A stretch of DNA of 51,222 bases from an uncultured Asticcacaulis sp. GTDB lineage: Bacteria > Pseudomonadota > Alphaproteobacteria > Caulobacterales > Caulobacteraceae. The translations under genes and the position numbers were made by a program. Each line of letters starts with the position of its first letter. The first letter of the stretch is position 1. Location of the stretch: positions 1 to 51,222 of the forward strand of contig CAKZJB010000035.1 in NCBI GenBank assembly GCA_936940865.1, given 5' to 3'. Under the pieces are notes generated by a model. The model was not told the origin of the DNA. It did not search any database and was given only the letters and a program-made list of their open reading frames with translations. Shown in pieces: positions 1-51,222 of the stretch.

Positions 1-216
1 CAGCTCGAACACGGCGGCCTCGCACGCCGGATGCGTCAGCCACAGATAGCTGGCCGGCAGGGCTTCCCCATTGATGGCGAACAACCGGCGCCCGCCGCCC
101 GCGATCTCGTCGGCGACGGCGCGCAGGCGCTCGACCCGGGCCGCATCGGCGACGCCGCGCAGGCAGGCGACGCCCGTCGCCGCGTAGGCCATGTCCGGCG
201 TCACGCCGCCAGGCAT
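1..216 (-). CDS. Hypothetical protein, last visible gene of the RiPP operon (3' end outside window)
   Basis: An open frame of 72 codons runs without a stop from an ATG at 216 to the window edge. The ATG has a GAGG Shine-Dalgarno sequence seven bases upstream and lies 16 bases inside the end of the preceding HExxH gene, which points to translational coupling. A second in-frame ATG sits at 192. The visible part is rich in Ala, Arg and Val, has one Cys near residue 18, and shows no signal peptide or membrane segment. I do not recognise the family. Its position suggests it is a further component of the peptide-modification operon (another tailoring enzyme, a protease or an export component), but this is inference only. 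Confidence 0.6.
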   Translation of the reverse strand, partial: MPGGVTPDMAYAATGVACLRGVADAARVERLRAVADEIAGGGRRLFAINGEALPASYLWLTHPACEAAVFEL

Positions 217-1229
217 TGCGCGACCTCGTCCCCAAGGCCCGCGACCGCGAGGCGGACGGCCCTGGGGGTATCACGGGGCAGCAGCGACTCGACCGGACGA
301 ACACCGGTGAAGCCGCGCGCGCACTGCGTCATGCGCCGGATGCAGGTGTCTTCGGGCGCGACGCCGAGACGGAGCGCCCTGAGCCAGAAGGCAAACAGGG
401 CGCGCCAGACATAACAGGCGTGCATGAAGGTGTTGGCGTCCAGCGGCCGCTCCGACCACGGCGACACGATATCGGCCCCGCCGTCCGCCAGCAGCCTCTG
501 CCCAAGTTCGGCATGGTCGATCAGGATATGGACCGTCTCATGCAGCAGGGCATCGGCCAGCACGGCCGGCGTGGCGTCCGGAAGGTGGGCGTTGCGCAGC
601 ACGATGCGGCCGAGCGCCAGGCGCGTCGTCGACGACGTGGTGGTGGCGGTCCGCGGGTCACAGCGGCAGACGATGGTGGCGGCCAGCCGCAACACCGCTT
701 CCGCCCAGACGTCGGAACAGCGCGCCAGCAGATCGAAGGCCAGGGCCACATTCCGCGCGGCCGTCTCCGCTCCGGCATCGTCGTAAGGCTCCGCCGTGCC
801 GGGGATTTCATTGAGCGGCCGCCAGGCCGCCGGGCTCAGGGCATCGACGACCGGCCCGTCGAGAATCGATGCCGCCATAAGCCGGCCATCGCGCCGGTCC
901 CCCAGAGCCGTCCAGCCCCGCCCGCGCTCCGCGTCGATCCAGTCGCTCATCAGGCCGATATCGTAGCCGCGGCCGCCCTGGCCCGCCCCGTGCAGCAGAG
1001 ACCAGGTTTCCGGTGCCCGGTAAAGGCGGAGCTGCGCGGCGGCCGGCAAAGCATGAAAGGCCGCGCGCACCGGTGCGGCATCGGCCTTCGCCTCCCAGGC
1101 CCGCCACCACGCCCGCCATCGGGCGTGACGTTCGGCGTCGGCATGGGCCAGAAGCCCCTCGACAAAGCCCGGCACGGCATCGCCGCGCACGAAGGCTGCA
1201 ATGGTGGCCGGACGCGGGTCCGCGCTCAT
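201..1229 (-). CDS. HExxH protein A, probable aKG-HExxH-type peptide beta-hydroxylase
   Basis: A 342-residue soluble protein with HETVH at residues 230-234 inside a helix-like stretch (ALLHETVHILIDH), followed about 25 residues later by a PWSERPLDA segment and then an aromatic-rich HACYVW stretch. This layout (HExxH, then PW...RP, then a His/aromatic helix) is that of the HExxH proteins found beside FxsB-type radical SAM enzymes. NCBI names them aKG-HExxH-type peptide beta-hydroxylases: iron and 2-oxoglutarate enzymes that hydroxylate a side-chain beta carbon of a precursor peptide. Assignment to that family is from the motif and context. Its ATG overlaps the stop of the upstream HExxH gene in ATGA. 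Similarity to the neighbouring HExxH gene is limited to the motif region, so the two probably act on different residues. A metalloprotease role is the main alternative. Confidence 0.75.
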   Translation of the reverse strand: MSADPRPATIAAFVRGDAVPGFVEGLLAHADAERHARWRAWWRAWEAKADAAPVRAAFHALPAAAQLRLYRAPETWSLLHGAGQGGRGYDIGLMSDWIDAERGRGWTALGDRRDGRLMAASILDGPVVDALSPAAWRPLNEIPGTAEPYDDAGAETAARNVALAFDLLARCSDVWAEAVLRLAATIVCRCDPRTATTTSSTTRLALGRIVLRNAHLPDATPAVLADALLHETVHILIDHAELGQRLLADGGADIVSPWSERPLDANTFMHACYVWRALFAFWLRALRLGVAPEDTCIRRMTQCARGFTGVRPVESLLPRDTPRAVRLAVAGLGDEVAQCLAA

Positions 1230-2398
1230 GGCCGGAACCAGACGTCGAAGGTCCGCACCATTTCGGCGTGGACCGCCTGCCCCGCCGGCGTGAAGCGGGC
1301 GTGAGCCTCAAGCGTCGACATGGCGGCGCCGACCTCGTCCTTCAGCCGTGCGAAATAGCCGGCAAAGCGCTCGCGGTGCGGGCCTTCGCTGCCGCGGCGC
1401 GCCATCTCGCCGACATTCAGGAAGGCGTGCGCGCCCAGAAGGACGCCGCGCATCGGCCGGTCGTCGCTGCGCCAGGGGTGGCGGTAGATCGCCTCAAGGC
1501 CGTTATCGAGCAGGGGATGCACGGCCCACAGGGCATCCAGCTTGACGTGCGACATTTCATGGATCAGGCATTCGGCGACGATTTCCGGCATGGTTTCGGC
1601 GCGAATGGTCACCAGAATGGCGCCGGGGATGCTGGCCGACGACGCGCTGAAAATGCTGCCCGTGCCGGTCTCGATGGCGGCGACGCCCCGGACGAAGGCG
1701 GCGAGGTCGAGCAGAGAATCCGGCCAGACCCCCGACAGCAGCGACAGGGCGCCGAGCAGGCCGTTCCCCGCCACGGCCGGGTCGGCGTCGCGATACCCGC
1801 CTTCAGGAACCTTATGCAGCCGGCAGAGTTCCCGCACGCTCGAGGTCGGATAAAGCTCGATGCCCAGCGGCAGCCGGGTGCGTGATCGGAAGATCAGGTC
1901 CCCGTGGGCTTCGAACCGGGGGCCTTCGGCGTCGATGCGGATGCCGACCGTGCCCGCGCCGTCGAGCGCTTCCGCGAAGCCGAGCGGCCGCACCTCCTCA
2001 TCTGCGGGCAAAACAGCCTGCCAGTGCCGTTCGCCGTCGATGCCGCCAAGGTGCGTCACCATGACCAGCGGCAGGGCCATCAGGCCGCGTTCCAGGGCGC
2101 CGGTGCTGCCCGCCTCCTCGGCCCGGCACAGCCAGGCGGCATAGTCGACCGATGTCATGATGTCGGTCAGCACGTCTTCCGGCTGGGCGGCCAGCCAGCC
2201 GGCGATGGCCTCGGCCTGGGCGATGGCGGTGGCGGCCACCAGCGGCCGCGCCGTGTCGATCAGCATCAGGGTGCGCGCCATGGCATGCATGGCCTGCCAG
2301 GCCTGGAAGGTGGCGACCGCCTGGGCGCCCCGGCCGTGGACGGCGACGCAAGGCGTGGGCAGATCGGACACGAAGCTTTCGGGGGGCGGCACGATCAT
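1226..2398 (-). CDS. HExxH protein B, probable aKG-HExxH-type peptide beta-hydroxylase
   Basis: A 390-residue soluble protein with HEMSH at residues 280-284 (ECLIHEMSHVKLD), then RHPWRSDDRPMRG and a GAHAFLN stretch, the same layout as the next gene but in a clearly different sequence background. The PW..(D)RP motif followed by a small-residue/His helix is characteristic of the HExxH family that accompanies FxsB-like maturases. Expected role: 2-oxoglutarate-dependent hydroxylation of the precursor peptide. The ATG at 2398 overlaps the stop of the oxygenase gene (ATGA), and its own stop overlaps the next ATG in the same way, so the three oxygenase-type genes are translated as a coupled block. 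The N-terminal 250 residues carry no motif I recognise and may hold the peptide-binding part. Confidence 0.75.
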   Translation of the reverse strand: MIVPPPESFVSDLPTPCVAVHGRGAQAVATFQAWQAMHAMARTLMLIDTARPLVAATAIAQAEAIAGWLAAQPEDVLTDIMTSVDYAAWLCRAEEAGSTGALERGLMALPLVMVTHLGGIDGERHWQAVLPADEEVRPLGFAEALDGAGTVGIRIDAEGPRFEAHGDLIFRSRTRLPLGIELYPTSSVRELCRLHKVPEGGYRDADPAVAGNGLLGALSLLSGVWPDSLLDLAAFVRGVAAIETGTGSIFSASSASIPGAILVTIRAETMPEIVAECLIHEMSHVKLDALWAVHPLLDNGLEAIYRHPWRSDDRPMRGVLLGAHAFLNVGEMARRGSEGPHRERFAGYFARLKDEVGAAMSTLEAHARFTPAGQAVHAEMVRTFDVWFRP

Positions 2399-3669
2399 GC
2401 GGTCAGGGCCTCCACGACCCGGCGGGCTTTGGACGGGATATGGCCGGCCAGCTTGGCGAAGGCCTGTTTCAGCTCGAACAGGCTGCCAGGCTCAAACGCC
2501 GTGTCGCCCTGCTCCAGCGCATTGGCCAGCGCCATCAGGTTGAGGTCGGCGATATCCTCGATGGACAGCCACTCGGGTTCGGCCGCGTCCCGCCGTCGCG
2601 CCATGAAGCCGTCCTCGCCGGCATATTTGTAGATCTCGTTGAAGCGCACGACGGAAAACAGCCAGGCCAGGCGCTCGGCCTCGGCGCCGATCAGGGCGCG
2701 CAACGCGTCTCGCTCCCATTCGGCATAGAGGCGCGCACGGAAGGTGCCGGTGCCGTATACGCTGTGGAACAGGCCCGCACGGATGACGGCGTCGCGGCAC
2801 GTCCAGTCGGCAAGCAGCGAGGCGACACCGACCAGATGCGACAGCAGGCTTGCCCCGGAATGGGCCGTCCGGTGCGCGCCCCGGCCCTTCAATTCGGCCA
2901 CGAAGAGGTCCGCGCCGTCGACGCCCGCCAGACCGGCCTCGGAGCGCTCGGGCCGGACCTCCGCCGTGCGTGCCTGCGCATCCGCCACCTGGTCGGCGTG
3001 CCAGAAACCGAGGACCAGCGAGAAGCGCTCGCCGTTCATGACGTCGTTGACCGCGTGCAGCGACCGGTCGCTGAGCGCGAAGGCGATGGCCAGGTTGTGC
3101 AGCGGCCGGGCGATCGCGGCGACGCAATCGGGCTCATGACCGGTCATCATGCAGAAATGGCCGCCGTCGGCGTCGTCAAACCCGTCGTCGCGCAGCGTGA
3201 TCAGCAGGCGCAGATATTCGGTGCCGAGTATGGGATCGTCCGTATGGACGCCTATGCCGTGACCCGGCCGCATGCGGTGCGCGCACAGCGAGACATAGTG
3301 TCCGTCGAGCGGGATGCCGAAACGCTGCCCAAGCGCCCGCGCCAGATCTCCGCGTGCTGCCGGCGACAGCACGCCGTCGCCGCGCACCAGCGGACAGTCG
3401 TCGAGATTGTCGCAGCTGTCATGGCTGTAGAAATCGCGCTCCTGCCGCCACCAGGTGGCGTCGCCCATCAACCAGTCGAGCAATGCGCGGGCGTCTTCAT
3501 CGGCGAAAAGGCGCTCGGCGATCAGGTGCGGATAGGGATGCTGGCCCAGCGTCCCGGCCGCGATGGCGTCCGGCGCGGCGGAGGCATGGTCGGCCAGTCT
3601 TTCAGGCATGAGTCTTTCAGGCATGAGTCTTTCAGGCATGAGGCTGTCAGGCATGAGGCTGTCAGGCAT
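2395..3669 (-). CDS. 2OG-Fe(II) oxygenase fused to a DUF6817-like domain
   Basis: A 424-residue protein with two parts. Residues about 40-230 form a 2-oxoglutarate/Fe(II) dioxygenase jelly-roll with the facial triad H142-x-D144 (VHTDDP) and H205 (SLHAVND), plus the 2OG-binding R215 (ERFSLVLGFW). Residues about 252-350 contain HSGASLLSHLVGV, AGLFHSVYGT and FNEIYK, matching the His-rich DUF6817 domain that often follows such oxygenases. The first 25 residues are MPDSL/MPERL repeats made by a tandem DNA repeat. Starts at 3669, 3654, 3639, 3624 and 3609 are all in frame; 3669 has a GGGAG site about eight bases upstream and overlaps the maturase stop. Likely role: hydroxylation of the precursor peptide, a third oxygenase in the pathway alongside the two HExxH proteins. 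Confidence 0.82.
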   Translation of the reverse strand: MPDSLMPDSLMPERLMPERLMPERLADHASAAPDAIAAGTLGQHPYPHLIAERLFADEDARALLDWLMGDATWWRQERDFYSHDSCDNLDDCPLVRGDGVLSPAARGDLARALGQRFGIPLDGHYVSLCAHRMRPGHGIGVHTDDPILGTEYLRLLITLRDDGFDDADGGHFCMMTGHEPDCVAAIARPLHNLAIAFALSDRSLHAVNDVMNGERFSLVLGFWHADQVADAQARTAEVRPERSEAGLAGVDGADLFVAELKGRGAHRTAHSGASLLSHLVGVASLLADWTCRDAVIRAGLFHSVYGTGTFRARLYAEWERDALRALIGAEAERLAWLFSVVRFNEIYKYAGEDGFMARRRDAAEPEWLSIEDIADLNLMALANALEQGDTAFEPGSLFELKQAFAKLAGHIPSKARRVVEALTA

Positions 3670-3670
3670 G
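3596..3670 (-). repeat. Five tandem 15-bp repeats duplicating a stop/start coupling site
   Basis: Five perfect-length 15-bp units lie head to tail: three copies of agtctttcaggcatg followed by two of aggctgtcaggcatg (plus-strand reading). On the coding strand each unit contains ATGCCTGA, an ATG overlapping a TGA in another frame. The TGA of the outermost copy (3664-3662) ends the radical SAM gene, and the ATGs of all copies are in frame with the oxygenase. The unit is a multiple of three, so copy-number changes keep the oxygenase frame and only add or remove one MPxxL pentapeptide and one potential start. Confidence 0.93.
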
Positions 3671-4855
3671 GAGGGGCTCCCGCATTGTGAATTCCAGTTC
3701 AGGCGCCACGCGCGCCCAGATATGCGCGATCACGGCCTTGAGATCGGCGCAATAGACGCTGGCATTGGCGAAGCCGTTGGCGCGCGACCAGCGGCTGGCG
3801 ATGTGGCCGCCGCCGCAGACCTGGGCCCACGGGCAGGCGCGGCAGGCCGGCGCCAGGTCGAGCGAGGCATCGAAAATGGCGCGCCACGGTTCGGTGGCGC
3901 GGATATCGTCCAGGGCGTCGGTGGCGAGGTTCAGCCCCGCGCCCATACGGCCGGTGATGCGGCAGACATCATGCGCCTCGATGGCGCCGTCGCTGGAGAT
4001 GGTGGCGGCGCGCACCGGACCGTAGCCGATGCTTTCGACGCCGCTCGATGCCCCGACCAGGCCGGCAATGATAGCGTCGAACAGGCGGATACGTACGCCG
4101 GCCGCCGCATATGTCGTCCACCAGCGTTCGAACAGGCCGATGAAGAAGGGCGCGATGGCCGGCGGGGCATCGTCGGCAGTGGCGTCGGGAATGAGGACAT
4201 CCAGCTCCTTCAGGCCCAGCTCCGCGACGAAATGATCGAGCAGGGCGTCCGGATCCCCGGAAGGATCGGCGACCGCCAGGATGCCCGGCTCCTGTCCGAA
4301 GGCGCGCAGGCGCTCCAGCGCCGCCACGGTCTTTGCATAGGTCGGGCGGCCGCGCAGGTCGAACCGCACGCGGTCATGCTGGTCCGCCGGGCCGTCGAGG
4401 CTGAGGGTCACCGCCACGCGGAAGCGGATGAACAGAAGCACCCGGTCCTCGTCGATCAGCAGGCCGTTCGTGGTGATGCACAGGCGGATATCGCAGCCGG
4501 TTTCCGCCGCCAGCGCTTCGGCGGCCAGGCCCAGGCTCAGGAACCGCCCCTTGCCGAACAGCAGCGGCTCACCGCCATGCAGTACCAGGGTGAAACGGTC
4601 GAGGCGATGGTCGAGGATGTGTTCGCGCAGCCGGACGATAAGCTGCGCGGCCACATCCTCTCCCATGCGCTTGGGCAACGCCATGACCGAGGGATCGCGG
4701 AACCAGTAGCAGTAGCTGCACGCCATGTTGCAGCGGGCGGCCAGTTTCACGACCAGGGCATCGATCGGCCTTTGGGCCTCGATCTCGGGCAGAACGGGAC
4801 GGCGCGCCGGCAGGCCCGCGGCGCGCCCCTCGTCGGCGGGCGTGGCTCCAGGCAT
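3662..4855 (-). CDS. FxsB-like radical SAM/SPASM peptide maturase
   Basis: A 397-residue radical SAM enzyme. The SAM-binding 4Fe-4S cysteines are C42, C46 and C49 (CNMACSYC), followed by a PKRM segment, a GGEP motif in strand 2 (LHGGEPLLFG) and LSLDGP. The C-terminal SPASM-like region has C338, C341, C347 (CRACPWAQVCGGG) and C369 (SVYCADL). This CGGG...YC arrangement is typical of FxsB/GrrM-type maturases, several of which form cyclophane crosslinks from an aromatic ring to a side-chain beta carbon two residues later. No separate peptide-recognition (RRE) gene is seen. The ATG at 4855 lies ten bases after the precursor-like gene and has a G-rich ribosome site; the stop overlaps the next start. 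Crosslinking of the neighbouring precursor is inferred from gene order and motif content. Confidence 0.9.
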   Translation of the reverse strand: MPGATPADEGRAAGLPARRPVLPEIEAQRPIDALVVKLAARCNMACSYCYWFRDPSVMALPKRMGEDVAAQLIVRLREHILDHRLDRFTLVLHGGEPLLFGKGRFLSLGLAAEALAAETGCDIRLCITTNGLLIDEDRVLLFIRFRVAVTLSLDGPADQHDRVRFDLRGRPTYAKTVAALERLRAFGQEPGILAVADPSGDPDALLDHFVAELGLKELDVLIPDATADDAPPAIAPFFIGLFERWWTTYAAAGVRIRLFDAIIAGLVGASSGVESIGYGPVRAATISSDGAIEAHDVCRITGRMGAGLNLATDALDDIRATEPWRAIFDASLDLAPACRACPWAQVCGGGHIASRWSRANGFANASVYCADLKAVIAHIWARVAPELEFTMREPLHA

Positions 4856-4865
4856 GACGCCGCCC

Positions 4866-5195
4866 CTACTTCTGGACCTTTTCGCTCAGGACCCGCTGGG
4901 CCATGCCGCGGATGCGGTCTTCCAGCTCAACAGGGTTGATGACCTGGGCGCCCAGGGAATTGTTGTCGCCGGTACGGTCGAAGATGCGTTCATAGCCGGG
5001 ATTGGTGCGATCGAAATTCTGCACGGCGACGTCGCCGATGCGGCCCAGCACCTTGTTGAGCGCGTCGGACCGCGCCTGCAGATGGAGCTTCAGGCCGAAC
5101 TTGTCCTGCAACTCCTTGACCTGGGCGTCGCTGAGCTTGCCGGCCGGAACCGAAAAGACCGATTGTACTTCCGGGGTGGACTTGGTGTCAGTCAT
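4866..5195 (-). CDS. Probable RiPP precursor peptide with FDR/YER/FDR core
   Basis: A 109-residue, charged, Cys-free protein directly upstream of the maturase. Residues 1-58 are leader-like and mostly helical. Residues 59-80 carry three aromatic-acidic-Arg triplets: FDR at 61-63, YER at 68-70 and FDR at 72-74, ending in a GDNNS stretch. Three-residue cyclophane (triceptide) enzymes join the aromatic ring of an aromatic-x-x triplet to the beta carbon of its third residue, so these are the obvious modification sites. Residues 81-109 form a polar tail. The start at 5195 is preceded by AAGG with eight-base spacing; an in-frame ATG at 5225 would add ten residues but has a poorer site. The precursor role is inferred from position, size and motif triad. 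No C-terminal FxSxx motif is present. Confidence 0.78.
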   Translation of the reverse strand: MTDTKSTPEVQSVFSVPAGKLSDAQVKELQDKFGLKLHLQARSDALNKVLGRIGDVAVQNFDRTNPGYERIFDRTGDNNSLGAQVINPVELEDRIRGMAQRVLSEKVQK

Positions 5196-5975
5196 CGTCG
5201 TGACCTTTGATTTGGGCGCAGACATCCCACCACGGCGCGGACGCACCGGACCCGTGCGCGCCCGCAGCGAAGACGGGCACGCCTTCGGTTCGAAGACGAA
5301 CGAGCGCGATCTGTCGGTCCGGCCCCCAGGGCCGTACGGCAAGGATGGCTACGCGAATGAAAGAAATGAATTCGGGGACAAACCGGCATTAGCCAGCAGC
5401 GCGGGGCCGCATAGTCCTGCCGTGAACTGCAAAAACGACCACTTAACGCATGGGGCGCCGGACATGCCGCGCCAAGGTCGACCAACGTGCAGAATTTCTT
5501 GTAGATATTGACCTGCCGCCTTGTAACCGTAGCGCAACAAAACGACCCAGGCAAGAAAATTTTGCCCGCATTGCCGGAAAAATACCACTAATTGGTGAGT
5601 AAGCTAAACAAGGCCTTAACAAGGGATACGGCGAAAAGGAAACGCCATCGCGATATCGTGACATCCGGAAGCCAGGCCTCTTTAACCAAGGGGCGAGACA
5701 CGAGATCGCCGCCAATGCGGCGAGCCATGCGGCGTTCGAGCTGAAAAAAAACGAATACCGACGGTCATTCTTTATGGCCGCTGGTATAAGACCTTGAAAT
5801 GATTCCCTTCGGATTCTGGATTGCCTTGGTGATCTTATCCCTGCACACTCGATTCCCGCGACAGCAAAGAGTCGCCGTCCGGTTTCGGTTTTTGATCCGG
5901 CGCAATGATTTCCGCGGAAGGTATCTGCACACTTCCGCCCATCGCTCCGGGCCGGGAGCGTTTTAAGGAGTATCC
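5196..5975. other. 780-bp intergenic region between divergent RiPP operon and response regulator
   Basis: No convincing gene: frames here lack the strong third-position GC bias of the neighbours. The region must hold the RiPP operon promoter (minus strand) and that of the response regulator. I see no clean -35/-10 pair for the operon. A weak dyad GGCAA-N7-TTGCC lies at 5550-5566, in a locally AT-rich stretch about 360 bases before the precursor start. The dispersed 69-bp element (copy A) sits at 5722-5790. Confidence 0.5.
5722..5790 (+). repeat. Dispersed intergenic palindromic element, copy A
   Basis: A 69-bp element nearly identical in length and sequence to 43227-43295. It has a left part (gagccatgcggcgttcgagc followed by an eight-A run) and a right palindrome with arms at 5755-5768 and 5774-5787 around the loop TCTTT. 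The arms have three mismatches here. The palindrome core is also present at 18209-18241. Confidence 0.85.
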
Positions 5976-6518
5976 GTGGCCGGTCTGAGTCGCGTCAAAT
6001 TTCTGGTCATCGACGACAATGCCTACATGATCAACATTGTCGGCACGATCCTGCGCGGCTTCGGCGCCAAGAATATCGTCGAGGCGCGCGACGCCACCGA
6101 GGCCTTTCACCGCCTGAAGAACGATGCCATCGACATCGTCATCGTCGACTACATGATGCCGCTGCTCGACGGCATCGAGTTCGTCAAGCTGATCCGCACC
6201 TCGTCGGACAGCGGCAACCGCTACGTCCCCATCATCATGCTGACGGCGCACTCCGAGCGCTCCCGCGTCGAACAGGCGCGCGATGCGGGCGTGACCGAAT
6301 TCTGCTGCAAGCCGGTCACCGCCCAGGAACTGTTCCGCAAGGTCGTGGCCGTCATCGACCATCCCCGCCCCTTCATCAAGACGGCCATGTATTTCGGCCC
6401 GGACCGCCGCCGCAAGATGGACAATACCTATGACGGCCCCGAACGCCGCCATGGCTGGAGCGAGGACCATCGTCCGCCGTCCGATTACAGCGGCCCGACC
6501 GGGTCGTCGGAAGACTGA
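5976..6518 (+). CDS. Stand-alone response regulator (CheY-like receiver with basic/acidic tail)
   Basis: A 180-residue protein. Residues 5-125 form a receiver domain: acidic pair D13/D14 (LVIDDN), phosphoacceptor D58 (VDYMMP), T90 (MLTAHS) and K112 (CCKPV). The C-terminal tail of about 50 residues carries two similar GPDRRR / GPERRH segments, common in alphaproteobacterial single-domain regulators, and has no recognisable DNA-binding domain. The start is GTG, chosen because AAGGAG lies five bases upstream at 5965-5970. No histidine kinase is nearby, so its partner is unknown. It probably signals through protein-protein contact. It is divergent from the RiPP operon; a regulatory link is possible but unsupported. 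Confidence 0.9.
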   Translation: MAGLSRVKFLVIDDNAYMINIVGTILRGFGAKNIVEARDATEAFHRLKNDAIDIVIVDYMMPLLDGIEFVKLIRTSSDSGNRYVPIIMLTAHSERSRVEQARDAGVTEFCCKPVTAQELFRKVVAVIDHPRPFIKTAMYFGPDRRRKMDNTYDGPERRHGWSEDHRPPSDYSGPTGSSED

Positions 6519-6568
6519 GCGCGCCGCCACTCGCGCGAAGCCACGCCTGGATTGCTGCAGCCGCGCGA

Positions 6569-6598
6569 TTGACTTCGCGGGAAAAAGGGCTGAACTAG
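6569..6598 (+). promoter_or_regulatory. Candidate sigma-70-type promoter for the GH3 gene
   Basis: TTGACT at 6569-6574, an 18-bp spacer and AACTAG at 6593-6598, 46 bases before the GH3 start codon. The -35 box is good and the -10 box is poor; offered as the best candidate only. Confidence 0.3.
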
Positions 6599-6643
6599 CC
6601 GCAAAACAAAGCGCCGCACGACGGCGCCAGGTGAGGGAACGTC

Positions 6644-9331
6644 ATGGACCAGCCGAGAATCTTCCGTCATCACGCGCTTGTTTGCGCGTCGATGTTAGCG
6701 CTATCAGTTTCTGCGGCCGCCCACGCCGCCGGTCCTGCCTATCTGGACACGAAACTGTCGCCAGAGGCGCGGGCCAAGGACATCGTGTCGCGCCTGACGC
6801 TTGAGGAAAAAGCCGCGCAGATGCAGGACAATGCGCCGGCCATCCCGCGTCTGGGCATCAGCCGCTACGGCTGGTGGAATGAAGTGCTGCACGGCGTCGC
6901 CCGCGCCGGCCACGCCACCGTCTTTCCGCAGGCCATCGGACTGGCGGCGACCTGGGATACGAAACTGATGGACGATGTCGGCAGCGTCATCGCCGTCGAA
7001 GGCCGCGCCAACCGAGACCTCGCGCTGGCGCGCGACGCATCCGGCACCGACCGCTATTTCGGCGTCAACTACTGGTCGCCCAATATCAACATTTTCCGCG
7101 ATCCGCGCTGGGGCCGAGGCCAGGAGACGTACGGCGAAGACCCCTACCTGACCGGCCATATGGCGGTCGCCTTCATCCACGGCATCCAGGGAGACGACGA
7201 CAGTTACTGGAAGGGCGCGGCCACGCCCAAGCATTTCGCCGTCCATTCGGGGCCCGAGCCCCTGCGCCACGGCTTCAATGTCGATCCCTCGCCCTTCGAC
7301 CTGGAAGACACCTATCTGCCGGCCTTCCGTTCGGCCATCGTCGACGGCCACGCGCGCAGCCTGATGTGCGCCTATAACGCGGTCGACGGCGCGCCTGCCT
7401 GCGCCAATCCGCTGCTGGAAGGGCGCATCCGCCACGACTGGGGCTTCAAGGGCTTCATCGTCACCGACTGCGACTCGATCGACGACATGGTCACCGGCCA
7501 CAAGTCCGAGCCCGACCACGCCCATGCCTCGGCGGCGGGCGTCAAGGCCGGCGCCGACCTCGATTGCGGCAGTTCCTACGCCGCCCTGCCCGAGGCCGTG
7601 GAGAAAGGCCTGATCCCCGAAGCCGATCTCGACAGGTCGCTAATCCGCCTGATGGCGGCGCGCATCCGCATGCAGACGCTCGACAACCGCACGGACAGCA
7701 CGCCCGCATCCGAGATCAATTCGCCGCAGCACCGCGCCCTGGCGCTGAAGGCGGCGCGGGAAGCCATGGTCCTCCTGAAGAACGACAAGGGCCTGCTGCC
7801 GCTGCACGGCGTCCATCGCGTGGCCGTCATCGGCCCGAACGCGGCGAACCTGCAAAGCATCGAGGGCAACTATACGGGCGTGCCGGTCGATCCCACCCTG
7901 CCGCTGGATGCCCTCCGCCGGTATTTCGGCGAGGCGAACGTCGCGTATGCCGCGGGCGCCCCGCTGACCGCCGGCATGCGCATGCCGGTCCCGGAGACCT
8001 TCCTGCACCCGGCCGCCGACAGCAGCGACACCGGGCTCAAGGGCGAATACTACGCCAATCTCGATTTTTCGGGAACGCCGGCCGTCACGCGCACCGACCC
8101 GCTGATCAATTTCGACTTCTACCACACGGCCCCGGCCATCCCGGGCTTCAAGCCACTCGGTTTCTCCATCCGCTGGAGCGGCGTCGTCACCCCGCCCAAG
8201 CCCGGCACCTACCAGATCGGCTTCCGCATGACGACGCCGATGCCGAAGAAGGGCGCGCCCCTGCCCGACGTCAAGGTTTGGATCGACGACAAGCTGGTGC
8301 TCGACCCGGAAATCGCCGGCGTGACAGCCTCGCCCGTTCCGTGCGTCAGCGACAGCTGTCCGGCGCCCGGCCACCTGGTCGACGTGACATTTGCCGATAC
8401 GCAACCCCACACGGTGCGCATCGACTATGTGCGCCGCCACGACGACCGCATCACCGCCTTCGAATGGATCGCGCCGCGACAGCCCCTGATCGACGGCGCA
8501 GTCAAGGCGGCGCAAGACTCGGACGCCGTCATCGCCTTTGTCGGCCTTTCGCCCGACCTCGAAGGCGAGGAGATGAAGGTCAACTTCCCGGGCTTTACCG
8601 GCGGCGACCGCACCAGCCTCAACCTGCCTCAGGCCCAGGTCGACATGCTGAAGGCCGTCAAGGCCACCGGCAAGCCGTTGATCGTCGTCTACCTGACCGG
8701 CGGACCGATCACCGATCCGTGGGTCGAACAGAATGCCGATGCGTTGCTGCAGGCCTGGTATCCGGGCGAAGCCGGCGGCACGGCCATCGCCGACGTTCTG
8801 ACCGGCAAATATAATCCGTCGGGCCGGCTGCCCTACACCGTCTATGCCGACCTGAGCGAACTGCCGCCCTTCGAGGACTATTCGGTCGCCAACCGCACCT
8901 ACCGCTATTTCAAGGGCAAGGTGCTGCATCCGTTCGGCTACGGCCTGAGCTACACCCGTTTCACCTACGGCACGCCCAAACTGAAAGCGTCCGTAAAGGC
9001 CGGCGCCGGCGTGCCCGTCAGCGTCGCGGTGACCAATGCCGGCAAGACCGACGGCGACGAGGTCGTGCAGCTCTATGTCACCAAGCCAAAAGGCTACCGC
9101 ACCGCGTCGCACGTCCTGGCGGGCTTCCGGCGCGTCGCGCTCAAGGCCGGCGAGACGAAGACAGTGACGATGACGCTTGGCGCCAGAGACCTGTCTCAGC
9201 CGGACGAAAAGGGCGTACGCAAGGTGCTGCCGGGCCTGTATCGCATCTGGACCGGCGGCGGCCAGCCCGGCATGTCCGAAGGCCATTCCGCCACCCTGTC
9301 CGTGGCGGGCACCGTCACCTTGCCGGAATAG
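6644..9331 (+). CDS. Secreted GH3 beta-xylosidase/beta-glucosidase with PA14 insert
   Basis: An 895-residue glycoside hydrolase family 3 enzyme that removes terminal sugars from plant-derived oligosaccharides, probably in the periplasm. A signal peptide ends near residue 28 (SAAAHA-A). The N-terminal barrel carries the nucleophile D275 in VTDCDSI, a variant typical of xylosidase/arabinofuranosidase-like GH3 members rather than the SDW of many glucosidases. Further conserved pieces are NIFRDPRWGRGQETYGEDP and KHFAVHSGPE. A PA14 carbohydrate-binding domain (about residues 465-605) is inserted in the second domain, and a fibronectin-III-like domain closes the protein (about 790-880, DEVVQLYVT). 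The start has a GAGG site about eight bases upstream. Rare Leu codons TTA and CTA near codons 17-20 coincide with an operator-like palindrome. Substrate (xylo-, arabino- or gluco-oligomer) cannot be fixed from sequence alone. Confidence 0.93.
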   Translation: MDQPRIFRHHALVCASMLALSVSAAAHAAGPAYLDTKLSPEARAKDIVSRLTLEEKAAQMQDNAPAIPRLGISRYGWWNEVLHGVARAGHATVFPQAIGLAATWDTKLMDDVGSVIAVEGRANRDLALARDASGTDRYFGVNYWSPNINIFRDPRWGRGQETYGEDPYLTGHMAVAFIHGIQGDDDSYWKGAATPKHFAVHSGPEPLRHGFNVDPSPFDLEDTYLPAFRSAIVDGHARSLMCAYNAVDGAPACANPLLEGRIRHDWGFKGFIVTDCDSIDDMVTGHKSEPDHAHASAAGVKAGADLDCGSSYAALPEAVEKGLIPEADLDRSLIRLMAARIRMQTLDNRTDSTPASEINSPQHRALALKAAREAMVLLKNDKGLLPLHGVHRVAVIGPNAANLQSIEGNYTGVPVDPTLPLDALRRYFGEANVAYAAGAPLTAGMRMPVPETFLHPAADSSDTGLKGEYYANLDFSGTPAVTRTDPLINFDFYHTAPAIPGFKPLGFSIRWSGVVTPPKPGTYQIGFRMTTPMPKKGAPLPDVKVWIDDKLVLDPEIAGVTASPVPCVSDSCPAPGHLVDVTFADTQPHTVRIDYVRRHDDRITAFEWIAPRQPLIDGAVKAAQDSDAVIAFVGLSPDLEGEEMKVNFPGFTGGDRTSLNLPQAQVDMLKAVKATGKPLIVVYLTGGPITDPWVEQNADALLQAWYPGEAGGTAIADVLTGKYNPSGRLPYTVYADLSELPPFEDYSVANRTYRYFKGKVLHPFGYGLSYTRFTYGTPKLKASVKAGAGVPVSVAVTNAGKTDGDEVVQLYVTKPKGYRTASHVLAGFRRVALKAGETKTVTMTLGARDLSQPDEKGVRKVLPGLYRIWTGGGQPGMSEGHSATLSVAGTVTLPE
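6693..6706 (+). promoter_or_regulatory. LacI-family-type operator inside the GH3 signal-peptide codons
   Basis: TGTTAGCGCTATCA fits the TGnTAnCGnTAnCA palindrome bound by LacI-family regulators of xylose and other sugar genes in Caulobacter-like bacteria. It lies 49 bases inside the reading frame and forces the otherwise rare codons TTA and CTA. It could act as a downstream roadblock operator. Confidence 0.5.
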
Positions 9332-9335
9332 GATC

Positions 9336-10103
9336 ATGGGAACAGCCATAGTCACCGCCGGCGGCAGCAATCTCGGCGCCGCCATCTCCCTGGGTCTGGC
9401 GGCCCAGGGCCACGACGTCGTCATCACCTGCCTGAACGATCCGGCCGAATACGGCGGCACGCTCGGGCGCATCGAGGCCCTGGGCCGCCGGGCCTGGGCG
9501 GTCAAAAGCGATGTCGGCGCCAAGGCCGATGTCGACCGGCTCTTTGCCTGGTTCGGCGACGCGATCGCCCCCGCTCCGGATATTCTGGTCAACAATGCCG
9601 GGGTGCAGACCTGGGCTTCGTTTCTCGATCTTGAAGAGGCCGACTGGGACCGGGTCATCCGCACCAATCTCAAGGGGACCTTCCTCAACACCCAGGCGGC
9701 GGCGAAGATGATGGTCGCCGCCAAACGTCCCGGCCGCATCGTCAATATCGGCTCGGGCTGCGGCCAGACGCCGTTTTTAAACCTGGTCGACTACACGGCG
9801 TCGAAGGGCGGCATCGAAATGCTGACCAAATCGGCGGCGGTCGAGCTTGGGCCCTATGGCATCGGGGTCAACTGCGTGGCGCCGGGCTCGATCGAGACCG
9901 AACGCACCAAGCTGGAAGCGCCCGACTATGCCCGCGACTGGTCGCGCATCACGCCCTTGCGCCGCATCGGCACGCTCGATGACGTCGCCAATGCCGTCTG
10001 TTTCCTGACGGACGAACGCTCGGGCTTCATCACCGGCCAGACCCTGACGGTCGATGGCGGGGTGTTCACCCAGACCAACTGGCCGCATGAGGGCTATTCT
10101 TAA
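9336..10103 (+). CDS. Short-chain dehydrogenase/reductase
   Basis: A 255-residue SDR-family NAD(P)-dependent oxidoreductase. It has a glycine-rich cofactor loop in a variant form (VTAGGSNLGAAI instead of TGxxxGxG), NNAG (residue about 86), catalytic Y153 and K157 (DYTASK), and the C-terminal TGQTLTVDGG typical of classical SDRs. The start at 9336 is four bases after the GH3 stop, so the two genes are almost certainly co-transcribed. This suggests oxidation of a sugar released by the hydrolase, but substrate specificity cannot be read from the sequence. Its stop overlaps the stop of the convergent dehydrogenase gene in a shared TTAA. Confidence 0.88.
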   Translation: MGTAIVTAGGSNLGAAISLGLAAQGHDVVITCLNDPAEYGGTLGRIEALGRRAWAVKSDVGAKADVDRLFAWFGDAIAPAPDILVNNAGVQTWASFLDLEEADWDRVIRTNLKGTFLNTQAAAKMMVAAKRPGRIVNIGSGCGQTPFLNLVDYTASKGGIEMLTKSAAVELGPYGIGVNCVAPGSIETERTKLEAPDYARDWSRITPLRRIGTLDDVANAVCFLTDERSGFITGQTLTVDGGVFTQTNWPHEGYS

Positions 10104-10855
10104 AGCACCGACAACAGCCCGCCGTCGACATGGATGGTCTGGCCGTTGACGAAGTCCGAAGCCGGCGACGCCAGGAACACCGCGATGCCGTGCAGGTCTT
10201 CCAGCCGCCCCCAGCGCCCGGCGGGGGTGCGTTTCCTAAGCCAGGCGTCGAATTCCGGATCTTCGTAAAGCGCCTTGTTGAGCGGCGTCACGAAATAGCC
10301 GGGACCGATGGCGTTGACCTGGATGCCGTGCCTGGCCCAGTCGGCGCACATGCCCTTGGTCAGGTTGCGGATGGCGCCCTTGCTGGCCGTATAGGGCGCG
10401 ATGGTCGGCCGTGCGGCTTCCGATTGCACCGAGGCGATGTTGATGATCTTGCCGCGCCCGCGTTTAATCATATGCCGCGCCACGGCCTGGCCGACATAGA
10501 AGACGCTGTCGACATTGGCCGCCATCAGGGCGCGCCAGTCCCCGGGTTCGAAATCCTCGAGCGGCTTGCGTTTCTGGATTCCGGCATTGTTGACCAGGAT
10601 GTCGATGACGACGCCCGAGGCTTCGAACCCGTCGACGGCGGCGCGCACCGCCTCGACATCGGTGACGTCGAAGACGGAGGTCAGCACATCGGCGCCGTCC
10701 GCCCGCAACCGGCGTGCCGCGTCTTCGAGCGGCTCAGGCCTGCGTCCATTGAGAATGATGCGCGCGCCGGCATTCGCCAGTCCTTCGGCGATTGCCAGGC
10801 CGATCCCCTGCCCCGACCCCGTGATCAGCGCCGTCTTGCCGCTTAAGTCGAACAT
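10100..10855 (-). CDS. Gluconate 5-dehydrogenase-like SDR
   Basis: A 251-residue SDR closest in flavour to gluconate 5-dehydrogenases (IdnO/Gno). The opening MFDLSGKTALITGSGQGIG has the TGxxxGIG loop at 12-19 and the NGR segment (36-38) that in this group favours NADP. NNAG is at 89-92, S142 and the catalytic pair Y155/K159 (YTASK) follow, and the C-terminus has NGQTIHVDGG. The start at 10855 is chosen for the GGAGGG site just upstream; an ATG at 10870 has none. It lies 57 bp downstream of, and on the same strand as, the sugar-binding protein gene, so the two may be one unit for uptake sensing and oxidation of a sugar acid. The exact substrate is inferred. Confidence 0.8.
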   Translation of the reverse strand: MFDLSGKTALITGSGQGIGLAIAEGLANAGARIILNGRRPEPLEDAARRLRADGADVLTSVFDVTDVEAVRAAVDGFEASGVVIDILVNNAGIQKRKPLEDFEPGDWRALMAANVDSVFYVGQAVARHMIKRGRGKIINIASVQSEAARPTIAPYTASKGAIRNLTKGMCADWARHGIQVNAIGPGYFVTPLNKALYEDPEFDAWLRKRTPAGRWGRLEDLHGIAVFLASPASDFVNGQTIHVDGGLLSVL

Positions 10856-10912
10856 GGGGCCCTCCGTCATCAGAAATCCGCAGGCTTAACGGGGTTTGCT
10901 GCCGGGGGGAAG

Positions 10913-11854
10913 TCAGGGTTGCGAGGCGTACTGCGCGATATTGCCGGGCAGCACGATATCGTACGGCACCCATTCGTAAAGCTGGGCATAGCCGCCCTCA
11001 GCCATGGTCCTGGCGTTCAGCAGCGCCATATGCGCCATGGCGGCCGTGTCCTGGCGCATGGTGACGGCCAGGTCGCCCGATTTCACGCCGTCGAGCCCGT
11101 GCGACGTGCCGTCATTGCCGCCGACAAAGACCTTGCCGTTGGGGATGCCGTGCTTGTGCAGCGCCGTGACCGCGCCCAGCGCCATTTCGTCGCTGTTGGC
11201 GGCGATGGCGTCGATGCGGATGCCCTTGTCCAGCCACTGCGTTACCAGCTGTTCGGCGGTGTCGCGGCTCCAGTGCGCGCTTTCGGACGCCACCAGCGTC
11301 AGGCCGGGATGGGTCGCCAGGATTTCCTTGATGCCCTGGGTGCGGTCGTCGGTCGCGGCGTGGCCGTCCTCGCCGCGAATGACGGCAACATTGCCCTGGC
11401 CGTTGATGGCGCGGGCCAGCATGCGCATCTGCAGGCGGCCGGCGACGATGTCGTTGCAGGCGACGATCGATACCTTGCCGGTAAATTCCGCGCCCGGCGG
11501 CGGGGTGTTGACAAACACCAGCGGAATGCCCGCCTTGCGCACACGGTCGAGGGCGTGTTGCCCGGCAGCGTCATCGACCGTCAGCACCATGATGGCGTCG
11601 TATTTCTTCGCTACGGCCTCATCGATCTGGCGTTGCTGCGTGGCGCTGTCGCCGCCGGCCAGTTCCAGCGTCACCTCGACGCCATTGTCGGCCTGGTCCT
11701 CGCGCAGGACGGCGTCGCGGATACCGTCGATGAACTTTTCCGATCGCGACAGCGTGACGTAGATTCGCGTCGCCGCGTCGGCGCTGCCTGCGCTCAACGC
11801 TCCCATCAGTCCCGCGGCCGCAGCCAGGAGGACCAGCAACCCTAAATGCTTCAT
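10913..11854 (-). CDS. Periplasmic sugar-binding protein (Peripla_BP_4, RbsB-like), no transporter adjacent
   Basis: A 313-residue exported binding protein. A signal peptide (residues 1-27, ending SADAA) is followed by the two-lobed ribose/galactose-type periplasmic binding fold: VTLSRSEKFIDGIRDAV at the first strand/helix, VLTVDDAAGQ, a FVNTPPPG hinge segment and ANSDEMALGAV near residue 225. In its family it would bind a monosaccharide and deliver it to an ABC permease or a chemoreceptor/kinase. No ATPase or permease gene lies within the window, so it either works with distant genes or serves as a sensor. The gene is divergent from the galactanase, with a LacI-type operator between them. 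Confidence 0.87.
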   Translation of the reverse strand: MKHLGLLVLLAAAAGLMGALSAGSADAATRIYVTLSRSEKFIDGIRDAVLREDQADNGVEVTLELAGGDSATQQRQIDEAVAKKYDAIMVLTVDDAAGQHALDRVRKAGIPLVFVNTPPPGAEFTGKVSIVACNDIVAGRLQMRMLARAINGQGNVAVIRGEDGHAATDDRTQGIKEILATHPGLTLVASESAHWSRDTAEQLVTQWLDKGIRIDAIAANSDEMALGAVTALHKHGIPNGKVFVGGNDGTSHGLDGVKSGDLAVTMRQDTAAMAHMALLNARTMAEGGYAQLYEWVPYDIVLPGNIAQYASQP

Positions 11855-11894
11855 GTCCTGAACGCCCTGTTTATTATCGTTTGCAACATGATCC

Positions 11895-11910
11895 CTGAAA
11901 TCGGTTTCAG
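11895..11910. promoter_or_regulatory. LacI/GalR-type operator between binding-protein and galactanase genes
   Basis: CTGAAATCGGTTTCAG: arms CTGAAA/TTTCAG around a CG centre, matching the general TGaAAnCGnTTtCA form of LacI-family sites. It lies 41 bp upstream of the binding-protein start and 163 bp before the galactanase. A second, weaker half-site (ATCGTTTGCAAC) lies at 11876-11887. Confidence 0.55.
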
Positions 11911-12072
11911 AAACGTCAATAGCATTCGGTCTGCGGATTCATGGCGTTGTTTTTAAAGGGCTTTATAGTTTTCAATCAGAACCCGCGGCGGAAAGAACCG
12001 CTGTTATGCATCTTATTCGATGAAGGCCGGAATACACGGTCCTCACTAATGCTCTGAAACAGGGAGTTCACC

Positions 12073-13071
12073 ATGCTATCGAAAATCCTGCGCGCTGCCC
12101 TCGCGGCGGCGGCACTGGTTGCGTGCGCCTTGCCCATCGCCTCTCATGCCCAGACCTGGGCCGGCGGCTCCGACGTCAGTTGGGTCGACCAGGAGGAATC
12201 CTCGGGCTACAAGTTCTACAACAGCTCGGGCACCCAGACCGATCCGTTCGTCCTGCTGAAAAACCTCGGCATCAACGCCATCCGACTGCGCGTCTGGGTC
12301 AATCCGTCGGGCGGCTGGAACAATGGCGCCGACACGCTGTACATGGCCAAGCGCGCCATCGCGCAGGGCCAGCGCGTCATGATCGACTTCCACTATTCCG
12401 ACAGCTGGGCCGATCCCGGCAAGCAGACCATTCCCGCCGCCTGGACCGATCACAGCCTGGCGGCCCTGCAGTCCAAGGTCTATCAGCATACCTACGACAT
12501 CCTGACCTATCTCAAGACCAATGGCGTCACCGTCACCTGGGTGCAGGTCGGCAACGAGATCAATTCGGGCCTGCTGTGGCCGACCGGGTCCACGTCCAAC
12601 TTCTCCAACGTGGCGGCGCTGACCAACCAGGGCTATGCGGCGACCAAGGCGGTCTTTCCGTCGGCCCAGGTCATCATCCACCTGGCCAACGCCTATGACG
12701 ATGCGACCTTCCGCTGGTTCTTCGACAACTTCAAGGCGGCCGGTGGCAAGTGGGACATCACCGGCATGTCGCATTATCCGTCGACGTCGAACTGGTCGAC
12801 GCGCAACAGCCAGGCCGGCACCACCATGAACGACGTGGCGTCGCGCTATTCGAAACCCGTCATGATCGTCGAGGTCGGCATGGACTATTCGCAGCCCGCG
12901 ACCGCCAAGAGCATGGTCGCCGACATCATCGCCCGCAACAAGGCGGTACCGTCGAGCCGCGGCGTCGGCGTCTTCTACTGGGAGCCCGAAGCCTATCCAA
13001 ACTGGCAAGGCTACACCATGGGTGCGCTTACCAGCGCAGGCAAGTTTACGGCGGCCATGGATCCGTTCTAA
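12073..13071 (+). CDS. ganB: GH53 arabinogalactan endo-beta-1,4-galactanase
   Basis: A 332-residue secreted enzyme that cuts beta-1,4-galactan side chains of pectin. The signal peptide ends near residue 26 (ASHA-Q). Family GH53 features are the opening GGSDVSWVDQEE, IRLRVWVNPSGG, MIDFHYSDSWADPGKQ, the acid/base E162 in QVGNEINSGLLWP, and the nucleophile E267 in IVEVGMDYS. The tail YWEPEAYPNWQG is also typical. The length matches a compact single-domain GH53 with no carbohydrate-binding module. The start has GGGAG six bases upstream. It is followed after 35 bp by a lipoprotein gene. Together with the divergent binding protein and its operator it suggests a galactan-use locus. Confidence 0.93.
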   Translation: MLSKILRAALAAAALVACALPIASHAQTWAGGSDVSWVDQEESSGYKFYNSSGTQTDPFVLLKNLGINAIRLRVWVNPSGGWNNGADTLYMAKRAIAQGQRVMIDFHYSDSWADPGKQTIPAAWTDHSLAALQSKVYQHTYDILTYLKTNGVTVTWVQVGNEINSGLLWPTGSTSNFSNVAALTNQGYAATKAVFPSAQVIIHLANAYDDATFRWFFDNFKAAGGKWDITGMSHYPSTSNWSTRNSQAGTTMNDVASRYSKPVMIVEVGMDYSQPATAKSMVADIIARNKAVPSSRGVGVFYWEPEAYPNWQGYTMGALTSAGKFTAAMDPF

Positions 13072-13106
13072 ATAGCACCCAACGACAAAAGGGAGCCGCC
13101 ACGTCC

Positions 13107-13472
13107 ATGATCCGACCGATCAAATCGATTGCCGCCGTCTGTCTTCTGACCGCCCTCGTCGCAGCCTGCGGCGGCGGCTCCCCTCCGTCTTCGCCATCCT
13201 CGTCCGCGCCGCCACAATCGCCGGCGCCCCAGAATTCCGCGTCGGCCGCCCCCGCGTCCGACGCGGCTGCCTCTGCGCCCGTCGCCGACGGCGACGTCCC
13301 GCCCCACGACGACTATTCCGATCAATATCCCGCGCCGGCCACGGCGGATGCCCAGGCGACCGACACCCAGGCCCAGCAGGACAATTATTACGGCCGGCCC
13401 GCGCCCCAGACGCAGAAGCAGGATGACCCGCAGGCCCAGTGGAAGGCCCGGCGCGACGGCAACAATGGGTAG
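13107..13472 (+). CDS. Small proline/alanine-rich lipoprotein
   Basis: A 121-residue exported protein with a lipoprotein signal (residues 1-21, lipobox LVAAC, lipidated C21) followed by a low-complexity Ser/Pro/Ala/Gln tail without predicted fold. The tail is acidic in the middle (DVPPHDDYSDQYP) and basic at the end (KARRDGNNG). There is no Asp at position +2, so outer-membrane sorting is expected. It sits 35 bp after the galactanase gene and has a GGGAG site eleven bases before the ATG, so co-expression is likely. Function unknown; it could be a surface tether or simply a fast-evolving envelope protein. Confidence 0.75.
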   Translation: MIRPIKSIAAVCLLTALVAACGGGSPPSSPSSSAPPQSPAPQNSASAAPASDAAASAPVADGDVPPHDDYSDQYPAPATADAQATDTQAQQDNYYGRPAPQTQKQDDPQAQWKARRDGNNG

Positions 13473-13543
13473 ACCGTAATCTTGCCGCGATCCGTCCAAG
13501 GCTGTATCGCATCGGTTTCGACCGAGATACCGGATAACGCGAC

Positions 13544-14665
13544 ATGCTGTCCCTGCCCAAGACACTCGAAGCCTTCTATCCCCGCCCGATGGCGGTGAAC
13601 TTCCAGGAGCGCCTGCGCGGCGCGCTCGGCGGGGCCCTGGGCGTCGCCTTTACGGCCGCCACCAGCCTGTATCTTGGGTCGCTGCTGCACCTGTCGCCCT
13701 GGCTGGTCGCGCCCGTCGGCGCCAGCGCCGTCCTGGTCTATGCCGTGCCGTCCAGCCCGCTGGCCCAGCCCTGGTCGGTCGTCGGCGGCAATACCATCTC
13801 GGCCATCATGGGCCTGATCGCCTGCAACCTCGTGCCGGACCCGGTACTGGCCGCCAGCCTGGCGGTCGGCCTGGCCATCGCCGGCATGTTCGCTGGACGC
13901 TGCCTGCATCCGCCGGGCGGCGCCATGGCCCTGCTGGTCGTGCTGACCCATACCAAGGCCCCGGTCTTCGCCGCATTTCCGGCCTTCACCAATTCCATGC
14001 TGCTGGTCGGCTTCGGCCTGCTCTACAACAACCTGACGCGCCGTCCCTATCCCCATCATATCCTGGCCGCACCAAAACAGGCCTCGGGCCTGCTGCGCGT
14101 CAGCGAGACCGACTTCGCCGAGGCCCTGGCGCAGCACAACGAGGTCGTCGACATCGACTTCGAGGAACTGAGCCAGATCGTCCGCGCCAGCGAACTGATC
14201 GCCTATCGCCGCATGGCGGGTGCCATGACATGCGCCGACCTTATGACGGCGGACCCGATCACCGCTGCCTTCGGCACCCACCTGCGGGACGCCTGGCAGA
14301 TCATGCAGCGCCACGACATCAAGGCGCTGCCCGTCGTCGATCGCGCCCGGCGCGTGCAGGGCCTGCTGACACACGACGACTTCCATCGCGAAGCCGCGAA
14401 GCTGGATCCGGCCGATCCTCAAGCGGGGCTGATGCGCCTGCTGGAGCCCGCGACGACGACGCACAGTGACAAGCCCGAAGCCGCCGGCCAGATCATGGAT
14501 CTCGTCTTCGCCACCGTTGCCGCGTCCGAACCCGCCGAGCACCTGATGCAGAAATTCTTCCAGGGCGACCACCGCCACGTCGTCGTGCTTGACGAGCGGC
14601 AGAAGCTGGCCGGCATCGTCAGCGCCTCCGACGTCATGCGCACCCTGTTCCACCGCGCGGCGTAA
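13544..14665 (+). CDS. HPP-family membrane protein with tandem CBS domains
   Basis: A 373-residue protein. Residues 25-165 hold about four hydrophobic segments of the HPP family, with the signature CLHPPGGAMAL at 120-130. Residues about 225-370 form a CBS pair (MTADPITA, IMQRHDIKALPVVD, and later VVVLDERQKLAGIVSASDVMRTLF), which usually binds adenine nucleotides. HPP proteins are thought to move nitrite or other small anions in some organisms; the substrate here is unknown. The ribosome site is weak. It is preceded by a 71-bp gap and does not obviously belong to the galactan locus. Confidence 0.85.
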   Translation: MLSLPKTLEAFYPRPMAVNFQERLRGALGGALGVAFTAATSLYLGSLLHLSPWLVAPVGASAVLVYAVPSSPLAQPWSVVGGNTISAIMGLIACNLVPDPVLAASLAVGLAIAGMFAGRCLHPPGGAMALLVVLTHTKAPVFAAFPAFTNSMLLVGFGLLYNNLTRRPYPHHILAAPKQASGLLRVSETDFAEALAQHNEVVDIDFEELSQIVRASELIAYRRMAGAMTCADLMTADPITAAFGTHLRDAWQIMQRHDIKALPVVDRARRVQGLLTHDDFHREAAKLDPADPQAGLMRLLEPATTTHSDKPEAAGQIMDLVFATVAASEPAEHLMQKFFQGDHRHVVVLDERQKLAGIVSASDVMRTLFHRAA

Positions 14666-14990
14666 TAGCTGCGGTATTCCGTTTTTTTAGCTCAAGCGCC
14701 AGCCCGGGCGCGCGCAAACCTGCGCGTCGGCCAAGGGCACAAAAAGTCGCGCCCTTGCCAACAGCTCAATCGCTGCTGGAGCTCTTCCCAAAGAAAAACA
14801 TCCGACACCTCTACTGCGAACAATACTTCCGGACACGGCTCCGGAAGCATATCCGCCACATTTGAGACTGAGACCACCCAATTTGTTACGGGGTCGAAGC
14901 GACCTTTCACAGCCGACGTACAGACGACTTAATGCCGCCGGGCTCGTTTTCCATGTTCCGGACAATCTCTTTGACCGGAATTGCCGCTTC
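14666..14990. other. 325-bp intergenic region before the autotransporter
   Basis: No gene seen. At 14682-14700, tttttttagctcaagcgcc is an inverted, near-identical copy of the left part of the dispersed element (GGCGTTTGAGCT plus A-run) found at 5.7 and 43.2 kb, without its palindrome. At 14826-14847 a perfect 8-bp dyad (CTTCCGGA-N6-TCCGGAAG) may be an operator or leader hairpin for the autotransporter gene. Confidence 0.5.
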
Positions 14991-17900
14991 ATGACCAAAA
15001 CCGCGCTTCTGACCGCCACGGCCCTGGGCACCGTTATGCTGGCCCTTTCACCGGCGGCCCAGGCCACGACCACCATCTCGACCGCCACGACCGACGCGCT
15101 CGCCACCAGCACAAGCGGCGACATCACGGTCGAATCGGCCGGCTCGATCACCCTGACCGGCGGCACGGCGATCACGGTCGACAGCGACAACGCCCTGTCG
15201 TTTTCGGGCACGGTCCAGATGTCCGGCTCCGACTCAGGCTCAACCGGCATCCTGATCACCGACGTCGCCAACCGGACTCAGACCCTGACCCTCGGCGGCA
15301 CGATCACCGTGACGGACGACTACACGATCAGCGACACCACCAGCGCCGACGGCAGCACGGACGGCTATGTCGATGCGCCCTGGGCCGAAGGCACCGGCCG
15401 CTACGGCATCCTGTCCACGGGCGCCAATCCCTTCACCGGCAACGTCTCCATCACCTCGGCGCTCGACGTCGAGGGCAACGAATCCTACGGCATCCGTTTC
15501 CGGAATCCGGTCGCCGGAGACTTCTCCTACACCGGCTCGACAACGCTGATCGGCGATAATTCGACAGCGATCTCGCTGGAAGGCGGCGTTACGGGCAATA
15601 TCCGCCTCGGCGGCTCGGCCAGCGTCACCGGCGAAAATTCCAGGGCCGTCTCGATCACCGGCGACATCGGTGGCAATCTGATCATCGACGGCACCTATAC
15701 CGGCACGGCCTATTCGACGACCGCCAGCCTGTCGCAGAGTACCTATGAGAACCTGGTCCCCAGCCTCAACCTGCTCCAGTCCGGCCCCCTGGTGACCATC
15801 GCCGGCAACGTGTCGAACGGCGTGCTGTTCGGCGCCGCCTATACCGACACCGATTCCACCAATACCGACGAGGACGGCGACGGGCTGACCGACAGCAGCC
15901 AGACCACGGCCAGCCTGACGCAATACGGAACGGCGCCGGCCCTCGTCGTCGGCTCATCGACCGGCGACATCACCCTGGGCGGCCTGACCTACGCTTCGAC
16001 CGCGCTTGATCCGCCGGCCTATAACTACGGCCTGATCGTGCGCGGCGGCATCTCAGCCCATGGCGTTCATCCCTACGTCACCAGCACCGCTGTCCAGCTG
16101 GGCGGCACGGGCTATACGACGACCATCGACAACGGCGTGCAGATCGCCGGCACGGTCAGTTCCAGCGCCTACGGCGCCAATACCACCGCCATGTCGCTGC
16201 AGGGCGGCTTCTCGACACCGCGCCTCGATATCGACGGCAGCGTCACCGCCTCGGTCACCGGCTACACGACCTCGACCACCACCGACGATGTCACGACCTA
16301 CGCGACGACGCCCGGCACGGCGACCGCGATCGACATCGCCGCGGGCGCCAGCCTGCCCATCCTGACGGTCGGCGCCAACCATGGCATCTACGCCGCCGCC
16401 ACCGGCTCGACCTCCAGCGCCACGGCCATCAAGGACAGCTCCGGGACCCTCACCGCGATCACCAACAACGGCATCATCAGCGCCGCGATCACCGCCACCG
16501 ATTCCGACGCCGACGGCACCACCGACACGGTTACCGGCTCGGCCATCGCCATCGACGCCACCGCCAATACGACCGGCCTCAGCATCACCCAGGTCGACAC
16601 GGGGCCCGACGACGACACGATCGCCACTCCCTATATCCTGGGCAAGATCCTTCTGGGCTCCGGCAACGACTCGATTTCACTTTCGGGCGGTTATGTCTAT
16701 GGCGCCGTGGACTGGGGCACCGGGACGGGCAGCTTCAGCCTTTCGAACGCTGCGGCCTATCGCGGCCAGATGATATCGCAGGGCGACATCGCCATGGATA
16801 TCGATGGCGAAAGCTCGGCAACCTTCCTGCTCGACAGCTCGGTCAAGCTAAGCACTCTGCACGTCGGCGACGGCAGCACCCTGGCGCTCGTCCTCGACAC
16901 GGCCGCGCCGGCCACGCCGGTCTTCACGGCGTCGGGCGCGGTCACCTTCGACGACGGCGCCAAGCTGTACCTGTCGCCCAGCACCATCGTCACCGATCCC
17001 ACGACCTTCACGGTGCTGAGGGCGTCGAGCATCAGCCTGGGCAATATGAGCACGTCGACGCTCGACGGCTATATCCCCTATCTCTACCACGCCGACCTTT
17101 CGACCGACACGTCCGACACGACCCTTTCGGTCGATTTCCGCCTGAAGACCCAGGCCGAAGGCGGCTATTCCGACAACGAATATACAGCGCTCAAGCCGGT
17201 CCTGGCGGCGATCGCCCAGGACTCGGGGGCGACCACGGCGCTCCTGTCGCAGACGACGCGCTCAGGCTTCAATTCGGTCTACGAGCAATACCTGCCCGAC
17301 TTTTCGGGCGAAACCCTGCTGACCCTGTCCCAGGGCTCGCAGTCCCTCAACCGTTCGCTGGGCGACCTGACTCTCATACCGGACAATTCGAGCGGCCAGT
17401 ACTGGCTGCAGGAATACGGCTACAGCACCACGCGGTCGTACGGCCAGACCAGCGGCTTCACGTCGACGGGCTTCAGCTTCGCCGGCGGCCGCGAAAAGAT
17501 CCTGTCGGCCAACCAGATGGCCGGCGTCTACATGCAGATCACCGCATCGACGCCGCGCGACACCTTCGCCATCTCCAAGGAAAACCAGACGGCCAGCGAC
17601 TATACGATGGGCGGCTACTGGCGGCTAAAGGGCGACGCCTTCAAGGCCTGGGCGCACGCCGGCGTGGGCTATGACCACTTCCACACCGTCCGCGAGGTGC
17701 TGAATTCCTACGTCACCCACGTATCGCGCGCCGACTGGAGCGGCTACTCGCTGAGCGCCGGCGGCGGCGTATCGTACCGCTATGACCTGTCGCCGGCCCT
17801 CACCATGACGCCGCAATGGCTGGTCGACTACTACCGCCTGGCAGAAGCCCACCACAGCGAAAGCGGCGGCGGCGACACTTTCGACCTCGACGTCGCCCGC

Positions 17901-18209
17901 CGCGACGGACATCTCCTCAGTTCCACCGCCATGGTCAATTTCGGCTACGCCAGGAGCTTCGTGAAGCCCGAGGTCTGGGTCGGCTACAAGCAGAACGTCT
18001 CGGCGACCATCGGCGATACGACGGCGAACTTCACCGGCGGCGATCCCTTCACGCTCACGGGCGGAAATATCAGGGGTGGCGGCCCGGTCGTGGGCCTGCG
18101 CCTGTCGGTCGACAACCCCTACAGCTATTTCGGCTTCGAGGCCGAATACGAGAAGATCCGCGACACCTCCAGCGCCTCGCTGTCCCTGCGCACGCGGTTC
18201 CAGTTTTAA
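14991..18209 (+). CDS. Autotransporter (type Va) with Ser/Thr-rich beta-helix passenger
   Basis: A 1072-residue outer-membrane protein. A signal peptide (residues 1-25, SPAAQA-T) precedes a passenger of about 760 residues built of short Thr/Ser/Gly/Ala-rich repeats (for example GNIRLGGSASVTG, GGNLIIDGTYTG), typical of a right-handed beta-helix. Residues about 283-305 contain NTDEDGDGLTDS and a later segment has TDSDADGTTD, both resembling Ca-binding thrombospondin-type-3 turns. The last 280 residues form the autotransporter barrel (WLQEYGYSTT, a strand series, terminal F). The start at 14991 begins a proper signal peptide; an upstream in-frame ATG at 14862 would bury it. The passenger shows no enzyme motif, so adhesion or surface display is the likely role. 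The stop codon abuts the dispersed palindrome. Confidence 0.88.
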   Translation: MTKTALLTATALGTVMLALSPAAQATTTISTATTDALATSTSGDITVESAGSITLTGGTAITVDSDNALSFSGTVQMSGSDSGSTGILITDVANRTQTLTLGGTITVTDDYTISDTTSADGSTDGYVDAPWAEGTGRYGILSTGANPFTGNVSITSALDVEGNESYGIRFRNPVAGDFSYTGSTTLIGDNSTAISLEGGVTGNIRLGGSASVTGENSRAVSITGDIGGNLIIDGTYTGTAYSTTASLSQSTYENLVPSLNLLQSGPLVTIAGNVSNGVLFGAAYTDTDSTNTDEDGDGLTDSSQTTASLTQYGTAPALVVGSSTGDITLGGLTYASTALDPPAYNYGLIVRGGISAHGVHPYVTSTAVQLGGTGYTTTIDNGVQIAGTVSSSAYGANTTAMSLQGGFSTPRLDIDGSVTASVTGYTTSTTTDDVTTYATTPGTATAIDIAAGASLPILTVGANHGIYAAATGSTSSATAIKDSSGTLTAITNNGIISAAITATDSDADGTTDTVTGSAIAIDATANTTGLSITQVDTGPDDDTIATPYILGKILLGSGNDSISLSGGYVYGAVDWGTGTGSFSLSNAAAYRGQMISQGDIAMDIDGESSATFLLDSSVKLSTLHVGDGSTLALVLDTAAPATPVFTASGAVTFDDGAKLYLSPSTIVTDPTTFTVLRASSISLGNMSTSTLDGYIPYLYHADLSTDTSDTTLSVDFRLKTQAEGGYSDNEYTALKPVLAAIAQDSGATTALLSQTTRSGFNSVYEQYLPDFSGETLLTLSQGSQSLNRSLGDLTLIPDNSSGQYWLQEYGYSTTRSYGQTSGFTSTGFSFAGGREKILSANQMAGVYMQITASTPRDTFAISKENQTASDYTMGGYWRLKGDAFKAWAHAGVGYDHFHTVREVLNSYVTHVSRADWSGYSLSAGGGVSYRYDLSPALTMTPQWLVDYYRLAEAHHSESGGGDTFDLDVARRDGHLLSSTAMVNFGYARSFVKPEVWVGYKQNVSATIGDTTANFTGGDPFTLTGGNIRGGGPVVGLRLSVDNPYSYFGFEAEYEKIRDTSSASLSLRTRFQF

Positions 18210-18241
18210 TACCAACGGTCATTCTTTATGGCCGTTGGTAT
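18209..18241 (+). repeat. Dispersed intergenic palindrome, copy B
   Basis: Arms at 18209-18222 and 18228-18241 around the loop TCTTT with one mismatch (ataccaacggtcat / atggccgttggtat). Only the palindrome is present; the A-rich left part of copies A and C is missing. It starts on the last base of the autotransporter stop codon. Confidence 0.88.
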
Positions 18242-18248
18242 AAGGGTA

Positions 18249-18275
18249 TTGGCCACGGATTACATCCGTGGCCAA
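18249..18275. terminator. Intrinsic terminator hairpin between convergent genes
   Basis: A perfect 12-bp stem (TTGGCCACGGAT / ATCCGTGGCCAA) with loop TAC, followed on the plus strand by the T-rich ATTCTTTCTG. It lies between the autotransporter and the convergent regulator gene and may serve both. Confidence 0.75.
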
Positions 18276-18298
18276 ATTCTTTCTGTCAATACAACATC

Positions 18299-19018
18299 CT
18301 ACCCCGGCGTGAACACATAGCCTTTGCCGCGCTCGGTGCGGATCAGGGTATAGGGCGCCTCGTCGTCGAGCTTGCGGCGCAAGCGGTTGATGAAGGAATC
18401 GATGCTGCGTGCGTCGTAGGCGCGCGCCTGCACCACCGTCAGGGCGTCAGCCAGTTCGTCGCGGCTGAAAACCCTGAACGGATGCTCGACGAAGTGCCGC
18501 AGCAGGCGGTATTCGACACCGTTGAGCCGCCGCTTCACGCCATCGGCGTCGACCAGCCGATGATGAACGTTATCGAGGCTCCACCGCGCCAGCAATCCTC
18601 CGGTCACCGACAGGCCCGTTCCTCCGCGCCGGCGCAGGATGGCGCGGGCGCGCGCCGCCAGTTCGCGCGTCACGAACGGCTTGGCCAGGTAGTCGTCGGC
18701 GCCCATTTCCAGGCTCAATATCCGGTCGGTAGTGTGTTCCGGCCCGAGCACGATCGTCGGGACCCCGGCATGATGGCGGCGGATATCGCCGCAGGTCGCC
18801 AGGTCGACCGGCCGGGTTTCGGGAAAATCGACGATGATCAGGTCCGGGTCGCGCAGGGGCGAGCGGAAGCGGAATTCGTCCGACCAGTCCGCCGCCTGAC
18901 AGACAAAGCCGTGCCCCAGGACCACGGGCGTCGCCGCATTGCCCGGATCGGTCCGCAGGACCAGGGCAAAATGGACGGGATTCGGACCCCGCACTGCAGC
19001 AGGAACAGGTTTCAGCAA
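18299..19018 (-). CDS. OmpR-family response regulator with degenerate receiver
   Basis: A 239-residue regulator. Residues 14-130 are a receiver-like domain: the phosphoacceptor position D64 (LIIVDFPE) and K113 (LAKPF) are present, but the usual double-acidic pocket at the first strand is reduced to LVLRTDPG, so phosphorylation may be altered. Residues 138-236 are a winged-helix effector domain of OmpR type (FSRDELADAL, SIDSFINRLRRKLDD, IRTERGKGYVF). The start is TTG at 19018, supported by AGGGGG about six bases upstream. No histidine kinase gene is adjacent, and targets are unknown. The gene is divergent from the Oar-like TonB receptor across a 500-bp AT-rich gap, which makes that receptor a possible target. 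Confidence 0.85.
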   Translation of the reverse strand: MLKPVPAAVRGPNPVHFALVLRTDPGNAATPVVLGHGFVCQAADWSDEFRFRSPLRDPDLIIVDFPETRPVDLATCGDIRRHHAGVPTIVLGPEHTTDRILSLEMGADDYLAKPFVTRELAARARAILRRRGGTGLSVTGGLLARWSLDNVHHRLVDADGVKRRLNGVEYRLLRHFVEHPFRVFSRDELADALTVVQARAYDARSIDSFINRLRRKLDDEAPYTLIRTERGKGYVFTPG

Positions 19019-19517
19019 GGATCGCCCCCTGGCGGTTTCGAAATATGTGTTTCAGACTGCGCACATAAGCAGACCTTCCAGGCAATAGTTTGAAAATTAT
19101 AGGCAAATTTATTTTGCGGGCGAAATGATATGGCATCGCGGACATATGCCGGAAGGTTCGCCTTTCCCGGTCTCCGCCGATTTTATTTTGCACACGCGAA
19201 ACACTCGCCGTCACCTCGCCGCAAACACCAGGCATTGTTTAAACGGAAAAATAATGTGTATAATCGGAAACAATAATAACAATGAAATGTTTCTTGCGCG
19301 AAAATTTCAAATTGAAATAAGACGACAGCATGATGTCCATTCTATTTCACAACAAAAAGAAAGGACAATCTACAATTTAAAATGTTTTTTTATTACAACA
19401 GGTTTCTTTAGAAATTAACTTCACTGTCCTTATGGGTTTGACGCCGTCATATTTCCTTCACCTAAATTCGGACACTCGCCGGACAAAGGGTGTCGGCAAG
19501 GTGTGTGAGCGGAGATA
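19019..19517. other. AT-rich 499-bp intergenic region upstream of the TonB receptor
   Basis: No gene seen. The stretch 19230-19440 is strikingly AT-rich against the surrounding GC-rich sequence and lacks coding bias. It gives a long leader to the TonB receptor and probably also holds the promoter of the divergent regulator. Confidence 0.55.
19235..19264 (+). promoter_or_regulatory. Candidate promoter for the Oar-like TonB receptor
   Basis: TTGTTT at 19235-19240, an 18-bp spacer and a perfect TATAAT at 19259-19264, with a TGTG just before the -10 box. Start of transcription would leave a leader of about 245 bases. An inverted pair ATTGTTT/AAACAAT (19234-19240 and 19268-19274) brackets it and could be an operator. 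Confidence 0.4.
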
Positions 19518-22500
19518 ATGCACAAGATGAAACCCAATATTCGAACGGGCCTCATGGCCACCACGACATTGTGGACCATGGCCGTGGGCGCGACGGCCCT
19601 GGTGGCCGCGACGGCCCTGACCGCCCTGACGCCGGCAGCGGCCGACGCCCAGGACTATACCTCCGGCGCGCTGATCGGCACGGTAACCGCGAACGGCGCG
19701 CCTGTCGCCGGCGCGCGCGTCACCGTGACCTCGAAGGCGCTGGGCCAAAGCCATGCGATGACGACCAACGCCCAGGGCTCCTTCTCGTCGACAGGCCTGC
19801 AGCCCGGCGATTACGAGATCACCGTCACGGCGGCCGGTTACGCCGACTACAAGACGACGGCGACCGTCGTCATCTCGCAGGAAATCCGTATCGACGCCGC
19901 CCTGCAATCGGCGGCAGCCACCGGGACCGTGATCGTCAAGGGGCATCGTGTCCGCCAGGATTTCACCCGCACGACGACCGGCCTGACCGTCGACCTCGAT
20001 ACGCTGGTGTCGCAGGAACCGATCGCGCGCAACCTGACGGCCGTCACCATGCTGGCGCCGACCGTCGTCATGGGCAATCCCGGCTTCGGCACCGGCGACC
20101 GCGCCGTGGCCTCGTTCGGCGGCGCATCGGTGGCTGAAAACGCCTACTATATCGACGGCCTCAACATCACCAATCCGGACACCTACATTTCCAGCGCCCG
20201 CGTGCCGTTCGACTTCTACAAGACGGTCGAGGTCAAGACCGGCGGCTTCCAGGCCGAATATGGGCGCGCCACCGGCGGCGTGGTCAACGCCACCACCAAG
20301 TCGGGCACCAACGACTTCATGCTCGGCATCCACGGCAACTACCAGCCGATGAACCTGCGCGCCGACCAGCTCGACACCAACGACTATGTCGGCAAGTTCT
20401 CGCGCGTGCAGAACAATTCCTTAAGCGTCGAAGCCGGCGGCCCGATCGTCAAGGACCGCCTGTTCTTCTACGGCCTGTACCAGGTCAACGACTACGAATC
20501 GCAGTCGGCCAACAAGACGACCGGCACCTATACCGACACGATCAACAAAGATCCGTTCCTTGGCCTCAAGCTCGACGGCTACATCACGCCGACCCAGCAC
20601 CTGTCGCTGACCTGGTTCGACACCACCAACACCAACGAATCGAAGCTCTACAATTTCGACTCCGGCACCAATACGGTCGGAACTTCGGCCGGTTCGTCGA
20701 ACGAGGAAATGGGCGGCCAGAACTGGGTCTTCAACTATAACGGCAAGGTCAATGACTGGTTCAGCGTGTCGGCCGCCGTCGGCGACATGAAGGACCGCGA
20801 CAACATCCTGCCGTCCGACACCAGCTCATACTATGTCCGCACCTATGCGCTCGACGGCTCCTACACGGTTACATCGCCGCAGAAGTCGAGCGGCTACAGC
20901 ATCGACGACATGGAGCGCAAGTTCTGGCGCGCCGACGGCGACCTCCGCTTCGACCTGTGGGGCCGCCACCACATCCGCTTCGGCATCGACCACGAAAAGA
21001 ACTCGGAGCTGAAGACGACCAAGCTCAGCGGCACCGAACCCGTGCAGTACCGCATCCGCAACTACGACAGCAACGGCGACGGCACCGCCGACTATCAGCG
21101 CCTGCAGATCATCTACGAAAACCTGGGCGGCAATGTCAGCTCGGAAAACCAGGCCGTGTACCTGCAGGATTCCTGGGACCTGACGCCGACCCTTAACCTG
21201 CAGATCGGCGTGCGCGACGACCAGTTCAAACAGTTCAACCTGTCGGGCCAGAAGTACATGGACCTCAAGGGCAACGTCGCGCCGCGCCTGGGCTTCGCCT
21301 GGACCCCGGACAGCGATGGCAACTGGAAGATTTCGGGCTCGCTCGGCTCGAACTACATCCCGCCGGCCATGAACCTCGGCTTCCGCGGCAAGGACCTGTA
21401 CTACAGCGAATATTTCGCCCCGTCGTCCGGCAACTTCTTCACCATCGACAGCGCGACCGGACTGCCGACCAATATCGGCTCGGCCATCCTGACCAAGACC
21501 GGCTACAGCACCGCCTGTCCGTCGTCGTCACTGGCCTCGGCCGCGGGCTTCAATTCCAGCAACGCCGCCGCCGGAACGCTGGCCTGCGTCGTCTACGGCA
21601 ACGGCACCCAGGAAGGCGCGACCTCCAAGACCTCGATCGGCCTCAAGGCCACGCGGTCCGACGAGGCGCAGCTGGGCTTCAACTACCGCTTCAACGACCT
21701 GTGGAGCGGCGGGATCACCGCGACCTACCGCAACCTGAAGAACATTTCGGAAGATTCTGACTTCAACGACGCCATCATCAGCTATCTGTCGGCGCACGGC
21801 CTCGACTATTCGCAGTGGGTCGGCGGCTCCAGCTACTATGTCTGGAACGTCGGCGACCACGACGTCACCATCCGGCTGAAGAACGTCCTGCCGGGCGAAA
21901 CCGAGGCCCGCGTCATCACCCTGACGGCGGACCAGCTCGGCCACTATCATGAGGCCAAGCGCGAATACAAGGCGCTGACCTTCGACTTCAAGCGCGCGTT
22001 CGACGGCAAGTGGGGCCTGCAGGGATCGTACGTGTGGTCGCGCCTGCACGGCAATTACAACGGCACGGTCACCGAATACGGCAACACGGTCCAGACCGAT
22101 GCCGGCGCCACCTACGCCTGGGATTCGCCCGGCATGGAAAACTACGGTTCGGGCACCCTGCCCGGCAACCGCGACCATACGGTCAAGGTCTTCGGCTCCT
22201 ACGCCCTGACCCCGTCGCTGCTGATCGGCGCCAACCTGCTGATCCAGTCGCCCGAGCGCTTCTCCTGCCTCGGCCTCAATCCCGACGACGACTATGCTTA
22301 CGGCTATGGCGACGTCTCGCACTACTGCGACGGCAAGCCGGCGCAGATGGGTGAGGGCCTGGAATCGAGCTGGCTGCACACGATCGACGTGGCCCTGCGC
22401 TACACGGTGCCGACGCAATACGCCATGGGCGGCAAGCTGACCCTGCGGGCGGACATTTTCAACCTGTTCGACCAGCACGCCGTACTCACCCGCTATGTCA

Positions 22501-22604
22501 CCTATGACGGCGACGAAATCGGCAAGATCGACAGCGAATACGGCAACGTCACCAACTACTCGACGCCGCGCTACGTGCGCGTCGGTTTCGACCTTACCTA
22601 CTAA
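19518..22604 (+). CDS. Oar-like TonB-dependent receptor with carboxypeptidase-regulatory-like N-terminus
   Basis: A 1028-residue outer-membrane receptor that would import a large substrate using TonB energy. It has a signal peptide (to about residue 44, AADAQ), a carboxypeptidase-regulatory-like Ig domain at about 48-125 (GALIGTVTANGAPVAGARVTV, LQPGDYEITVTAAGY), and a plug domain at about 135-260 (AYYIDGLNITNP, GGFQAEYGRATGGVVN). The 22-strand barrel ends in YVRVGFDLTY with a terminal aromatic. This Oar/RagA-like build is used for oligosaccharides, peptides or proteins. The start at 19518 has a close GGAG; an ATG at 19527 is an alternative. A strong terminator follows. No partner lipoprotein is adjacent. 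Confidence 0.9.
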   Translation: MHKMKPNIRTGLMATTTLWTMAVGATALVAATALTALTPAAADAQDYTSGALIGTVTANGAPVAGARVTVTSKALGQSHAMTTNAQGSFSSTGLQPGDYEITVTAAGYADYKTTATVVISQEIRIDAALQSAAATGTVIVKGHRVRQDFTRTTTGLTVDLDTLVSQEPIARNLTAVTMLAPTVVMGNPGFGTGDRAVASFGGASVAENAYYIDGLNITNPDTYISSARVPFDFYKTVEVKTGGFQAEYGRATGGVVNATTKSGTNDFMLGIHGNYQPMNLRADQLDTNDYVGKFSRVQNNSLSVEAGGPIVKDRLFFYGLYQVNDYESQSANKTTGTYTDTINKDPFLGLKLDGYITPTQHLSLTWFDTTNTNESKLYNFDSGTNTVGTSAGSSNEEMGGQNWVFNYNGKVNDWFSVSAAVGDMKDRDNILPSDTSSYYVRTYALDGSYTVTSPQKSSGYSIDDMERKFWRADGDLRFDLWGRHHIRFGIDHEKNSELKTTKLSGTEPVQYRIRNYDSNGDGTADYQRLQIIYENLGGNVSSENQAVYLQDSWDLTPTLNLQIGVRDDQFKQFNLSGQKYMDLKGNVAPRLGFAWTPDSDGNWKISGSLGSNYIPPAMNLGFRGKDLYYSEYFAPSSGNFFTIDSATGLPTNIGSAILTKTGYSTACPSSSLASAAGFNSSNAAAGTLACVVYGNGTQEGATSKTSIGLKATRSDEAQLGFNYRFNDLWSGGITATYRNLKNISEDSDFNDAIISYLSAHGLDYSQWVGGSSYYVWNVGDHDVTIRLKNVLPGETEARVITLTADQLGHYHEAKREYKALTFDFKRAFDGKWGLQGSYVWSRLHGNYNGTVTEYGNTVQTDAGATYAWDSPGMENYGSGTLPGNRDHTVKVFGSYALTPSLLIGANLLIQSPERFSCLGLNPDDDYAYGYGDVSHYCDGKPAQMGEGLESSWLHTIDVALRYTVPTQYAMGGKLTLRADIFNLFDQHAVLTRYVTYDGDEIGKIDSEYGNVTNYSTPRYVRVGFDLTY

Positions 22605-22665
22605 CCGGGGTCCGTCCGGACCGCGTATTCTTCGTTCTCCGGGTTACGGCAGCTTCGGATGGAAA

Positions 22666-22703
22666 GCGGGGACGGTGTTGGCGCACCGTCCCCGCGTCTT
22701 TTT
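22666..22703 (+). terminator. Strong rho-independent terminator after the TonB receptor
   Basis: A perfect 12-bp GC-rich stem (GCGGGGACGGTG / CACCGTCCCCGC) with loop TTGGCG followed by GTCTTTTT. It separates the receptor from the NRPS gene and shows that in-frame codons upstream of 22746 are not part of the NRPS. Confidence 0.93.
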
Positions 22704-22745
22704 CCGCGGGGCTTCCATCCCGCCGCCCACGCGTTAGAATGGGCC

Positions 22746-25700
22746 ATGTCACCTGCGCACGTTTCACACCCGGCCTCGGCGCTCCAGACGGCGGTCGCCC
22801 TGTCGCCTTTTGCCGGCGCGCGGCCCGATCCCCACCATCTCTTGTGGGCCGTCGACATCGACGGGCCCGTGGATTTCGACGCCCTGAGGCAGGCGCTTCA
22901 CGCCACGGTGGCGCGCCATCCCGGCCTGTGCTCCGTGTTCCGCTGGCGGGACGCCCGGTTCGAGGTGCACGAAACGGCGGCGTCCCGGGTCATATTCGAC
23001 AGAACCGATCTGCGCCCGGAGGCGGCCGATGCGGCCGCCTGCGCGTTCGGCGAACAGCCGTACGACCTGGAACACGGCCCGCTCCATCGCTTCCGGCTGC
23101 TGCGCACGGGCCCGGACCGGCACGTCCTCCTCTGCGCCTTCCATCACCTTGTCATCGACGGCACCTCGTGGCCGATCTTCGTCCGCGACCTGGCCACGGC
23201 CCTTGAGGGAAAGCCGCTGCCACCCCCGCCGGCACAGGCCGAAGCAGCCCGCGACTCGGCTGCCGCCCGCGCCTTCTGGCAGGACCACGTCCAGGGGCTC
23301 GGCAGCGTCTTCGAACTGCCGTCCGGGACCGGAGGCCCGCGCGACAGCGACGGCCGCCACCTGACGGCGCCCTTGCCGGCGTCCGTCTCCCAGGCGCTTC
23401 ACGCCTCGGCCCGGGCGCTCGGGACATCGCCCTTCCGGATGGCCCTGGCGGTCTTTGCCGCCCTGCTGTCGCGCCTGGCCCGGCGCGGGGACATCGCCCT
23501 GGGAACGGTATTGGCAGGCCGTCCCCTGACCGGCGACGATGCGGTCGGCTTCCATGTGAACACGACCCTGCTGCGGGCGGAGGTGACCGAAACGACCACC
23601 CTGCGCGGCCTGTGCGCCGTCATGGGCGACACGCTGGACCAATGCGTGCGGCACCAGGGCTGGCCGATGCGCGAAGCGGCCCGGGCCTTCGGCCTGTCGC
23701 ACGATCCGCGCGTCAACGCCTTCACCGAAGCCGCCTTCGTCAAAATGCCGCGCCGCCTGTCGCTGCGGGCCGCTGACCTGGCCTTGCGCGAACGCCGCAT
23801 CTTTCTCGGCGGTACCGAGCGCGACCTGTGCGTCTATTTCCAGGAAACCGCCGGCGGCTTCGAGACGACGTGGTCCTGGCGGGCTTCGCGATTCGGCGCC
23901 GAAACGGTTGCGCGCTGGCAGGTCCTGTACGCACGGCTGCTCGAGCAGGCCCTGGCCGATCCCGATGCCCCTCTGGACCGGCTCGACCTCGTCGCCCCGG
24001 AAGAGCGCCGCCAGTTGCTGAACATCGGTAACGCGACCCGGCACGACTTTGCCGGCCGCGACGTCCTGCATCGCCTGGTGGAAGCGCAGGTAAGGCGCAC
24101 GCCCGAGCGCATCTGCGTGATCTCACCCGGGCGGCAATGGACCTACCGCGAAATCAACGCCGCCGCCAACCGCCTGGCCGCGCAACTGGCGGCGCGCGGG
24201 ATCGGCCGGGGCGGCATGGTGCCCCTGCTGATGGACCCTTCAGCCGAGATGCTGATCGCCGAACTGGCGGTCATGAAAACCGGCGCCGCCTTCGTTCCGC
24301 TCAGTCCCGACTGGCCGGCCGGCCGCATCGCCGAACTGCTGGCGCGCCTCGGCGGCGCACCGGTCCTCGCCGCCGGAACACCCCGGCACCTGCCGGGGGG
24401 CGCGGACGTCATCGACGTCGCGGCGGACACTGGCCGGAGCGATCCCGGCGACCCGCAAACCGTCACCAGTCTCGACGACGCCATCTATTGCATCTTCACC
24501 TCGGGATCGACGGGCACGCCGAAGGGCGCACTCAACCGGCACCGCGGCATCGTCAATCGCCTCCTTTCCATGACACGGCACCTGGGCCATCCCGAGGCGG
24601 ACACGGTCCTGGCCACGGCTCCGGGCACGACCGACACCCTGACCTGGCAATATTTCTGGCCGCTGACCCATGGCGGCCGTGTCGTCACCGCGCCGCGCCG
24701 CGAGGTCGTCGTTCCCGAAGGCATCTGCCGCCTGATCGCGCGGCACGGCGTGACCTTCATCGACCTGGTGCCGTCGGTCTTCAAGCTCCTGACGAACCAT
24801 CTCAGGGACACCGGCGCGGACATTCCGACCCTCCGCATGGTCCTGGTCGGCGGCGAGACCATGAACCCGCAGGACGTGCGCACCTTCCGCGCACTGCGGC
24901 CAGCGACCGAAGTCCTCAACACCTACGGTCCCACCGAGACCTCGATCGGCGTCCTGTGGCATCGCGTGACCGATCCGGTCGAAGACCCGATTCCACTCGG
25001 CCGCCCCTTCGACAATATCGTCGCCATCGTGCTGGACCGGCACGGAAACCTGGCGCCGCAGGGCCTCGCCGGGGAGCTGTGCGTCGGCGGCGACTGCATC
25101 GGCCTCGGTTACCTCGGCGATCCGGCCGCCACGCGGGACAGGTTCATCGCAAACCCGTTTCCCGAACTGCAATGCGATACCCTGTACCGCACGGGCGACC
25201 TGGCGCGCCTGCGTCCCGATGGCCTGATCGACTATCTCGGCCGCCTCGACGACCAGATCAAGATCCGCGGCCATCGTGTCGAGCCCGGCGAAATCGAAGC
25301 CGCGCTCCAGGCGCACCCCGCCGTCGAGCAGGCTGTCGTGACGGCGGCGCCCGGGACCTCCGTCCTGACCGCCTTTCTGGTCTTCCGCGACGGCCTGCCG
25401 GTCCCCTCCGCCGCGGAGCTGCGCCAGACCCTGTCGGCCCGCCTGCCGCGCCACATGGTGCCGCAGGCCTTTGTCGGCGTGCCGCACATTCCCGTGCGCC
25501 CCGGCGGCAAGATCGACCGGGCCGCGGTCGCCGCCCTCCCCGGACAGGCCTTGCGGGACCATAAACCGTTCGTGCCGCCGCAGGGAACGGACGAAGCCGC
25601 CGTCGCCGAAGTGTGGCGCGCCGTGCTTGGCATCGCGCGCATCGGCCGCGACGACAACTTCTTCCACGACCTGGGCGGCGATTCCCTGAAGGCGCTGATC

Positions 25701-26432
25701 TTCGTGATGCAGTGGGAAGAGCGGACCGGCCGGCGCACGGAGGTCAGCCGCCTCTTCGAGGCGCCCACCGTGGCAGCGTTCGCCGGCGCGCCCCCGCCGG
25801 ACGTCCGGGGACTGCTCGACCGCCAGCGCGCGCACCTTTCCACCTGGCGCGAAGGCCGCGCCGAGCCCGGGGGCTTCCTGTTCGCCCGCAATGCCTCGGG
25901 TCCGCGCCCGCCGCTGTTCTGGTGCTGCCAGGGCTATGAGGAACTGGACCAGCTGGCGCGGCATCTCGATCCGCGGCAGCCGCTCACCGGCATGCGTTCC
26001 GGCCACCTGATCATGGACTATACCCCGGACGCCATCGCCGAGCTGGCCAATGCCTATGCCGCCGAAATCGACCGCCGGCAGCCAGAGGGCCCCATCATGC
26101 TGGGCGGCAATTGCCAGGGCGCGGTGATTGCCCATGGCGTCGCCGCCGCGCTGCGCCGGAGGGGCCGCCGGACAGGCCCGCTGATCCTGATGGAGGAGAG
26201 CGATTTCCGGCCTCACGACGGCCCGGTGGTGCTGCTTTACGGCCGCGACAGCCACCTCAATCCGTTCAGAAACGGCGCCGATCCGTCGCAGACCCTCCGG
26301 GACGCCTACCCCGCCGGCTTTTCCGTCTCCTTCATCCCCGGCCGGCACGGGCTGTTCTTCACGCCGGAAAACGTGCCGGGCCTGGCGGCGGCCATCGAGG
26401 CCGTCATGAGCCGGACCGTCAGCTGGCCGTGA
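22746..26432 (+). CDS. Single-module NRPS, C-A-T-TE, with Cys-type thioesterase
   Basis: A 1228-residue free-standing nonribosomal peptide synthetase. The condensation domain (about 10-420) has an intact HHLVIDG motif (H133-G139). The adenylation domain (about 440-930) has FTSGSTGTPKGA, YGPTETS, YRTGDLARL and PGGKIDR. Reading the specificity pocket by eye gives D,T,W,D,L,G,T,I,G,K, which I cannot match to a known amino acid; the acidic residue in fourth position might favour a basic side chain. The carrier domain has S980 (LGGDSLKA). The thioesterase (about 1020-1225) has GGNCQGA with C1123 where Ser is usual, and H1201 (GRHGLFF). Start 22746 follows the terminator; its ribosome site is weak. 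No phosphopantetheinyl transferase, MbtH protein or other module is nearby. The product is unknown; an acyl or aminoacyl donor must come from elsewhere. Confidence 0.92.
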   Translation: MSPAHVSHPASALQTAVALSPFAGARPDPHHLLWAVDIDGPVDFDALRQALHATVARHPGLCSVFRWRDARFEVHETAASRVIFDRTDLRPEAADAAACAFGEQPYDLEHGPLHRFRLLRTGPDRHVLLCAFHHLVIDGTSWPIFVRDLATALEGKPLPPPPAQAEAARDSAAARAFWQDHVQGLGSVFELPSGTGGPRDSDGRHLTAPLPASVSQALHASARALGTSPFRMALAVFAALLSRLARRGDIALGTVLAGRPLTGDDAVGFHVNTTLLRAEVTETTTLRGLCAVMGDTLDQCVRHQGWPMREAARAFGLSHDPRVNAFTEAAFVKMPRRLSLRAADLALRERRIFLGGTERDLCVYFQETAGGFETTWSWRASRFGAETVARWQVLYARLLEQALADPDAPLDRLDLVAPEERRQLLNIGNATRHDFAGRDVLHRLVEAQVRRTPERICVISPGRQWTYREINAAANRLAAQLAARGIGRGGMVPLLMDPSAEMLIAELAVMKTGAAFVPLSPDWPAGRIAELLARLGGAPVLAAGTPRHLPGGADVIDVAADTGRSDPGDPQTVTSLDDAIYCIFTSGSTGTPKGALNRHRGIVNRLLSMTRHLGHPEADTVLATAPGTTDTLTWQYFWPLTHGGRVVTAPRREVVVPEGICRLIARHGVTFIDLVPSVFKLLTNHLRDTGADIPTLRMVLVGGETMNPQDVRTFRALRPATEVLNTYGPTETSIGVLWHRVTDPVEDPIPLGRPFDNIVAIVLDRHGNLAPQGLAGELCVGGDCIGLGYLGDPAATRDRFIANPFPELQCDTLYRTGDLARLRPDGLIDYLGRLDDQIKIRGHRVEPGEIEAALQAHPAVEQAVVTAAPGTSVLTAFLVFRDGLPVPSAAELRQTLSARLPRHMVPQAFVGVPHIPVRPGGKIDRAAVAALPGQALRDHKPFVPPQGTDEAAVAEVWRAVLGIARIGRDDNFFHDLGGDSLKALIFVMQWEERTGRRTEVSRLFEAPTVAAFAGAPPPDVRGLLDRQRAHLSTWREGRAEPGGFLFARNASGPRPPLFWCCQGYEELDQLARHLDPRQPLTGMRSGHLIMDYTPDAIAELANAYAAEIDRRQPEGPIMLGGNCQGAVIAHGVAAALRRRGRRTGPLILMEESDFRPHDGPVVLLYGRDSHLNPFRNGADPSQTLRDAYPAGFSVSFIPGRHGLFFTPENVPGLAAAIEAVMSRTVSWP

Positions 26433-26958
26433 TGGTCGAAGACACCCTGGGCCGCTCGAAATAGACGCGCGACAGGCTGTAGGTGCTCCTTATCGCCAGC
26501 AACGACGTGAAAGGCGACGAAAAGGTATACCTGACGCGCACCACGACCATGTCCTCGTCGCTGCGCATCACCGCCGTGTCGATCGCCGCCGGCGACGGCG
26601 CGCCGGCGCTGAGGGCCGTATCGTTATAGGCCTTGCACCAGCGCACGACCTGGGCGCCGGCCGTATTGGTGTAGACGGCGCACGCCAGGACGCTGAGCGC
26701 ACTGCTGTCGTAGGGAGAGACGATCACCGTATCGGCTGCGAAAATGTCCGACGCCGAACTGGTGCTCAGCGTCTCCGACTGCGCGATCAGGTCGGCCGTG
26801 GTGGCGGCGATCTGATTGACGCGGCGCTGGGCGCTCAACGCCTCGCACACCTCCACGACGCCGGCGAATATCAGGACCAGCACCGGCGCGACGAAGGCGA
26901 ACTCGATGGCGGCGACGCCCCGGCGGTCATCGATCAGGCGGCGGGCAAAACGGCGCAT
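26419..26958 (-). CDS. TadE/TadF-like pilus-assembly pseudopilin
   Basis: A 179-residue protein with the TadE-family N-terminus: a short basic start, DDRRGVAAIEFAFVAPVLVL as a prepilin-like segment at residues 10-29, and a single membrane helix to about residue 38. The rest is an exported domain with two Cys (LACAVYT, VRWCKAY) that could form a disulfide. In Tad systems such proteins are minor pilins needed for Flp pilus assembly. The start at 26958 overlaps the upstream gene stop in ATGA. Its stop lies 14 bases inside the end of the convergent NRPS gene. No Tad ATPase, secretin or Flp pilin is in the window. Confidence 0.8.
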   Translation of the reverse strand: MRRFARRLIDDRRGVAAIEFAFVAPVLVLIFAGVVEVCEALSAQRRVNQIAATTADLIAQSETLSTSSASDIFAADTVIVSPYDSSALSVLACAVYTNTAGAQVVRWCKAYNDTALSAGAPSPAAIDTAVMRSDEDMVVVRVRYTFSSPFTSLLAIRSTYSLSRVYFERPRVSSTITAS

Positions 26959-27482
26959 CACGAATAGGGCTCGTTCTTGAACACGGCCGATGCGCCCAGC
27001 AAGGTGTCGCCGTTCGACAGGCGGACATTGGCGTAGCCATAAGGGTTGAGGAACGGCGTCCACGGCAGGTAGGCGCGCAGCACCACGATATCGCCGGCAT
27101 TGCCCATGTCGAAGGTGGACGAGGAATTGAGAACGCCCTTGGTGACCGGCAGGCTGGTGTCGGCGTTGGCAAAGCTCGACGCCACCGAGACGGAAACGTA
27201 AAGGTTGCCGTTGCAGTCGTAGAGATCGTCGATGCCCGCGCAAATCCTGGCCTTGATGGCGGACAGCGTAAGGCTTTCGCCCTGGGCCTGGCCGGTGCGG
27301 ATCAGGCGGGCGGCATCGCGCACCGACTTTTCCAGAGCCGCCTGGGTGAAGTACATCAGGGCCGTGCCGAGGATCGCGCCGACCAGGGCGAAGAAGACCG
27401 TCGCCAGCAGCGCGAATTCGACCGCCACGCCGCCACGGCGGTCGCCGGCCCATGCCGACAGGCGATTGAAACGTCCCTTCAT
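26958..27482 (-). CDS. TadE-like pilus-assembly pseudopilin
   Basis: A 174-residue protein beginning MKGRFNRLSAWAGDRRGG, then VAVEFALLATVFFALVGAIL (about 19-40), the TadE signature of RxG..AVEFA plus one membrane helix. The exported part has a pair of Cys (ARICAGIDDLYDC) and ends with beta-rich sequence. The start at 27482 overlaps the stop of the TadG-like gene, and the stop overlaps the next start, so the three genes form one coupled unit. Expected to be a minor component of a Tad/Flp-type surface structure. Confidence 0.82.
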   Translation of the reverse strand: MKGRFNRLSAWAGDRRGGVAVEFALLATVFFALVGAILGTALMYFTQAALEKSVRDAARLIRTGQAQGESLTLSAIKARICAGIDDLYDCNGNLYVSVSVASSFANADTSLPVTKGVLNSSSTFDMGNAGDIVVLRAYLPWTPFLNPYGYANVRLSNGDTLLGASAVFKNEPYS

Positions 27483-28882
27483 CACTGCACCAGCCGGATC
27501 ATGTTTTCGTACTTCTCGAACAGCGAAGTCATGCTGGCGGTGATCGTGCTCGACGACGAGGCTTCCATGTAGAGCGAGGAATTGGTGGCGCACTGTTCCA
27601 GGGCGACGGGCAGGTATTGTTGCCGCGTGGTCGACGCGCTCGTTCCCGCCTTGATCGTCCCGCTCCAGGTGGATGGCATGGTGGAGCCCAGCGTGCCGTT
27701 ATAACCCCAGTCGAGCGGCACGGGCAGGTAGGTGGTGTACAGCACCGACACGGTAACGCCCTTGTCTTTCAGGTAGTCGCACCAGGACGGATTGAGCGGC
27801 GCGACATTGCTGGCGACGGAGGCCATCGGATATCCGATACACAGGCTGCCGTACCATTTCGTACAGGCGGACGATTTGGAGCTGGTCCGCGTCACCCATG
27901 AACGGGCCGACTGTACGCCGTCGGTGACCATCATGACGAACTTCTTGGGCGTCACGGCGGTCTTGCCGTCGCCGCTGGTGCCGGCCAGGGACGCCATGGC
28001 TTTCAGGGACGTGTCGAAATAGGTGCCGTCCACCGAAGTCGAGGTCGTGCTCGACAGGGCCGACACCGCCGACGCGGTGGTGAAGGTCGGCGCCAGGATC
28101 TGGGTGGCCGTGGTGTTGAGGAAATAGACGCCGACCTTGATGCGCCTGTGGCTGGGGTCGACGGCGTCGATGGCGCTGATCACGCCCTTGGCGGCATTGA
28201 TCAGGACCGCGTTGCGCAAGGCGATGCCGGCCGCGGACGCGTAGGCATTGTTGTTTGAATAGTAGACGCCGTTTACCGTGTGGGCGTCCCCCGTATGGCA
28301 GCCGAATTCGCAGCTGATATTGCTGCGCATCGTCGCCTGGCCGGTCGTGTCGGCCGCCAGGTCTTCGGACGCCGACGTGTCGAGCAGCAGATAGACGTTC
28401 AGGTAATAGGTTCCGGGCCCGAGCGCCTCGCTGGTCGCCGAGATGGGAATCGTGTCCGTGCCGAACAGGTGCATGAAGACCGTGTCGACCGAACCCGAGG
28501 CGCTGGCGCTGATCGTATAGCTGGTCCGGTCGATGGCGATCGTGCCCAGCGTATAGGCGGAAGATTCTTCCTGGTCGACCAGCCAGGTCCTGACATTGGC
28601 GGACAACTGCGAGTCGGACAGGGAATTGTAGTCCTTGACGCTGGCCAGCATGGCGGCGTCGATATCCTGCTGCAGACGATCGCGGGCGTTGAAGGCGCGA
28701 ATATAGTCGATGCCGATCCCCACGCTCATGACCAGCGGCACCAGCAGAAGAGCAAAGGCAATGCCGATATTGCCGTCGACACGCCGCAAGGTGCCGTACA
28801 GCTTTTGCGCGAGCCGCCAGGTCGCCCCGGCTTCACGCCTTCGTCCCGGCTCCCGGCGGCCGTTTTGGTCGTGACGTCGCAT
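27482..28882 (-). CDS. TadG-like membrane-anchored protein with von Willebrand A domain
   Basis: A 466-residue protein with a basic N-terminus, a TadG-type membrane segment (about 38-60, GNIGIAFALLLVPLVMSVGI), a helix that follows (RDRLQQDIDAAMLAS), and a long exported von Willebrand factor A-like domain. The metal-site motif is D168-x-S170-x-S172 (LLLDTSASE), with a later MVTDGVQSA strand. Several Cys (SCEFGCH, ACTKWYGSLC) may form disulfides. TadG proteins take part in Flp pilus assembly or anchoring. The start is uncertain: GTG at 28888 is two codons upstream of the chosen ATG, and neither has a clear ribosome site. Confidence 0.82.
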   Translation of the reverse strand: MRRHDQNGRREPGRRREAGATWRLAQKLYGTLRRVDGNIGIAFALLLVPLVMSVGIGIDYIRAFNARDRLQQDIDAAMLASVKDYNSLSDSQLSANVRTWLVDQEESSAYTLGTIAIDRTSYTISASASGSVDTVFMHLFGTDTIPISATSEALGPGTYYLNVYLLLDTSASEDLAADTTGQATMRSNISCEFGCHTGDAHTVNGVYYSNNNAYASAAGIALRNAVLINAAKGVISAIDAVDPSHRRIKVGVYFLNTTATQILAPTFTTASAVSALSSTTSTSVDGTYFDTSLKAMASLAGTSGDGKTAVTPKKFVMMVTDGVQSARSWVTRTSSKSSACTKWYGSLCIGYPMASVASNVAPLNPSWCDYLKDKGVTVSVLYTTYLPVPLDWGYNGTLGSTMPSTWSGTIKAGTSASTTRQQYLPVALEQCATNSSLYMEASSSSTITASMTSLFEKYENMIRLVQ

Positions 28883-29218
28883 AGGCACGCTATTACGTAT
28901 GTTATAAATAAAAACGCTTTCGTTATTTCAAATGCTGAGATTCGCGCGGCCGCGCACTAAAAAAACGCAGACATAATTCCTGGTGACGCCATGAAATCGA
29001 TTACGCGGCGAGATTGTATCCATTTGAAAAAATCCTGTGCGCCGGCGAAGACGCGACAACAACTCAATCATTGGACGCACCCATTCATCTGACATGAGAG
29101 TATCGCCGGGACGGGCGCAATCATCCGCTGAGGCGGAACGAGGCTTCGATACGGGCGGCGAAGACATTCCGCCCGCAATGGTACGCCCCGTCCCGTCCCT
29201 TCGTAAATCGCGGACGGT
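28883..29218. other. 336-bp intergenic region upstream of the TadG-like gene
   Basis: No gene seen. A possible minus-strand promoter (TTGAAA at 28931-28926, TATAAC at 28906-28901, 19-bp spacer) lies just before the TadG-like gene in an AT-rich patch. The rest, toward 29218, is the 3' flank of the monooxygenase gene and has no convincing terminator. Confidence 0.4.
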
Positions 29219-29527
29219 CTATGCGCGCTCTTCGAATACGGCCACACTTTTCACGATGCCGTATTGCGCGGCGAAGGCGTCCGGATCGAAGCCGCTTTGC
29301 GCCTGGTGCGCCCCCAGCGCCTTGCCCGCCGCCACGACGCTTTCGGCATCCCGCCACTTTGCAATGGTGATGATGTTGACCGATCCCGGCCCCGACACCT
29401 TTTCCAGCCACTGGTCGCCCATGTAGCCCGGCTGGGTGCGGACCAGGTCCTGGGCAATGCGCGACTGGGCGAGGAATTCGTCGCGCGCCGCGTCCGGCAT
29501 GGCGTAGGTCGCAATTCTGTACAACAT
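29219..29527 (-). CDS. Antibiotic-biosynthesis-monooxygenase (ABM) domain protein
   Basis: A 102-residue single-domain protein of the ABM/ferredoxin-like fold: MLYRIATYAMPDAARDEF at the first strand and helix, then LVRTQPGYMGDQWLEK, a central strand SVNIITIAKWRDAES, and a closing helix-strand. Family members oxidise quinones or aromatic polyketides without a cofactor, or bind heme-like ligands; the substrate here is unknown. The gene is divergent from a MarR regulator, with two identical-type dyads in the 102-bp gap, so it is very likely induced by a ligand of that regulator, perhaps a phenolic or quinone compound. Confidence 0.85.
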   Translation of the reverse strand: MLYRIATYAMPDAARDEFLAQSRIAQDLVRTQPGYMGDQWLEKVSGPGSVNIITIAKWRDAESVVAAGKALGAHQAQSGFDPDAFAAQYGIVKSVAVFEERA

Positions 29528-29543
29528 GATGGCCTCTTGCTAA

Positions 29544-29562
29544 TTGTTGGCAACGCCAACGA
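29544..29562. promoter_or_regulatory. MarR operator 1
   Basis: TTGTTGG-CAACG-CCAACGA: 7-bp arms, nearly perfect dyad, 17 bp upstream of the monooxygenase start. Confidence 0.75.
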
Positions 29563-29592
29563 TATTGAAACCGTCGGCAGAGTCAATGAATT

Positions 29593-29611
29593 TTGTTGGT
29601 AGAGCCAACAT
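29593..29611. promoter_or_regulatory. MarR operator 2
   Basis: TTGTTGG-TAGAG-CCAACAT: the same dyad as operator 1 with its centre 49 bp away, 19 bp before the MarR start codon. Two copies in one divergent promoter fit autoregulation by the MarR protein. Confidence 0.75.
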
Positions 29612-29629
29612 TTTATGCGAAGGTGCCCC

Positions 29630-30085
29630 ATGGATATTACGAAAAACGCCGAAAAAGCCCCCGTTCTGAAGACCCTGCCGTCGCGTCTGCTCGGTCAGAC
29701 GGCGGCCCTGGTGGGGCGGGTGGCCGGGGACGCCCTGGCCGACGCCGGTTCGCACCGCTACGCCTTCGCCGTGCTGGCGACGCTCGACGCCTTCGGTCCC
29801 CTCTCCCAGGCCGAACTGTGCCGCCGCACCGATCTCGACCGCAGCGACATGAACGGCACGGTCAATGCGCTGGAGGCCGAAGGCTCGGTGACGCGGCGGC
29901 CCGACCCGGCCGACCGGCGGCAGAATATCGTCGCCCTGACCGAGGCCGGCCGGACGCGTTTCGACGATCTCGAGCGGCGCCTTTCGGCCGCGCAGGACAA
30001 GGCGCTGGCGCCGCTTTCCGGTGACGAGCGGGCCCTGCTGGTCCAGTTCCTCCAGCGCCTTCACGATCACCTGTCGCCGGGCTGA
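29630..30085 (+). CDS. MarR-family transcriptional regulator
   Basis: A 151-residue winged-helix dimer-type repressor. The recognition region runs LSQAELCRRTDLDRSDMNGTV and the wing LEAEGSVTRRPDPADRRQN, with helices at both ends for dimerisation (LLGQTAALVGRVAGDAL and ERALLVQFLQRLHDHL). The start at 29630 is chosen for AAGG seven bases upstream; an in-frame ATG at 29615 has no site. It faces the ABM monooxygenase gene across two matching dyads, so it most likely represses both itself and that gene until a small aromatic ligand binds. Confidence 0.92.
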   Translation: MDITKNAEKAPVLKTLPSRLLGQTAALVGRVAGDALADAGSHRYAFAVLATLDAFGPLSQAELCRRTDLDRSDMNGTVNALEAEGSVTRRPDPADRRQNIVALTEAGRTRFDDLERRLSAAQDKALAPLSGDERALLVQFLQRLHDHLSPG

Positions 30086-30105
30086 TTTCGGAAACGCCCT
30101 GTCAG

Positions 30106-30139
30106 AAAAAGAAACGGCGGCCACAGGGGCCGCCGTTTC
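30106..30139 (-). terminator. Rho-independent terminator of the second TonB receptor
   Basis: On the minus strand a 12-bp GC-rich stem (GAAACGGCGGCC / GGCCGCCGTTTC, loop of five) is followed by TTTTTCT, 21 bases after the receptor stop. Confidence 0.9.
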
Positions 30140-30160
30140 GCACGCACGCAGACGTTCGGT

Positions 30161-33100
30161 TTAGTACTTCAACCGGATGCCGACCTGGATGCGGCGGTCG
30201 TTCTTGTACCAGGCATAGGGCACGATCACCGCAGCCGCGTTCGGCGTGCTGGGCGAGTCGCCGAACACCTGCTGCATCAGCACGGTGTCGCTGCCCAATA
30301 TGTTGCTGCCCGACAGGTTCAGCTCCACATGGTCGTTGACCTTGTAGCGGATCGAGCCGTCGAGCGTCCCCATCGCCTTCTCCCACACCGGCAGGCCGAC
30401 GCAGCAGTCGAGCGCCGTGACGAGATAGGTCGAGCGCCAGTTATAGGCCAGGCGCGCCCCCCAGTTGCCTTTTTCGTACATGGCGACGACGTTGTAGGCG
30501 TCCTTCGACAGGCCTTCCAGCGCATGCGGATTGATCGAGTCCGTCTCTCCGTTGCCGCTGGTGCTGGTGGTGCCGCTGCCCGAATTGGTCGTCAGGTTGC
30601 TGTTCGACACGCCCTTGTTGACGATATGCGTATAGTTGGCCTGGACGCCCAGCCCCGACCAGAGGCCCGGCAGGAAGTCGAAATAGCGCTGATAGGCCAC
30701 TTCGAAGCCGTGGATGGCGGCGCCGTCGAGATTGACGGGCCCTGTCACCTTCACCGATTCCGTCACGCCGTTATTGGTGAAGGTGCGGTAATAGCTGCCG
30801 TTCTGGATGTAGTCGTAGAACTTCTTGTAGAACAGGTCGAAGCTGAACGATCCCACGGAGGCGAAGTAGTTTTCGAGCGACAGGTCGAACTGGTCGGCCG
30901 TCGTCGACTTGAGGTACGGGTTGCCGGCCTGGGCCGTGTAGACGAAGTTGTAGCCCGTGACATTGCCCGAAGAGTCGTAGGTGACGTAGGTCGAGGTGTT
31001 CGTCGTGTTGATGGTCGGCGCCGAGATGCTGACATAGTTCTTCAGCAGGCCGATGTCGGGCCGCGACATGGCGCGCGAGGCGGCGAAGCGCAGGAACCAC
31101 TGGTCCGTCAGGCCGAACTTCACGTTGAAGCTGGGCAGGACGTTGATGTGGACTTTATGCGTCGTGTCGGTCGCCGAGGCGCCGTTGCTGAAGTCCGTCA
31201 CCGCGCTGGTCAGCCAGCAACTGATGTTTGTGACGTTTGAGCCCGTCAACGGATCGGAGCACGAAGAGCTGGAATAGCTGTTGACCCATGACGAGGTCGG
31301 ATAGGAAATGCCGCCCGACGAGACATCCTCGGTCTGCACCCAGCGGACGCCGGCATTGCCCTGGACGGTGATGCCATTGAAGATCGTCTTGTCCCTGCCG
31401 CCGAATTTCAGCATGAGGTAGCCCGCCAGCGTCTTTTCGCTGATGCCCATGATTTCGGACTGGGTGTAGCAGCCGTCGACGACGTTCGTGCGCTCGCACA
31501 GCGGCGTCCAGCTGCCGACGCCGAGGGCATTCTTGCTGAGCGCGGCAGCCAAAGCCTGCTGGTCTTCCAGGACGCTCATCTTCATGAAGACGTAGTCGGT
31601 CTGGTTGGTCTTGCCGCCGCCATAGAAGCTGTTGCCGATGGATGCGACCTCGTACAGGCCCTGGTCGTAGCCGCCGAAGCAGCCATTGGCCGTCTTGGTG
31701 ATGTTGTAATATTCGCTCTGGTTACCCGAACATGCGGTCAGAGAATTGGTGTAGCCGCTGGTCCACGTATTGGCGACATTGGCCCAGTTATAGGCCGACC
31801 AGCGTACGGTCTGCTCGCGGTCGGAATAGCGCACGCCGGCCTTCAGCGTATCGAGCCAGGAGCCGTCGCCGAAACTGTATTGCACATCGAACCGTGACGA
31901 CAGCTCATGGCCATCGCTGTCTTCCATGTGGTCCATGACGTCGTAGTAGGAATAGTTGGACGGGTTGGTATAGCCGCCGGAATCCAGGTTGACATTGGTC
32001 GGCGACGAAAGGGTCAGGACCGGGTACTTGCCCGTCAGGTCCAGGCCCATGTCGGCATAGGTCGCCAGGCTGACCGAGATGTCGTAGTTCTTGACCTTGG
32101 ACTCGACGTACTGGACGTCGAAATTGGTCTTCCAGTGCGCGTCGGGATCCCATTTGAAATTGAACGACAGGTCGCGCGTGAATTCCTGATTGTGGTTGTA
32201 GCGCGTCGTCGTCGTCAGGTTCGCACCCTGCTGGTTGGGCGAGCAGCCGGCCCACGAGTAACAGGCGTTGACGAATTGCGTGCCCGAACTGTTCTGCGCG
32301 ATCTCGGCCGACGCCGAGTTGTCGGAACCCCACCAGCCGATCGGCGCCACCAGGGTGCCGGTCGCCAGCAGGCCGTTCGAACCAAAGGTCAGGCTGGTGC
32401 CATCGGCCGCTTCCACGATCGAGGACGAGGACAGGGGATTGTAGACCGACGTGCCGTACAGGCTGAAGGCCGAGGCCGAAACCGTGCGTTCGTGCCACTG
32501 GTTGTCGTAGTGGGTATCGTTGTATTGCAGCGTGGCCAGCATGGTGTGGTCGTGGTTCTGCCACTGGGCCGCCAGGGCCATGCCGTGCCGCTTGCGATCG
32601 TAGGTGTTGTCCGAATCGGTGACCGACGACGGAATATAGGCCCAGTTCGACGTGCCGAACTGCGAGCCGGAGCATGAGGTCGGGTCGGTCGAACTGACGC
32701 TGTTGCAGAAGGTGCCCATGCGGCCGAACTGGATGCCGTTGGTTTCGGTCTCGACATGCGAATAGGCATAATTGGCCATAAGGCCGAATTCGCCGAGCGG
32801 CGTATCCCAGCGGTTGGAATAGAGGCCCGAAATGTCCGGCGTCGTCTTGTTCGACACGTCGCCATAGGACAGGTCGGCCGACACGGCCATGATCTGGCTC
32901 TTGGAATCGAACGGCAGGCGCGTGCGCAGGTTGATCGTGCCGGCGATGCCGCCTTCGATCAGGTCCGCCGTCTGGTTCTTGTAGGTATCGACGCCGCCCA
33001 TCAGTTCCGGCGAAACGTCGCCCCACGACAGGCCCCGCGACGAGTTGGCGGTGAAGGTGTCGCGGCCGTTGAATTCCGAGCGGACCTGAGTCAGGCCGCG

Positions 33101-33472
33101 CACCAGCACGCCCGACGGCTCGGCCGAAAAGTGAGCGGTATCACCGGTGGCCGCGAAACGCGATACGGTGACGCCGGCCACGCGCTGCAGCGCCTCGGCG
33201 ACCGATTTGTCGGGGAAGGCGCCGATATCGGTGGCGGTGATCGAATCGACGACCGTGTCCGCGTCCTTCTTGATGGCCTGCGCGGTCTTCAGCGACTTGC
33301 GAACGCCGACGACGACCACTTCCTTGTCGCTCTTGTCCTTGGCCGTCGTGTCCGCCGTCTGCGCCCATACCGGCGCTGCGGCGCCGAGCGCCAGCGCCGT
33401 CAGCGCCGCCAGCGACACGCCCGTCCCAAGCCGCCGCTCTCCCATCCGGGCCTTGTTCTCTGCTTTAAGCAT
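30161..33472 (-). CDS. TonB-dependent receptor (Caulobacter/Xanthomonas large type)
   Basis: A 1103-residue outer-membrane receptor of the TIGR01782-like group common in Caulobacter and Xanthomonas, usually linked to uptake of plant-derived saccharides. It has a signal peptide (to about residue 38, PVWAQ), a TonB box-like EVVVVG, and a plug domain opening DTVVDSITATDIGAFPDKSVAEAL. Further plug pieces are VLVRGLTQVRSEFNGRD and IEGGIAGTINLRT, followed by a long barrel ending in VGIRLKY. The start at 33472 is supported by GGAG five to six bases upstream; a GTG at 33496 in frame lacks a site. The barrel carries several Cys pairs in extracellular-loop positions. No hydrolase is directly adjacent. 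Confidence 0.93.
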   Translation of the reverse strand: MLKAENKARMGERRLGTGVSLAALTALALGAAAPVWAQTADTTAKDKSDKEVVVVGVRKSLKTAQAIKKDADTVVDSITATDIGAFPDKSVAEALQRVAGVTVSRFAATGDTAHFSAEPSGVLVRGLTQVRSEFNGRDTFTANSSRGLSWGDVSPELMGGVDTYKNQTADLIEGGIAGTINLRTRLPFDSKSQIMAVSADLSYGDVSNKTTPDISGLYSNRWDTPLGEFGLMANYAYSHVETETNGIQFGRMGTFCNSVSSTDPTSCSGSQFGTSNWAYIPSSVTDSDNTYDRKRHGMALAAQWQNHDHTMLATLQYNDTHYDNQWHERTVSASAFSLYGTSVYNPLSSSSIVEAADGTSLTFGSNGLLATGTLVAPIGWWGSDNSASAEIAQNSSGTQFVNACYSWAGCSPNQQGANLTTTTRYNHNQEFTRDLSFNFKWDPDAHWKTNFDVQYVESKVKNYDISVSLATYADMGLDLTGKYPVLTLSSPTNVNLDSGGYTNPSNYSYYDVMDHMEDSDGHELSSRFDVQYSFGDGSWLDTLKAGVRYSDREQTVRWSAYNWANVANTWTSGYTNSLTACSGNQSEYYNITKTANGCFGGYDQGLYEVASIGNSFYGGGKTNQTDYVFMKMSVLEDQQALAAALSKNALGVGSWTPLCERTNVVDGCYTQSEIMGISEKTLAGYLMLKFGGRDKTIFNGITVQGNAGVRWVQTEDVSSGGISYPTSSWVNSYSSSSCSDPLTGSNVTNISCWLTSAVTDFSNGASATDTTHKVHINVLPSFNVKFGLTDQWFLRFAASRAMSRPDIGLLKNYVSISAPTINTTNTSTYVTYDSSGNVTGYNFVYTAQAGNPYLKSTTADQFDLSLENYFASVGSFSFDLFYKKFYDYIQNGSYYRTFTNNGVTESVKVTGPVNLDGAAIHGFEVAYQRYFDFLPGLWSGLGVQANYTHIVNKGVSNSNLTTNSGSGTTSTSGNGETDSINPHALEGLSKDAYNVVAMYEKGNWGARLAYNWRSTYLVTALDCCVGLPVWEKAMGTLDGSIRYKVNDHVELNLSGSNILGSDTVLMQQVFGDSPSTPNAAAVIVPYAWYKNDRRIQVGIRLKY

Positions 33473-33875
33473 TTTGTCTCCGATAGTGTTTTTCACACCC
33501 GGAATGCTTTGCTACAGAGATGAAATAGTTCATTTTGCAGCTTTATATTCCGAATGCTTGCTTTCAAGGCGACACAATCGACAGTCTGGAAAAGCCCAAT
33601 ACGGCATCCGCCCCACGCCCGGCCCTGTCGGCCGGACGCAGGTTCTCGTACCACAGGCTGACAATGCCTGTTTTTTTAAGGCGTTTCTCCACGACTATTA
33701 ATTATATCGTCTTTATTTATATATCGGAGCCAATTTTGGCCGCCAGTCGCATTTCAAGTATAACTGCGTTTCTCGGATGGCCGTATCAATAAAATCACCC
33801 ATTTTTACGGATAAGAATGGCATTTGCCACAATATCGAAACACTGTGGCAAGCTTGACGATCCTGACACTATGTT
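33473..33875. other. 403-bp intergenic region upstream of the TonB receptor
   Basis: No gene seen. The stretch 33670-33830 is AT-rich and probably carries the receptor promoter; I cannot pick one with confidence. The right end contains the terminator-like hairpin of the beta-propeller gene. Confidence 0.45.
33824..33851 (-). terminator. Terminator-like hairpin after the beta-propeller gene
   Basis: A perfect 8-bp stem (TTGCCACA / TGTGGCAA) with a 12-base loop, 24 bases past the stop codon. No strong T-run follows, so termination efficiency is doubtful. Confidence 0.45.
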
Positions 33876-35132
33876 TCAGCCCTTCCCCGGCCATCGAAAG
33901 ACCACGACCTGGCCCACGGCCGTCACGGCGGCGAGTCTGCGGCCGTCGAAGGCGGGCGTCGCGACGAAGGCGCCCAGGGCCTTGACCCGTTCGACACCCG
34001 CCTGCACCTGGGCCCGGGGCGCGAACAGAAGCCCGCTGCGCAAATGCCCCTCCGTGTCGACAATATCGTCGGCATCGGCACGGCCTTCAGGCGATTGCCA
34101 GGTCCACAGCCGGCGTCCGGTGCGGGCATCGAGCGCCTGGAGACGCCCGTCCATGGCGGCGGCGAAGACGACCCGGCCCGCAAGGACCGGCGAGGCATAG
34201 GTCCAGACACGCATGTTGACGGCGAAGCGTTCGCGGCCGGTCGCCCGATCGAGCGCCACGAATTTCGCCGTGTCCGACGTCGCCGCATAGAGGGTGTCTT
34301 CATCGGCCGCCGCCGTGGTTACCACCCAGCTGCCGCGCGCGTCGTACCGCCAGCGCATGGCTCCCGTCGCCGCATCGAAGGCATAGAGGAAACCGTCGCG
34401 CGCACCGGCATAGACGGTATCGCCCCTGACGCGTGGGGCGGAGACGATCCCCTGCAATATGCCGGTCTTCGGATCGGTGCCGCCCTGGAAGGACCACGCA
34501 AGGTTTCCGCTTGCCGCATCGAGCGCGAGCAGTTGCGTATCCCAGGTGCCGACAAATATCCTGCCATCGGCGAAAGCCGGCGCGGAATGGATGGAGATAC
34601 CCGCGTCATATCGCCATTGTATCCGCCCGGTCGCGGCGTCGAGCGCGTAGACATGGCCGTCGCTGCTGCCGAAGACCACGCGTCCGCCGGCGATCAACGG
34701 CGCCGACAGCCAGAAATCCCACGGATCGGGCACCGCCCCCAGCGCCGGATCCTGCCCGTAGCCCCCGACCACGCCGAAGCGGCGCTCTCCCCCGGTGGCG
34801 AAGCGCCAAAGCAAGCGGCCGTCCTGGACATCGAGCGCCTGCACAAGGCCGTCGCGGCTGAAGACCACGACGCGGCCGTCCGCCACGGCCGGTGTCGCAC
34901 CAATGCCGCCTTCGCAGTGATAGAGCCACGATAATCGCCCCGTCGCGACATCGAAGACATGGAGATTACCGTCCTCGGCGGCGACGAACAGGCGCCCATC
35001 CGCAATCACCGGCGAGGCGTCGACCGGCGCATGCAATTGCCGCGTCCAGGCCAGCCGCGGCGGAAGGCCTTCACCGGCATGGGCAGGCATGACACACAGG
35101 AACGACAGACAGACAAGGGTAAGAATCTTCAT
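33876..35132 (-). CDS. Exported PQQ-like beta-propeller protein
   Basis: A 418-residue exported protein. The signal peptide (1-19, VMPAHA-G) is followed by at least six propeller blades, each with the PQQ-repeat pattern G-x-V/L-x-A-x-D-x-x-T/S-G-R-x-x-W (for example VFDVATGRLSWLY, ALDAATGRIQWRY, AFDAATGAMRWRY, ALDARTGRRLWTW). There is no cytochrome domain and none of the extra elements of quinoprotein dehydrogenases. It therefore resembles BamB-type scaffolds rather than an enzyme. The start at 35132 has GGAGG five bases upstream. It lies 73 bp downstream of a CadC-like regulator on the same strand and may be its co-expressed periplasmic partner. Confidence 0.85.
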   Translation of the reverse strand: MKILTLVCLSFLCVMPAHAGEGLPPRLAWTRQLHAPVDASPVIADGRLFVAAEDGNLHVFDVATGRLSWLYHCEGGIGATPAVADGRVVVFSRDGLVQALDVQDGRLLWRFATGGERRFGVVGGYGQDPALGAVPDPWDFWLSAPLIAGGRVVFGSSDGHVYALDAATGRIQWRYDAGISIHSAPAFADGRIFVGTWDTQLLALDAASGNLAWSFQGGTDPKTGILQGIVSAPRVRGDTVYAGARDGFLYAFDAATGAMRWRYDARGSWVVTTAAADEDTLYAATSDTAKFVALDRATGRERFAVNMRVWTYASPVLAGRVVFAAAMDGRLQALDARTGRRLWTWQSPEGRADADDIVDTEGHLRSGLLFAPRAQVQAGVERVKALGAFVATPAFDGRRLAAVTAVGQVVVFRWPGKG

Positions 35133-35205
35133 CACGGCCTCCGGAAATGAGGCCACCCTTGACCGCGCCGCGCCGGCGACGCCAGTGAAGAGGCCTGAAG
35201 AAAGC

Positions 35206-36585
35206 TTAAGCCGGCGGAACCGGTCTTCGGGTCGCCGCGACAATCGCCTGAAAACGCGGCTCGCCGCGCACGGCGTCATAGGCCGGATCGACCGCCGACC
35301 ACAGCAACGGAATCTGGTGCGCCGCCCAGGCCTTTTCCAGAAGATCGAGCGCTTCGGCCTTGCGCCCGGCCGCCAGGGCATAGCGCGCCCACGACAATGG
35401 CGGCGCGTACTGCCCGAGCTCGGCGGTGATCCCGCGGTCGAGCAGCCAGCCATTGACCGCCGGCAGTCCACCCGCCGCATAGGCCCTGCGTGCGGTGTCG
35501 ATGTCCGCGCCGGGAATCTTTGCGTCGCGCATCAGCCACAGCACGCTGGCGAAGGCTTCGTCGCCATGGCCCGTCCGCGCCAGGACGCGCGACGCCGAGA
35601 TGTGGTAGGCGCGATCGCCGGCCCCGGCCTGCCTCAGACGCCGGATTTCCTCGAGCGCCAGGTCGTCACGGCGCTGCATCTGGTACGCCCAGACGACCGA
35701 CGGGACAGAGTAGTTGAGCGGGTCTATCCGGCGGGCCTCGGCGATCTCGGCCGCCGCTGCGTCGAACCGCGACCGCGCCAGCAGCAGGCCGGAATAGCGC
35801 AGCCGTACGGCGTCGTCATCGGGCCGGAGCACAACGGCGCGACGGAAGTCCGTGTCCGCGCCGGAAAAATCGTGACGGCACAGGAAGCGCGCATCGCCGC
35901 GCAGCATGAAGGCGCGGCCGTCACCGGAATCGATCGAAATGGCGCGGTCGAGCAGGCCCAGCACCTCGGCGCAATTGGCGGGCTCTGCGATGGCGTCGCC
36001 CATCAGCCGCATCTTGGCGTCGGCCAGGTCGCTGAAGGCCCGGCCGCTGCCGCGCTCCGCCAAAGGCCTGAGGCCGGTAATGGCGGCTTTCAGGCCGGCT
36101 TCACCGCCCGTCGCAATTTCCGCTTCCGCCGAGGTCAAAGCCTTGTCCGGCGACGGGGGGCGCAACAGGAACCCGGCGCCCACACACGCAAGAACAGCAA
36201 CAGCGGCCGCCGCTGGCCACCATGGCCGAACGCGCCGGACAGGCCCCGCCTCGGCCAACAGTTGATAGCCTGCGCCCGGGACCGTGCGGATATAGGCTGG
36301 CACGCGGCTGTCGTCACCCAGCGCCTTGCGCAGGCGGCTGATGGCGACCGCCACACTGTCGTCGCCGACCGTGCGCCCGGCCCAGACCTGCGACAACAGC
36401 GTATCGCGATCCACAACGGCGCCCTGTCGCGCGATCAGCAGCAGCAGGACGTGGACCAGCCGCCTTTCCAGTTCGACCGTCTCGCCGCCACGCGTCAACC
36501 TGTTGGTCCTGGCGCACAGGGTCCAGTCGCCGACGCGATAGGTTCGGGCATCGGATCGCAAGGAAGAAGCCAACTCGGACATCAT
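35206..36585 (-). CDS. CadC/ToxR-like membrane-bound transcriptional regulator
   Basis: A 459-residue one-component regulator. The N-terminal OmpR-type winged helix spans about 16-110 (DRDTLLSQVWAGRTVGDDSVAV, ISRLRKALGDD, IRTVPGAGYQL). A single membrane helix lies at about 121-142. The periplasmic part of about 310 residues is made of TPR-like helical repeats (RAISIDSGDGRAFMLRGDA, FRRAVVLRPDDDAVRLRYSG). Such proteins sense an envelope or external signal and regulate DNA directly from the membrane. Tandem ATGs at 36585 and 36582 give the start. The gene is followed closely by the beta-propeller gene, which could modulate sensing; that link is inference. Confidence 0.9.
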   Translation of the reverse strand: MMSELASSLRSDARTYRVGDWTLCARTNRLTRGGETVELERRLVHVLLLLIARQGAVVDRDTLLSQVWAGRTVGDDSVAVAISRLRKALGDDSRVPAYIRTVPGAGYQLLAEAGPVRRVRPWWPAAAAVAVLACVGAGFLLRPPSPDKALTSAEAEIATGGEAGLKAAITGLRPLAERGSGRAFSDLADAKMRLMGDAIAEPANCAEVLGLLDRAISIDSGDGRAFMLRGDARFLCRHDFSGADTDFRRAVVLRPDDDAVRLRYSGLLLARSRFDAAAAEIAEARRIDPLNYSVPSVVWAYQMQRRDDLALEEIRRLRQAGAGDRAYHISASRVLARTGHGDEAFASVLWLMRDAKIPGADIDTARRAYAAGGLPAVNGWLLDRGITAELGQYAPPLSWARYALAAGRKAEALDLLEKAWAAHQIPLLWSAVDPAYDAVRGEPRFQAIVAATRRPVPPA

Positions 36586-36613
36586 GCCGTTTTCCGGGAA
36601 GCGGCCCGATCCG

Positions 36614-36793
36614 TCAACGGTCCGGCGTGCGCTTTCCGTCGAATGTCACGCCGCGCCGGGCCAGGGCCTCTCGCAGCAGCATCTCAAGTTGGGCGTTGGT
36701 CGAGCGCAATTCGGCCGCGGCCAGGCGCTCGACCGCGGCGAGGACTTCGGGCTGGACCCGAAGCGGATAGGCGCGTTTGCCGGGCGAGGCCAT
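36614..36793 (-). CDS. Arc-type ribbon-helix-helix DNA-binding protein
   Basis: A 59-residue protein with RAYPLRVQPEVLAAVERLA (beta strand plus helix A) and STNAQLEMLLREAL (helix B), the Arc/MetJ-type ribbon-helix-helix fold. Its ATG overlaps the stop of the SPFH gene (ATGA). Arc-like proteins are common direct partners of SPFH genes, and the family usually represses its own operon by binding palindromes; a suitable dyad lies just upstream of the SPFH gene at 37712-37730. It could be read as an antitoxin, but no toxin gene accompanies it. Confidence 0.82.
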   Translation of the reverse strand: MASPGKRAYPLRVQPEVLAAVERLAAAELRSTNAQLEMLLREALARRGVTFDGKRTPDR

Positions 36794-37671
36794 CAGCCGT
36801 AGAGCGTGCCCGTATTGACTACGGGCTGCGCTTCGCGGTCGCCGCACAGGACCACGAGCAGGTTGGATACCATGGCGGCCTTGCGTTCCTCGTCGAGTTC
36901 GACGACACCGCGCGCCGCCAGTTGCTCCAGCGCCTGTTCGACCATGCCGACGGCGCCGGCGACGATCTTCTGGCGGGCGGCGATGACGGCCTCGGCCTGC
37001 TGGCGCTTCAGCATCGAGCCGGCGATTTCCGGGGCATAGGCCAGATGCATCAGGTGCGCCTCATCGATCGCGACGCCAGCCACGGCGACGCGCGCCGAGA
37101 GGTCGCTTTTCAGCCGCTCGCCGACGATTTCCGCGTCATCGCGCAAAGTCGGCTGGCCGTCGTCGGCATGGTCGTAGGCGTATTGCCGCGCCGTTTCGCG
37201 CAAGGCGGTCTCGATCTGGATGTTGACGAAGGCGGTGAAATCGTCGACGTCGAACAGGGCCTGGGCGGTGTTCGACACCCGCCAGACGATGTTGGCCGCG
37301 ATCTCGATCGGATTGCCGCGCTGGTCGTTGACCTTCAGGGTTTCACTGGTGACGTTGCGCACCCGCAAGGACACCTTGCGGCGCCCGTACCAGAACGGCA
37401 TCCAGCGCAGGCCGGTCGTGCGGTCTGTGCCCTTGTAGTTGCCGAACAGGGTGATGGCATAGGCCTGGTTGGGCTGGACGGCGTAAAGCCCGACCGCGAT
37501 CAGCAGCGCAACCAGGAAAAGAAGAATCAGGCCGATAATGCCCACGCGTCCGAAGGCGATCGGACAGGCGATGGCCGCCGCCGCGAAGATCAGGACCATC
37601 AGCAGCCAGAAGCCGCCGCCCGATCCCGCGCCTGGAATTTCCTCGGTCCTGTTGATGGCCTTGTCGTTCAT
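36793..37671 (-). CDS. SPFH/band-7 (stomatin-like) membrane protein
   Basis: A 292-residue protein. Two hydrophobic segments at about 19-65 ([15 protein letters not shown] and [18 protein letters not shown]) anchor it. Then comes the SPFH domain: [65 protein letters not shown] helical tail ([23 protein letters not shown]) probably oligomerises. SPFH proteins organise membrane microdomains and scaffold proteases or stress responses. The start at 37671 has a GGGGAC/GGAGG region upstream. It is co-translated with the RHH protein through an ATGA overlap, and an operator-like dyad lies 41 bp before the start. Confidence 0.92.
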
Positions 37672-37711
37672 GTCAGTCCCCGCCTCCGTGAAACATGCCG
37701 GATTGGCATAT

Positions 37712-37730
37712 CAAAGTGATATCACCTTTG
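37712..37730. promoter_or_regulatory. Palindromic operator upstream of the SPFH-RHH operon
   Basis: CAAAG-TGATATCA-C-CTTTG: a perfect 8-bp palindrome flanked by matching CAAAG/CTTTG arms, offset by one base. Likely target of the RHH protein encoded in the same operon (autorepression). Confidence 0.6.
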
Positions 37731-37774
37731 GATACGGATTTCAAGAAGGGGCCGACACGCGGCGATTCCGGAGG

Positions 37775-38773
37775 TCACCCCATCGCCGTCAATTCGACGC
37801 CCGGCGCCGGGCGTGGCGGCGCGGCGCTCAACTCGAACTGCACGCGCTTGGTCCGATAGTCGATCGCGACGCGGGCGAACTGACGCAGATAGTCCATGCC
37901 GATCAGCAGGGCCGGCCGGATGGCCAGCCGCCAGGTCTGGAAGTCCGGCACGTCGGAAATGGCCAGCATGCCGTGGGTGAAGGCGATCCCCTGCAGGCGG
38001 ATGCGGTCGACGGGAATGACGTCCGCCTTGATCTCGCCGCCCGTAACGCCGGTCAGCACCATGGCTCCGGCCTCGACTAGAAACTTGTTGCGCTGCCTGA
38101 GCGCCTTGAGCAGCGAGACATTACCCACCGAAACCTCGGCGCCGGTATCGATGAAGGCGTTGGCCGGAACGCTGTCGACCAGGCAGTCGGAGACGCGCAG
38201 ATACCCCCTGGAACCGGTCAGCCGTACCCGCGCCGCGACGCCTGGGGGCGCTTCATCGAGCGTACCCGGCGCGTCGACACGCAGGATGCCGTTGGCGAAA
38301 TCGAAGGTCACGCAGGTGCCGTCGATGACGTCGAGCCCGAGATAGCCGTCGGCCGCCAGCAGGCCGCGCGGCAGAACCGGCATCAGCACATTGCTGCGGC
38401 TGAAGGGACCGAACTCCAGGGTTTCGGCGATGACCGTGGGCACGTCCATCCGCCCGGCCAGGCCGTTGAGGCTGACCGCGGCGCCGGGCGCCAGGCCCAG
38501 GGTCTGCGCCACGTCGTCGGCGACGACGGTGCGTTCGGCCGCCGTGTCGACCACGAAGCGGAAGATGCGGCCCTTGATGCGCACGGACACCGTCAGATGG
38601 CTGGCGGCGTCGGTCTTCGCCGCCAGTTGCGCCGACGCCTGATCCGGCGGAGTCTGCAACGTCGCCCCGGCGGTAACCTGCTGTCCATTCGCGACCAGCG
38701 GCAGGGCCGCCAGTGCGCCGGCGCCCAGAAACACCCTGCGCCGCGACCACGCGAGGTCAGGAAAACGATCCAT
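37775..38773 (-). CDS. Tat-exported retropepsin-like aspartic protease-family protein
   Basis: A 332-residue protein with two tandem pepsin-like halves. The first half has FVVDTAAERTVV (D76-T-A, where DTG is expected) and the second has AFIDTGAEVSV (D209-T-G). Each half continues with the GYLGLDVI / LLIGMDYLRQ strand typical of the single-lobe aspartyl protease family. If the lobes pair, catalysis would depend on a DTA/DTG pair. The N-terminus SRRRVFLGAGALAALPL is a twin-arginine signal, so the protein is exported folded. The start at 38773 has GGGGAGG close upstream. Family members cut or bind peptides in the periplasm; the substrate is unknown. Confidence 0.83.
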   Translation of the reverse strand: MDRFPDLAWSRRRVFLGAGALAALPLVANGQQVTAGATLQTPPDQASAQLAAKTDAASHLTVSVRIKGRIFRFVVDTAAERTVVADDVAQTLGLAPGAAVSLNGLAGRMDVPTVIAETLEFGPFSRSNVLMPVLPRGLLAADGYLGLDVIDGTCVTFDFANGILRVDAPGTLDEAPPGVAARVRLTGSRGYLRVSDCLVDSVPANAFIDTGAEVSVGNVSLLKALRQRNKFLVEAGAMVLTGVTGGEIKADVIPVDRIRLQGIAFTHGMLAISDVPDFQTWRLAIRPALLIGMDYLRQFARVAIDYRTKRVQFELSAAPPRPAPGVELTAMG

Positions 38774-38859
38774 ATGCCTCCCCTGCTCCGTCTCTGCGGA
38801 GTTCCAAAGAGACTGTAACGCCGTTATCGATCGGCGGCAACTGTACTTTGATAACGCTG

Positions 38860-38970
38860 TCAGTGCGCGAATTCGATGTCCTTGCGCGCGGCCACCGTCG
38901 TGATGATGAAACCGGCGATCGTCTCCATCAGCGTCACGGCCATCAGCAGGAAAAAGATCGGGGTGGCCAT
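38860..38970 (-). CDS. 36-residue single-pass membrane miniprotein
   Basis: The reading begins MATPIFFLLMAVTLM, continues as one hydrophobic helix and ends in a polar AARKDIEFAH tail. Codons have almost uniformly G or C in third position, like the real genes around it, which supports coding. The ATG lacks a clear ribosome site and lies just past the terminator of the preceding gene. Function unknown; it precedes the retropepsin-like gene on the same strand. Confidence 0.45.
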   Translation of the reverse strand: MATPIFFLLMAVTLMETIAGFIITTVAARKDIEFAH

Positions 38971-38975
38971 CGGGT

Positions 38976-38993
38976 AAAAAGGCCATTGGCCCT
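38976..38993 (-). terminator. Short intrinsic terminator after the 251-residue exported protein
   Basis: Minus strand AGGGCC-AAT-GGCCTT hairpin (six pairs including one G-T) with a T-run overlapping its 3' arm, 42-59 bases after the stop codon. Confidence 0.55.
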
Positions 38994-39034
38994 CTGCTTC
39001 GCCCACGGCATGAAGCCGTTGCCCGGACGAATGA

Positions 39035-39790
39035 TCAGGACGGTTTGATCTTCGGAGCGGCGTTGGTGAAGGCCGCCAGCACGAACGGCCCGTCCTTCGG
39101 TCCCAGGTCATAGATCGTCTTGTTGAACCGGGTGTAGGCGCGACAGCCGTCAACAGCCGGAATCGCGGCCAGATTGCCCAGCAGCGCGAGGTCTTTCGGA
39201 TCGAACCCCTCTTTTTGGTATTGCGCCATGAATAATACCCGGGCATCGCTCAGGTCGGGCTTGAAATCCCGGTGCACCGGTGCAGTGAAGGCCGATTCGA
39301 ATATGTCGGCCTTCAGGTCGGTTACCTTTTCGACGTAGTCAGCGGCAGCGATCTTGGCGAAATCGGGCGTGCCCAAGGCGTAGCCTACACAGGCTTCGGG
39401 CTTGTCGGCGTAGATCGCGAGATTTTCGGTGTCGTATTTAAGCAGGCGATAGATCGATTCGTCCGATGCCATCGGCATGTAGACGGAAAAATAGTATTGG
39501 ACCAGGGCCTGCCCCTGAAGATGAGCCTGTTCCGGCCAGGCATATTGCGGCGTTGTCGACACGATCGCCTTCATCCGGCTGCGCATGAGACCGTCGAATT
39601 CCGGCAGATGGTCGGAGAGTACTTTTATGAGGCGCGATTTTTTCGCGATCGCCAGCGCCTCGTCGACGATGACATCGGGCGAACCCGTGTACGGCGCCGC
39701 TTCGGTCTTGGGCGCTTCGGCCCCTGCGGGACCGGGCAGCACCAGGATGATGGCCGTGGCCGAAACGGAAGCAATGGATTTGAAGATCAT
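39035..39790 (-). CDS. Exported protein of unknown function
   Basis: A 251-residue protein with a signal peptide (residues 1-24, LPGPAGA-E) and a mature part that is mostly helical, with two Cys (EACVGYALG and DGCRAYTRF) that could form a disulfide. A middle segment (ALVQYYFSVYMPMASDESIYRLLKYD) is conserved-looking, but I do not recognise a family. The start at 39790 is supported by AAGGGGGG five bases upstream. It stands alone with its own terminator and is divergent from the SGNH esterase gene across 200 bp. Likely a periplasmic helical protein; no enzymatic motif is visible. Confidence 0.8.
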   Translation of the reverse strand: MIFKSIASVSATAIILVLPGPAGAEAPKTEAAPYTGSPDVIVDEALAIAKKSRLIKVLSDHLPEFDGLMRSRMKAIVSTTPQYAWPEQAHLQGQALVQYYFSVYMPMASDESIYRLLKYDTENLAIYADKPEACVGYALGTPDFAKIAAADYVEKVTDLKADIFESAFTAPVHRDFKPDLSDARVLFMAQYQKEGFDPKDLALLGNLAAIPAVDGCRAYTRFNKTIYDLGPKDGPFVLAAFTNAAPKIKPS

Positions 39791-39990
39791 AAGTCCCCCC
39801 TTTTGATATCCAACAGATACAGCCCTTCCGCCACAAAGCACAAGGCCCGGCATTGGCACCCGGCTGAATCCGTGTAAAACGTCAAAAAAATACGACATTT
39901 TTGCCCTGTCGCGCATCTTTACGAAACAGCAGTCGGCGCAGCCAATAACCGCTCCACGTTTCGGAAATGCGCCTACCGGAGGTCCGCCGC

Positions 39991-41229
39991 ATGCTGTCCC
40001 GCCCTGCTCTCGCCGCCGCGCTCTGCCTGGCCCTTGCCACCCCGGCCATGGCCGGGACACAGCCATGGATTCCGGCCTGGTACGCTTCGCCCGAGCCGTC
40101 GGCCACCGACAAGGCCTTCGTCGAAGACCAGACCCTGCGCCAGATCGTCCGCGTCAGCGCCGGCGGCACCTCGGTCCGCGTCCGGCTTTCGAACGCTTAC
40201 GGGACGACGCCGCTGCACCTCGACGACATCCGCCTGGCGCGCCGCGACGCGGGAAGCCGGATCGACAAGGCGTCCGACATAGCCGTGACCTTCAACGGCC
40301 GGACGGGCGTCACCATTGCCCCCGGCGCCTATGTGCTGAGCGACCCCCTGCCCGTGTCCGTCGCGCCTGACAGCGACCTGGCCGTCAGCACCTACGTCAA
40401 GGCGCGGACGCCGCTGACCACTGTCCACGACATCCAGCGCGGCGCCCTTTATGTCGCGCCCGGCCGGCAGACCGACGCGTTGGACCTGCCGACGGCTGGC
40501 GTAGACCTGGGCGTCGGCCGCGCCACGCCGTGGCTTGCCGAAATCGAGGTGTCGGGAAGTGCGTCGCGCGGCGTCCTGTTTACCTTCGGCGACTCGATCA
40601 CCGATGGCTATGGCATCGATCCGGACGCCGGAAAGACCTGGCCGGCCATCCTGAGCACGCGCCTGCACGACGCGAAAATACCCCTGAGCGTGGTCAATGC
40701 CGGCCTCAGCGGCAACCGCCTGCTGCATCATGGCCAGTGGGCGCGCTTCGGCGAAGGCGGCCTGTCCCGCTTCGACCGCGACGTGCTGGCCCAGCCCAAC
40801 GCGCAGGCCGTACTGATCCTCATCGGCATAAATGACCTTGGCCACGCCCAGGGGCCGGGCTCCTGGGAATATGTGTCGGCCGACGACCTGATCGATGGCC
40901 TGGCGCAACTGGCCGCGCGCGCCCACGAACGAGGCCTGCGCGTCTACGCCGCCACGCTGACGCCGTTCAGGGACACGGTATTCAAGGACTACTATTCAGA
41001 CGAAAAGGAAGAGCGTCGCCAGGCCATCAACGCCTGGATCCGCAAGACTCCGGCCTTCGACGGCGTCTTCGATTTCGAAACGGTCGTCGAGGATCCGGCC
41101 AATCCCGGCCACCTGCTGCCAGCCTACGACCTGGGCGACCACCTGCACCCCAATACGGCGGGCGACGCCGCGATCGCCAACGCCATTCCTCTGTCGGCGT
41201 TCGACTGGGCAAGGAAGCTGCCGAAGTGA
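39991..41229 (+). CDS. Secreted SGNH/GDSL-family hydrolase (carbohydrate esterase-like)
   Basis: A 412-residue exported esterase. The signal peptide ends near residue 22 (TPAMA-G). An N-terminal beta-rich domain of about 170 residues (VRVRLSNAYGTTPLHLDDIRLA) is followed by the SGNH fold. Block I is FGDSITDGYGID (nucleophile Ser); then come NAGLSGNRLLHH (Gly/Asn block), LIGINDLGHAQGPG (Asn block III) and LGDHLHPNTAGDA (catalytic Asp and His). This two-domain arrangement is common among plant-polymer deacetylases and related esterases, though the substrate is not certain. The start at 39991 has GGAGG eight bases upstream; an ATG at 39967 is less likely. Confidence 0.9.
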   Translation: MLSRPALAAALCLALATPAMAGTQPWIPAWYASPEPSATDKAFVEDQTLRQIVRVSAGGTSVRVRLSNAYGTTPLHLDDIRLARRDAGSRIDKASDIAVTFNGRTGVTIAPGAYVLSDPLPVSVAPDSDLAVSTYVKARTPLTTVHDIQRGALYVAPGRQTDALDLPTAGVDLGVGRATPWLAEIEVSGSASRGVLFTFGDSITDGYGIDPDAGKTWPAILSTRLHDAKIPLSVVNAGLSGNRLLHHGQWARFGEGGLSRFDRDVLAQPNAQAVLILIGINDLGHAQGPGSWEYVSADDLIDGLAQLAARAHERGLRVYAATLTPFRDTVFKDYYSDEKEERRQAINAWIRKTPAFDGVFDFETVVEDPANPGHLLPAYDLGDHLHPNTAGDAAIANAIPLSAFDWARKLPK

Positions 41230-41346
41230 TTTTACCCGGTTACCCGACGCGCAAAGATTGGGTGCCCACGCAATACGGTTGGTGCCAGACGTGCCGAAAG
41301 TCCTCATTGACAGTTCGGGCATGAACCAACAGAAGGAGCTTCTGTC

Positions 41347-42753
41347 ATGACCGTCAATCCGATCCTCAATACCGACAGCTATAAGGCCAGCCACTTCGCG
41401 CAATATCCGGCCGGTACCGAACACGTCTTTTCCTACGTCGAAGCGCGCGGCGGACCCTATGCCGATGCGCTGTTCTTCGGGCTGCAAGCCATTCTGAAAA
41501 CCGAATTTGCCCGCCCCGTGACCCGTGCCGATATCGCCGAGGCGGAAGAGATTCTCACCGCGCACGGCCTGCCTTTCCACAAGGCCGGCTGGGAGCTGCT
41601 GCTTACCCGCCACGGCGGCAACCTGCCCCTGGAAATCCGCGCGCAACCGGAAGGCATGATTGCGCCCGTCCACGTGCCGATGATGACGGTCGTCAACACC
41701 GACCCCGATTTCTTCTGGCTGACCAGCTATGTCGAAACCGCGCTGTTGCGCGTCTGGTACCCGATCACGGTGGCGACCATCAGCCACGGCGTGCGCAAGA
41801 TCATCCGCGAGGCCCTGATCAAGACCGCCGACGCGCCCGATGCCGAACTTTCGTTCAAGCTGCACGATTTCGGCGCGCGCGGCGTATCGTCCGAACAGTC
41901 GGCGGCGCTGGGCGGCATGGCGCACCTGGTCAACTTCCAGGGTAGCGACACCCTGTCGGCCATCGTCGCCGCGCGCCGGCTTTACGGCGCCCCCATGGCC
42001 GGGTTTTCGATTCCCGCGGCCGAGCATTCGACCATCACCAGCTGGGAGCGACCCAACGAAGCCCAGGCCTATGCCAATATGGTGAAACAGTTCGGCAAGC
42101 CGGGCGGCATCTTCGCCGTGGTGTCGGACAGCTACGACCTGTTCAATGCCGTCGACCACATCTGGGGAGAGGCGCTGCGCCAGACCGTGATCGACAGCGG
42201 CGCGACCCTGGTGGTCCGCCCCGACAGCGGCGATCCCGTCGAGATCGTGTCGAAGACGCTTCAGCTTCTCGCCGCCAGGTTCGGCGCCGAGACCAATTCC
42301 AGGGGTTACAAGGTACTGAAGCATGTCCGCGTCATCCAGGGCGACGGCGTCAACCCGAAAAGCATCGCCGCCATCCTGGAGCGCATCACGGGCGAAGGCT
42401 TCAGCGCGTCCAACCTCGCCTTCGGCATGGGCGGCGCGCTTTTGCAGAAATGCGACCGAGACACGATGGCGTTTGCGTACAAGGCTTCGGCCGCGCGCGT
42501 GAACGGCCAGTGGCGCGACGTCTACAAGGACCCGGTGACCGACAGCGGAAAGCGGTCGAAGCGCGGCCTGCTCGGCCTCGCCGCCGACGGCGCCGGCGTC
42601 CGGACCGTGGCCGTGCGCGAAGACGATTTCGCGCCGGTCGACGGCGGGGTCAACCTGCTGGAACCCGTATGGCGCAACGGCGCGTTGCTGCGCGACGACA
42701 GCTTCGCAGACATCCGCGCCCGCGTCGCGCGATATGACCGCGTTATCGGTTGA
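41347..42753 (+). CDS. nadV: Nicotinamide phosphoribosyltransferase
   Basis: A 468-residue enzyme that makes nicotinamide mononucleotide from nicotinamide and PRPP for NAD salvage in the cytosol. It has all the main NAMPT features: LNTDSYKASH at the N-terminus, HDFGARGVSS (173-182), the catalytic His H227 in IPAAEHSTITSW, VSDSYDLFNAVD, the phosphate/PRPP segment VVRPDSGDP, GDGVNPKS and GMGGALLQK. Length and motif order match NadV/NAMPT rather than the shorter nicotinate enzyme PncB. The start has AAGGAG at about ten bases. It is a single gene: no NMN adenylyltransferase or other NAD gene is adjacent, and a 117-bp gap precedes it without a visible riboswitch. Confidence 0.93.
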   Translation: MTVNPILNTDSYKASHFAQYPAGTEHVFSYVEARGGPYADALFFGLQAILKTEFARPVTRADIAEAEEILTAHGLPFHKAGWELLLTRHGGNLPLEIRAQPEGMIAPVHVPMMTVVNTDPDFFWLTSYVETALLRVWYPITVATISHGVRKIIREALIKTADAPDAELSFKLHDFGARGVSSEQSAALGGMAHLVNFQGSDTLSAIVAARRLYGAPMAGFSIPAAEHSTITSWERPNEAQAYANMVKQFGKPGGIFAVVSDSYDLFNAVDHIWGEALRQTVIDSGATLVVRPDSGDPVEIVSKTLQLLAARFGAETNSRGYKVLKHVRVIQGDGVNPKSIAAILERITGEGFSASNLAFGMGGALLQKCDRDTMAFAYKASAARVNGQWRDVYKDPVTDSGKRSKRGLLGLAADGAGVRTVAVREDDFAPVDGGVNLLEPVWRNGALLRDDSFADIRARVARYDRVIG

Positions 42754-42828
42754 ATAACACACTTGGCATAGAGTGAACGGACCGGCCCCCGCATTAGCGG
42801 GCGCCGGAAACCGTTGAGGTAGAGTGCC

Positions 42829-43203
42829 ATGAAATCGTGTCTCGTCGTCGACGACAGCCGCGTCACCCGCAAGGTGGCCCGCCGCATCCTCGAGGACCTG
42901 TCCTTCCAGGTCAGCGAAGCCCATGACGGCGCCGAAGCGCTGGACCAGTGCCGCAAGGCCATGCCGACCGCCATCCTGCTCGACTGGAACATGCCGGTCA
43001 TGGACGGCCTGACCTTCCTCCAGCAGTTGCGCCGCACCGAAGGCGGCAAGGGCCCTGTCGTGGTGTTCTGCACCACGGAGAACGACCTCGAGCACATCAC
43101 CGACGCCCTGACCGAGGGCGCCAGCGAATACATCATGAAGCCCTTCGACGCCGAAATCCTGCAGGCCAAGTTCGTGGAAGCCGGCCTGATAGATCGCGAC
43201 TGA
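42829..43203 (+). CDS. CheY-like single-domain response regulator
   Basis: A 124-residue receiver domain with D8/D9 (LVVDDSR), phosphoacceptor D52 (LLDWNMPVMDG), T82/T83 (FCTTEND) and K104 (IMKPFD). The LLDWNMP and FCTTEND segments are typical of the alphaproteobacterial CheY group, which acts in chemotaxis or related phosphorelay signalling. No other chemotaxis gene is in the window. GAGG lies nine bases before the ATG. The gene is followed by copy C of the dispersed element. Confidence 0.92.
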   Translation: MKSCLVVDDSRVTRKVARRILEDLSFQVSEAHDGAEALDQCRKAMPTAILLDWNMPVMDGLTFLQQLRRTEGGKGPVVVFCTTENDLEHITDALTEGASEYIMKPFDAEILQAKFVEAGLIDRD

Positions 43204-43226
43204 TCGCGCGCCCAGACGCGTGCGGG

Positions 43227-43295
43227 GAGCCATGCGGCGTTTGAGCTAAAAAAAAGTCTATACCAACGGTCATTCTTTATGACGGTTGGTATAAG
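43227..43295 (+). repeat. Dispersed intergenic palindromic element, copy C
   Basis: A 69-bp element matching 5722-5790 along its full length: left part gagccatgcggcgtttgagc plus an A-run, and a palindrome with arms at 43260-43273 and 43279-43292, loop TCTTT, one mismatch. Confidence 0.88.
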
Positions 43296-43336
43296 AGTGG
43301 CTTAATCCTGCCCGTGACGCGCCCGAAAGGCCCGCC

Positions 43337-45808
43337 GTGATCCGCTCCGCGATCCTGTCCTTCTACCGGTCCCTGCTGCGTCATCCCCTTTATGCCGGAC
43401 TGAACCTGCTGGGCCTGGCCGCCGGCATCGCCGCCTTTATCCTGCTCAGCCTTTTCGTCCGTTTCGAGACCCGCTACGACCACTGGCTGCCGGACGCGGA
43501 TCATATCTACGCCATCGCCTACACTACCAAAACACGGCAGGCCGCCCATCTTCCGCCGCGCTACACCTCCGCCGAATACGCCCTCGAAGCCGTCCACCGC
43601 GTCTTTCCGCACGTCACCGGGACGCGTATCGACGCCGACTACATGACCGTCCGGGTCGGCCGGCGCCTGTTCGCCGAGGACGGCCAGAATGTCGACCGGG
43701 ATTTTTTCAAGGTGTTCGACGTTCCCGTGGTTGCCGGCGACCGCGAGGCCGCCCTGGCCGCGCCCGACGGACTGATCCTGTCGCAACGGACGGCGCAAAA
43801 ATATTTCGGCAGCACCGGCGTTATCGGCCAGGTCGTCTATATCCGCGACGACGGCGCGCCGATCAATCCGTCAGACGGGACGCCGCCCGCCGAAAAGGCC
43901 TGGCGGGTCCTGGCCGTCCTGCGCGACGCGCCCGCCAATGCCAGTCTCCGGTTCGACATACTGAGGCTTCGCCGCGTCTCCAGGCCGGACTGGTACTGGT
44001 TCACCTGGGGCGGCGAAACACGAACCTATTTCAGGACGGACCGGGCCACGCATGACCGCCTGGCGCGGGGATTGACGGCGGCGATCAGGGCCTATCCTGC
44101 CGAGACCGACCTGATGAAGACCTATTTCACGCGCGTCTTCGGCACTACCGGGCTGCAGTTGCTTCCCCTCGGCAGCGAACACCTTGCCGATACGCGCGCC
44201 CGGCGCGCCGTAGCCGCGGTCGACGCCGCGGGCGTGCTGACTCTGGCCGTGGCTCTGATCAACTATGTCAATCTTGCCACCGCCCGCGCGGGCTTACGCG
44301 CCCGCGAGGTTGCCATCCGCAAGGCCGCCGGGGCCGGGCGGACCGGTCTGGTCCTGCAATTCCTCGTCGAAGCCCTGCTGCTCGGCTTCGCGGCCCTGAT
44401 GATGGCCTTCAGCCTGGTCGAGCTTTGCCTGCCGCTCATCAATACCCTGGGCCGGCTGTCCCTTAGGCTCGACTATGTACGCGACGGCTCCACGCTCCTG
44501 GCGCTGGCCGGCGCCGTTCTGGCCGGCAGCGCAATCGCCGGCCTTTACCCGGCCCTCGCCTTATCGGCCTTTCAGCCGGCCCGGGGGCTTTCGCTTGCAA
44601 AGGCTCCGGCGGGCGGGCGCAGCGGGCGGTTGCTGCGCGAAGGCCTGGCCGTGGTTCAGTTCACCGCCGCCAGCGCCTTTTTCATCGTCATCATCGGTCT
44701 GGCCGCGCAGGTCCGTCACATGGAGACGGAGAGGCTGGGGATTGCCCGGGACCGGCTGCTGACCAGCGACGCCCCGGTCAGCCGGCTTGTGAGCCCGCAA
44801 AGGGCCGCCGAGATTCACGCCGCATGGCGCCGGACGCCGGGAATCACGGCCGTAGCCTCGGGCCCCGTTCCCGGCCGTTACTTCCTGGCGCCCCGCTGGC
44901 AGTTCCACCTGGCCGGCAGCCCGAAACCCGTCGAAATGCAGATGGCATGGACGGAGGGCGATTTTTTCGCGGCCTACAGGACAGACCTCCTGGCCGGCCG
45001 CGTGCTGTCCCTCGACGACGATCTCAGGCGCCAGCACGTCGATCCGGTTTCGGACGACATGCCGAACGCCGCCGTGGCGGCCAACGCCATGCTGAACCTC
45101 ACCGCTGTCCGCGTCCTCGGCCTGCAATCCCCGGCCGCCGCCCTGGGGCGAACCGTCATGCTGGGCCGCTCGGCGTTTCGCATCGTCGGCGTTGCCGCCG
45201 ACCAGCGTTTCCAGGCCCCGACGCAGAAGATTCTGCCCGCAATCTACGTCTATAGCTCGCTGTGCGTCGTCCAGGCCGACACCATCATCGGCTATGCGGG
45301 CATCGACGAGGCCACGGCGCGGCAGCGCGTCGAGGCGACGTGGCGGGCCCTGGCCCCCGACCTCCCCTTTAACCTGTCCAGCGGCCGCGAAATCCTAGAC
45401 TATTACTACGCCGACGACCGCAGGAACGCGCGCCTGTTCGCCGTCGGCGGCGGCATAGCCGGGCTGATCGGAGCCGTCGGCCTGTTCGGCATGGCGGCCT
45501 TCAACACCTCGGCGCGGGTCCAGGAAATCGCCGTGCGCAAAAGCTTCGGCGCCTCGCGCTTTCGCATCGCGCGTCTTTTGCTGCTGCAACTCCTGCGCCC
45601 CGTGCTGATCGCCAATGTCCTGGCATGGCCGGCGGCCTTCATCGTCCTCGACGGCTGGCTGAAGCCATTCGACGACCGCATTGCCATCAGCCCCCTGTTT
45701 TTCAGTCTCGGCTCCGGGCTGTCGCTGCTGATCGCCGCGGCGACGGTCGCGGGCGTCGCCCTGTCGGCCGCACGTACCGCCCCGGGCAGCGCGCTGCGGC
45801 AGGGATAG
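43337..45808 (+). CDS. FtsX/MacB-type ABC permease, paralogue 1
   Basis: An 823-residue membrane protein with the double FtsX layout: a first membrane helix (about 18-40, LYAGLNLLGLAAGIAAFILL), a large periplasmic domain, a three-helix FtsX core (about 295-420), a second periplasmic domain and a C-terminal FtsX core (about 700-815). Conserved pieces include YDHWLPDADHIYAI, DYYYADDRRNARLFAVGG and VQEIAVRKSFGASR. Such permeases usually pair with a LolD/MacB-type ATPase to act on lipoproteins or peptides, or to transmit mechanical force across the membrane. No ATPase gene is adjacent. The start is GTG at 43337, aligned with the paralogue start. It forms a tandem duplicate with the next gene, 72 bp away. 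Confidence 0.88.
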   Translation: MIRSAILSFYRSLLRHPLYAGLNLLGLAAGIAAFILLSLFVRFETRYDHWLPDADHIYAIAYTTKTRQAAHLPPRYTSAEYALEAVHRVFPHVTGTRIDADYMTVRVGRRLFAEDGQNVDRDFFKVFDVPVVAGDREAALAAPDGLILSQRTAQKYFGSTGVIGQVVYIRDDGAPINPSDGTPPAEKAWRVLAVLRDAPANASLRFDILRLRRVSRPDWYWFTWGGETRTYFRTDRATHDRLARGLTAAIRAYPAETDLMKTYFTRVFGTTGLQLLPLGSEHLADTRARRAVAAVDAAGVLTLAVALINYVNLATARAGLRAREVAIRKAAGAGRTGLVLQFLVEALLLGFAALMMAFSLVELCLPLINTLGRLSLRLDYVRDGSTLLALAGAVLAGSAIAGLYPALALSAFQPARGLSLAKAPAGGRSGRLLREGLAVVQFTAASAFFIVIIGLAAQVRHMETERLGIARDRLLTSDAPVSRLVSPQRAAEIHAAWRRTPGITAVASGPVPGRYFLAPRWQFHLAGSPKPVEMQMAWTEGDFFAAYRTDLLAGRVLSLDDDLRRQHVDPVSDDMPNAAVAANAMLNLTAVRVLGLQSPAAALGRTVMLGRSAFRIVGVAADQRFQAPTQKILPAIYVYSSLCVVQADTIIGYAGIDEATARQRVEATWRALAPDLPFNLSSGREILDYYYADDRRNARLFAVGGGIAGLIGAVGLFGMAAFNTSARVQEIAVRKSFGASRFRIARLLLLQLLRPVLIANVLAWPAAFIVLDGWLKPFDDRIAISPLFFSLGSGLSLLIAAATVAGVALSAARTAPGSALRQG

Positions 45809-45880
45809 TGCGATGCCCCCTCGCCACGCGGACAAAACCGTGCAAGGCTGCGCGCTTTACGACGAGCCCGCATCCCAGCC

Positions 45881-48370
45881 TTGATCCGCTTCGCGTTCCT
45901 CTCATTCTACCGCTCGCTGACCCGGCAGCCGCTTTACGCGGTGCTGAACCTCCTGGGCCTGAGCCTTGGGATCGCCGTCTTCCTCGCCCTCAGCCTCTTC
46001 GTGCGGTTCGAGAGAAGTTACGACCGATGGCTGCCCGGCGCACACGGCATCTACGCGATTGCGGTTAAGTCCGAGTTGCGGCTGACGCAGGACGGACCGC
46101 CGTCGTACGGCACCATCGGACCGGTGCTCGACGCGATCAAGGCCGCCCATCCGTCGCTGGTCGCCACGCGCATCGCGACGACCGATGTCACGATCAAGGC
46201 CGGCAACGCCGTGTTCAACGAGGAAAGCCAGCTGGTCGACCCGGACGTCTTCAGGGTCTTCGACCTTCCGGCCGTCGCCGGCGATCGCGAAGCCGCGCTG
46301 AAAGAGGGCGACGGCGTCATTCTCACCGAAAGCGCGGCCAGGAGCTATTTCGGCCGCACCGATGTCGTCGGCCGGACCCTGACCATGATCGACGGCCCGA
46401 CCCTGTCGAAAGTGCCGGGCGACGCGCTTGAAAAGCAGTGGCGGGTGACCGCCGTCCTGAAGGATCTGCCGCCCAATACCACGCTGCGCTTCAGCAGTAT
46501 CCGCCTGGCGTCCCCGGCGCTGGTTTCGCGCGATCTCCTGTGGACCCGTTCCGGCCAGCGTCTCAACCAGGCCTTTTTCCGCCTCCGGTCCGCCGCGCAG
46601 GCACAGGCGCTGGCGAACGAGATAGCCGGCCTGGTGATGAAATACCCGTACCCGCAGCCGCTGCGAACCCGCCTTGAAGAATACGCGGCCAGCCGGACCT
46701 TCTACCTGCTGCCCCTGACCGGGGAACATCTTGCCGATCCCCATGCCGCCCAGGCCCTGGCCGCGGTGGATACGGCCGGCATGCTGGCCCTGCTGGTGGC
46801 GCTGGCGAACTACATCAATCTGGCCGCCGTCCGCATGCGTCCCCGCGCCCGCGAAGTCGCCGTCAGGAAGGCCGCCGGCGCCGGCACGCGCGGACTGACG
46901 GCGCAGTTCCTGGCCGAAGCCGTCATATTCGGCCTCGCCGCCATCATAATCGCGCTCAGCATCGTCGAAATCGGGCTGCCTGTCGTCGACAGGATCGGCC
47001 GCCTGCCGCTTCGCCTGGATTATCGGCGCGACGCCCCGCTGGTTGCCGGCCTGGCCGTCGCGGCCCTGTCGTGCACCTGCCTGGCAGGCCTCTATCCGGC
47101 CTTCGTGCTGGCGGCCTACGCGCCCGCGCCGGTCCTGGCCACGGCCAAGATGCCGACCGGCCGCTCCGAAGCCCGTTGGCTGCGCGAAGGCCTTGCCCTG
47201 GCGCAGTTCGCCGTCACGACCACCTTCTTCATCGCGATCGCCGGCTTCCTTACCCAGGTGGGCTACATGCAGGGCAACGATATCGGCTTTGCCCGCAACA
47301 AGGTGCTTGTGACCGATTCCCTGCTGGGCCAGGGGCTGAGCAGGGACGAGGCGCGCGCCATCCACGACGCCTGGCGGCGCATTCCCGGCATCCGGGCGGT
47401 CAGCAGCGGAATCATCCCCGGACGGTACGCCGCCCAGTCCCTGGTCTTCGCGCCCGCCCGCCGGCGCGACCTGGCCGATGCGCCATCGACGCCCGCCTAT
47501 GTCGTGTGGAGCGACCGCGACTATTTCACCGCCTACGATACCCCGGTCGTGGCCGGAAGGGCCCTGACCGAAGCGGACGACAAGTGGCCGCTCGACGACT
47601 TTTACGCCGCCGCCAGCCACGTCTGGCGCTATCCGGCCAATGCCAATGTCGACATCGACCTTACCGCCGCAAGCGCCCTGGGCTTCGCCTCTCCCCAAGC
47701 CGCGCTGGGACACGACATCGCCTATGGCCAGGCGGTCTTCCATATCGTCGGCGTCGTCCGCGACCAGCGCTTCCACGGTCCGACCGTACGCCATTTTCCC
47801 GCCATCTACCTGTACAGCTCCCTGCAGCCTGTGGAGCAGGACACCATCATCCGCTATTCGGGCATGGACGAAGCCGCCGCGGCGCAAAGGCTGGGCGCCG
47901 TATGGCACGGGGCCGTCCCGCAACTGCCCCTGCAACTGAACACGGTCCGGCAGGAACTCGACTACTATTACGCCGACGACCGCCGCGATACCCGGCTGTT
48001 CGCCATCGGCGGCGTCATGGCGGGGCTGATCGGCGCCATGGGCCTCTACGCCATGGCCGCCTTCAACATCTCGGTCCGCGTCCAGGAAATCGGCGTCCGG
48101 CGAAGTCTCGGCGCCTCGCAATGGGGCATCGCCAGGCTCCTCCTGCTGCAGTTCCTCCGTCCGGTCCTGCTGGCCAACATCGTGGCGTGGCCCGCCGCCT
48201 GGCTCATCCTCGACCGCTGGCTGGGGCAGTTCGAAGACCGTGTCCCGTTGAGCCCATGGTTCTTCGTCGCCGGCTCCGGCCTGTCCCTGCTGATTGCCGT
48301 CATCACGGTTTCCGGCGTCGCCTGGTCGGCCGCGCGCACGACCGCCGGAGACGCCCTGCACCAGGTATGA
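45881..48370 (+). CDS. FtsX/MacB-type ABC permease, paralogue 2
   Basis: An 829-residue paralogue of the preceding gene with the same layout and many shared blocks (SFYRSL, LLGL, YDRWLPGAHGIYAI, DYYYADDRRDTRLFAIGG, VQEIGVRRSLGAS). The start is TTG at 45881, chosen because the protein then aligns end to end with its paralogue; no good ribosome site is visible, so translation may depend on coupling to the first gene. The two permeases probably form a heterodimer with an ATPase encoded elsewhere. Substrate unknown; this double-FtsX type is often annotated as exporting antimicrobial peptides, which I would not assume here. Confidence 0.87.
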   Translation: MIRFAFLSFYRSLTRQPLYAVLNLLGLSLGIAVFLALSLFVRFERSYDRWLPGAHGIYAIAVKSELRLTQDGPPSYGTIGPVLDAIKAAHPSLVATRIATTDVTIKAGNAVFNEESQLVDPDVFRVFDLPAVAGDREAALKEGDGVILTESAARSYFGRTDVVGRTLTMIDGPTLSKVPGDALEKQWRVTAVLKDLPPNTTLRFSSIRLASPALVSRDLLWTRSGQRLNQAFFRLRSAAQAQALANEIAGLVMKYPYPQPLRTRLEEYAASRTFYLLPLTGEHLADPHAAQALAAVDTAGMLALLVALANYINLAAVRMRPRAREVAVRKAAGAGTRGLTAQFLAEAVIFGLAAIIIALSIVEIGLPVVDRIGRLPLRLDYRRDAPLVAGLAVAALSCTCLAGLYPAFVLAAYAPAPVLATAKMPTGRSEARWLREGLALAQFAVTTTFFIAIAGFLTQVGYMQGNDIGFARNKVLVTDSLLGQGLSRDEARAIHDAWRRIPGIRAVSSGIIPGRYAAQSLVFAPARRRDLADAPSTPAYVVWSDRDYFTAYDTPVVAGRALTEADDKWPLDDFYAAASHVWRYPANANVDIDLTAASALGFASPQAALGHDIAYGQAVFHIVGVVRDQRFHGPTVRHFPAIYLYSSLQPVEQDTIIRYSGMDEAAAAQRLGAVWHGAVPQLPLQLNTVRQELDYYYADDRRDTRLFAIGGVMAGLIGAMGLYAMAAFNISVRVQEIGVRRSLGASQWGIARLLLLQFLRPVLLANIVAWPAAWLILDRWLGQFEDRVPLSPWFFVAGSGLSLLIAVITVSGVAWSAARTTAGDALHQV

Positions 48371-48498
48371 CAATTTAATGCATAATCAGTGTTTTCCGGC
48401 GTGACAGCGTTGGTCAACTTTGCAATTTGTTATGAGACTGCGGGTAGAAGTATCCGCCAAGCGGCACAGGAAGAACAAGCCGCGACTGGGAGTGATAC

Positions 48499-49449
48499 AT
48501 GCCTGATCCGGTCCTTTTATGCGACCTGTCGCTGGCGCCCGTCGTGGGCCTGGCCCTCGCGCGGCGTGGAGAAACGCCCCAAGCGGTGACGCGCGTGGAG
48601 TGCGCGACGCGCGGAAACTTCAACGACGCGCTCCTGGCTTACCTCGAAGCGCAGGGAAGCCCCGACCTGAAGGCGGTCGGAATCGCGGCGCGCGGCTGGG
48701 AAGACCACCATGGCCTGCATCCGGTGGGGCTGGGCTTCCCTATCACGCGCGACGATCTTCGCGCCCTTCTCGGCGTCCGGCGCGTCAACTTCGTCAACAA
48801 TTTCGTCGCCCGCGCCCTGGCGATGCCGCGGCTGGCGCCGGAAGAGCGCCTGGAGATCCTGGCCGGAAACCATGTCGCCGACCATGCGATCGCCGTCCTG
48901 GGCCCGCATTTCGGCCTGGGCCTGGCCAGCATGATTTCCGACGGCATGGGCGGATGGGTCGCCCTGCACGGCGAAGGCGGCCATTCCGACATGCCGGCAC
49001 GCACCGAACGCGAATGGCAGGTGGTCGAGGCCGTGCGCCACAAGACCGGCTACGTGTCGCGTGAGACCGTCATGTCGGTCGCAGGCCTGACCGCGGTATG
49101 GCAGGCGCTCCACGTCCTGGCCGGCAAGCCGGAACCGGAGGCTCCGTCTCCGGAAACCATCATCGCCGCGGCGCGCGGCGGCGACGCCATGGCCCGGGAG
49201 ACCATCGGCCTGATGACGGTATGGCTGGCGGGCATGGCGTCGGATGTGGCCCTGATCATCGGCGCCACGTCGGGCGTCTATCTCACGGGCGCCCTGCTCG
49301 ACATGATCGGCGACCAGTTCGATTACGACGCCTTCAGAGCCCGCTTTCTCGACAAGGGCCCGCGTTCGGCCTTCGTGGCCGAAATCCCCGTCTACCGGAC
49401 GGCTGCCGAAGACCTGGAACTGCGCGGCCTGGCGACGTTGTTCGATTAA
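48499..49449 (+). CDS. Glucokinase-family protein with degraded catalytic motifs
   Basis: A 316-residue protein of the bacterial glucokinase (Glk, PF02685-type) fold. The sugar-binding EGGH (159-162) and the overall length are normal. The phosphate-binding DIGGTN expected at the N-terminus is replaced by CDLSLAPVVG. The catalytic Asp that normally follows Asn in NDF is Asn (N101 in FVNNFVARAL), and the adenosine GTGLG loop reads LGPHFGLG. These changes suggest loss of kinase activity and a possible sensing or regulatory role, as in other inactive sugar-kinase relatives. The reading frame is intact with normal codon use, so this is not a recent pseudogene. GGGAG lies six bases before the ATG. 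The stop shares TTAA with the convergent gene. Confidence 0.82.
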   Translation: MPDPVLLCDLSLAPVVGLALARRGETPQAVTRVECATRGNFNDALLAYLEAQGSPDLKAVGIAARGWEDHHGLHPVGLGFPITRDDLRALLGVRRVNFVNNFVARALAMPRLAPEERLEILAGNHVADHAIAVLGPHFGLGLASMISDGMGGWVALHGEGGHSDMPARTEREWQVVEAVRHKTGYVSRETVMSVAGLTAVWQALHVLAGKPEPEAPSPETIIAAARGGDAMARETIGLMTVWLAGMASDVALIIGATSGVYLTGALLDMIGDQFDYDAFRARFLDKGPRSAFVAEIPVYRTAAEDLELRGLATLFD

Positions 49450-49748
49450 GTTTTCCGCCGTCTGGCGATTTCACCGCGCGCCTCTTCGAAGAACGCCAGA
49501 GCCTTGTTGACACCACCGAACTTGCCGTAGCTATCCAGCGTCTTCCAGAGGGTGCTGGCCTTATCCTTGCGATCGGAGTGTTCGAGGACATAGGCCAGGT
49601 AGTCGTCGAGGCGTTTTATCGCTCGGGCATCACGGCAGCCGTCCAGAAAGAACTCAACTGCGGTGCAGCCGATGTCTGCGTAGACCTGGCTCAGGCCGCG
49701 ATTGGCCAATTGGGCTATCAGCGCCTTGAATTCTGGGGGAGCCTCCAT
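49446..49748 (-). CDS. Small hypothetical protein (second of an unknown pair)
   Basis: A 100-residue soluble, charged, helical protein with one Cys pair (DIGCTAVEFFLDGC) and a central RLDDYLAYVLEHSDRKDK helix. I do not recognise the family. It starts one base after the stop of the upstream gene, so the two are co-translated. Size and pairing are compatible with an immunity or accessory protein, but no toxin is visible. The stop codon overlaps that of the convergent glucokinase-like gene. Confidence 0.65.
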   Translation of the reverse strand: MEAPPEFKALIAQLANRGLSQVYADIGCTAVEFFLDGCRDARAIKRLDDYLAYVLEHSDRKDKASTLWKTLDSYGKFGGVNKALAFFEEARGEIARRRKT

Positions 49749-49749
49749 C

Positions 49750-50130
49750 TTACCAAGACTCCCGACTTCCGGAAGCCTTGAGCTCTCCGTTTATCGGCGG
49801 ACTAAATCGCGGCCCGATATCGTACCCCGTACGGATGACATCGACCTGCCGCTGGACGGCTTCACCGAGCGTGTATTGCATGGATTGATAATGGTCGACC
49901 CTTCCGTACTGCGACCAGCTTGAAGTCTCGAAGCCGCCCTCGTAATGATTGTAATAGAGGACGGTCTGTCCGATCAGCCCGACGACCCAGCACTGTCCGT
50001 AGCCACGCAGCGTCCACAATTCCGGCGGCCGTTTCATCGCATCCCACAGATGGCGTTCCTCACGCGACATGCCGTCCCAGCCGTCGTTGATCAGGTCCCA
50101 CAGGTCTTCTTCCTGGAATTCCGAGCCCAC
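49750..50130 (-). CDS. Small hypothetical protein (first of an unknown pair)
   Basis: A 126-residue acidic, Trp/Tyr-rich protein (EEDLWDLINDGWDGM, LWTLRGYGQCWVVG, YYNHYEGGFETSSW) without signal peptide or membrane helix. The start is GTG at 50130, chosen for GGAGGGAG seven bases upstream; a GTG at 50145 would add five residues. The aromatic, acidic make-up resembles immunity-type or adaptor proteins, but no family is recognised and function is unknown. It is followed after one base by the second small gene. Confidence 0.65.
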   Translation of the reverse strand: MGSEFQEEDLWDLINDGWDGMSREERHLWDAMKRPPELWTLRGYGQCWVVGLIGQTVLYYNHYEGGFETSSWSQYGRVDHYQSMQYTLGEAVQRQVDVIRTGYDIGPRFSPPINGELKASGSRESW

Positions 50131-50222
50131 GCTGTCTCCCTCCACTCACGGGAAAACCCTATTCCTCTGAGGATTTGTCGGCAAGATCGTCCTCCCGCCT
50201 CCAACCTTACTAACATTTAATG

Positions 50223-50235
50223 ACAAGTACCTTGT
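50223..50235. promoter_or_regulatory. Dyad in the PadR promoter region
   Basis: ACAAG-TAC-CTTGT, perfect 5-bp arms, 74 bp before the padR start; a possible autoregulatory site. It does not match the usual PadR ATGT-N8-ACAT form, so the assignment is weak. Confidence 0.35.
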
Positions 50236-50308
50236 GATAAAAGGTAGCTTGCCATATACAAACACCAGGCCGCAATCGCGGCGGGTTTGAAACAGTAAGG
50301 AACGGCTG

Positions 50309-50650
50309 ATGCCGGAAACCATCGATATCCAACTGAAGAAAGGCGTGCTGGGCATGTGCGTGCTGGCGCTCTTGGCGCGGTCCGAAAACTACGCCTACGA
50401 GATCGCCAGCGAACTCAACACCGCCATCGGCATGGGCGAAGGGACCATCTACCCCCTGATGCGCCGCATGCAGTCGGACGGCCTGGTCTCGACCTACCTG
50501 GTCGAGTCGCCCTCGGGCCCGTCGCGCAAATATTACCGCCTCACCGACGCCGGCCGCAAGGCGCTGTCCGACCAGCGCGACGAATGGCGCGGCTTCGCCC
50601 GCGCCGTCGACGCCCTGCTGGACGCCGCCCCGACCTCTTTGGAGGCTTGA
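50309..50650 (+). CDS. PadR-family transcriptional regulator
   Basis: A 113-residue winged-helix regulator with the PadR N-terminal pattern: LKKGVLGMCVLALLARSENYAYEIAS, then EGTIYPLMRRMQSDGLV and the wing SPSGPSRKYYRLTDAGRKAL. A short C-terminal helix follows, as in the small PadR subgroup. PadR repressors of this size typically control the gene downstream. The next gene starts eight bases after the stop and encodes a HAAS/DUF1700 membrane protein, the standard partner in this kind of pair. A small dyad lies in the promoter region. Confidence 0.93.
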   Translation: MPETIDIQLKKGVLGMCVLALLARSENYAYEIASELNTAIGMGEGTIYPLMRRMQSDGLVSTYLVESPSGPSRKYYRLTDAGRKALSDQRDEWRGFARAVDALLDAAPTSLEA

Positions 50651-50658
50651 GAGACACC

Positions 50659-51222
50659 ATGACCAAAGCCGAATTTATCGACCGCATGAAAAAGGGCCTC
50701 ACCGGCCTGCCGCAAAGCACGATCGACGATATCGTCGCCGATTACGAAGCCCACTTCGCCGATGCGGCCGCCGACGGCCGCCCGGAAGCCGACGTGGCCC
50801 AGGCACTGGGTGATCCCGCGCGCCTTGCCCGCGAACTCAAGGCCGAAGCCGGCCTGAAAAGCTGGGAAGAACGCAAGACGCCGTCCTCGGCCGCCTCGGC
50901 CATTATGGGAATCATCGGACTCGGCGCCATCGATCTGCTGATCCTGCTGCCGATGGCCGGCGGGGTCGTCGGCACCCTGATCGGCCTGTTCGCCGCCGCC
51001 TGGGTGTGGATCGACCGCCCGGCCAAGCCTTCGCCGCTGAGCGCCGGCGGCGGCTCTCCCGCCACGGCCGCCGGTGCCGCTACCACGGCTGCGGCCGGCG
51101 GCAAGGAAACGCCGAAGTCGATCCCGCTGCCGCCCAAGCAGCCGTCGAAGTACGCCTTCTACGAAATGCTGCCCAGCTACGAGGTGGTGATCCCGCGCGA
51201 GGACGCCGCCGCTTCCGCCAAG
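50659..51222 (+). CDS. HAAS/DUF1700-domain membrane protein (3' end outside window)
   Basis: 188 residues are visible and the frame stays open at the window end. Residues 1-70 form the HAAS (DUF1700) helical domain (MTKAEFIDRMKKGL, DYEAHFADAAADGRPEADVAQALGDP), usually encoded beside PadR regulators. Residues about 78-115 hold two close hydrophobic segments (MGIIGLGAIDLLILL and VVGTLIGLFAAAWVW). An Ala/Gly/Pro linker then leads to KYAFYEMLPSYEVVIP, a motif that resembles the linker region preceding SPOR domains in cell-division proteins. If a SPOR domain follows beyond the window, this would be an unusual fusion. The start is at 50659, eight bases after the padR stop. Confidence 0.8.
   Translation, partial: MTKAEFIDRMKKGLTGLPQSTIDDIVADYEAHFADAAADGRPEADVAQALGDPARLARELKAEAGLKSWEERKTPSSAASAIMGIIGLGAIDLLILLPMAGGVVGTLIGLFAAAWVWIDRPAKPSPLSAGGGSPATAAGAATTAAAGGKETPKSIPLPPKQPSKYAFYEMLPSYEVVIPREDAAASAK

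Follow-up and report, generated by a model that had tools for sequence, protein, structure and literature searches.

As described in the accessible part of PMC11002830, the maturases XncB, OscB and MscB form bonds between ring carbons and the C-beta of residue i+2. XncB does so between Trp and either Arg or Asn, and with YhhB the bonds run from C3 of Tyr and C2 of His to Arg C-beta. That a crosslinked third residue can be Arg is therefore not new, being established for YhhB in that source. The crosslinks given in the same part include Phe-Asn and Phe-Ser, and Phe-Arg is not among them. The YhhABC system (NF041705, NF041707, NF041706) combines a precursor with three aromatic-x-Arg triplets (YDR-M-HHR-HNR), an FxsB-type radical SAM enzyme, an HExxH domain and the 2OG oxygenase after which the model YhhC is named. 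Other described systems that bear on the present locus are GrrA/GrrM (OscA/OscB), ChlB/ChlH (PDB: 9gm3, 8s5f), and the peptide arginases of the FlmR/OhkR family (PF12640), which convert core Arg to ornithine according to PMC12703449. In the pathway of a different crosslinked RiPP, the biphenomycin-like pbs pathway, an arginase occurs with an ornithine hydroxylase and a crosslinking B12-radical SAM enzyme (PMC12257519, accessible part).

Here we describe a gene cluster in a contig of 51,222 nucleotides from an uncultured Asticcacaulis sp. (CAKZJB010000035.1), the whole of which we refer to as the window. The cluster is a rare new branch of the already known triceptide family, to which it is assigned by a radical SAM/SPASM neighbor of the FxsB/YhhB/XyeB type (with scores under the cut-offs) and by core triplets conserved with a locus of Fluviibacterium aquatile (L044). 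Known from the Yhh kind are the crosslinked Arg, three triplets per core, the YhhC-type oxygenase and the HExxH enzymes. Unusual in the window are the acidic middle residues of all three triplets, their conserved spacing of four residues and then one, an internal core followed by a 35-residue tail, HExxH enzymes encoded by separate genes, and the fusion of the oxygenase to a DUF6817 domain. Unlike in YhhABC proper, the maturase and the oxygenase miss the cut-offs of the respective models, and the YhhA model (NF041705) gave no match to the window precursor up to E 1, whereas an annotated YhhA (L025) scores 60.9 bits (cut-off 36). We consider it likely that the 109-residue peptide is a triceptide-type RiPP precursor, whose triplets would be crosslinked by the adjacent radical SAM enzyme and then hydroxylated, and whose leader would be removed.

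The operon and its maturase

The features of the cluster, all on the minus strand of the window, are as follows:

5204..5208, minus: AAAGG, plausible ribosome-binding site of the precursor, read from the sequence
4866..5195, minus: precursor peptide gene, 109 aa and stop (ORF with plausible ribosome-binding site; homolog at L044:5767-5997, likewise placed ahead of a maturase of this kind)
5016..5195, minus: leader, residues 1-60 (MAFFT alignment with L044 and two Bradyrhizobium leaders; similarity to L044 within that of shuffles)
4974..5015, minus: core FDRTNPGYERIFDR, residues 61-74 (FDR 5007-5015, YER 4986-4994, FDR 4974-4982; aligns with the L044 core without gaps and at identical spacing)
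4869..4973, minus: C-terminal tail, residues 75-109, a possible follower (nearly absent from L044 in the alignment; low-confidence helix 88-107)
3662..4855, minus: 397-aa radical SAM/SPASM maturase, predicted to form cyclophanes (PF04055; NCBIfam YhhB, FxsB and XyeB matches under cut-off; ChlB profile match)
2395..3669, minus: YhhC-like 2OG-Fe(II) oxygenase (residues 43-222) fused to DUF6817 (residues 260-341) (NF041706, PF20680)
1226..2398, minus: predicted aKG-HExxH-type peptide beta-hydroxylase 1 (TIGR04267 101.8 bits, cut-off 40; HEMSH at residue 280; matches to PDB 22nu and 8s5f, ChlH)
201..1229, minus: predicted aKG-HExxH-type peptide beta-hydroxylase 2 (TIGR04267 44.7 bits, cut-off 40; HETVH at residue 230)
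1..216, minus: possible sixth gene of the operon, truncated at the contig end with 72 aa seen (open frame starting 16 nt inside the gene of the second HExxH protein)

The three genes after that of the maturase, all coding for further oxidative tailoring enzymes of the same operon, each start inside the preceding gene, with overlaps of 8, 4 and 4 nt. The 72 visible residues of the possible sixth product had no Pfam or NCBIfam match up to E 1. As the window is the whole of the contig, the operon may be longer.

The initial annotation had placed an FxsB-like radical SAM enzyme next to the small protein. The adjacency stands, with the maturase gene starting 10 nt downstream of the precursor gene, and the family name needs amending: the best NCBIfam model is YhhB (NF041707, 257.1 bits; cut-off 445), FxsB comes second (TIGR04269, 238.4 bits; cut-off 370) and XyeB third (182.1 bits; cut-off 450), all of them below the cut-off. 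The best solved structure for the profile of the maturase clade is the radical SAM domain of ChlB (PDB: 9gm3, 253.1 bits), and ChlH is the second of the two matches of the first HExxH protein; this likeness to the chl system comes from the enzymes, the chl precursor aside, and ChlBH is described as a fusion, unlike the separate HExxH genes of the window. An eight-row alignment of the maturases revealed seven invariant cysteines, namely C42, C46 and C49 of the radical SAM motif and C338, C341, C347 and C369.

Two things speak against our reading: the maturase scores, which fall short of the curated cut-offs for each named cyclophane family, and the lack of Phe-Arg among the crosslinks given in the accessible part of PMC11002830. 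Such scores would also fit a different modification of the triplets, such as bonds from the aromatic residue to C-gamma or C-delta of Arg, ether bridges or epimerization, in place of ring-to-beta-carbon cyclophanes. Related enzymes also adjoin precursors with other motifs, for instance H-Q-T-H repeats (L021, L022), FDLS repeats (L037) and GNFVSAP repeats (L040). Nevertheless, we judge such alternative chemistry improbable, given that the three best models are all annotated cyclophane formers, that ChlB is the nearest solved structure, and that YhhB makes the beta-carbon link on aromatic-x-Arg itself (PMC11002830, accessible part). Going by homology, the window peptide is very probably crosslinked.

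The precursor and its Fluviibacterium homolog

The precursor ORF lies on the minus strand, which the initial annotation did not name, and extends from an ATG at 5195 to a stop at 4866-4868; this start is preferred over that of a longer frame from a TTG at 5342. Its translation bears out the expected 109-residue, Cys-free peptide with FDR at residues 61-63, YER at 68-70 and FDR at 72-74, spaced by four residues and then one. The triplets take up three of the six aromatic residues of the peptide, the other three (F14, F33 and H38) being in the leader without an Arg at +2. Of the helical leader and polar tail that had been proposed, the leader helices appear in the AlphaFold2 model at residues 23-33 and 43-61, along with a helix at 88-107 and coil at 62-87, but at a mean pLDDT of 43 this model is too poor to use.

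An alignment of eight maturases, used to scan a genome collection, recovered at least 80 loci (at least 597 candidate stretches, at least 415 of them confirmed). Among the matches listed, the best relative of the window maturase is that of F. aquatile L044, with 42% identity, though closer relatives may exist. Directly before it is a 76-residue ORF (L044:5767-5997) that ends in PADFDRDFDRGREGYDRDFDRTVSR and whose stop adjoins the maturase start. The cores of the two peptides align without gaps (window FDR-TNPG-YER-I-FDR-T versus L044 FDR-GREG-YDR-D-FDR-T; consensus FDR-xxxG-Y[DE]R-x-FDRT), the window core pairing with the last three of the L044 triplets (two-sequence BLASTP E 7e-6). The core is also the best 15-residue gapless match between the peptides, scoring 53, while 400 shuffles averaged 21.2 (sd 4.1) and never exceeded 38. 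The best match between the leaders, by contrast, scores 21, a value attained by 89 of the 400 shuffles. Conservation of the triplets and their spacing, but not of the leader, is as expected for a substrate core. Thus, two expectations raised for homologs, namely that the triplets should be the most conserved part of the precursor and that they should be retained next to a radical SAM enzyme of the same kind, held in the one homolog available, which is the only one found among the listed matches of the maturase scan. The supposed placement of the core in the middle of the peptide applies to the window precursor and does not extend to L044, which has a fourth triplet and a C-terminal core with just 4 residues after the last triplet.

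The surroundings of the L044 cluster (L044:582-2325 and 4732-5358) contain GmrSD_N and HEPN proteins, together with a frame that reads by eye like a site-specific integrase, a setting that resembles a defense island.

Arginine triplets across the maturase tree

We constructed a maturase-domain tree of 46 rows, comprising the window, whose row the program flagged for unusual letter make-up, and 45 loci that we picked from the 112 loci L021-L132. The window and L044 form a pair with support of 93/83, just under the star of the program, and fall with eight Bradyrhizobium-type loci (L045-L050, L124, L125) into a ten-row clade with support of 100/99. Taking as precursors the ORFs that we picked before each of these ten maturases, and counting overlapping triplets, we found 3 to 7 aromatic-x-Arg triplets per peptide. 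Arg stands at +2 of 48 of the 99 aromatic residues in the ten precursors, versus 26 of 265 in six enzymes encoded at these loci; that about half of the precursor aromatics have no Arg at +2 counts against our reading. The Bradyrhizobium-type loci and GrrA/GrrM stand on a maturase branch sister to that of the window and likewise have Phe-x-Arg arrays in the precursor (FRR, FVR and similar in the former). The L046 precursor is weakly similar to the GrrA model (22.9 bits; cut-off 31) and those of L045, L049 and L124 gave no match to it. They differ in that the middle residue is mostly Arg and not an acid, and L045-L050, the six that were searched, had no match to the window oxygenase or HExxH genes.

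Two other groups of the tree, with the window maturase outside both, have cores of the YDR-M-HHR-HNR and YNR-x-HNR-HNR types. The triplet label requires 3 changes on the tree, compared to a mean of 15.6 in shuffles (0 of 500 as low), which suggests that the Arg rule follows enzyme phylogeny without being confined to one branch. Yhh-like precursors were also noted in L041 (FDRTHHRHNR) and L038 (YNRTYHRHNR), and an FNR in L031; given that FDR opens the L041 core and that both L041 and L031 belong to Yhh-type groups, Phe-x-Arg triplets are not unique to the window branch.

These distributions bear on whether the peptide is a substrate at all, or a non-substrate accessory (a regulator or chaperone-like partner) with the true precursor encoded elsewhere. 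An accessory would be in keeping with a core placed midway in a 109-residue protein, unlike in L044, and with a possibly helical tail, residues 75-109, which may mean another role; moreover, the operon runs into the contig end, where another small ORF could be missing. We hold this to be very unlikely, since conservation with L044, whose core is C-terminal, covers the triplets and not the leader, and since each of the other eight clade maturases is likewise preceded by a peptide with aromatic-x-Arg triplets.

A filter for small upstream same-strand ORFs with at least three aromatic-x-Arg triplets within 30 residues was passed in 24 of 109 radical SAM loci, 4 of them doubtful on account of GC-rich actinobacterial frames; it missed L038, L041 and L045, and in the control 8 opposite-strand ORFs passed. 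The upstream ORFs of L053, L057, L058, L063, L068 and L102, all labeled as free of triplets in the tree, showed no triplet clusters by the same filter, with one doubtful frame of L068 as the exception. Shuffling the window peptide 200,000 times gave at least three aromatic-x-Arg triplets anywhere in 911 cases and within 14 residues in 18, at least three aromatic-[DE]-Arg triplets in two, and the exact four-then-one spacing in none. As the shuffles were run after the pattern had been seen, the independent L044 homolog outweighs them. Even though three triplets anywhere are not very rare and opposite-strand ORFs can pass the filter, coincidental triplets in a small, unrelated protein have next to no probability, being contradicted by the conserved L044 core and by the scarcity of the acidic-middle and exactly spaced versions.

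Relatives of the maturase are thinly spread (own or center genome excluded throughout): the window maturase found 5 of 384 genomes of the class and 11 of 389 of the family at E 1e-40, and 3 of 99 relatives at E 1e-30, while the clade profile found 6 of 397 genomes of the phylum and 1 of 344 of the L044 family at E 1e-50. Only two of these matches, from phylum genomes (684 and 708 bits) and Bradyrhizobium-like by the tree, join the clade; two others, G061 (231 bits) and G1254 (210 bits), were kept out on score, outside the tree. The window maturase matched 20 plasmid records and the L044 maturase 23, in every case below 60% identity, and viral contigs contained neither the core pattern nor a maturase relative. 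A single-sequence search with the window precursor recovered only itself in 100 genomes and nothing in plasmids, and the L044 precursor likewise had no plasmid match; the negatives with the window precursor are weak, because the same query missed the true homolog in the L044 genome at E up to 10. A literature search, with subscription journals mostly outside its coverage, returned no paper title naming the window cluster.

On two Rhizobium plasmids typed as conjugative (L021:3751-8552 and L022:3046-8556) we observed repetitive precursors of 380 and 632 aa built from MHDQTHSEG-like units, accompanied by a maturase, an HExxH enzyme and a protein that reads by eye like a trypsin-type protease.

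Predicted modification and oxidative tailoring

In the scheme that we favor, the leader (approximately residues 1-60) would dock on the adjacent radical SAM/SPASM enzyme, which would join the rings of F61, Y68 and F72 to the beta carbons of R63, R70 and R74 (residue i+2), resulting in up to three three-residue cyclophanes, each at the cost of 2 Da. Hydroxylation of the crosslinked core would then fall to the YhhC-like 2OG oxygenase together with the two aKG-HExxH enzymes; we infer that D62, E69 and D73, the acidic middle residues, are most likely hydroxylated at their beta carbons. Proteases, none of which was seen here, would remove the leader and probably also the C-terminal tail. With its rare maturase branch and a core readable from two very different genomes, the cluster makes the rule of aromatic-acidic-Arg triplets in four-then-one spacing directly testable. 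If the scheme is true, Phe-Arg would be added to the crosslinks reported in the accessible part of PMC11002830, and the rings would be placed inside a longer chain.

Both HExxH proteins score above the TIGR04267 cut-off with the HExxH motif intact, and 2OG-dependent peptide beta-hydroxylation is their predicted activity. In the 13-kb L044 locus neither has a tblastn match, even though Asp occupies the middle position there; hence, the oxygenase would have to hydroxylate at that position in L044, and HExxH enzymes and acidic middle residues are not strictly paired.

The oxygenase-DUF6817 fusion scores 110.8 bits with NF041706 (cut-off 150) and 81.2 bits with PF20680 (cut-off 25.2). In its oxygenase half H142, D144, H205 and R215, which we take to be the 2OG-Fe ligands, are invariant in three sequences. 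The oxygenase part is matched in nine loci, among which only L044 also matches the DUF6817 part. With respect to a possible HD-type metal domain, DUF6817 gave an HD_4 match of 18.1 bits, below the cut-off of 27.2; both the window and L044 versions have HLVG and FHS, not FHD, and an AlphaFold2 model of the domain (mean pLDDT 34) is too poor to use. DUF6817 also occurs alone in 14 plasmid records, indicating that the domain itself is not RiPP-specific. No paper on it was found in the literature search, in which subscription journals were mostly outside the coverage; its fusion to a RiPP oxygenase in two loci would give it a first functional setting.

In L044, this fusion is extended into a 714-residue protein (L044:7169-9313), encoded directly after the triceptide-type maturase, that combines the YhhC-like oxygenase and DUF6817 with a peptide-arginase domain (PF12640, 48.3 bits, cut-off 27; NF052474, 47.7 bits, cut-off 350). 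This is the domain of the FlmR/OhkR arginases; PF12640 was not found in the genome of the window, and control genomes were likewise empty. The L044 arginase domain points to ornithine inside cyclophanes.

Paired 2OG and HD-domain oxygenases are known from phosphonate breakdown. By analogy, one may tentatively picture, as an unlikely elaboration, a separate triceptide branch whose cyclophanes link Phe to Arg and Tyr to Arg, with a single residue between the second ring and the third. In it, the two HExxH enzymes would beta-hydroxylate the acidic middle residues, and the 2OG-oxygenase/DUF6817 protein might act on the crosslinked core as a two-step oxidase, first hydroxylating it, after which the HD-like half would oxidize it further or cleave a bond; in the sister cluster of L044, the arginase could then yield ornithine cyclophanes.

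Elsewhere, an unnamed protein is encoded after YhhB in L025 (7145-8152) and in similar places in L023, L026, L028, L032, L033 and L100. These proteins are 24-28% identical to the arginase part of the L044 fusion (E 4e-14, for L025, to 4e-9). The idea that such Yhh loci encode true peptide arginases was not borne out, the L025 protein scoring 17.3 bits on the arginase model (cut-off 350) with no PF12640 match.

Finally, the 5' end of the oxygenase fusion gene (window 3596-3670, minus strand) consists of five tandem 15-base copies, each with an ATG, that encode MPDSL-MPDSL-MPERL-MPERL-MPERL, such that several start codons are possible and the copy number could vary.
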